DNA of 33,472 nt from an uncultured Lachnospiraceae bacterium (lineage in GTDB: Bacteria; Bacillota; Clostridia; Lachnospirales; Lachnospiraceae), in assembly GCA_905235845.1 (NCBI GenBank), contig CAJONG010000014.1:1-33472 (forward strand). Direction: 5' to 3'. A program made the translations under genes and the position numbers. Shown piece by piece: positions 1 through 33,472 of this stretch (within the stretch, counting starts at the first letter, position 1; every line of letters starts with the position of its first letter). Under the pieces are notes generated by a model that worked only from the letters and a program-made list of their open reading frames with translations, did no database searches and was not told the DNA's origin.

Positions 1-989
1 GGATTAGCAAGCGTGATCTTGTCCGGATATTTCTCTATGATCACGCTCCAAGGCTGATAGAAATCCGTATTGACAAGGCAATTAACCAGAGCCTCCCTGA
101 CCGCATCATGTATAGGCGTTTCGTCAACACGCACCTGATTTACGAGCTTAAATGGCTTTTTAAGGTCGAGCACAAGCTTGGCGGAAACACGATTAAAGAA
201 GTCATATACATTTCCTGACCATTCCGGTTCCTGTGAGTATATTCGATCTGTCCAGCGTATATTTGGTTCCATGTGTTCCCTGTAATCAAGAAAATACTCC
301 GGATACTCTCTTGTAATTCGCAATTCTTTTCCGAACATCAAAAGCCCGGCTGCAGTTGGTTTTAGGGTATCTCCCTCATCATTCAAGGCTCCAATCTGAA
401 CAAGGAAATCTGAATCATTCAGTTTACTCCATGCAGATCCCTCATGCCGTGCATTATAACGGATTCTATAAGATTTAATCGTATCCTGATCAAAATCCGG
501 TTTACGATCCAGAACTCTTTCGTCCGGGCTTTCTTCTGATGCATCCCGGATCATAGCCTTTACTTCCGGTTCTGTACATCGATAATCACCCTCGTGATCG
601 CGGCGAAAAGTAGAGCCAAACACGTCATTATCTATATATACAGGCTTCTGAAAGCGAGTCGCGCGGGGAACTTTTATAGCCAAAACCACATCTTCACCAA
701 CCATATACTCTTCGACATCCCTCTCCGATATGAGGCAAAGAGAGACTTTTGTCTTGTTATGAATGGTATCCCAGAAATCCTTTTTAAGCTTCGGCAGATT
801 CCTGAGACCTGTAGTTTTCCAAGATCCGTCCTTTCTCTCAACTGCCCCGCAGATGATGCAACCACCATAGGAATTGGCAAAAGAAGAGTACGTATCCCAT
901 AAGGAACCCGGTAAACCGCCGTTTGCCGCCTTAGCTTCAAGCCGGTTACCCTCTCTGTATTCGTCAAAACGCTTAGGATCAAAATCCAT
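1..989 (-). CDS. ATP-binding protein with AlbA_2/Schlafen-like N-terminus (COG2865-like), truncated by window edge
   Basis: Manual minus-strand translation is open from ATG at 989 to the edge: MDFDPKRFDEYREGNRLEAKAANGGLPGSLWDTYSSFANSYGGCIICGAVER...HDAVREALVNCLVNTDFYQPWSVIIEKYPDKITLANP. The EGNRLEAK...SFANSYGG and VREALVNCLVNTDF motifs fit this family. Confidence 0.8.
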   Translation of the reverse strand, partial: MDFDPKRFDEYREGNRLEAKAANGGLPGSLWDTYSSFANSYGGCIICGAVERKDGSWKTTGLRNLPKLKKDFWDTIHNKTKVSLCLISERDVEEYMVGEDVVLAIKVPRATRFQKPVYIDNDVFGSTFRRDHEGDYRCTEPEVKAMIRDASEESPDERVLDRKPDFDQDTIKSYRIRYNARHEGSAWSKLNDSDFLVQIGALNDEGDTLKPTAAGLLMFGKELRITREYPEYFLDYREHMEPNIRWTDRIYSQEPEWSGNVYDFFNRVSAKLVLDLKKPFKLVNQVRVDETPIHDAVREALVNCLVNTDFYQPWSVIIEKYPDKITLAN

Positions 990-1005
990 GCGAAAACCTC
1001 CTTTA

Positions 1006-1623
1006 TTATTCCTCTTGATCTAATTGGTCATATGCTTCTTGCAATTCTTCGATCTTTCTTTTAAGCCTGGCTTTTTGTAAATCCTTTTCGGTTCTATCCA
1101 CAATCCCTTGAGGGAAGGTCCATTCCCAATTATGATAAGAATCAGTGATTTCCTTTCTTTCCTCATCTGAAGAGGCTATTTCAAGCTCAGACTGCATCTG
1201 TGTGTATGCTTTATACCATTCCGCCATATATTTATATATCTCATCCTTGAAATCAACAGAGATACACAGCCCAGGCGGCTGATCATCAGGAGTTTTTCCA
1301 ATCTTCATATTAAAGGTATTTTCCAGTTCGAACATAGCAAACATGGCTCCGATGTAATTCGTAGTTACCGGATCCGTCAGGGCAAGTGTGCTAACATCCA
1401 GGGCAGATGCAATTCGTTTTAACATATCTGGCTTGGGCTTTCTTGCACCGTTTTCATATTTTTGCACTCTGTCTGCATTAAGACCGATTTTTTCACCCAG
1501 CTCACCTTGAGACATTCCCTTTGCATTTCGTATATTGCGAATCCTGGCACCAATCCTATCTGCAGCAGTCTCTTCATTAAAATCCATCGGGTCCTGTCCG
1601 AACGGGTTATCTACCATTATCAT
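1006..1623 (-). CDS. XRE-family helix-turn-helix transcriptional regulator
   Basis: N-terminal RIGARIRNIRNAKGMSQGELGEKIGLNADRVQKYENGARKPKPDMLKRIASALDVS is a classic XRE HTH; 16 nt upstream of the AlbA_2 gene, probable operon. Confidence 0.85.
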   Translation of the reverse strand: MIMVDNPFGQDPMDFNEETAADRIGARIRNIRNAKGMSQGELGEKIGLNADRVQKYENGARKPKPDMLKRIASALDVSTLALTDPVTTNYIGAMFAMFELENTFNMKIGKTPDDQPPGLCISVDFKDEIYKYMAEWYKAYTQMQSELEIASSDEERKEITDSYHNWEWTFPQGIVDRTEKDLQKARLKRKIEELQEAYDQLDQEE

Positions 1624-1743
1624 GTGGAATCCTCCTTAGTTTATTCACCTATGATACAGACATATTAACACACTTTAGGAATATTATAAAGCACAAAACA
1701 ATACTGTAAGAGAACAAATTCCAAAAAAAGCACTGAGTAGTGC

Positions 1744-1772
1744 TTGACAAGGACTAAATAAATTGATATAGT
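1744..1772 (+). promoter_or_regulatory. Sigma-A-type promoter for the sORF-xis-int operon
   Basis: TTGACA (1744-1749), 17 nt spacer, TATAGT (1767-1772). Confidence 0.7.
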
Positions 1773-1918
1773 ACAATTAAAGAACGGAAAGGTGCTTTAT
1801 AAGAACAAGAAATTTAAAACAAGATAAAACGGTTCACAAGAACCCGGCGTTTCCCGACTAACTCGGATGTCGTCGATAGCAGAGAAGCTTTAATAAGTGC
1901 GCCGTAGAAAGGGGGATT

Positions 1919-2095
1919 ATGAAAAACAGAAAAAGGCAGCGGGCAAATCGCAAATTAAAAGAAGAAATGCTGGATCTCAGGGATATGTGTGGAATAAAGG
2001 ATCCCACACCCTACGAGGCAGTAAAAAAGATTATTAATAAATTCGAGAATAACGAGAGGAGGAATAGTTATGGAGCACACACAGATGTTATCTGA
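1919..2095 (+). CDS. Small basic protein of integrative element (58 aa)
   Basis: ATG preceded by gggggatt RBS; MKNRKRQRANRKLKEEMLDLRDMCGIKDPTPYEAVKKIINKFENNERRNSYGAHTDVI; overlaps start of xis-like gene. Confidence 0.6.
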   Translation: MKNRKRQRANRKLKEEMLDLRDMCGIKDPTPYEAVKKIINKFENNERRNSYGAHTDVI

Positions 2096-2282
2096 GTACG
2101 GCGACGTACTCTTACCGGAAGATGTCCAAAAGATATTACAGACAGGTCGCAATACCGTCTATAGCTATCTTGCGGAAGGAAAGATCAAGTCCATTAAGAT
2201 TGGTGGAAAATACAGAATTCCAAAGCTCTATTTATTGGAATTCATTTATCCGGACATAAATTTTGCTAAGGAGGCAGGTTGA
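2070..2282 (+). CDS. Excisionase-like helix-turn-helix DNA-binding protein
   Basis: LLPEDVQKILQTGRNTVYSYLAEGKIKSIKIGGKYRIPKLYLLEFI is a MerR/HTH_17 excisionase-type fold; directly upstream of the integrase. Confidence 0.8.
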   Translation: MEHTQMLSEYGDVLLPEDVQKILQTGRNTVYSYLAEGKIKSIKIGGKYRIPKLYLLEFIYPDINFAKEAG

Positions 2283-2284
2283 TC

Positions 2285-3490
2285 ATGGCGAGACCAAAGA
2301 AAGATGGAAAAAGAGCGACTGGGATACAGGGAAAGAGTGGTCGCTTATATGTAGTTATTGCCCAAAACGCTGTCAAGGATGGTATTAAGAAGGCTGAAAA
2401 GAAGTGGGTGGCTACAGGTCTTGCAGATACACCGGATAACGTAAAGAAGGCAGTCGAGATAAGAAAGAAGCTTCTTAATAATAAGGAAGCTTTAACAGCA
2501 GACCGAAACGTTACTGTTGCAGAATACACAGATCTCTTTTTGAACAGGAAGAAGAGAGAAATCTCTGATACCACATACTCCTCCTACTATTATAAGTCCA
2601 AGAGAATAAAGGAATATTTCGGAGCAATAAAAGTCAGGGATGTCAACGAGGTGATTGTTGAAAACTTCCTGGACAACCTATTTGAAGAACATCATGTTCA
2701 GCAAAGAACCGTCAAGGATCTGAAAGTCCTGCTGGGCGGTATATTTGAGCAGGCGGTTAAGGAAGGAATCATTGCCTATAATCCTGTCAAGGAAGTGCTT
2801 ATCAACAAAGGGTTAGCTATTAAATACTCTAAGGAAAGGAATACTGACGAGGAATTCTTTTCTTATGAAGAAGCTCAGCATTTCCTTGGAAAGATGAAGG
2901 ATCATGAGCTGTACGAGCTGTTCTACCTTACCCTCTTCTTCGGATTGAGACGGGAAGAGATCCTCGGATTAAGATGGTCGGCAATTGATTTCAAGGATAT
3001 GACCCTTGCAATTAACCATACCGTCACAAGAGGAATGACTGTAAACCGTGCAAACACGACTAAAACATCATCGAGTGCCAGAGAGTATCCGCTTACGGAA
3101 GAGCAGATCGAGATGTTTAATCAGTTAAAGAAAAAGGAAGATGCTAACAGAAAGCTCTTCGGGAACGGCTATCAGGACAATGACTATATATTCAAACATG
3201 CGGATGGAACCCTGTATTATCCGGACTATCCATCCAAGATATTCAGCAAGCTGATTAAGAAGATGCCTGAATTACCGCAGGGTATAACATTTCATGGACT
3301 CAGAAGCTCCTGCGTATCAATACTGGTTCATCAGGGGATGGATGTTAAGAGCATTCAGAAATGGGTAGGACACGCTGATATTGATACCACACTGAGGATA
3401 TATGCCAAGGTTAAGGATAAAGAGTCAAAGCGTGAGATATCGGAAACAATGAAAGGCATTATCCAGCTTAAGGATTATACAGAAGAGTAA
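2285..3490 (+). CDS. Tyrosine site-specific integrase (phage/ICE type)
   Basis: Catalytic signatures LFFGLRREEILGLRW, HGLRSSCVSILVHQGMDVKSIQKWVGHADIDTTLRIYAKV; N-terminal arm-binding-like domain. ATG at 2285 preferred over TTG at 2279. Confidence 0.95.
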   Translation: MARPKKDGKRATGIQGKSGRLYVVIAQNAVKDGIKKAEKKWVATGLADTPDNVKKAVEIRKKLLNNKEALTADRNVTVAEYTDLFLNRKKREISDTTYSSYYYKSKRIKEYFGAIKVRDVNEVIVENFLDNLFEEHHVQQRTVKDLKVLLGGIFEQAVKEGIIAYNPVKEVLINKGLAIKYSKERNTDEEFFSYEEAQHFLGKMKDHELYELFYLTLFFGLRREEILGLRWSAIDFKDMTLAINHTVTRGMTVNRANTTKTSSSAREYPLTEEQIEMFNQLKKKEDANRKLFGNGYQDNDYIFKHADGTLYYPDYPSKIFSKLIKKMPELPQGITFHGLRSSCVSILVHQGMDVKSIQKWVGHADIDTTLRIYAKVKDKESKREISETMKGIIQLKDYTEE

Positions 3491-3595
3491 CAGGACAACT
3501 AAACAGGATCCACTGATCATATTCCGTGTTGTGATGTAATAAATGTGGAAATAAACGGAAAAGGTTAGAAAAAAGTTAGAAATTGTGAAGAAAAA

Positions 3596-3669
3596 TCGGG
3601 GCGACAGGATTCGAACCTGCGACCTCCACGTCCCGAACGTGGCGCTCTACCAAGCTGAGCCACGCCCCG
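3596..3669 (-). tRNA. tRNA-Pro (anticodon CGG)
   Basis: Minus strand CGGGGCG TG GCTC AGCTTGGTA GAGC G CCACG TTCGGGA CGTGG AGGTC GCAGG TTCGAAT CCTGT CGCCCCG A folds as a cloverleaf with anticodon CGG. Confidence 0.95.
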
Positions 3670-3709
3670 ATGATATTTTTATTAAGTTGTAGGATACGCT
3701 CTTAGCGCA

Positions 3710-3751
<42 letters not shown>

Positions 3752-3842
3752 ACAATAAATTCGGGTGACAAACTAAGATTTGCCACCCGATTATAATATT
3801 ACATTTGATTGTAAAAAGCAAGCGATTCTGTAAGACTTGTCA

Positions 3843-4292
3843 TCATCCGGCGATCATTATGGTCTTCTTCTCGGGAACCTGCGGCTTGTCTATCTTAGGA
3901 ATCGTAAGGTTTAATATACCATCCTTGAAGGATGCCTTGATATCTTCCTCAGTAACTGCATCGCCCACATAGAATGTACGCTGCATAGCGCCTGCGAAAC
4001 GCTCCTGTCTGATTATCTTGCCTTCATTATCGCTCTTATCCTCGTTGAGTGACTTGGCGGCATTGATTATCAGATATCCTTCCGAAAGCTCAAGGCTTAT
4101 CTCATCCTTTGAAAATCCCGGGAGCTCAACATCGAGTTCAAAACGATCATCGTGCTCCTTGATATCCGTCCTCATAAGTCTGTCTGCATGTCTGCCGTAT
4201 AACTTCTTCTCCGGTCTTTCGAAGTCCTTAAAGCTCGGGAAATCAAACCAATCGTCCAACAAATTCTCTCCAAAAATACTAGGTGTCAACAT
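3843..4292 (-). CDS. Hsp20/alpha-crystallin family small heat shock protein
   Basis: MLTPSIFGENLLDDWFDFPSF...RTDIKEHDDRFELDVELPGFSKDEISLELSEGYLIINA...ERFAGAMQRTFYVGDAVTEEDIKASFKDGILNLTIPK. Confidence 0.93.
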   Translation of the reverse strand: MLTPSIFGENLLDDWFDFPSFKDFERPEKKLYGRHADRLMRTDIKEHDDRFELDVELPGFSKDEISLELSEGYLIINAAKSLNEDKSDNEGKIIRQERFAGAMQRTFYVGDAVTEEDIKASFKDGILNLTIPKIDKPQVPEKKTIMIAG

Positions 4293-4358
4293 AATCATTA
4301 CCTCCTTATCTGAATGAATCTTAAAGCTTTGTTATCCTTACTTCCTCTTTCTGACTAT

Positions 4359-4387
4359 GTTATAACACCATTATTAGCACTCGTCAA
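4359..4387 (-). promoter_or_regulatory. Promoter of hsp20, overlapped by CIRCE
   Basis: Minus strand TTGACG (4387-4382), 17 nt spacer, TATAAC (4364-4359). Confidence 0.75.
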
Positions 4388-4400
4388 GGGTGAGTGCTAA
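4374..4400. promoter_or_regulatory. CIRCE element (HrcA operator)
   Basis: TTAGCACTC-N9-GAGTGCTAA, exact consensus, upstream of the hsp20 gene. Confidence 0.95.
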
Positions 4401-4430
4401 TAACTTTTTATAAACTTTATTAACAAAAAA

Positions 4431-5309
4431 TTAAAGGGTTGCCAGACGATTCAATACCCTCTTCTTATCACCGCTCCACTCAGGCGCTATGAGTATCTTC
4501 TTATCACCGTCTCCCGTCATCCTGTGTATCACGATATCCTCAGGAAGTATATCCAGCGCATCCCGTATAAGGTCTGCATATTCATCCAGAGTAAGACATG
4601 AGAATTTTCCGGCGAGGTAATCATCGGCAAGATCCGTCCCCCTTAATACATGGAGCAGTTGAAGCTTGATACCCTGCACGCCGCTCTCCCCTACATACCT
4701 TACAGTTTCAAGCATATCATCTCTTGATTCGCCCGGAAGCCCTAGTATTACATGTACTATAGTCTCTATATCATAAGCCCCAAGCTTTTTTACCGCTTCA
4801 TCATAGACACTTAAGGGGTAGCCTCTTCTTATATATTCGGCAGTCCTTTCATGTATCGTCTGAAGTCCCAGCTCCACCCACACAGGCTTTAGGCCGTTGA
4901 TCTCAGAGAGTAATCCCATAACATCATCTCCAAGGCAATCCGGTCTGGTAGCTATGGATATGATATCGACCTCGGGATGTAAGACTGCTTCCATATAGAG
5001 TTCCCTTAGCCTGTCTACAGGAGCATATGTATTGGTATATGCCTGAAAATAAGCTATAAGTCCGTAATCCCCTTTGGGAAGCTTACCTTGTATCCGCTCC
5101 TTACCTCTGTCTATCTGCTCTGTTACAGACAGTGCCGCGTCACCGGCAAAATCGCCCGATCCTGCTCCCGAACAGAAGATACACCCTCTCTCACCCAGCG
5201 TTCCGTCTCTGTTAGGGCAGGTTAATCCTGCATTTATTGATACCTTATATAGCTTCTTATGATATTTTTCCCTAAGGTATGAATTAAGAGTCCTTTGCTT
5301 CATGATCAT
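4431..5309 (-). CDS. TIGR01212-type radical SAM protein (YtqA/YhcC-like)
   Basis: LNSYLREKYHKKLYKVSINAGLTCPNRDGTLGERGCIFCSGAGSGDFAG...FQAYTNTYAPVDRLRELYMEAVLHPEVDIISIATRPDCL. Confidence 0.9.
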   Translation of the reverse strand: MIMKQRTLNSYLREKYHKKLYKVSINAGLTCPNRDGTLGERGCIFCSGAGSGDFAGDAALSVTEQIDRGKERIQGKLPKGDYGLIAYFQAYTNTYAPVDRLRELYMEAVLHPEVDIISIATRPDCLGDDVMGLLSEINGLKPVWVELGLQTIHERTAEYIRRGYPLSVYDEAVKKLGAYDIETIVHVILGLPGESRDDMLETVRYVGESGVQGIKLQLLHVLRGTDLADDYLAGKFSCLTLDEYADLIRDALDILPEDIVIHRMTGDGDKKILIAPEWSGDKKRVLNRLATL

Positions 5310-5563
5310 TATTCCTGTCTGATTTGGTGGGTCATTCCTCGATAATCTATTATACCCTAAGTATATTCTGATTTTTAAATTTATGCACATTATACGGCAA
5401 ATATGATATTATATTCTTTGGTAAAATGGGAGGTAAAATACGCCAATCTGTTCAAGCTTACATACCACAGGGACGGAGATTACAAGATCATCATAAGGAG
5501 AAGCTGAGACGACAGGCTTAAGATTAAGGAGATGGAATTCAATATGACAGGGATAGGTGGAGA

Positions 5564-6886
5564 ATGATAGATTTAGAGACGATTGTCCGTTCACAGAGAG
5601 AATTCTTCTATACTAAAGTAACGCGGGATACCATGTTTCGTAAGAACAGCTTGGAGAAGCTGCTTGATTCGATACTTGAGAATGAGCCCGCCATATATAC
5701 GGCACTTAAGCAGGATCTGAACAAATCCGAGAGAGAGGCCAAGCTGACCGAGGTCGGCATCATCAAGGATTCGATAAAATACGCACTTAAGAATCTGGAT
5801 GCATGGGCAAGACCGGATAAAGCCAAGACGCCTATGTCGCTCTTCCCGTCAAAGAGCATGATATACAAGGAGCCCTATGGTGTGGCGCTTATAATGGCAC
5901 CATGGAATATGCCGTTCTATCTGACCATGGCACCTCTCATAGGGGCTATAGCTGCGGGAAACTGTGCCGTAGTCAAGACATCCAAGAACAGTCCGTATAC
6001 CTCCGGAGTAGTGGTTGACATAATTAACAGTACCTTTGACAGGAATTATGTATACGCAATAGAAGAGGTTATCTCTTATGATGAGATATTGAGTAAGAAG
6101 TACGACTATATATTCTTCACGGGAAGTGAGAGAGTAGGCAGGACTGTCATGCGTGCGGCAGCAGACAGCCTTACGCCCGTAACCCTTGAGCTTGGCGGCA
6201 AGAATCCATGTATAGTGGATGAGACGGTCGATATAGATATGACAGCCTATAAGATCATGAGGGCGAAGATAATCAATGCGGGGCAGTCATGTCTGGCTCC
6301 TGACTATGTGCTTGTGCCGGTGCGCTTAAGGCAGCAGTTTGTTGATTCTCTGTCCCGGTATGCCAAGGAATTCATAGGCGATCCTTTTACCAATAATGAT
6401 TATCCGAGGATAATCAATCTGCATCATTATATGAGGCTTAAGACGTTAATAGACAAGTCAAGGGCAAGCGGTGTGATCGGCGGAAGATGTGATGACAATC
6501 AGATGCGTATAGAGCCTGCCATAATTCCGGATACAGGCTTTGACAGCGATATCATGAGGAATGAGATATTCGGGCCCATCCTGCCCGTGATAGGCTATGA
6601 TGACAGGGAAGAGATGATAGCGATACTTAAGAGACGCCCCAAGCCTTTGGCATGTTATATATTCACGGAGGATAAGGTCTCGGCGGATGAGCTTATAGAT
6701 GAGCTGTCCTTCGGAGGCGGCTGTGTCAATGACTGTATGCTGCATGGGACCAATGAGAATCTCCCCTTCGGTGGAGTCGGCAGCAGCGGAATGGGAAGCT
6801 ATCGTGGTAAGGCAGGATTTGATACCTTTACTCACTGCAAGAGCATATTAAGGGTAAAGAAAAAAGCACCGACCCCATGGCTCTAA
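5564..6886 (+). CDS. Aldehyde dehydrogenase family protein
   Basis: GVALIMAPWNMPFYLTMAPLIGAIAAGNCAVVKTS, FFTGSERVGRTVMRAAADSLTPVTLELGGKNPCIVD, INAGQSCLAPDYVLV motifs. Confidence 0.95.
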   Translation: MIDLETIVRSQREFFYTKVTRDTMFRKNSLEKLLDSILENEPAIYTALKQDLNKSEREAKLTEVGIIKDSIKYALKNLDAWARPDKAKTPMSLFPSKSMIYKEPYGVALIMAPWNMPFYLTMAPLIGAIAAGNCAVVKTSKNSPYTSGVVVDIINSTFDRNYVYAIEEVISYDEILSKKYDYIFFTGSERVGRTVMRAAADSLTPVTLELGGKNPCIVDETVDIDMTAYKIMRAKIINAGQSCLAPDYVLVPVRLRQQFVDSLSRYAKEFIGDPFTNNDYPRIINLHHYMRLKTLIDKSRASGVIGGRCDDNQMRIEPAIIPDTGFDSDIMRNEIFGPILPVIGYDDREEMIAILKRRPKPLACYIFTEDKVSADELIDELSFGGGCVNDCMLHGTNENLPFGGVGSSGMGSYRGKAGFDTFTHCKSILRVKKKAPTPWL

Positions 6887-6908
6887 GTCCACAAAACCGA
6901 TACTTTAA

Positions 6909-6981
6909 TGCGCCTTCAGGGGCTCGAACCCTGGACACCCTGATTAAGAGTCAGGTGCTCTACCAACTGAGCTAAAGGCGC
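6909..6981 (-). tRNA. tRNA-Lys (anticodon CTT)
   Basis: Minus strand GCGCCTT TA GCTC AGTTGGTA GAGC A CCTGA CTCTTAA TCAGG GTGTC CAGGG TTCGAGC CCCTG AAGGCGC A; full cloverleaf. Confidence 0.96.
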
Positions 6982-7188
6982 TTTTTATATGCAGGGCATT
7001 ATGTTAACACCCTTGGCAGCGCAAGTGTTATTATATTATAGGTTTTTTAGAAAATCAACAATTTTTTATAGAAAATTTAAGTTATTTTTATAGCTTGGAT
7101 GCGCATATCAAGATATTGTGGCAGGACGATCTGAGGATGGCATATATTGGGTTGACATAAGATGGAAATTGGTGTGAAAGAGGTTAAT

Positions 7189-7968
7189 ATGAGAGATATA
7201 AGGATATTCGAATCACACGCACATTATGATGACAAAGCCTTTGATGATGACAGGGATGAGCTGCTTAAGCAGCTTGCGGATGATGGCTATGCCTATGTCA
7301 TGAATATAGCATCGGATCTTGACAGTGTGGATACGACCTATGAGCTTACACAGGAGTACGAGCATGTCTATGCAGCCATAGGCATACATCCGAGCGAAGT
7401 AGAGGAGCTTAATGAGAACACATTCCAGCATGTGAGAGAGGTTGCGAAGCGTGATAAGGTGCAGGCCATAGGAGAGATAGGCCTTGATTATCATTATGAC
7501 GAACCGGCAAGGGAGCTTCAGAAGGACTGGTTCGAAAGACAGCTTATGCTGGCAAGGGAGCTTAATAAGCCTGTGGTGATCCATTCAAGGGATGCCGCAG
7601 AGGATACGATGAAGATACTTAAGAGCAATATCGCAAGAGATATCCCCGGAGTCATGCACTGCTATTCCTACAGTGTAGAGATATCGAGGGAGCTGCTTAA
7701 GCTTGGCTACTATTTCGGTATAGGCGGAGTCGTGACCTTCTCTAATGCCAGAAAGCTTATAGAGGCGGTGGAGGAGATCCCGCTTGACCGCATCCTGCTT
7801 GAGACGGACAGCCCTTATCTTGCGCCCACACCCCACAGGGGAGAGCGTAACAGTTCCTTATATATACCGCTCATAGCCGAGAAGATCGCGGCCATCAAGG
7901 ATGTGCCTTATCATAAGGTACTGGATCAGACCTATAAGAACGCAAGGAAGCTTTTCTTCAATAAATAA
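7189..7968 (+). CDS. tatD: TatD family metal-dependent hydrolase/DNase
   Basis: ESHAHYDDKAFDDDRDELL...AAIGIHPSEVEE...AIGEIGLDYHYD...VIHSRDAAEDT...ILLETDSPYLAPTPHRGERN. Confidence 0.95.
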   Translation: MRDIRIFESHAHYDDKAFDDDRDELLKQLADDGYAYVMNIASDLDSVDTTYELTQEYEHVYAAIGIHPSEVEELNENTFQHVREVAKRDKVQAIGEIGLDYHYDEPARELQKDWFERQLMLARELNKPVVIHSRDAAEDTMKILKSNIARDIPGVMHCYSYSVEISRELLKLGYYFGIGGVVTFSNARKLIEAVEEIPLDRILLETDSPYLAPTPHRGERNSSLYIPLIAEKIAAIKDVPYHKVLDQTYKNARKLFFNK

Positions 7969-8011
7969 CGGGCCGGATCGGATGGAAGACGGCCGATGAC
8001 GGAGATTAGAT

Positions 8012-8866
8012 ATGGCATATTTGGGTAAGCCTGCTTATACCATAGCAGTGCTGCAGAAGTACAACTTTAATTTCAGAAAACAGTACGGACAGAATTTTCT
8101 TATAGACGAAGGCGTTCTGGAGGATATAATAGATAAGTCGGGCATTACAGAGGATGACTGTGTGCTGGAGATAGGTCCGGGTATCGGGACGCTGACACAG
8201 TACCTTGCGGAAAAAGCAAGGCATGTCGTGGCTGTGGAGATAGATAAGGCTTTAATCCCCATCCTGGCGGACACCCTATCCGATTATGACAATGTTACCG
8301 TTATCAATGACGACATATTAAAGGTTGACATAAGTCAAATAGTCAGTGAGTATAATAGGGGCGATCCCATCAAGGTCGTAGCGAATCTTCCATATTACAT
8401 CACGACACCGATAGTCATGGAGCTGCTCGAAGGTGATGCGCCCATTAAGAGCATAACGGTCATGGTGCAGAAGGAGGTGGCTGACAGGATGCAGTGCGGT
8501 CCCGGGACCAAGGATTACGGTGCACTGTCTCTGGCAGTGGCTTATTATGCGGATGCCAAGGTGATCCTTAATGTCAGTCCCGATTGCTTCATGCCACAGC
8601 CTAAGGTCGGAAGCTCGGTGATTAAGCTTGATATCTATGACAGGCCGCCCGTAGATGTAAGAGATCCCGGCTATATGTTCCGCCTCATAAGGGCAAGCTT
8701 CAATATGCGGCGTAAGACGCTGGTCAACGGACTTTTGGGAGGCTCATTGGGTCTTAGCCGTGAGAGGATAGAGGAAGCACTTGATAAGATGGGCTTAAGT
8801 AAGACTATAAGGGGAGAAGCGCTTACGCTTGCACAGTTCGCCGAATTATCCGATATTCTGGCGTAA
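8012..8866 (+). CDS. rsmA: 16S rRNA (adenine1518-N6/adenine1519-N6)-dimethyltransferase
   Basis: FRKQYGQNFLIDEGVLEDIIDKSGITEDDCVLEIGPGIGTLTQYLAEKARHVVAVEIDK...VVANLPYYITTPIVMELL; canonical KsgA/RsmA motifs. Confidence 0.97.
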   Translation: MAYLGKPAYTIAVLQKYNFNFRKQYGQNFLIDEGVLEDIIDKSGITEDDCVLEIGPGIGTLTQYLAEKARHVVAVEIDKALIPILADTLSDYDNVTVINDDILKVDISQIVSEYNRGDPIKVVANLPYYITTPIVMELLEGDAPIKSITVMVQKEVADRMQCGPGTKDYGALSLAVAYYADAKVILNVSPDCFMPQPKVGSSVIKLDIYDRPPVDVRDPGYMFRLIRASFNMRRKTLVNGLLGGSLGLSRERIEEALDKMGLSKTIRGEALTLAQFAELSDILA

Positions 8867-8914
8867 TTACGGCATATATAGTAAGTAGCATCTTTGTACT
8901 ATAAGGACAGAGAA

Positions 8915-10516
8915 ATGGAAAGAAAAATACTTAAAAACAGAATATATCTGTATCTGACGGAATTCTTCGCCGGAGTGTCTGTCATGGCAGTGGAGCTTGG
9001 AGCAAGCAGGCTGCTTGCACCGTATTTCAGTTCATCGCAGATAGTATGGACCATCATAATAGGTACGATAATGATAGCGATGGCGCTGGGCAATCTCTAT
9101 GGAGGCAGGAGTGCGGACAGAGATCCCAATCCGGATAGGCTCTATGCAAGGATACTTGTAGCTTCCATATGGATAGCGGCGATTCCTGTAGTGGGTAAGT
9201 ACATAATCATAGGAGTTGCCGGACTTATCATATTCACGGTCAACAGCAATTATCTGATCATCGCAGGCTTTGTCACCTGTATGATAGTATTCGTATTCCC
9301 GCTTTTCTTGCTGGGAACAGTTACTCCTTCGCTTGTGAAATACTCCGTGGACAGCCTTGATGAGAGCGGCTCGACGGTGGGAAGGCTCGGGGCATTCAAT
9401 ACCATAGGAAGTATAATAGGTACATTCGTGCCTACATTCATAAGTATTCCGGCAGTGGGAACATCAGTGACATTCCTTATTTTCGCCGGAATATTGCTTG
9501 TGCTTGCCGTGATATATTTTATGTCAACCAAACTTCCGGTAAGTAAGATCAAGAAAGTGCCTGTAAGTATAGCACTTTTCTTAATATGCTGTATCTTGGG
9601 TCATGATACGAGCTTTGCTTTCTGGCAGAAGGATCTGACATATGAGGGAGAGTCCATCTATAACTATCTTCAGGTCTATGAGAGCCCTAATGAGGTGGTG
9701 CTTTCGACCAATGTCCTTTTCGGTGTACAGTCCGTATACCGTAAGGAGAAAAGTCTGACAGGCATGTACTATGACTATGCCATGGCCGCGCCTCTTATGA
9801 CTCCGGTTTCCGATATGAATGATGTAGATATGCTTATTCTCGGCATGGGTACGGGCACATATGCCACACAGTGCAGAAGGTATCTGGGGGATATGAATAT
9901 AGAAGGTGTTGAGATCGATGAGAAGATCACTGACCTTGCGAACAGATATTTTGAGATGCCCTCGGATATACCGGTCACGACCTATGACGGAAGGGCATAT
10001 CTTAATGCCATAGACAAGACCTATGATGTGATAATGGTGGATGCATATCAGGATATCACCATCCCCTTTCAGATGTCTTCAGTGGAATTCTTCACACTTG
10101 TGAAAGAGCACTTATCTCCCGGCGGAGTAATGGTCGTGAACATGAACATGCGCGGCAGCAGTGAAGGTAATATCAACGAATATCTGGCAGATACCATATC
10201 CACCGTGTTTGACAATGTGTATACTGCGGACGTGAAGGGTTCAACCAACAGGGAACTTTTCGCTTCCGATGATCCGGATATGACGGATAATCTGACGGAT
10301 AATATGGATAAGCTTAAAGCTACGGATGAAGAAGACGGACTGTACGATATGATGGTCCGTATAGAAGAGGGGCTTACGGAATATGAGCCCGGAGACAGGA
10401 TACTTACTGATGACAAGGCACCTGTTGAGTTACTTGGAATGCGTGTCATAGATGAGATCATAAAGGAAGAGCTTGACGGAATAGACAGCATAGATGATGT
10501 GCTTAATATGCTATGA
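8915..10516 (+). CDS. Membrane-anchored spermidine synthase-like protein (fused membrane/spermidine synthase)
   Basis: N-terminal multi-TM region (ELGASRLLAPYFSSSQIVWTIIIGTIMIAMALGNLYGG) plus C-terminal SAM-binding domain (MLILGMGTGTYATQCRRYLGDMNIEGVEIDEKITDLANRYFEMP). Confidence 0.85.
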   Translation: MERKILKNRIYLYLTEFFAGVSVMAVELGASRLLAPYFSSSQIVWTIIIGTIMIAMALGNLYGGRSADRDPNPDRLYARILVASIWIAAIPVVGKYIIIGVAGLIIFTVNSNYLIIAGFVTCMIVFVFPLFLLGTVTPSLVKYSVDSLDESGSTVGRLGAFNTIGSIIGTFVPTFISIPAVGTSVTFLIFAGILLVLAVIYFMSTKLPVSKIKKVPVSIALFLICCILGHDTSFAFWQKDLTYEGESIYNYLQVYESPNEVVLSTNVLFGVQSVYRKEKSLTGMYYDYAMAAPLMTPVSDMNDVDMLILGMGTGTYATQCRRYLGDMNIEGVEIDEKITDLANRYFEMPSDIPVTTYDGRAYLNAIDKTYDVIMVDAYQDITIPFQMSSVEFFTLVKEHLSPGGVMVVNMNMRGSSEGNINEYLADTISTVFDNVYTADVKGSTNRELFASDDPDMTDNLTDNMDKLKATDEEDGLYDMMVRIEEGLTEYEPGDRILTDDKAPVELLGMRVIDEIIKEELDGIDSIDDVLNML

Positions 10517-11109
10517 ACATTAAAGTGATCAAAAGCGCCAGAAGAACAATTTCACTTGAGATAACTCCCGAACTGGATGTGATCTTAAGAGCTCCTTATC
10601 TGACATCCAGAAGAGAGATAGAGCATTTTCTTGACAGCAAGACTGACTGGATCAATAAGACGATACGCAGGATGGAGCGAAAGAAGGCAGCGTCTGATAC
10701 AGAAGGCAGAAGGGCGATATCCGATGAAGAGACGCAGGCTCTTGCAAGGAAGGCCAAGGAGATCATCCCGCCCAAGGTTAAGTACTATGCGGATATCATA
10801 GGTGTTGATTACGGAAGGATCACCATCCGTAACCAGAAGACCAGATGGGGAAGCTGTTCGGCGAAGCATAATCTTAACTTTAACTGTCTCTTACTCAGGG
10901 CACCGGAAGAGATACTTGATTATGTGATCGTTCACGAACTGTGTCATATCATAGAGATGAACCATTCGAAAGCTTTCTGGGCAGAGGTTGGGAAGGTACT
11001 GCCGGATTACAAGGCAAGGCGCAAGTGGCTTAAGGATAACGGAGATAAGCTTTTCTATACAGATATCAATGCCGAAGATACGGATACAAACGATGAACAG
11101 GATACATGA
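10513..11109 (+). CDS. YgjP-like metallopeptidase (M48/DUF45)
   Basis: TRWGSCSAKHNLNFNCLLLRAPEEILDYVIVHELCHIIEMNHSKAFWAEVGKVLPDYKARRKWL, HExxH motif; start overlaps upstream stop (atga). Confidence 0.93.
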   Translation: MNIKVIKSARRTISLEITPELDVILRAPYLTSRREIEHFLDSKTDWINKTIRRMERKKAASDTEGRRAISDEETQALARKAKEIIPPKVKYYADIIGVDYGRITIRNQKTRWGSCSAKHNLNFNCLLLRAPEEILDYVIVHELCHIIEMNHSKAFWAEVGKVLPDYKARRKWLKDNGDKLFYTDINAEDTDTNDEQDT

Positions 11110-12244
11110 TAAAAGCGGACAATATGATAATGAAGCCGGCAGGCCAAAGGATGTAAGGGAAGGCGGAAGAGGAATATCCTCTGTTGCCTTTAATACTCTT
11201 TTTATGCTGATAGTCTGTGGGGGACTTGCAGTGATGGCGGTAGTAATGGCTGTGGTTGACCCGCTTTTTCATTATCACGCACCCTTAAGCGGGATGTCAT
11301 ATACGCTCAATGATGAGCGATATCAGAACAACGGCATTGTGAAGCACTTCACCTATGATGCGATGATAACAGGAACCTCCATGACGGAGAACTTCAAGTC
11401 ATCGGAAGCGGATGCACTGTTCAATGTCAATTCCATTAAGACCTGCTTTATGGGCGGCTCCTATAAGGAGATAAGCGATAATATAGAGACAGCTCTAAGC
11501 GCCAATCCCGACCTTAAGCTTATAATACGGGCCACGGATCAGTTCGATCTGATATCCGATCCGGATAAGCATGTATCGACAGATTCGGATTCTACCTTCA
11601 AGTATCCGTGGTATATTGTGGATGACAATCCCCTTAATGATGTGGAATATCTGCTTAATAAGTCGCTTCTGTCGGATGCTCTGACTGATATCAGGATGAC
11701 CTTAAGTGGGACACCCAGTACTACATTCGATGAGTATGCGAACTGGATGAGTGCATATACCTTCGGTAAAGAGGAGGTTCTTAAGACTTACATAAGGCCG
11801 CAGCAGTCTGACCTTACATATCCGCTTACGGATGAGGATAGGGAGCTTATAAGAGCCAATCTTAAGCAAAACGTGATAGATCAGGCCAATGCACATCCGG
11901 ATGTGACCTTCTATATCTGGATACCGCCATACAGTGTATGCTTCTATGATGTGGAGAACAGGAAGGGAACTCTTAAGCGCTGCTTCGATGCCATGGAATA
12001 TGAGTGTGAACTGCTTACGGGCATAGACAATATCAAGCTCTTCGGCTATGCAGACAGAGAGGACATTGTGACGGATCTGTCTCTGTATAAGGACATGGCT
12101 CACTATGGAGAGGATGTCAACAGTGAAGTCTTAAGAGCTATGGCAGCAGGGGAAGGACTTATAACATCGGATAATTACAGGTCATATATGGACAGGGTAC
12201 GCTCCTTCTATATGAATTATGACTATGACGGTATATATGAGTAA
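11093..12244 (+). CDS. SGNH-hydrolase-like membrane-anchored protein (AlgJ/DltD-like partner of MBOAT)
   Basis: N-terminal TM helix, then GTSMTENFKSSEADALF motif; directly upstream of an MBOAT gene. Confidence 0.65.
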   Translation: MNRIHDKSGQYDNEAGRPKDVREGGRGISSVAFNTLFMLIVCGGLAVMAVVMAVVDPLFHYHAPLSGMSYTLNDERYQNNGIVKHFTYDAMITGTSMTENFKSSEADALFNVNSIKTCFMGGSYKEISDNIETALSANPDLKLIIRATDQFDLISDPDKHVSTDSDSTFKYPWYIVDDNPLNDVEYLLNKSLLSDALTDIRMTLSGTPSTTFDEYANWMSAYTFGKEEVLKTYIRPQQSDLTYPLTDEDRELIRANLKQNVIDQANAHPDVTFYIWIPPYSVCFYDVENRKGTLKRCFDAMEYECELLTGIDNIKLFGYADREDIVTDLSLYKDMAHYGEDVNSEVLRAMAAGEGLITSDNYRSYMDRVRSFYMNYDYDGIYE

Positions 12245-12268
12245 CAGAGATCAGAGTGAAGGGTTAAG

Positions 12269-13807
12269 ATGCTTTTTAATTCGTATTATTTTTTGATATA
12301 TTTTCTTCCGATAGTACTACTATGCTATTACGGCGCACATGCGGCAGGCAATAAGGCATCGGAGGATAAGGCATATATGTGGCATAAGGCGGCACTGTGG
12401 GTTCTCATAGTGGCATCCTTCATATTCTATGCCTATGACAATGTATATTACCTTACACTGCTTGCGGGAAGCATACTTATCAATTGGTTCATAGCCCTTA
12501 TCATGAATGGGAGGATTAAGTCAGGGAAACCGGCTGATGGAACCAACTTATCCGGGGATCATGTCTGTGATACGCTACAGAAGCTCATACTGGCAGCAGG
12601 CATCATAATTGACATAGGTGTCATATTCTACTTTAAGTATTATGACTTTTTCATAGAGAATATGAACGCTTTATTCAAGGCAGACTTTAATCTCAGACAT
12701 ATAGTATTACCACTCGGAATAAGCTTCTTCACCTTCCAGCAGATATCCTATCTTGTGGATACCTACAGAGGGGAGACAACAGACTATAGCTTTACGGAGT
12801 ATGCGGCATTCGTATCCTTCTTCCCACAGCTTGTAGCAGGCCCCATAGTCCTTCACAGTGAGCTTATACCGCAGTACAGGGACAGAAGCAGATGGAAGAT
12901 ATCCGCCGACAGGATAGCGGAGGGTCTCTATGTGCTTGCCATGGGAATGTTTAAAAAGGTCATCATAGCCGATAAGTTCGGTCAGGCAGTGACATGGGCA
13001 TGGATAGATACGGCATCCAGAAGCAGTGTGGATATGCTGCTTGCCTCGCTTTTCTATACCTTCCAGTTATACTTTGATTTCAGCGGATACTGTGATATGG
13101 CGATAGGTATAGCGAAGCTGTTCTCTCTTGATCTGCCGGTTAACTTTAATTCCCCCTACAAGGCAGTCTCCATTAACGACTTCTGGAAGCGTTGGCACAT
13201 GACGCTCACAAGATTCTTAACGAACTATATCTATATACCCCTGGGCGGTAATCGCAAGGGCAGGGTACGCACCTATATCAATATACTTATCGTATTCCTT
13301 GTAAGCGGTATCTGGCATGGTGCCAACTGGACCTTCATATTATGGGGTGTTCTGCATGGTATATTGCAGGTACTTAACAGGATGTGCAAGAAGATATGGG
13401 ATAAGGTGCCGAAGGCTATCGCATGGTTTGTCACCTTCTTTATCGTGAATATGCTATGGATAATTTTCTATGCGCCGAGCGTATCTGAGGGTCTCTCTGT
13501 ATGGGTTAAGATATGCAGTTTCTCCGATATGCATATAAGCAGTGATATATTCCTTCTCTTCATAATGAAGGAAGTGAATATGATACTTGCCATGCTTGGT
13601 CCTGTCGGGGCACTTGCTACCACATACTATCAGTGGTACATGATAATGTATCTTATACTGTCATTTGTGATATGCTTATGCTGTAAGAATCTACATGAGG
13701 AAAGATTCAGACCCACAGTGGGCAAAGCGGTGCTTTCCGCACTCCTGCTCATATGGGCGGTCGTCTCCTTCTCCGGAGTATCGACCTTCTTATACTTCAA
13801 CTTCTAG
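12269..13807 (+). CDS. MBOAT family O-acyltransferase (AlgI/DltB-like)
   Basis: LPLGISFFTFQQISYLVDTYRGE, FFPQLVAGPIV, YFDFSGYCDMAIGIAKLFSLDLPVNFNSPYKAVSINDFWKRWHMTLTRFLTNYIYIPLGGNRKG, SGIWHGANWTFILWGVLHG. Confidence 0.96.
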   Translation: MLFNSYYFLIYFLPIVLLCYYGAHAAGNKASEDKAYMWHKAALWVLIVASFIFYAYDNVYYLTLLAGSILINWFIALIMNGRIKSGKPADGTNLSGDHVCDTLQKLILAAGIIIDIGVIFYFKYYDFFIENMNALFKADFNLRHIVLPLGISFFTFQQISYLVDTYRGETTDYSFTEYAAFVSFFPQLVAGPIVLHSELIPQYRDRSRWKISADRIAEGLYVLAMGMFKKVIIADKFGQAVTWAWIDTASRSSVDMLLASLFYTFQLYFDFSGYCDMAIGIAKLFSLDLPVNFNSPYKAVSINDFWKRWHMTLTRFLTNYIYIPLGGNRKGRVRTYINILIVFLVSGIWHGANWTFILWGVLHGILQVLNRMCKKIWDKVPKAIAWFVTFFIVNMLWIIFYAPSVSEGLSVWVKICSFSDMHISSDIFLLFIMKEVNMILAMLGPVGALATTYYQWYMIMYLILSFVICLCCKNLHEERFRPTVGKAVLSALLLIWAVVSFSGVSTFLYFNF

Positions 13808-13824
13808 AACCTGTAACAAAAATA

Positions 13825-13853
13825 TTGACTTATAACAAAGCAGAACTTATGAT
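13825..13853 (+). promoter_or_regulatory. Promoter upstream of greA-like gene
   Basis: TTGACT (13825-13830), 17 nt spacer, TATGAT (13848-13853). Confidence 0.65.
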
Positions 13854-13970
13854 TCTTTGTAAGAATAGAACCATAAATAGTCGAATTCTCGGCTTTCATA
13901 TGCCATTTATTCGTTGAAGCAAAGCTTGATGTCTCCGGAAACGGTATAGGCAATACAGAGGTGGAATGGA

Positions 13971-14474
13971 ATGTACGACAGACTGACTAAATCGGATATA
14001 AAAAAGATGGAGGATGAGATCGAGTATCGCAAGCTGACTCTAAGACATGAACTGCTTGAAGATGTCAAGGAGACCAGAGCGCATGGAGACTTAAGCGAGA
14101 ACTTCGAGTATCATGCTGCCAAGCGTGCCAAGAATAAGAATGAGAGCCGAATAAGATATCTTGAGAGAATGGTGCGAACAGCCGAAGTCATAGAGGATGA
14201 CAGTGCTGATGATGAAGTGGGGATGAATAATCTCGTTACGGTCCTGTTCGAAGATGATGGAAGTGAAGAGACCTATAAGATTGTTACATCAATACGGAGC
14301 GATTCGCTGAATAACCTTATAACGATAGAATCACCACTTGGCAAGGCTCTTATGAAGCACAAGGTCGGAGACAGGGTACAGGTTAATGTTAATGACAGCG
14401 TCAGCTATTATGTGACCATTAAGAATATCGAGAACAATAAGGATGATTCAGAAGATAAGATAAGCAGCTACTAA
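13971..14474 (+). CDS. GreA/GreB family transcription elongation factor
   Basis: KKMEDEIEYRKLTLRHELLEDVKETRAHGDLSENFEYHAAKRAKNKNESRIRYLERMVRTAEVIE; SPLGKALMKHKVGDRVQV. Confidence 0.95.
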   Translation: MYDRLTKSDIKKMEDEIEYRKLTLRHELLEDVKETRAHGDLSENFEYHAAKRAKNKNESRIRYLERMVRTAEVIEDDSADDEVGMNNLVTVLFEDDGSEETYKIVTSIRSDSLNNLITIESPLGKALMKHKVGDRVQVNVNDSVSYYVTIKNIENNKDDSEDKISSY

Positions 14475-14486
14475 CGGAGAGATTAA

Positions 14487-14522
14487 GAGTGAAAAATAAT
14501 TTTGATAAATTATTTTTCACTC
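14487..14522. repeat. Perfect 16-bp inverted repeat, 4-nt loop (terminator/attenuator-like hairpin)
   Basis: GAGTGAAAAATAATTT-TGAT-AAATTATTTTTCACTC, between the gre-type gene and the following small membrane protein gene. Confidence 0.85.
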
Positions 14523-14537
14523 ACCATGGTGGAATCT

Positions 14538-14897
14538 ATGAAAAAACGCATTCTTGAATACAGACAGAGGATAGACGATTGTCTGTCGGGACAGAGGGAG
14601 GTCGGCGACTGGAATAAGCTGCTTGAAGAGCATCTCATTCAGATAGGCTTCTTCCAGCATGAGAGACTTATCCACCTGCTCGTAACTCTTACATTCGCAT
14701 TACTTACGATAGGCTCGGTATTCGTTATTATCATGACCGATTACTATCCGCTGGCGTTGCTTACGCTGTTACTGATGGTACTGCTCATACCTTACATTGC
14801 ACATTATTATCTGCTCGAAAATGAGACGCAGAAGATGTATAAGCAGTATGATGAGATATTAAAAAGGATTGAAGGAAGGGAGAGAGAAAATGGCTAA
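14538..14897 (+). CDS. Small two-TM membrane protein
   Basis: Hydrophobic LIHLLVTLTFALLTIGSVFVIIMTDYYPLALLTLLLMVLLIPYIAHYYLL; GGTGG RBS before ATG. Confidence 0.7.
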   Translation: MKKRILEYRQRIDDCLSGQREVGDWNKLLEEHLIQIGFFQHERLIHLLVTLTFALLTIGSVFVIIMTDYYPLALLTLLLMVLLIPYIAHYYLLENETQKMYKQYDEILKRIEGRERENG

Positions 14898-15444
14898 GGT
14901 ATTGATTTTTTTCGCAGAGGGATTTGAAGAGATCGAAGGATTAACTGTTGTTGACCTCTTAAGACGGGCAGGTATAGATATAACCACAGTGTCCATAACG
15001 GACCGGAATGAGGTGACAGGTTCTCATAATATATCTGTTAAGACGGATACGGTTATAGATGATGTCAACTTTGCCGGAAGTGATATGATAGTTCTTCCGG
15101 GAGGAATGCCCGGAACAAGGAATCTTGAAGCTAACGATAAGCTGATGGAACAGGTGGATGCATATATAGCTACCGGTAAGAGAGTATCTGCCATATGCGC
15201 TGCTCCTACGATCTTAGGACACAGAGGACATCTATCAGGCAGGAAAGCATGCTGCTATCCCGGTCTTGAGGGAGAGCTTAAGGGCGCGGATACTTCGACA
15301 GAACAGGTATCTGTGGCAGATAATATCATCACAAGCCGCGGCCTTGGAACGGCTATTCCTTTTGCATTGGCAATTATAGAAGCACTAAGCGACAGAGCGA
15401 CTGCGGATAAGATTAAGACATCCGTTGTATACAAGGAGGCATAA
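14890..15444 (+). CDS. DJ-1/PfpI family protein
   Basis: KVLIFFAEGFEEIEGLTVVDLLRRAGIDITTVSI...MIVLPGGMPGTRNLEAND...VSAICAAPTILGHRGHLSGRKACCYPG. Confidence 0.95.
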   Translation: MAKVLIFFAEGFEEIEGLTVVDLLRRAGIDITTVSITDRNEVTGSHNISVKTDTVIDDVNFAGSDMIVLPGGMPGTRNLEANDKLMEQVDAYIATGKRVSAICAAPTILGHRGHLSGRKACCYPGLEGELKGADTSTEQVSVADNIITSRGLGTAIPFALAIIEALSDRATADKIKTSVVYKEA

Positions 15445-15445
15445 A

Positions 15446-16159
15446 GTGGCAACTGATTTTGAATTTAAGGCCAATGAAGGTAAAAATGTCGATATTGAGG
15501 TAAACGGCGTGACATATATGCGCCATGCCATCAAGACTCACTTTGTGAAGCAGGGTGAAAGCTACATAGATGTATTCAGGCAGTATGTATCGCCTTTATA
15601 CGAAGAAGGTGACATAGTCTCATCAAGCGAGAAGATAATCGCCCTGTGCCAGAACAGGATAGTGAAAAGAGAAGAGCTCCCCATAGGCTTCTGGGCTAAT
15701 TTCTTAAGTAAATTCGCCGGCAAGACAACAGCCGGAATAGGTGTGGGTGAGCCTATCAAGATGCAGTATGCCATATCCAAATGCGGACTTCCCAAGGTGA
15801 TATGGGCGTCATTCGCAGGCGGCGTATGCAAGCTCTTCGGCAAAAGAGGAGTCTTCTATGAGATAGTCGGTCAGGATGTATCGGGACTTGACGGATTCTA
15901 TGATCATGTATGGGACGAATACAGGGATATAGGTATAGAGAATCCCGCTGACCCTACAGGAGTGTGCAACGAGATACATGATAAGCTCGGTATGAGTGTG
16001 ATGATAGTGGATGCTAATGACTTAGGACAGGAAGTCCTCGGATGGTCTGATGATATCAGACTCACACCCGAGGAGCTTCACGGTCTTATAAGAGATAATC
16101 CCTGCGGTCAGGGCAGAGAGACAACTCCTATAGTTCTTATCAGGAAAAAGCAGAGTTGA
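15446..16159 (+). CDS. Coenzyme F420-0:L-glutamate ligase (CofE)-like domain protein
   Basis: GTG start; RHAIKTHFVKQGESYIDVFRQYVSPLYEEGDIVSSSEKIIALCQNRIV...PADPTGVCNEIHDKLGMSVMIVDANDLG resembles F420_ligase domain proteins. Confidence 0.7.
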   Translation: MATDFEFKANEGKNVDIEVNGVTYMRHAIKTHFVKQGESYIDVFRQYVSPLYEEGDIVSSSEKIIALCQNRIVKREELPIGFWANFLSKFAGKTTAGIGVGEPIKMQYAISKCGLPKVIWASFAGGVCKLFGKRGVFYEIVGQDVSGLDGFYDHVWDEYRDIGIENPADPTGVCNEIHDKLGMSVMIVDANDLGQEVLGWSDDIRLTPEELHGLIRDNPCGQGRETTPIVLIRKKQS

Positions 16160-16168
16160 TGCCAAGCA

Positions 16169-17185
16169 CTATACCGGCACTTCCCCTGCAAGAACCTTCT
16201 TGTAATCTTCAAGATTCTTCTGTAAGAGGGACGGAGTATCAAGTCCGTAAGGGCACTTGCTCTTACAACTGTTGCAATGCAGGCAGTTCTCAATCTGTGC
16301 CATGTTATTCTGCCATGTCTCATTAAGCCATGCAGAAGACGGGGCACGGCGCAGCATAAGCGACATTCTTGCACAAGTATTGATCTCTATTCCCACAGGA
16401 CATGGCATGCAATATCCGCAGCCGCGGCAGAATTCGCCGGAAAGCTCCGATACGTCCGCATCTATCACAGCCTTGATATCCTCTGTCATCGTCGGAGGGT
16501 TGTCTATGTAAGAGAGCCATTCATCAAGCTCTGATTCTCTCTGTATACCCCATATGGGAAGCACATTGTCATACTGTGCTATATAGGCAAAAGCGGCTTT
16601 GGAATCCGTTATCAGACCACCGGAGAGAGCTTTCATGGCGACAAAACCCATGTCCGAATCCTTACACATGTTCACAAGCTCAATATCCTTGGAATCCGCC
16701 AGATATGAGAAGGGGAACTGCAACGTCTCATAGAGTCCGCTTTCTATAGCTTCCTTAGCCACAGCCAGACGGTGATTGGTAATCCCTATGTGTCGTACCT
16801 TACCCTGCTTCTTAGCTTCAAGCATGGCATCATATATTCCGCTTTCATCACCGGGCTTGGGACAGAAAGCGGGATTGTGGAACTGATAGACATCTATATA
16901 GTCTGTCTGAAGCTCTCTTAAAGAGGTCTCAAGATCCTTCCAAAATCCCTCAGCAGTCACGGAGCCTGTCTTGGTAGCGATATAGAGCTTATCTCTGATG
17001 CCCTTAAAGGCAATGCCCAGCTTATGCTCACTGTCACTGTAGTATCTCGCTGTGTCAAAATAGGTCATGCCCCCGTCATAAGCCTTGCGAAGGAGCTTTA
17101 CAGCCTCATCCTCGCTCACCCTTTGGATAGGAAGCGCACCGAATGCATTCTGAATTGTAGTTATCTCTGTTTTACCCAGTCTCAT
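16169..17185 (-). CDS. Aldo/keto reductase with C-terminal 4Fe-4S-type cysteines
   Basis: MRLGKTEITTIQNAFGALPIQRVSEDEAVKLLRKAYDGGMTYFDTARYYSDSEHKLG; CRGCGYCMPCPVGI and CLHCNSCKSKCPYGLDTP. Confidence 0.95.
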   Translation of the reverse strand: MRLGKTEITTIQNAFGALPIQRVSEDEAVKLLRKAYDGGMTYFDTARYYSDSEHKLGIAFKGIRDKLYIATKTGSVTAEGFWKDLETSLRELQTDYIDVYQFHNPAFCPKPGDESGIYDAMLEAKKQGKVRHIGITNHRLAVAKEAIESGLYETLQFPFSYLADSKDIELVNMCKDSDMGFVAMKALSGGLITDSKAAFAYIAQYDNVLPIWGIQRESELDEWLSYIDNPPTMTEDIKAVIDADVSELSGEFCRGCGYCMPCPVGIEINTCARMSLMLRRAPSSAWLNETWQNNMAQIENCLHCNSCKSKCPYGLDTPSLLQKNLEDYKKVLAGEVPV

Positions 17186-17369
17186 ACATACCTCACTTTA
17201 TCCGACATATTTACGCTATATTCTAAGTATATTCATAGAAAAATAAATAATCAATGTCAAAGAAAATTTTTTATCTCCTTACCCCTCTTACTTGCGATTA
17301 AGATGAAATTGACATATGATAGTTCTGTCAGATAAAAGAGAATAGATGAAAGGTCTATGGGGATACATC

Positions 17370-18107
17370 ATGATTAACAGAAAAAAAGGAATTCTTAGTA
17401 TAATTGCGATAGCGGTCATGGCAAGCATGACCCTTACGGCCTGTTTTTCCGAAAGAGCTCAGGATGAAGATATTGACGGAGCCATGAAGATACTGGGCAG
17501 GGCACAAGAGAAGGAGAATGCACAGACGCAGAATATACCGGAGGAAGATCTGCACAGTTCATATATAGAGCCTCTGGGAATGGAATATGATACCGTATCG
17601 GTTCCCGATTGTACGGTCAACGCCCTCTTTAATGTCAAAGACTTTGATACGGAAGCAGGAACACTTACTTTTACGGCATATACGGAAGAGCTTTTCGATG
17701 CCGTGGAGATCGGGCTTATGCAGATAGGAGACACTCTTAAGATAGGCGGCAGCGAGATAGTGGTTGAGTCCATACAGGATGTGAACGGTGATCTGATAGT
17801 CAACGGCGGTTTTGAGGAGGGAGGAGCCGAGCTTACATCGGCAGGCGGAGGAACCTACAAGGCAAGGTCAATGGATAATTATCCCACATATATCGAGCTT
17901 GGCAGAAGCACTCTGCCCATAAGTGAAGAGCTGACGATAAGCGACAGCTATAAGGATGCAGCATCTCCCAAGACTGCGACCTATGAGGAATTACAGGATT
18001 ATCTGGATGGATTGGACGGAGCTTCGGATTCTTTTAACTACGTATCCACAACGGTTATGGTAGATAAAGGAAAAGTGGTTGACATAACAAGAAACTGGGT
18101 TCCCTGA
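17370..18107 (+). CDS. Predicted lipoprotein, unknown function
   Basis: MINRKKGILSIIAIAVMASMTLTACFS: signal peptide with lipobox LTAC; rest unrecognised. Confidence 0.75.
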   Translation: MINRKKGILSIIAIAVMASMTLTACFSERAQDEDIDGAMKILGRAQEKENAQTQNIPEEDLHSSYIEPLGMEYDTVSVPDCTVNALFNVKDFDTEAGTLTFTAYTEELFDAVEIGLMQIGDTLKIGGSEIVVESIQDVNGDLIVNGGFEEGGAELTSAGGGTYKARSMDNYPTYIELGRSTLPISEELTISDSYKDAASPKTATYEELQDYLDGLDGASDSFNYVSTTVMVDKGKVVDITRNWVP

Positions 18108-18214
18108 TATAATTCCATAAATTTGATATTTGTGATAAAATATATTATCATCATGATTTCGTTTGTGGGATCAAACAGTTTGCAGAGGGTATTAAGGGTT
18201 TCGGGTATAGTAAT

Positions 18215-19822
18215 ATGATCGGTATCAGGCTTAATGTATATGTTGACAGCATTTTAAAGCACAGAGAAGTCATCAAAGCTGTCATTGAAGACAAGAACAG
18301 AGAGAATGAAGGCAAAAATGAGGCTGTTAAGGATGAGTATATCCTTGTTCCCTATGAGGGCAGGCCGGATTGTGAGGAGGGGGCATACGGACTGCTTATA
18401 AGCGACGACACCTTCCTTCTGACAGAATTCAGTTCCCGCGAGGGATTCAGCACATTATACATCGGTGATTGTCAGGATCTTAATGAGAGCGAGCAGAGGA
18501 AGATAGACAATATCCTGTCGGTCGATATGCCGAAGCTGGTCCTGTACAAGGGGATCACACATATAATAGACGGCGTGATCACACGTTACAGAGCATGGTT
18601 ATATCAGTATCTGATGCAATCCATAATCGACAGTTCGCCCGATATGATATGGGTCAAGGATGAGGTTGGTCGTCATGTTGTGCTTAACGAGACATTCGGC
18701 AGGGTAGTGAATAAAGATATAAGTGATTGTCTCTATAAGGAGCATCCTGATATATGGAACATATCAAGGGAAGAATATGAATCATCTGATTTTGCCTGCA
18801 GAAAGAGCGAAGAGGCCGTTATATCCACCGGTAAAAAAGGGATCTTCGAGGAACTGGTACAGACAGGCAATGATATGAAGCAGTTCACGACCTATAAGAC
18901 TCCGTTGCATGACAGGCTCGGTAATGTGGTTGGTACATGCGGCATAGGTCATGATGTGACAGGCTTTAACAATATGGATCTTGAGATGTCCGTGCTCATT
19001 GAGAATATACCTTTTCCAATGGCAGTTCTGTCTGCAGACTGGAAGACGATCCGCATGAATACATCGTTAAAAGAGCTGACCGGTATTCATCAGATCGAGC
19101 AGTTCGATTACAGAGACTGGAGATCAAGTGCTCTGACCCCGGTGGGGGATAAGGTCGAATCCGAGGATAAGCGATCCTCCAGACAGGAATGTACATATAT
19201 TAAGGATGATAAGGTCTTCTCCTTCAGTGTGCTTGAACAGATGATCACGGATTTTGTGGGCAATGCATCGGGATACTTCTGTATGATGCAGGATGTCACA
19301 TATCAGCGTATATATGAGGAATCGATCCTTACGGCGGCCAATACGGATGTTCTGACGGGATTATACAACAGGAGATATTTCTATGAGTATCTGGAGAAGA
19401 ATATCGGCTCACCCATGACCCTTCTGTACATGGATCTGGATAATTTCAAGAAGATCAATGACACATATTCACATGCCAGAGGTGATGATATACTCAAGCG
19501 TACAGCCAGGCTTATATGCGAGATATATCCCGAAGCGATCGCAGCCAGACTCGGCGGAGATGAATATGCGCTGCTATTGGAAGGAGCCGTGAACAGTACC
19601 GAGATAGATGTCAAGAACCACAGATTGGAACAGGCAGTCCGTAATCTGTGCCGTCCGGGCGGTCCTTATGTGACCATAAGTATCGGTGTGGCATATACTG
19701 ACGGAACGAAGTCAGTCGATGATCTGATCAGTGACGGTGACAGTCTTATGTACGAGATCAAGAGCAGACATCATGAGATAATGGATAATGATCCGGCAAC
19801 ATATGATACAGGGACGAGATAG
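18215..19822 (+). CDS. PAS domain-containing diguanylate cyclase (GGDEF)
   Basis: PAS-like SSPDMIWVKDEVGRHVVLNETFGRVV; C-terminal DVLTGLYNRRYFYEYLEK...LLYMDLDNFKKINDTYSHARGDDILKRTA...ARLGGDEYALLL. Confidence 0.93.
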   Translation: MIGIRLNVYVDSILKHREVIKAVIEDKNRENEGKNEAVKDEYILVPYEGRPDCEEGAYGLLISDDTFLLTEFSSREGFSTLYIGDCQDLNESEQRKIDNILSVDMPKLVLYKGITHIIDGVITRYRAWLYQYLMQSIIDSSPDMIWVKDEVGRHVVLNETFGRVVNKDISDCLYKEHPDIWNISREEYESSDFACRKSEEAVISTGKKGIFEELVQTGNDMKQFTTYKTPLHDRLGNVVGTCGIGHDVTGFNNMDLEMSVLIENIPFPMAVLSADWKTIRMNTSLKELTGIHQIEQFDYRDWRSSALTPVGDKVESEDKRSSRQECTYIKDDKVFSFSVLEQMITDFVGNASGYFCMMQDVTYQRIYEESILTAANTDVLTGLYNRRYFYEYLEKNIGSPMTLLYMDLDNFKKINDTYSHARGDDILKRTARLICEIYPEAIAARLGGDEYALLLEGAVNSTEIDVKNHRLEQAVRNLCRPGGPYVTISIGVAYTDGTKSVDDLISDGDSLMYEIKSRHHEIMDNDPATYDTGTR

Positions 19823-19856
19823 AGAGTAAAGAGACCGGAGAAAAGGGCAGAGTATC

Positions 19857-20942
19857 ATGAACGATAATGGAAGCACAGTAAGAAACCGATATATAGATCT
19901 GCTTCGGTTTCTGTTTTGCATGATAATCTTCTTACATCACTCGGGACATGTAACGAGGGGAGAGATCACGATTCTTCCGTCGGGAGGTCTGGCGGCGGAT
20001 GCTTTCTTCATGCTTACGGGTTATTATGCGATCCGTCATATAAGTCACATGTCATCTCCTGTGAAGAATCCCATGGGATACAGCATAAGATATACACTTA
20101 AGAAGCTTCTTAAGACCATGCCTTATATGGCATTCGGAACGGTCATAGTGTATATACTGGAGCTTGTGATATTAGGACTGACAGGAGGTTCGATCGACCT
20201 AGCCGATATGTCAGGCAGATTGAGATGTATGCTGTCAGAGCTTACGCTTCTGCCGCTTACGGGGATCATGGGTCCGTTGGACCCGCTCACATATCGTAAT
20301 GCTCCCATGTGGTATCTCTCGGCACTTTTATTAGCACTTCCGATCGTGATGTATATCGGTATCAGGTGTAAGGACATATTCAGGAATTATATCATATGGT
20401 TCATACCGCCCATGCTTCAGGGATGGATGGTCGCAAGATTCGGAGGAGTCCTTCCGTGGCAGGATTTTGTGGGACCTGTAAGCAGTGCAGCCATCAGGGG
20501 CTTTTCAAGCCTGTTAATGGGTGCAGGAATATATTATGCATCGAAGGCCATAGCGGATAATAAAACGTTGTCTTCAAGGCCTATGGTTGCTACAGTACTT
20601 GAACTGCTTGCACTGGTCATATTCTTATGCAATGTGGTAAGAGGGGTGCACGGATATGAGGAGCTTATAAGTCTCTACGTAATTGCGCTATCACTTGCCT
20701 TGGCATTAAGCGGAATAACCTATACTTCAAGGATCACATGGAAGCCATTGGAATTCCTCGGTACCTTAAGTCTGCCGATATATTGTCTGCACTGGGGGAT
20801 ATACAGATGGGTCGCTGCGGCCTTCGGGCAGCTCAACTATTACATCGGGATAGTCATTACGTTCGTGCTGTGTATTATAACGGCGCTTCTGATCATGTAT
20901 GCGGTCAGGCTTATAACGGCTAAGAGGATCAAAGTAAGTTAA
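19857..20942 (+). CDS. Acyltransferase 3 family membrane protein
   Basis: YIDLLRFLFCMIIFLHHSGHVTRGE...LPSGGLAADAFFMLTGYYAIRHI; multi-TM; LEFLGTLSLPIYCLHWGIYRWV. Confidence 0.9.
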   Translation: MNDNGSTVRNRYIDLLRFLFCMIIFLHHSGHVTRGEITILPSGGLAADAFFMLTGYYAIRHISHMSSPVKNPMGYSIRYTLKKLLKTMPYMAFGTVIVYILELVILGLTGGSIDLADMSGRLRCMLSELTLLPLTGIMGPLDPLTYRNAPMWYLSALLLALPIVMYIGIRCKDIFRNYIIWFIPPMLQGWMVARFGGVLPWQDFVGPVSSAAIRGFSSLLMGAGIYYASKAIADNKTLSSRPMVATVLELLALVIFLCNVVRGVHGYEELISLYVIALSLALALSGITYTSRITWKPLEFLGTLSLPIYCLHWGIYRWVAAAFGQLNYYIGIVITFVLCIITALLIMYAVRLITAKRIKVS

Positions 20943-20952
20943 GGAAAAAGAT

Positions 20953-21588
20953 ATGTCTGTGGATACTAATTACAATACGGATAGGAATTATTACGCATAT
21001 AAGGATATGAGCTTTGTAAAAAGACTGTTCGGACATCTCGGGACAGTCTTTACTCATAAGAGTTATGTGAGAGAAGGCTGTTTTAAGATGGGCTTGTATG
21101 CACAGGGGATATTGCATGATATGAGCAAATTCTCTCCCACCGAATTCATACCCAGTGTGAAGTATTATTCGGGAACCTTCTCACCCAATGCCACAAGCCG
21201 CGTACTTACGGGAGTATCCACAAGCTGGCTTCATCATAAGGGACGCAATAAGCATCATTTCGAATACTGGATAGACTATACATCAGGGGGAGAAGCTAAG
21301 CTTGAAGGCTGCCGTATGCCACTTAAGTATGTGGCTGAGATGATAGCCGACAGATATGCCGCCTGTGCAGCTTATAACGGGGATAAATACACTCAGGCCG
21401 ATCCATGGAATTATTATGCCAAGGGAGCGGAGCATATAACCATAGATAAGGATACCAAGGCGGTTTTAGAAGCAGTTCTTATGAAGATGCGGGATGAGGG
21501 CAAGGATGAAGCATTCGCTTATATGAAGCGAATGCTTAAGATCACTAAGGGCAGAGATTATGACGCTTCGATAGTTGATAAAGCGTAA
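20953..21588 (+). CDS. DUF5662 family protein
   Basis: LFGHLGTVFTHKSYVREGCFKMGLYAQGILHDMSKFSPTEFIPSVKYYSGTFSP...WLHHKGRNKHHFEYW. Confidence 0.85.
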   Translation: MSVDTNYNTDRNYYAYKDMSFVKRLFGHLGTVFTHKSYVREGCFKMGLYAQGILHDMSKFSPTEFIPSVKYYSGTFSPNATSRVLTGVSTSWLHHKGRNKHHFEYWIDYTSGGEAKLEGCRMPLKYVAEMIADRYAACAAYNGDKYTQADPWNYYAKGAEHITIDKDTKAVLEAVLMKMRDEGKDEAFAYMKRMLKITKGRDYDASIVDKA

Positions 21589-21595
21589 TATCCGT

Positions 21596-21787
21596 CTATT
21601 CCCAGAATAATTCATCCAATGTCTTATTAAGTGCCTTGCATATCCTGATGCAGAGGTTGATCGTGGGATTGTAATCCCCCTTCTCTATGGAACTTATGGT
21701 CTGCCTTGATACTTCACATATCTTGGCCAGATCATCCTGTGACATATCCATGCCGGCACGAGCTGCTTTAAGTCGCAGATTCTTCAT
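21596..21787 (-). CDS. Short XRE helix-turn-helix regulator
   Basis: MKNLRLKAARAGMDMSQDDLAKICEVSRQTISSIEKGDYNPTINLCIRICKALNKTLDELFW. Confidence 0.92.
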   Translation of the reverse strand: MKNLRLKAARAGMDMSQDDLAKICEVSRQTISSIEKGDYNPTINLCIRICKALNKTLDELFWE

Positions 21788-21789
21788 AC

Positions 21790-22326
21790 TTAGTCCTCCT
21801 CTTCAGTATCTTTTTTCGCATCAACGGCTTTCTTAAGAAGATAAGCTATTCCGATTACGGACAGCATGAATATAACCATGATATTAAGCGCCGGCAGACC
21901 TATCTTGCCGTTTTCCTCAAAGAGCATGCCATTCATGGCAGGTCCTGCTATAGCCAAGATATTGATTATGATGGCTACCACGAAGACAAGACCGTATCTG
22001 CGATGATCGTTATTAAGACCCCAGTATACATTGTGCCATGTGCAGTATATTCCCAGTGTCAGGCAGCCCGCGAGTATTCCCGCAAAGTGAAGAATGTAAT
22101 CTTCGACGGGTATCTCTATCTTGCAGACGGATGACAGCACCAATATGGCCTGTACTATAAGAGCCGTATAGAATGCATACATATATCCCTTGCCTCTGAC
22201 CTTCTCCTGTCTCTCATCATATTCCGTCTTGATCTTGTTGTTCGTATTGGCGAACTTAAAGAGTATCACCACCAATATGAGTCCTACTATTATTCCTGTT
22301 ACAAATCCAAATCCCTGAGCATTCAT
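21790..22326 (-). CDS. Multi-TM membrane protein paired with the XRE regulator
   Basis: TEYDERQEKVRGKGYMYAFYTALIVQAILVLSSV with further hydrophobic helices; adjacent same-strand XRE gene. Confidence 0.7.
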   Translation of the reverse strand: MNAQGFGFVTGIIVGLILVVILFKFANTNNKIKTEYDERQEKVRGKGYMYAFYTALIVQAILVLSSVCKIEIPVEDYILHFAGILAGCLTLGIYCTWHNVYWGLNNDHRRYGLVFVVAIIINILAIAGPAMNGMLFEENGKIGLPALNIMVIFMLSVIGIAYLLKKAVDAKKDTEEED

Positions 22327-22402
22327 TACTGTCTCCTCCTTATCTCTATGACCGATTGTTGATCTGCTTTGAAAAGGTGACGTCTTTGCTTTTCATGAGC
22401 CT

Positions 22403-22431
22403 ATAATAATCCCATAGTAGAATAATGTCAA
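22403..22431 (-). promoter_or_regulatory. Promoter of membrane protein/XRE operon
   Basis: Minus strand TTGACA (22431-22426), 17 nt, TATTAT (22408-22403). Confidence 0.75.
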
Positions 22432-22519
22432 GTATATTTTACAAAATTATATAAAAATTTTCCATTTTGCATATACGCGTCTGTCTGTCATAGATCAGAC
22501 CTATGATCTATGCTGCAAT

Positions 22520-22560
22520 AGATTAAGAGACCGGAGGCTTAACCTCCGGTCTCTTAATCT
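22520..22560 (-). terminator. Hairpin terminator candidate after the S66 peptidase gene
   Basis: AGATTAAGAGACCGGAGG-CTTAA-CCTCCGGTCTCTTAATCT: perfect 18-bp stem abutting the stop codon of the minus-strand gene; weak T-tract. Confidence 0.75.
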
Positions 22561-23688
22561 CTACCCTAATCGCATCTCTATACTATAGGAATTGCCTACG
22601 GTTCGGACAGTAGCGATTGAGCCGCATATAATGGGCATCATCGGTGGATGATGACCTATATCGGCATCAAGTAATATCGGAACTCCACATTCGGATATTA
22701 TGTCAACCACAGCGTGATAGTTATCAAGCCCCATCATCTCTTCACCGTACCTTCCGGTACGTCCTATTATGAATCCGGATACGTTACTGAACCATCCGGC
22801 TGTCTTCATATGCCACATGACCCTTCTTATCTCCATGGGGTTAAGATCACATGCTTCCAGGAACCATATGATCCCATCGGATGCATATCTGTCGGCGAAC
22901 TCGCTCACCTTGTCATATGGTGTTCCGATAAGATGTGCCAGACAGTCCATGCAGCCTCCGATCAGTCTCCCCGACATGGTGATATCGCCTGTGGATACCG
23001 GTCTCCTGATGACTGTAGGCTCTCCCTCAGGATCGATATAAGACAGGCGAACATCCTCTTCATAATCGCCTATGCTCCCATCCTTAAGGCTGATTATCCT
23101 GGAATCCTCGGTTGTATTATAGGGAGCAAAGAGCATCGCTTCGTCCTTGTTATTCTTATATTCCCACTTGTCATATCCCTTAAAGGTAAAAGAATCGTCA
23201 CTGATTCCGGTTCCTGTTATCACGGACATTGCATCATGTATGGCCTTATGCCACGGTTCCATACCGAGGGCTGCGGCACAGGGTCCGTAGATAGCGGCAG
23301 TATCTGCAAGTGTGGCCGAGAGGAAGGTGAAATTAGTATTGTCGGAATAGCCCATATACCACTTGGGTCTGCTTCTGCCGATCTTATCAAAATCAATATA
23401 CGGAACAACCTCACACATCATCTCACCGCCGCCGCAGGAGATCAGGACATCGCTATCATTATCCGTATACATCTCATTTAACTCGGCTCCGCATTTATCC
23501 GGAGTATTGCTTATGCCGATGCCTTTTTCGACATAGCAGTTCGGTCCGAGCTTAAGAGTGTAGCCTTCGGCACGCAGTTTCTTCAGTGCATTGTCAAAAT
23601 ATGAAATATATGGCTCAGTGGCACAACCGAATGATGGAGCCACGAAGCCGATCTTACCGTTAGTCTTTAGAAAATCAGGGTATCTCAT
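22561..23688 (-). CDS. S66 family peptidase (LD-carboxypeptidase / MccF-like)
   Basis: KTNGKIGFVAPSFGC...GAELNEMYTDNDSDVLISCGGGEMMCEVVPYIDF...MGYSDNTNFTFLSATLADTAAIYGPC. Confidence 0.93.
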   Translation of the reverse strand: MRYPDFLKTNGKIGFVAPSFGCATEPYISYFDNALKKLRAEGYTLKLGPNCYVEKGIGISNTPDKCGAELNEMYTDNDSDVLISCGGGEMMCEVVPYIDFDKIGRSRPKWYMGYSDNTNFTFLSATLADTAAIYGPCAAALGMEPWHKAIHDAMSVITGTGISDDSFTFKGYDKWEYKNNKDEAMLFAPYNTTEDSRIISLKDGSIGDYEEDVRLSYIDPEGEPTVIRRPVSTGDITMSGRLIGGCMDCLAHLIGTPYDKVSEFADRYASDGIIWFLEACDLNPMEIRRVMWHMKTAGWFSNVSGFIIGRTGRYGEEMMGLDNYHAVVDIISECGVPILLDADIGHHPPMMPIICGSIATVRTVGNSYSIEMRLG

Positions 23689-23861
23689 GGCGTTCTCCGT
23701 GATAGTGTAATTAATAATAAGTTTATCTGTTTTATACCTATAACAGCCGGTGATGTGTTATACTATAGAATACGGATTACAGTATTAACCATACGGCACA
23801 CGGTATGACATAGAAAGTATATCATTATGTGGCGTCAAACAAAAGAGTCCGTGATAGAATT

Positions 23862-24368
23862 ATGAACATAGTCTTACACCAGCCGGAGATACCGGCCAAT
23901 ACCGGTAATATAGGTCGGACCTGTGTAGCGACAGGTACGGCGCTTCATCTCATAGAGCCCCTTGGTTTTCTGCTTGATGAGAAGTCTGTCAAGAGGGCGG
24001 GCATGGATTATTGGGATAAGCTTAATGTTACCAGATATATCAATTACGAGGAATTCCTGAAGCTGTCCGGTTCATCCGGGATAAAACCTCGTATATGGTA
24101 TGCCACCACCAAGGCTAAGAGGACATATACCGAGGTGGAATTCGGACCGGACGATTATATAATGTTCGGAAAAGAAAGTGCGGGGATACCCGAAGAGATA
24201 CTTGTTGAGAACGAGCCTTACTGCGTAAGGATACCTATGTTGCCTGATATACGTTCACTTAACTTAAGCAACAGCGTAGCGATCGTATTATATGAGGCAT
24301 TAAGACAACAGGGCTTCAAGGGACTGCAGGAAGAGGGAGAGCTTCACAGGCTGCATTGGGATATGTGA
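23862..24368 (+). CDS. trmL: tRNA (cytidine(34)-2'-O)-methyltransferase
   Basis: MNIVLHQPEIPANTGNIGRTCVATGTALHLIEPLGFLLDEKSVKRAGMDYW...FGKESAGIPEE...RIPMLPDIRSLNLSNSVAIVLYEALRQ. Confidence 0.96.
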   Translation: MNIVLHQPEIPANTGNIGRTCVATGTALHLIEPLGFLLDEKSVKRAGMDYWDKLNVTRYINYEEFLKLSGSSGIKPRIWYATTKAKRTYTEVEFGPDDYIMFGKESAGIPEEILVENEPYCVRIPMLPDIRSLNLSNSVAIVLYEALRQQGFKGLQEEGELHRLHWDM

Positions 24369-24403
24369 TCTCATGGTTGCATTGCTGACCGAAGGAGAAT
24401 TAT

Positions 24404-25480
24404 ATGGTTGCTTACTATTCGACAGCATTCATACTGTCACTCATAATGACTCTCGTGTATATACTGATCTGGCACAGGCATTCCGACGTACATCTTACGG
24501 TGATCTTCGTGCTTGTACCCATAGTTAATATGGGATATATGATGCTTGCCGGGGCCAAGTCGTTAGAGGCTGCCATTATGGCCAATAAGATAACATATCT
24601 GGGCGGAGTTTTTCTTCTGCTTTTTATAATGCTCGGTATACTTAAGCTTTGTAATATAGAATATGACAGACGGATCAACATTATCTTCGTAGTTATATCC
24701 ATGCTTGTATATCTGTCGGCGCTTACCGTAGGCAAATATCCCATCTTCTACAAGGATGTGCAGTATACCTGTACGGACGGGATAGTTGAGCTTGTCAAGG
24801 ATTACGGACCTATCCACACCGTATTCTATATAATGGTGGTGTTGTACTTCCTTATAAGTCTGATAGGTATCATATACAGCTATTTCAAGAAGCTTGAGAC
24901 CTCGAATCGGACCATATACCTTTTGCTGATATCTGAGATCATCTCTATGATCGCTTTCTTCGGAGGAAGGATGATCACTAAGAAGATAGAGTTTATTCCG
25001 GCGGTATATGTGCTTGACCAGCTTATATATCTGCTGATAGCACACAGGATATGTCTGTATGATATTACCGATACGGGCATAGACTCTTTTATCCAGTCGG
25101 GAGACACGGGGCTTGTATCCATAGATCATAAGTACAATTATCTTGCCAGCAATAAGACGGCAAAGGACATCTTCACGGATCTGTACTTCATGAAGGTGGA
25201 TACATCCATTGAGAATAATGAGGTGCTTACCGATTCCATACTTATGTGGATCAAGGAATTCGAGAAAAATCCCCAGGATAATAAGTTCCATTACAATAAG
25301 AACGGTAAGGACTATTTTGTAGAGGTCAATTACCTCTTTGACGGCAGGAAGAAGAGAGGCTTCCAGGTATTTGTCAAGGACAATACCAGAGAGCAGGAAT
25401 ATATATCCATGCTCAATAAGTACAATGCCAATCTTCACAACAAGCTGGAGGAATTATATTCATCAAAGGAACGTAAGTAG
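24404..25480 (+). CDS. 7TM histidine-kinase-type sensor with PAS-like domain, no output domain
   Basis: N-terminal ~7 TM helices, then GDTGLVSIDHKYNYLASNKTAKDIF PAS-like region; stops after a short coiled coil (NKYNANLHNKLEELYSSKERK*). Confidence 0.7.
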   Translation: MVAYYSTAFILSLIMTLVYILIWHRHSDVHLTVIFVLVPIVNMGYMMLAGAKSLEAAIMANKITYLGGVFLLLFIMLGILKLCNIEYDRRINIIFVVISMLVYLSALTVGKYPIFYKDVQYTCTDGIVELVKDYGPIHTVFYIMVVLYFLISLIGIIYSYFKKLETSNRTIYLLLISEIISMIAFFGGRMITKKIEFIPAVYVLDQLIYLLIAHRICLYDITDTGIDSFIQSGDTGLVSIDHKYNYLASNKTAKDIFTDLYFMKVDTSIENNEVLTDSILMWIKEFEKNPQDNKFHYNKNGKDYFVEVNYLFDGRKKRGFQVFVKDNTREQEYISMLNKYNANLHNKLEELYSSKERK

Positions 25481-25483
25481 TTC

Positions 25484-27319
25484 ATGGCAGACAGGAGAAA
25501 GAATACAAAGATTCTTAAGATGAATATGGATGTGGGAGAGATACCATTTAGCAGGTATCCCAGACCACAGCTTATAAGAGAAGGCAGATGGGTAAGCCTT
25601 AATGGTAAGTGGGATTGCGGAGTGACAGTGCCTTTTCCCCTTCAATCGGTTCTTTCGGGATACGATAAGCTTCCCGAATACAAGGGAAGTATACCTGACG
25701 AATATGATTATTACACATCTTTTGAATACAGACATGACACAGAAGAAGTTCGCAGGACGGGGAGGAAGAGTCATCCTGCGGCCAAAGGAGAGCACCGGGT
25801 GCTGCTTCACTTCGGGGCTGTGGACCAGATATGCGATGTATCGGTAGACGGAGTCTGTGTCGGACATCATGAGGGCGGTTATCTGCCTTTTTCTTATGAT
25901 ATCACCAATATAGTGAAGACTGAGGGTGCCCATGTACTTAAAGTGCATGTGACGGACAGACTGGATATAAGATATCCATACGGCAAGCAGAGCAGGAATC
26001 CCGGCGGTATGTGGTATACGGATGTATCCGGGATATGGCAGAGTGTATGGATAGAAGAAGTTCCCATGCAGTATATAAGAGGACTTAAGATAACGCCGGA
26101 TCTTGACGGAATAAGGCTTGTGGTGGACGGAGATGCCGACAGCTATACCGTTGAAGTGTATGAGCCGGTTAAAGGCTATAATCCGGCAGAGCTTATCGCG
26201 CTGACAGACAGTGAGGATAAGGCTGCGGATATACCTAAGAGTACGATATACAGAGAGACATATAACGGCAATAAGACCTATATAGAGATAGAAGATCCTA
26301 AGAACTGGACTCCCGATGATCCGTATCTGTACGGAATACGGGTAAGTACCGCGACGGATTCGGTAGTGTCTTATTTTGCATTAAGGACCGTAAGCATAAG
26401 AAGGGTGGGGGATCATAAGAGATTCTTACTTAACGGCAAGCCCATATTCTTCCACGGTGTGTTGGATCAGGGATATTATCCGGAGGGCATATTCCTGCCT
26501 AACAGAGAGGAAGGATATGAGAATGATGTGCTTAACATGAAGGAGCTTGGCTTTAACACCCTGCGTAAGCACATTAAGGTGGAGCCTCCGGCTTATTATG
26601 TGGCATGTGATGTACATGGGATGATCGTATGGCAGGATATGATCAATAACTCCGATTATAGCTTCATGAGAGATACGGTGCTGCCGACCGTCGGCATCAA
26701 AGCCAAGACAGACCACCTTGCCCATCATGACCCGGAGAGCAGACGTATATTCGAAGAGCATATGAGGGATATAGTGAAGTATCTGTATAATTTCCCTTGT
26801 ATATGCTATTACACCATATTCAACGAGGGCTGGGGACAGTTCGACAGTGACAGGTTATATGAGGATCTTAAGGAGCTTGACCCCACGAGGATAGTTGATT
26901 CGACCTCGGGGTGGTTCAGACAGTTCAAAAGCGATGTTGTCAGCAGGCATGTGTATTTTCATAAAGTGGCGAAGATTCTGCATCATCACCATCCGGTGGT
27001 GATCTCCGAATTCGGCGGATATGATTACGCTGAGAAGGGGCATACCTTCAATCCTCTTGGTAATTACGGATATAAGAGCTTCAAGGATAAGAAGGTTCTA
27101 AGCGAAGCCATACATAAGCTCTATAAGGATGATATAATCTCATATATAGAGCTTGGCTGTTCGGGAAGCATCTATACCCAGTTAAGTGATGTGGAGGATG
27201 AGACCAACGGATTCTATACATACGACAGACATATATGTAAGGTTGATAAGGAGACCATGAGGACCATAGCAGACGAACTGTATGCTGAATTCGGACGATG
27301 TACGGAAGGAAAAAGGTAA
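25484..27319 (+). CDS. Glycoside hydrolase family 2 protein
   Basis: YPRPQLIREGRWVSLNGKWDCG...LLHFGAVDQICDVSVDGVCVGHHEGGYLPFSYDIT...GGMWYTDVSGIWQSVWIE...TIFNEGWGQFDSDRLYEDLKELDPTRIVDSTSGWF...VISEFGGY. Confidence 0.93.
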   Translation: MADRRKNTKILKMNMDVGEIPFSRYPRPQLIREGRWVSLNGKWDCGVTVPFPLQSVLSGYDKLPEYKGSIPDEYDYYTSFEYRHDTEEVRRTGRKSHPAAKGEHRVLLHFGAVDQICDVSVDGVCVGHHEGGYLPFSYDITNIVKTEGAHVLKVHVTDRLDIRYPYGKQSRNPGGMWYTDVSGIWQSVWIEEVPMQYIRGLKITPDLDGIRLVVDGDADSYTVEVYEPVKGYNPAELIALTDSEDKAADIPKSTIYRETYNGNKTYIEIEDPKNWTPDDPYLYGIRVSTATDSVVSYFALRTVSIRRVGDHKRFLLNGKPIFFHGVLDQGYYPEGIFLPNREEGYENDVLNMKELGFNTLRKHIKVEPPAYYVACDVHGMIVWQDMINNSDYSFMRDTVLPTVGIKAKTDHLAHHDPESRRIFEEHMRDIVKYLYNFPCICYYTIFNEGWGQFDSDRLYEDLKELDPTRIVDSTSGWFRQFKSDVVSRHVYFHKVAKILHHHHPVVISEFGGYDYAEKGHTFNPLGNYGYKSFKDKKVLSEAIHKLYKDDIISYIELGCSGSIYTQLSDVEDETNGFYTYDRHICKVDKETMRTIADELYAEFGRCTEGKR

Positions 27320-27339
27320 GGGGCTGTAAGGAGACTGAT

Positions 27340-28179
27340 ATGAGAGAGATAGATGCGGCTAAGATAACCGAGACAATTAAGGAGATGTGCATAGAGGCCA
27401 ATCATTATCTGACGAAGGATATGAGTGAAGCGCTTGATAAAGCGGCAGCATCAGAGAGATCTCCCCTGGGCAGACAGGTGTTATGTCAACTAAAAGATAA
27501 TCTGGATATTGCCGGCAAGGATATGATACCCATATGTCAGGATACAGGTATGGCGGTGATATTCGCTGAGGTAGGACAGGATGTTCATATAGACGGTAGC
27601 CTTACCGATGCCATCAATGAGGGAGTAAGGCTTGGATATACGGAAGGATATCTGCGTAAGTCGGTTGTACGCGATCCGCTTGACAGAGTCAATACGGGAG
27701 ATAATACTCCGGCGGTGATACACTATGATATCGTCCCCGGAGACGGACTTAAGCTTACGCTTGCCCCCAAGGGCTTCGGCTCGGAGAATATGAGCAGGAT
27801 ATTCATGCTTAAGCCGGCTGACGGAGAAGAGGGAGTTAAGAATGCGATCCTGACAGCCGTTAAGGATGCGGGTCCTAATGCCTGTCCTCCGATGGTAGTA
27901 GGTGTGGGAATAGGCGGAACCTTCGAAAAATGTGCGCTTTTAGCTAAGAAGGCTCTCACAAGACCTGCCGGAAGCAGGGCGGAGACAGAGTGGGCAGCGA
28001 ATATGGAGGAAGAGATGCTTGAGCGTATCAATAAGACAGGTATAGGTCCGGGAGGGCTTGGTGGCACCACGACCGCACTTGCAGTCAATATAGAGACATA
28101 TCCCACGCATATAGCAGGACTTCCCGTGGCGGTCAACATCTGCTGTCATGTGAACAGGCACAGTGTGAGAGAATTATAA
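27340..28179 (+). CDS. Class I fumarate hydratase, alpha (N-terminal) subunit
   Basis: ICQDTGMAVIFAEVGQDVHIDG...NTGDNTPAVIHYDIVPGDGLKLTLAPKGFGSENMSRIFMLKPADG...GPGGLGGTTTALAVNIETYPTHIAGLPVAVNICCHVNRH. Confidence 0.95.
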   Translation: MREIDAAKITETIKEMCIEANHYLTKDMSEALDKAAASERSPLGRQVLCQLKDNLDIAGKDMIPICQDTGMAVIFAEVGQDVHIDGSLTDAINEGVRLGYTEGYLRKSVVRDPLDRVNTGDNTPAVIHYDIVPGDGLKLTLAPKGFGSENMSRIFMLKPADGEEGVKNAILTAVKDAGPNACPPMVVGVGIGGTFEKCALLAKKALTRPAGSRAETEWAANMEEEMLERINKTGIGPGGLGGTTTALAVNIETYPTHIAGLPVAVNICCHVNRHSVREL

Positions 28180-28191
28180 GAGGTGGACCAT

Positions 28192-28671
28192 ATGCAGGAA
28201 GAATTGAACAATTTCAGGAATATTGAGGAGATCATACATCTCATACGTATCGTGGCGGCGGCTTTGTGCGGATTGATCATAGGATATGACAGAGAGAAGC
28301 ATACCAAGGTCGCAGGTATCAAAGCGCATATGATGATCTGCGTGGCTGCGGCGCTCATGATGCTCATATCCAAGTACGGATTTAAGGATGTGATGGGGAT
28401 AGAGGGCTTCAGTACCGATGTATCCCGCGTAGCAGCGGGTATCATTACAGGAGTGGGTATCTTAGGCGGTATAGTCATAGTACGTAATAAGGGTGCAGCA
28501 TCCGGTATCAATACGGCAGCAGGGCTGTGGGTGACTATAGGCGTAGGTATGGCGCTTGGTGCAGGCATGTATATCTCAGCGATAGGGGTGGTGATAATAA
28601 CACTGATAGTACAGAGGATGCCTCACATATCAGGAGATGTACATGAGGACATACATGACATGGACAGATAG
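28192..28671 (+). CDS. MgtC/SapB family membrane protein
   Basis: LIRIVAAALCGLIIGYDREKHTKVAGIKAHMMICVAAALMMLISKYGF...SRVAAGIITGVGILGGIVIVRNKGAASGINTAAGLWVTIGVGMALGAGMY. Confidence 0.95.
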   Translation: MQEELNNFRNIEEIIHLIRIVAAALCGLIIGYDREKHTKVAGIKAHMMICVAAALMMLISKYGFKDVMGIEGFSTDVSRVAAGIITGVGILGGIVIVRNKGAASGINTAAGLWVTIGVGMALGAGMYISAIGVVIITLIVQRMPHISGDVHEDIHDMDR

Positions 28672-28749
28672 CCATATGTTAAATACACAGAGCCGTGTTA
28701 CAGACAGGCCACAGACATACACAGGATAATGGAGATACGAAAGGAAGAA

Positions 28750-29295
28750 ATGGACAGACATATAAGTGCACCATTGAAAAAAGAGGACATCGACACATTA
28801 AAAAGCGGAGATTACGTCTATATCTCCGGAACGATCTATGTAGCCAGAGATGCGGCACATAAGCGGATGGATGAACTGCTTGATGCAGGCGGAGAGCTTC
28901 CCATAGAGCTTAAGGATAATGTCATATACTATATGGGACCGTCCACTGCAAGAGAGGGCAGACCCATAGGAAGCGCGGGACCTACCACCGCAAGCCGTAT
29001 GGATAAGTATACTCCGAGGCTTTTAGACCTTGGACTTAAGGGAATGATAGGCAAGGGCAGGAGATCTGCCGAGGTTAAGGATGCCATAGTGCGTAACGGC
29101 TGCGTATACTTCGCTGCGGTAGGTGGAGCGGGAGCGATATTATCCAAAGCGATAATATCGTCAGAGGTGGTCGCCTACGAGGATCTGGGCACGGAAGCGA
29201 TAAGGAAACTGGAAGTCAAGGATTTTCCATGCATAGTCATAATAGATAAGGACGGTAACAACCTGTATGAGACAGTGATAGAGGAAGGTCGGTAA
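28750..29295 (+). CDS. Class I fumarate hydratase, beta (C-terminal) subunit
   Basis: LKSGDYVYISGTIYVARDAAHKRMDELLDAGGELPIELKDNVIYYMGPSTAREGRPIGSAGPTTASRMDKYTPRLLDLGLKGMIGKGRRS. Confidence 0.95.
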   Translation: MDRHISAPLKKEDIDTLKSGDYVYISGTIYVARDAAHKRMDELLDAGGELPIELKDNVIYYMGPSTAREGRPIGSAGPTTASRMDKYTPRLLDLGLKGMIGKGRRSAEVKDAIVRNGCVYFAAVGGAGAILSKAIISSEVVAYEDLGTEAIRKLEVKDFPCIVIIDKDGNNLYETVIEEGR

Positions 29296-29310
29296 GAAGG
29301 AGTAAAAGAG

Positions 29311-30137
29311 ATGGCGAATATGATAATGCGTTTTCCGGGCGGACTGCCCAAGGCTCTTACACTTAGTTATGATGATGGTGTCGAGCAGGATGTAAGGCTT
29401 ATAGAGATAGCTAGAAAGCATGGTCTTAAAGGGACCTTCAACCTCAACAGCGGATGCTTCCCTCCTGAGGATGTGTCCTATGAACCGGGTACGATACACA
29501 GACGTATGCCAAAAAACAGGGTGAAGGAAGTATATAAGGATTGCGGCTGGGAGATAGATATACCCATCCGTCGCTTACAGGTCTTACGCCGCATGCCGCA
29601 ACGGATGAGATATTACGTGACAGACGGGAGCTTGAAGAGCTTTTCGGTACAGTAGTCAGGGGATTTGCTTATCCTTACGGAGCATATGACGATACATGCG
29701 TCAGTGCGCTTAAAAATTGCGGAATATGCTATGCAAGAACGGTGGAATCCACAAGGGATTTCCATATACCGAGGGACTGGCTCAGACTTCCTGCCACCTG
29801 CCACCATGATGATCCGAAGCTTATGGAGCTTACCGAAAGATTCATTAATGAGAAGAAATGGTGGGCGCCGATGTTATTCTACGTCTGGGGTCACAGCTAT
29901 GAGTTCGAGGCCAATGACAACTGGAACGTGATAGAGGAGTTCGCAGCCATGATAGGCGACAGGGATGATATCTGGTATGCGACCAATATCGAGGTCTATG
30001 ACTACTTCAAGGCATACAGAGAGCTGATATTCAATGCGGATATGAGTATATGCATCAATCCGACGGCTATGGATGTATGGTTTGCTTATGGTGATAAGGA
30101 AGTGTATGCTCCGGCTGGGGAAAAGGTTTGTATGTAG
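29311..30137 (+). pseudogene. Polysaccharide deacetylase (NodB-like), frameshifted
   Basis: ORF 29311-29655 carries ALTLSYDDGVEQDVRLIEIARKHGLKGTFNLNSG; overlapping ORF from about 29541 in another frame carries YTHPSLTGLT...DRRELEELFGTVVRGFAYPYGAYDD. Confidence 0.85.
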
Positions 30138-30152
30138 TGAAAGGAATTGTCT

Positions 30153-31088
30153 ATGAATACCATAATAATAGGAATGGGTGCATTAGGCCTGCTCTTTGGC
30201 AGATGCATAGCTGACAATGCAGGCAAAGACCATATATATTATCTTATGGACAGTGACAGATACAGACGGCATAAGGATGATATATACAGGCTTAACGGAG
30301 AGCGGATGGAATTCAATATCATTGATACGGATATGATAAAAGAGCTTCCGTTCAAAAAAGCCGATCTTGTGATGATAGCGACCAAATACGGCGGACTCAG
30401 AGAAGCTGTTGACATGATGAAGGATGTTACCGGCGATGATACCGTTATCGTATCTTTGCTTAACGGGATAATAAGCGAGGATATAATAGCCGAGACATAT
30501 AAGAGAGAGAATATCATTGACTGTGTGCCTATCGGGATGGATGCCATGCGCGACGGGTGTTCGGTGGATTACACACAGATTGGCAAGCTGCAGATAGGCA
30601 TAAGGGATGCTTCCCAGAAGGACGCATATAGCAGACTCACCGGGTTTTTCAATGAGACGAAGATACCTTATGAATCGGTTGATGATATCAGACACGCAAT
30701 GTGGAATAAGTTCATGATAAATGTAGGTATCAACCAGACCTGCATGGTATACGGGACAACATATTCAGGTGCGATGAACATACCCGAAGCGGCTGAGGAT
30801 CTGAAGGGCGCCATGCAGGAGGTGGTGAAGCTGGCAGAGCTTGAGGGAGTCAGCCTGACGAAAGAGGATTATGACAATGACATACGCATATTAAGCACTC
30901 TGAAGCCCGACAGCTACCCTTCCATGAGACAGGATGCGGTTGCCGGAAGATATTCGGAGGTGGAGCTTTTTGCAGGAACCATGCTGTCACTGGCACAAAA
31001 GCATGGGATAGAGCTTCCGGTCAACAGAAGGTATTATGACAGGATAAAGGAGATTGAGAGCGGCTATCCGAATATTGGAACCAGATGA
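30153..31088 (+). CDS. Ketopantoate reductase family protein (PanE/ApbA)
   Basis: NTIIIGMGALGLLFGRCIAD...DLVMIATKYGGLREAVDMMK...VSLLNGIISEDIIAE...MWNKFMINVGINQTCMVYG. Confidence 0.92.
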   Translation: MNTIIIGMGALGLLFGRCIADNAGKDHIYYLMDSDRYRRHKDDIYRLNGERMEFNIIDTDMIKELPFKKADLVMIATKYGGLREAVDMMKDVTGDDTVIVSLLNGIISEDIIAETYKRENIIDCVPIGMDAMRDGCSVDYTQIGKLQIGIRDASQKDAYSRLTGFFNETKIPYESVDDIRHAMWNKFMINVGINQTCMVYGTTYSGAMNIPEAAEDLKGAMQEVVKLAELEGVSLTKEDYDNDIRILSTLKPDSYPSMRQDAVAGRYSEVELFAGTMLSLAQKHGIELPVNRRYYDRIKEIESGYPNIGTR

Positions 31089-31123
31089 CGAATACGAGTC
31101 ATCAACACGGATGAAGACTAAGG

Positions 31124-31167
31124 CTCTGACTATCAGCGATAAAGGCTGATAGGACAGGGTTTTTTCT
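31124..31167 (+). terminator. Intrinsic terminator candidate downstream of panE-like gene
   Basis: CTATCAGC-GATAAAG-GCTGATAG hairpin followed by GGTTTTTTCTT. Confidence 0.7.
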
Positions 31168-31331
31168 TATTATGGCCGTATCGTATACTCAAATAAGCGG
31201 AGGAATAGATATTGAGTGAGATTACAAACTATGATGAAAAAAGCGCGTGTTTACTGAAAAAGCAGTAGATAGAATCACCTTTTTACGATATAATACAAGA
31301 GGTGTTTTACAAGCTAGTATGGAGGATTGAA

Positions 31332-31525
31332 ATGGCTGTAAAGTACGATAAACTGTTCAAGATTTAAAAAAAAGAATGAAGGATATCGAACTTCAGAGAG
31401 CTGCCGGATTCAGCGGAAATATCATGACCAGAATTCGCAGAAATGAGTATGTGAGCTTGGAGAGCATTGAGAAGATTTGTAAGGTTCTTAAGTGCAAAGT
31501 GGATGACATTATCACTTTTCGATAA
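31332..31525 (+). pseudogene. Short XRE-type HTH regulator, frameshifted
   Basis: MAVKYDKLFKI* in one frame, then DLKKRMKDIELQRAAGFSGNIMTRIRRNEYVSLESIEKICKVLKCKVDDIITFR* in another; break near gatttaaaaaaaagaatg. Confidence 0.75.
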
Positions 31526-31602
31526 AAACGCCACATTAATGGTTGAGTTTGTTTTTGGGATACCCCGCATGAAAGAAGATAAAAGAAGGATGGGACGATA
31601 GC

Positions 31603-31890
31603 ATGAAAATTGGAACTTTAAAAGAAGTCGATATTCGTGATTTATGGAAACATGGGCAGTATGACTTCTCTAACTGGCTCGCAGAACCGGAAAATATAGA
31701 ATACTTAAATGATATTTTGGGATTGACACTTGTTGATGTGAACCAAGAGGTTTATGTTGGCTCTTATCGCTGTGATATCGTGGCTAAAGACGAAACTAGT
31801 GAAACAAAAGTTATCATTGAAAATCAGCTTGAACAGTCTAACCATGACCATTTAGGAAAGATTATTACCTATGCTTCAGGGGAAGTTTAA
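31603..31890 (+). pseudogene. N-terminal fragment of PDDEXK-nuclease-like protein (DUF4268-type family)
   Basis: FSNWLAEPENIEYLNDILGLTLVDVNQEVYVGSYRCDIVAKDETSETKVIIENQLEQSNHDHLGKIITYASG then stop after EV. Confidence 0.7.
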
Positions 31891-32236
31891 TCTTACACAA
31901 ATCATGAACATGAACGATGAGTTTAATATTCTTCCGGTTTTGACTCAAGAAATAAATATGCTTCAAAGGAATGGCATAACTATATCGCTAAAAGAGTGTA
32001 TCAAAATATTTGGAAGTATGAGAAACAAGCTGGTTCATCAGACAGAAAATGCAATTTTTAAGGAGACTGACATCGTTGAAAGACTAACAATAAAAAATAT
32101 AGTCAGTTATCAAACGGAACATGATTTTGATGATTTAACCGGAAGTATGGATGATGTTTCTCAGGAACTAGCAAGCAATATAATCTATTTAGATATTGTG
32201 TTGAAGAAACTAAAGGAAGAAGAATTAAAAGTATGA
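31871..32236 (+). pseudogene. C-terminal fragment of HEPN-like protein fused by deletion to the preceding gene
   Basis: Contains SMRNKLVHQTEN (R-x4-H); no RBS or convincing start of its own; begins within the YASG codons of the nuclease fragment. Confidence 0.5.
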
Positions 32237-32278
32237 AATCGTTAGGATTTCGGTAGGAAATCGGTAGGTTTTGAGTAT
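32235..32278. repeat. Array A: 4 x 11-bp direct repeats
   Basis: GAAATCGTTAG GATTTCGGTAG GAAATCGGTAG GTTTTGAGTAT. Confidence 0.85.
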
Positions 32279-32330
32279 GTTATTTTGATCCGGAATCTGA
32301 TATATTTATAGTGACGAGGAAATGAAAAAA

Positions 32331-32374
32331 AGTACTTTTCCAGTACCAAATCAGTACCTTCACAGTATTTTTTG
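32331..32374. repeat. Array B: 4 x 11-bp direct repeats
   Basis: AGTACTTTTCC AGTACCAAATC AGTACCTTCAC AGTATTTTTTG. Confidence 0.9.
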
Positions 32375-32430
32375 CTTTCCGAAAATCTGCTATGATTATA
32401 ATCGGGAACAACAAAGAGGTCGCTGTCGCC

Positions 32431-32470
32431 CGATGTTACTATTTGTTACCGATTGTTACCATTTGTAACT
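32431..32470. repeat. Array C: 4 x 10-bp direct repeats
   Basis: CGATGTTACT ATTTGTTACC GATTGTTACC ATTTGTAACT. Confidence 0.9.
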
Positions 32471-32546
32471 TTCAATATAAAAATTGCTGTGGTATTCTTA
32501 TGATAAGGGATTGAAGAAAAGAGCCGAAGGACTTCAGATCTTTAAC

Positions 32547-32600
32547 CCCTTATTTTAATAAGGGCGCACTTCTATACATCCCCATCGGGATGGAGTGCGT
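32547..32600 (-). other. oriT: Origin of transfer (oriT), MOBQ/RSF1010-like
   Basis: Minus strand: CATCCC-GATG-GGGATG inverted repeat, then TATAGAAGTGCG|CCCTTATT; AAGTGCGCCCT matches the RSF1010/R1162-type nick region; a MobA/MobL relaxase gene lies about 550 bp downstream. Confidence 0.75.
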
Positions 32601-32675
32601 TCTGCGAAGCTCGGTATTCGTCGGAGCCGAGCTTTTGCCTTCGCTGCGCTTCGGAGATTTTCCTAAATGAGACCT

Positions 32676-32719
32676 GGACACTACATAAACACTACCTGAA
32701 AACCACCAAAACACAACCT
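32676..32719. repeat. Array D: 4 (possibly 5) x 11-bp direct repeats
   Basis: GGACACTACAT AAACACTACCT GAAAACCACCA AAACACAACCT; weaker preceding unit AAATGAGACCT. Confidence 0.85.
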
Positions 32720-32757
32720 TTTTCCCCTTTTCGCATCATCGGGAATGAGGTATCATT

Positions 32758-32817
32758 ATGATAAGCAATAACAGCGATATGAGCGTTTCAGAAAAATCTG
32801 AAGCGCTTTTTTATTGA
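32758..32817 (+). CDS. Candidate 19-aa leader peptide overlapping a terminator hairpin
   Basis: MISNNSDMSVSEKSEALFY*, preceded by gggaatgagg; its 3' half is the hairpin at 32782-32812. Confidence 0.4.
   Translation: MISNNSDMSVSEKSEALFY
32782..32812 (+). terminator. Intrinsic terminator/attenuator upstream of the mob operon
   Basis: AGCGTTTCAG-AAAAAT-CTGAAGCGCT (one G-T wobble) followed by TTTTTT. Confidence 0.75.
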
Positions 32818-32844
32818 CATTTTTCAGAAAGGAGGCAAGCACGA

Positions 32845-33155
32845 TGGCAAAAAAATATGAGCATCTTGAAAAATTGAGGAAGGAGGTAAAGGACGCAAAA
32901 CTGAAAAAGCAGCAGGCACAACATCAACTTACAAGGAAGGAGAACATGATCAGAAAAATGGAAGAGACATCGAGAAAACAGAGGACACATTTGTTATGCA
33001 CCAAGGCCGGATATATGGAGAGTATTTTTCCAGCGATCAAGGATGCATCGAAGACAGACTTCATTTAGTTCTGTGATGGGCTGATGAAGATTCCAGGCGT
33101 AAGAGAGTATGCGAAAAATTTTAAACCCAAACCGATCGAGGAGGTGATGCAGTAA
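32845..33155 (+). pseudogene. DUF3847-like protein with in-frame amber codon
   Basis: AAAGGAGG RBS; MAKKYEHLEKLRKEVKDAKLKKQQAQHQLTRKENMIRKMEETSRKQRTHLLCTKAGYMESIFPAIKDASKTDFI-TAG(33066-33068)-FCDGLMKIPGVREYAKNFKPKPIEEVMQ-TAA, overlapping the relaxase start. Confidence 0.75.
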
Positions 33156-33472
33156 TGGCACTTTATCATTTTCATGTTACACAGGTATCCCGCGGGGACG
33201 GACAAAGTGCTGTGGCGTCCGCAGCCTATCGAGCCGGAGAAAAGCTGCGGGATGATTATTACGGAGAATGCCATGATTACACCAGGAAGGGTGGCGTGAT
33301 CCTGAATGAGATCATCCTTCCGGACAAAGCCCCGGAGCATTTTAAGGACAGGACAACTCTTTGGAACGAAGTCGAGCATGTGGAGAAACACCCCAGGGCG
33401 CAGCTTGCTTATTCTTTTGACTTTGCTCTTCAGAACGAGCTGAGCCGGGAAGAAAATATCCGGATTGCCAGA
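33155..33472 (+). CDS. mobA: MobA/MobL family (MOBQ) relaxase, truncated by window edge
   Basis: MALYHFHVTQVSRGDGQSAVASAAYRAGEKLRDDYYGECHDYTRKGGVILNEIILPDKAPEHFKDRTTLWNEVEHVEKHPRAQLAYSFDFALQNELSREENIRIAR; open to the end of the window. Confidence 0.93.
   Translation, partial: MALYHFHVTQVSRGDGQSAVASAAYRAGEKLRDDYYGECHDYTRKGGVILNEIILPDKAPEHFKDRTTLWNEVEHVEKHPRAQLAYSFDFALQNELSREENIRIAR

Follow-up and report, generated by a model that had tools for sequence, protein, structure and literature searches.

Operators of the OmpR/PhoB and SARP type are 11-bp direct repeats that adjoin the -10 element, and the DR2 arm sites of Tn916 also consist of 11-bp repeats. In several mobilizable islands, including SGI1, promoters carry the site of a helper's activator, and the helper's master regulator triggers the island (PMC5058578, PMC4605294; reviewed in PMC5704250); the AcaCD-dependent promoters of SGI1 lack a -35 box (PMC5058578). 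The worked-out cases of helper timing come from Gammaproteobacteria and involve one activator (PMC5704250). A 2017 review of integrative mobilizable elements (IMEs) described helper-controlled excision for Gammaproteobacterial islands and expected it to be general (PMC5704250). How the transfer of Firmicutes mobilizable elements is timed to that of a helper is almost unknown.

The locus described here shares promoters without a -35 and a helper operator with SGI1 and with the islands under AcaCD or SetCD of IncC plasmids or SXT conjugative elements (ICEs). It differs in having four to five stacked operator types before one operon, where SGI1 has one type of activator site, and in its tandem short repeats, its setting in Lachnospiraceae-type Firmicutes elements and an activator that is predicted. 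As in OmpR/PhoB and SARP operators, a core of ~7 bp is joined to a 4-bp A/T spacer, the period is 10-11 bp and the array replaces the -35; unlike in those operators, the cores vary from element to element. The window, meaning the whole stretch of DNA that was analyzed, comprises 33,472 nucleotides of a contig from an uncultured Lachnospiraceae bacterium, and the features considered here are as follows.

32242 to 32285, plus strand: array A, four 11-bp units with core GGTAGG (GTTAGGATTTC, GGTAGGAAATC, GGTAGGTTTTG and AGTATGTTATT)
32306 to 32312, plus strand: -10-like motif of promoter A, TTATAGT with TCTGATA upstream, 32 bp from the start of the last A unit
32330 to 32374, plus strand: array B, four 11-bp units with core AGTACC
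32396 to 32402, plus strand: -10-like motif of promoter B, TTATAAT, 33 bp from the start of the last B unit
32434 to 32473, plus strand: array C, four 10-bp units with core TGTTACC
32498 to 32504, plus strand: -10-like motif of promoter C, TTATGAT, 34 bp from the start of the last C unit
32546 to 32606, no strand assigned: putative oriT between arrays C and D, AATAAGGGCGCACTTCTATAC and then a hairpin ending in AGTGCGTTCTGCG
32681 to 32724, plus strand: array D, four 11-bp units with core CACTACC/ACCACC, the most degenerate of the four arrays
32756 to 32762, plus strand: -10-like motif of promoter D, TTATGAT, 44 bp (an extra helical turn) from the last D unit
32844 to 33068, plus strand: DUF3847 protein, gene 1 of the mob operon (Pfam PF12958, E 4e-15)
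33155 to 33472, plus strand: MobA/MobL relaxase (Pfam PF03389, E 2.9e-32), cut off by the contig end

A MobA/MobL relaxase with its own putative oriT suggests that the window element is a MobQ-type IME. The relaxase is 79% identical over 106 aa to that of one complete IME (L033). The putative oriT, with a nic core that we take to be RSF1010-like, aligns with sequences upstream of the relaxase genes of five IMEs (L033, L034, L044, L003 and L008). At the left edge of the mobilizable element, array A starts 5 bp past the stop codon of the upstream ORF, which ends at 32236; all four arrays fall within non-coding DNA (32242-32724) between that ORF and the mob genes. Directly before array A, at 31603-32236, two adjacent ORFs of 95 and 121 aa in different frames look like a single nuclease-like gene split by a frameshift; no Pfam match was found for them.

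All four of the clusters of 10-11 bp repeats that a sequence-only reading of the window had placed in one non-coding region were recovered. The shuffle test suggested with that reading was run as a search for four-copy repeats of a 5-base core at a period of 8-14, with 1000 dinucleotide shuffles as the null. At the 18/20 level the segment held four separate clusters against a shuffle mean of 0.016, a number reached by 0/1000 shuffles; at the 19/20 level, arrays B and C were the sole matches in the 33-kb window. Pattern searches of the organism's own 2.2-Mb genome found array-like matches of the A and C types nowhere outside the segment, and two extra matches to the 11-bp TAC pattern, on other contigs, were not array-like. 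Plasmid and phage records searched at the DNA level gave no match. The cores had been read as all nTACC, which is wrong, as array A is GGTAGG on the coding strand. Nor is A simply D inverted, because all four arrays have the same orientation toward a downstream -10 motif, a feature that the sequence-only reading had missed.

This motif, TGnKATnnnnTTAnnnT with some variation, follows each array of the window (copies, in order: TCTGATATATTTATAGT, CTGCTATGATTATAAT, GTGGTATTCTTATGAT and GAGGTATCATTATGAT). By inspection, a good -35 is absent from promoters A-D and from the ICE promoters described below. When 27 IME and ICE arrays were compared, the last unit lay 32-34 bp from TTAnnnT in 17, 43-46 bp in nine and 54 bp in one. 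The spacing is thus quantised by the helical turn (Rayleigh p ~1e-9, for 27 related, non-independent arrays with unit phase set by eye and a motif picked out by eye from the very sequences used in the test), and the arrays hold one helix face relative to the promoter. The same scan of 20 other ICE-like loci (~290 kb) yielded nothing. Given this fixed spacing and the lack of a good -35, the segment is best read as four stacked promoters around oriT, which are probably activator-dependent.

The closest complete relatives are IMEs of ~6.5 kb: L033 (equal to the L043 locus, from an uncultured Clostridia MAG), L034 and L045. Their gene order is array A, oriT, more arrays, DUF3847, relaxase, CHC2 primase, a VapE-like gene, Xis and Int. 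The replication, xis and int genes lie downstream of the mob genes on the same strand, Xis and Int are of the Tn916 type, and the end adjoins a low-molecular-weight phosphatase gene. The relatives carry no mating channel of their own; the window element itself is cut by the contig end. Each of the three has four to five array-promoter modules with cores that are all different, as listed here with those of L044.

L033: GTAGG, GTCACG (10 bp), GTCCAC, GCTCACG and a weaker GAGG array
L034: GTAGG, AGTAC, CACC and GTCCACC
L044/L045: GTAGG, GTCACG, GTCCACC and GACGTT

An array related to window array D occurs at the same place in L034. L033 and L044, whose relaxases are 89% identical, have their first two modules in common and the same final promoter, and their last modules differ. 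The arrays of these IMEs lie anywhere from the left end to the mob operon, on both sides of oriT. The window element resembles known MobQ-type IMEs (DUF3847, MobA/MobL, Tn916-type integrase) in relaxase, DUF3847 and oriT and, through its relatives, in primase, VapE-like protein, Xis and Int; it differs from them in the array-promoter stack, which is limited to this subclade. In the homolog comparison proposed with the earlier reading, phased arrays were conserved in close homologs and missing from relaxase relatives at 40-47% identity, which have the relaxase and no arrays; IMEs L003 and L008, with a similar oriT, have none either. The sample consisted mostly of MAG contigs. Beyond int, at the right end of L033 (10580-10830) and L034 (12290-12370), there are 11-bp TTTGCACC / TTTATACC repeats and ATATGCC repeats. 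L034, in genome G281, and L276, the ICE of genome G365, adjoin the same host operon (MNSISxMNIDKSADYQNK... genes), which suggests a common insertion hot spot.

When array A was searched for in 397 genomes of the family, it was found on a few elements only, once or twice per genome and always on these elements or their remnants. One of them is conjugative (L037, genome G043); DUF5688 is the first gene of its operon, which also encodes VirD4, PrgI-like and VirB4-like proteins. Array A and its promoter lie directly upstream of this operon (L037:10818-10867, minus strand), ~47 kb from the integrase of that ICE. With the G043 DUF5688 protein as query, more ICEs of the clade were found, almost all of which carry an array-promoter in the corresponding position. 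Their transfer operons (DUF5688, RepA_N, VirD4, VirB4 and others) are headed by arrays, usually one per ICE, with the following ICE-specific cores.

TTACC: G202 and G365
AGTACC: G042
TGCCCCA: G281
TGTAGCC: G264
CTAACGA: G196
GATACC: G146
CATACC: G227
GCTCACG: G058
TGTCTCG: G218 and G366
GACTAC: G414

More distant DUF5688 loci had no array-promoter. The ICEs of G043 and G365 are near-identical (DUF5688 90%, VirD4 94% and VirB4 97%), with nearly the same promoter, whereas the array before it is GTAGG in one and TTACC in the other, indicating that specificity is swapped as a module. Solo stacks also precede unrelated cargo, for example the gene for a GrpB-like protein, or that for an AAA ATPase accompanied by another large protein: A at L038:9800-10100 (G186), A+B at L040:2260-2430 (G013), A+AGTAA+B at L036:10259-10300 (G023) and B at L294:15860-15910 (G264). 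These may be remnants, or else further hitch-hiking cargo that a helper controls. Other ICEs (L205, L206, L210 and L212) have three to four tandem DUF6462 (Xis-like) domains and no arrays.

Each IME array was compared with 13 ICE arrays, using 400 period-preserving permutations of the IME array as the null. None of the 400 permutations was as good as the match of window array A with G043, of window array B with G042 (L136), of module 4 of L033 with G058, or of the A and B arrays of L034 with G043 and G042, respectively. The GTCACG arrays were near matches to G218/G366 (2/400 and 7/400), and window arrays D (13/400) and C (89/400) had no convincing partner among the 13. The A core is common to the ICE of G043 and IMEs L033, L034 and L044, and the B core to the ICE of G042 and L034; in the window, operators A and B are shared with helper transfer promoters, and C and D are unmatched. 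A search for C-type ICE operators found no transfer promoter with the C core and one remnant-like solo array, in G264 (L314). The window's own genome, which is 79% complete, yielded no ICE of this type, and in G281, where both an IME and an ICE are present, the two have zero cores in common. Common descent or exchange, and not selection for sensing, could lie behind the matches between elements.

As for the protein that binds the arrays, the lead is a ~190-aa ICE protein with a sigma-70 region-4-like C-terminus, encoded beside the recombinase in G043, G365, G281, G146, G227 and G186. Its G043 and G365 versions share only ~30% identity, and the complete IMEs lack it. Its divergence did not covary significantly with that of the arrays across six ICEs, with one protein taken from another genome (rho 0.23, p 0.12), and for this reason we treat it as a lead only. 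Other candidates were set aside. The XRE protein beside the ICE array has a recognition helix that is nearly invariant across four different cores. The HTH_26 protein by the relaxase is unlikely, having similar helices in G365 and G218, which have different arrays. DUF6462 is present on the ICEs of G043, G264, G146 and G227 and was not found on that of G365 despite a full array; moreover, no array-promoter was seen at 20 loci picked for DUF6462. Between G218 and G366, which have the TGTCTCG array in common, another XRE protein shows 98% identity where neighboring genes are 57-78% identical; this regulator lies at L171:5193-5546 and L278:15722-16144. No PhoB- or SARP-family protein was found among the subset of ICE proteins scanned with Pfam.

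Since a single IME brings together operators of several ICEs, helper sensing is the simplest reading. We consider it reasonably probable that the arrays are operators of four tandem promoters and that the IME senses several helper ICEs through this stack. At each promoter, roughly four monomers of the binding protein would line up head-to-tail along a single face of the DNA, immediately upstream of the -10 region, and bring in RNA polymerase where no usable -35 exists; as each array has a different core, each would be expected to answer its own activator. In the ICEs, an array-promoter of this class with an ICE-specific core precedes the conjugation operon, and the IME would have strung together several ICE operators, as copies or as mimics. 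Such a tandem set, with a different operator for each promoter, would act as an OR gate, so that arrival or induction of any matching ICE would turn on the mob genes while the mating channel is being made, and perhaps also the replication, xis and int genes further downstream. From comparison of these sequences we infer activation over repression, monomer binding, helper-dependent mobilization and whole-element transcription. A wider picture is tentative: the IME may be built of modular promoter-operator cassettes from different helper families, helpers swapping cassettes and parasites collecting operators in an arms race, with fast-switching sigma-region-4-like activators as the regulators that read the 10-11 bp arrays.

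The same stacks might instead bind repressors of the ICE immunity type, with resident ICEs silencing the IME and stacking providing redundancy. Core switching between near-identical ICEs does resemble immunity switching, and XRE-type regulators are common on ICEs, one of them nearly identical in the two that have the TGTCTCG array in common. The arrays, however, lie upstream of the -10 and not over it, the promoters lack a good -35 as activator-dependent promoters do, and an operon behind stacked, independently repressed promoters would stay on until all the repressors were present, all of which makes repression unlikely. We regard it as quite unlikely that the cognate proteins come from different host chromosomes, each module serving another host. 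The hosts of the ICEs and IMEs do span many genera, yet near-identical ICEs inside one family differ in core, and an A core that occurs once or twice per genome, on elements or remnants, is not a host regulon.

Among the roles offered in the sequence-only reading, stacked operators with several diverged protein-site pairs fared well, and the other three did not. Arm-type sites for the element's Tn916-like integrase or excisionase, the role placed first in that reading, would suit the Tn916-type Int and Xis of these IMEs and the position of array A at the left end, but array A also heads the transfer operon of the G043 ICE, far from the integrase and so not at a recombining end, and the IME arrays may lie at any point from the left end to the mob operon. 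Each element has several unrelated cores, strictly spaced from a -10 motif; the window arrays differ from Tn916 DR2 sites in core, in their ties to promoters and in not lying at the integrase end. The right ends hold their own TTTGCACC/TTTATACC repeats beside int, which are better arm-site candidates, and the arm-site role is very improbable for the arrays. Equally hard to credit are sites for relaxosome accessory proteins or iterons of a circular intermediate, even though the arrays flank oriT and genes for a primase and a VapE-like protein are present in the IMEs. Against a relaxosome role, arrays occur on both sides of oriT, L003 and L008 lack them despite the same oriT core, and ICE operons are headed by arrays that are tied to promoters. 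Iterons would have a single core beside an initiator gene, whereas four unrelated cores occur within 485 bp, each locked to its own -10 motif.

If the arrays are helper-sensing operators, the cores in an IME promoter stack would constitute a readable list of the ICE families able to help that element, and the helper ranges of gut and rumen elements would be predictable from sequence. The arrays and their regulators would also form a natural set of orthogonal promoter-regulator pairs.
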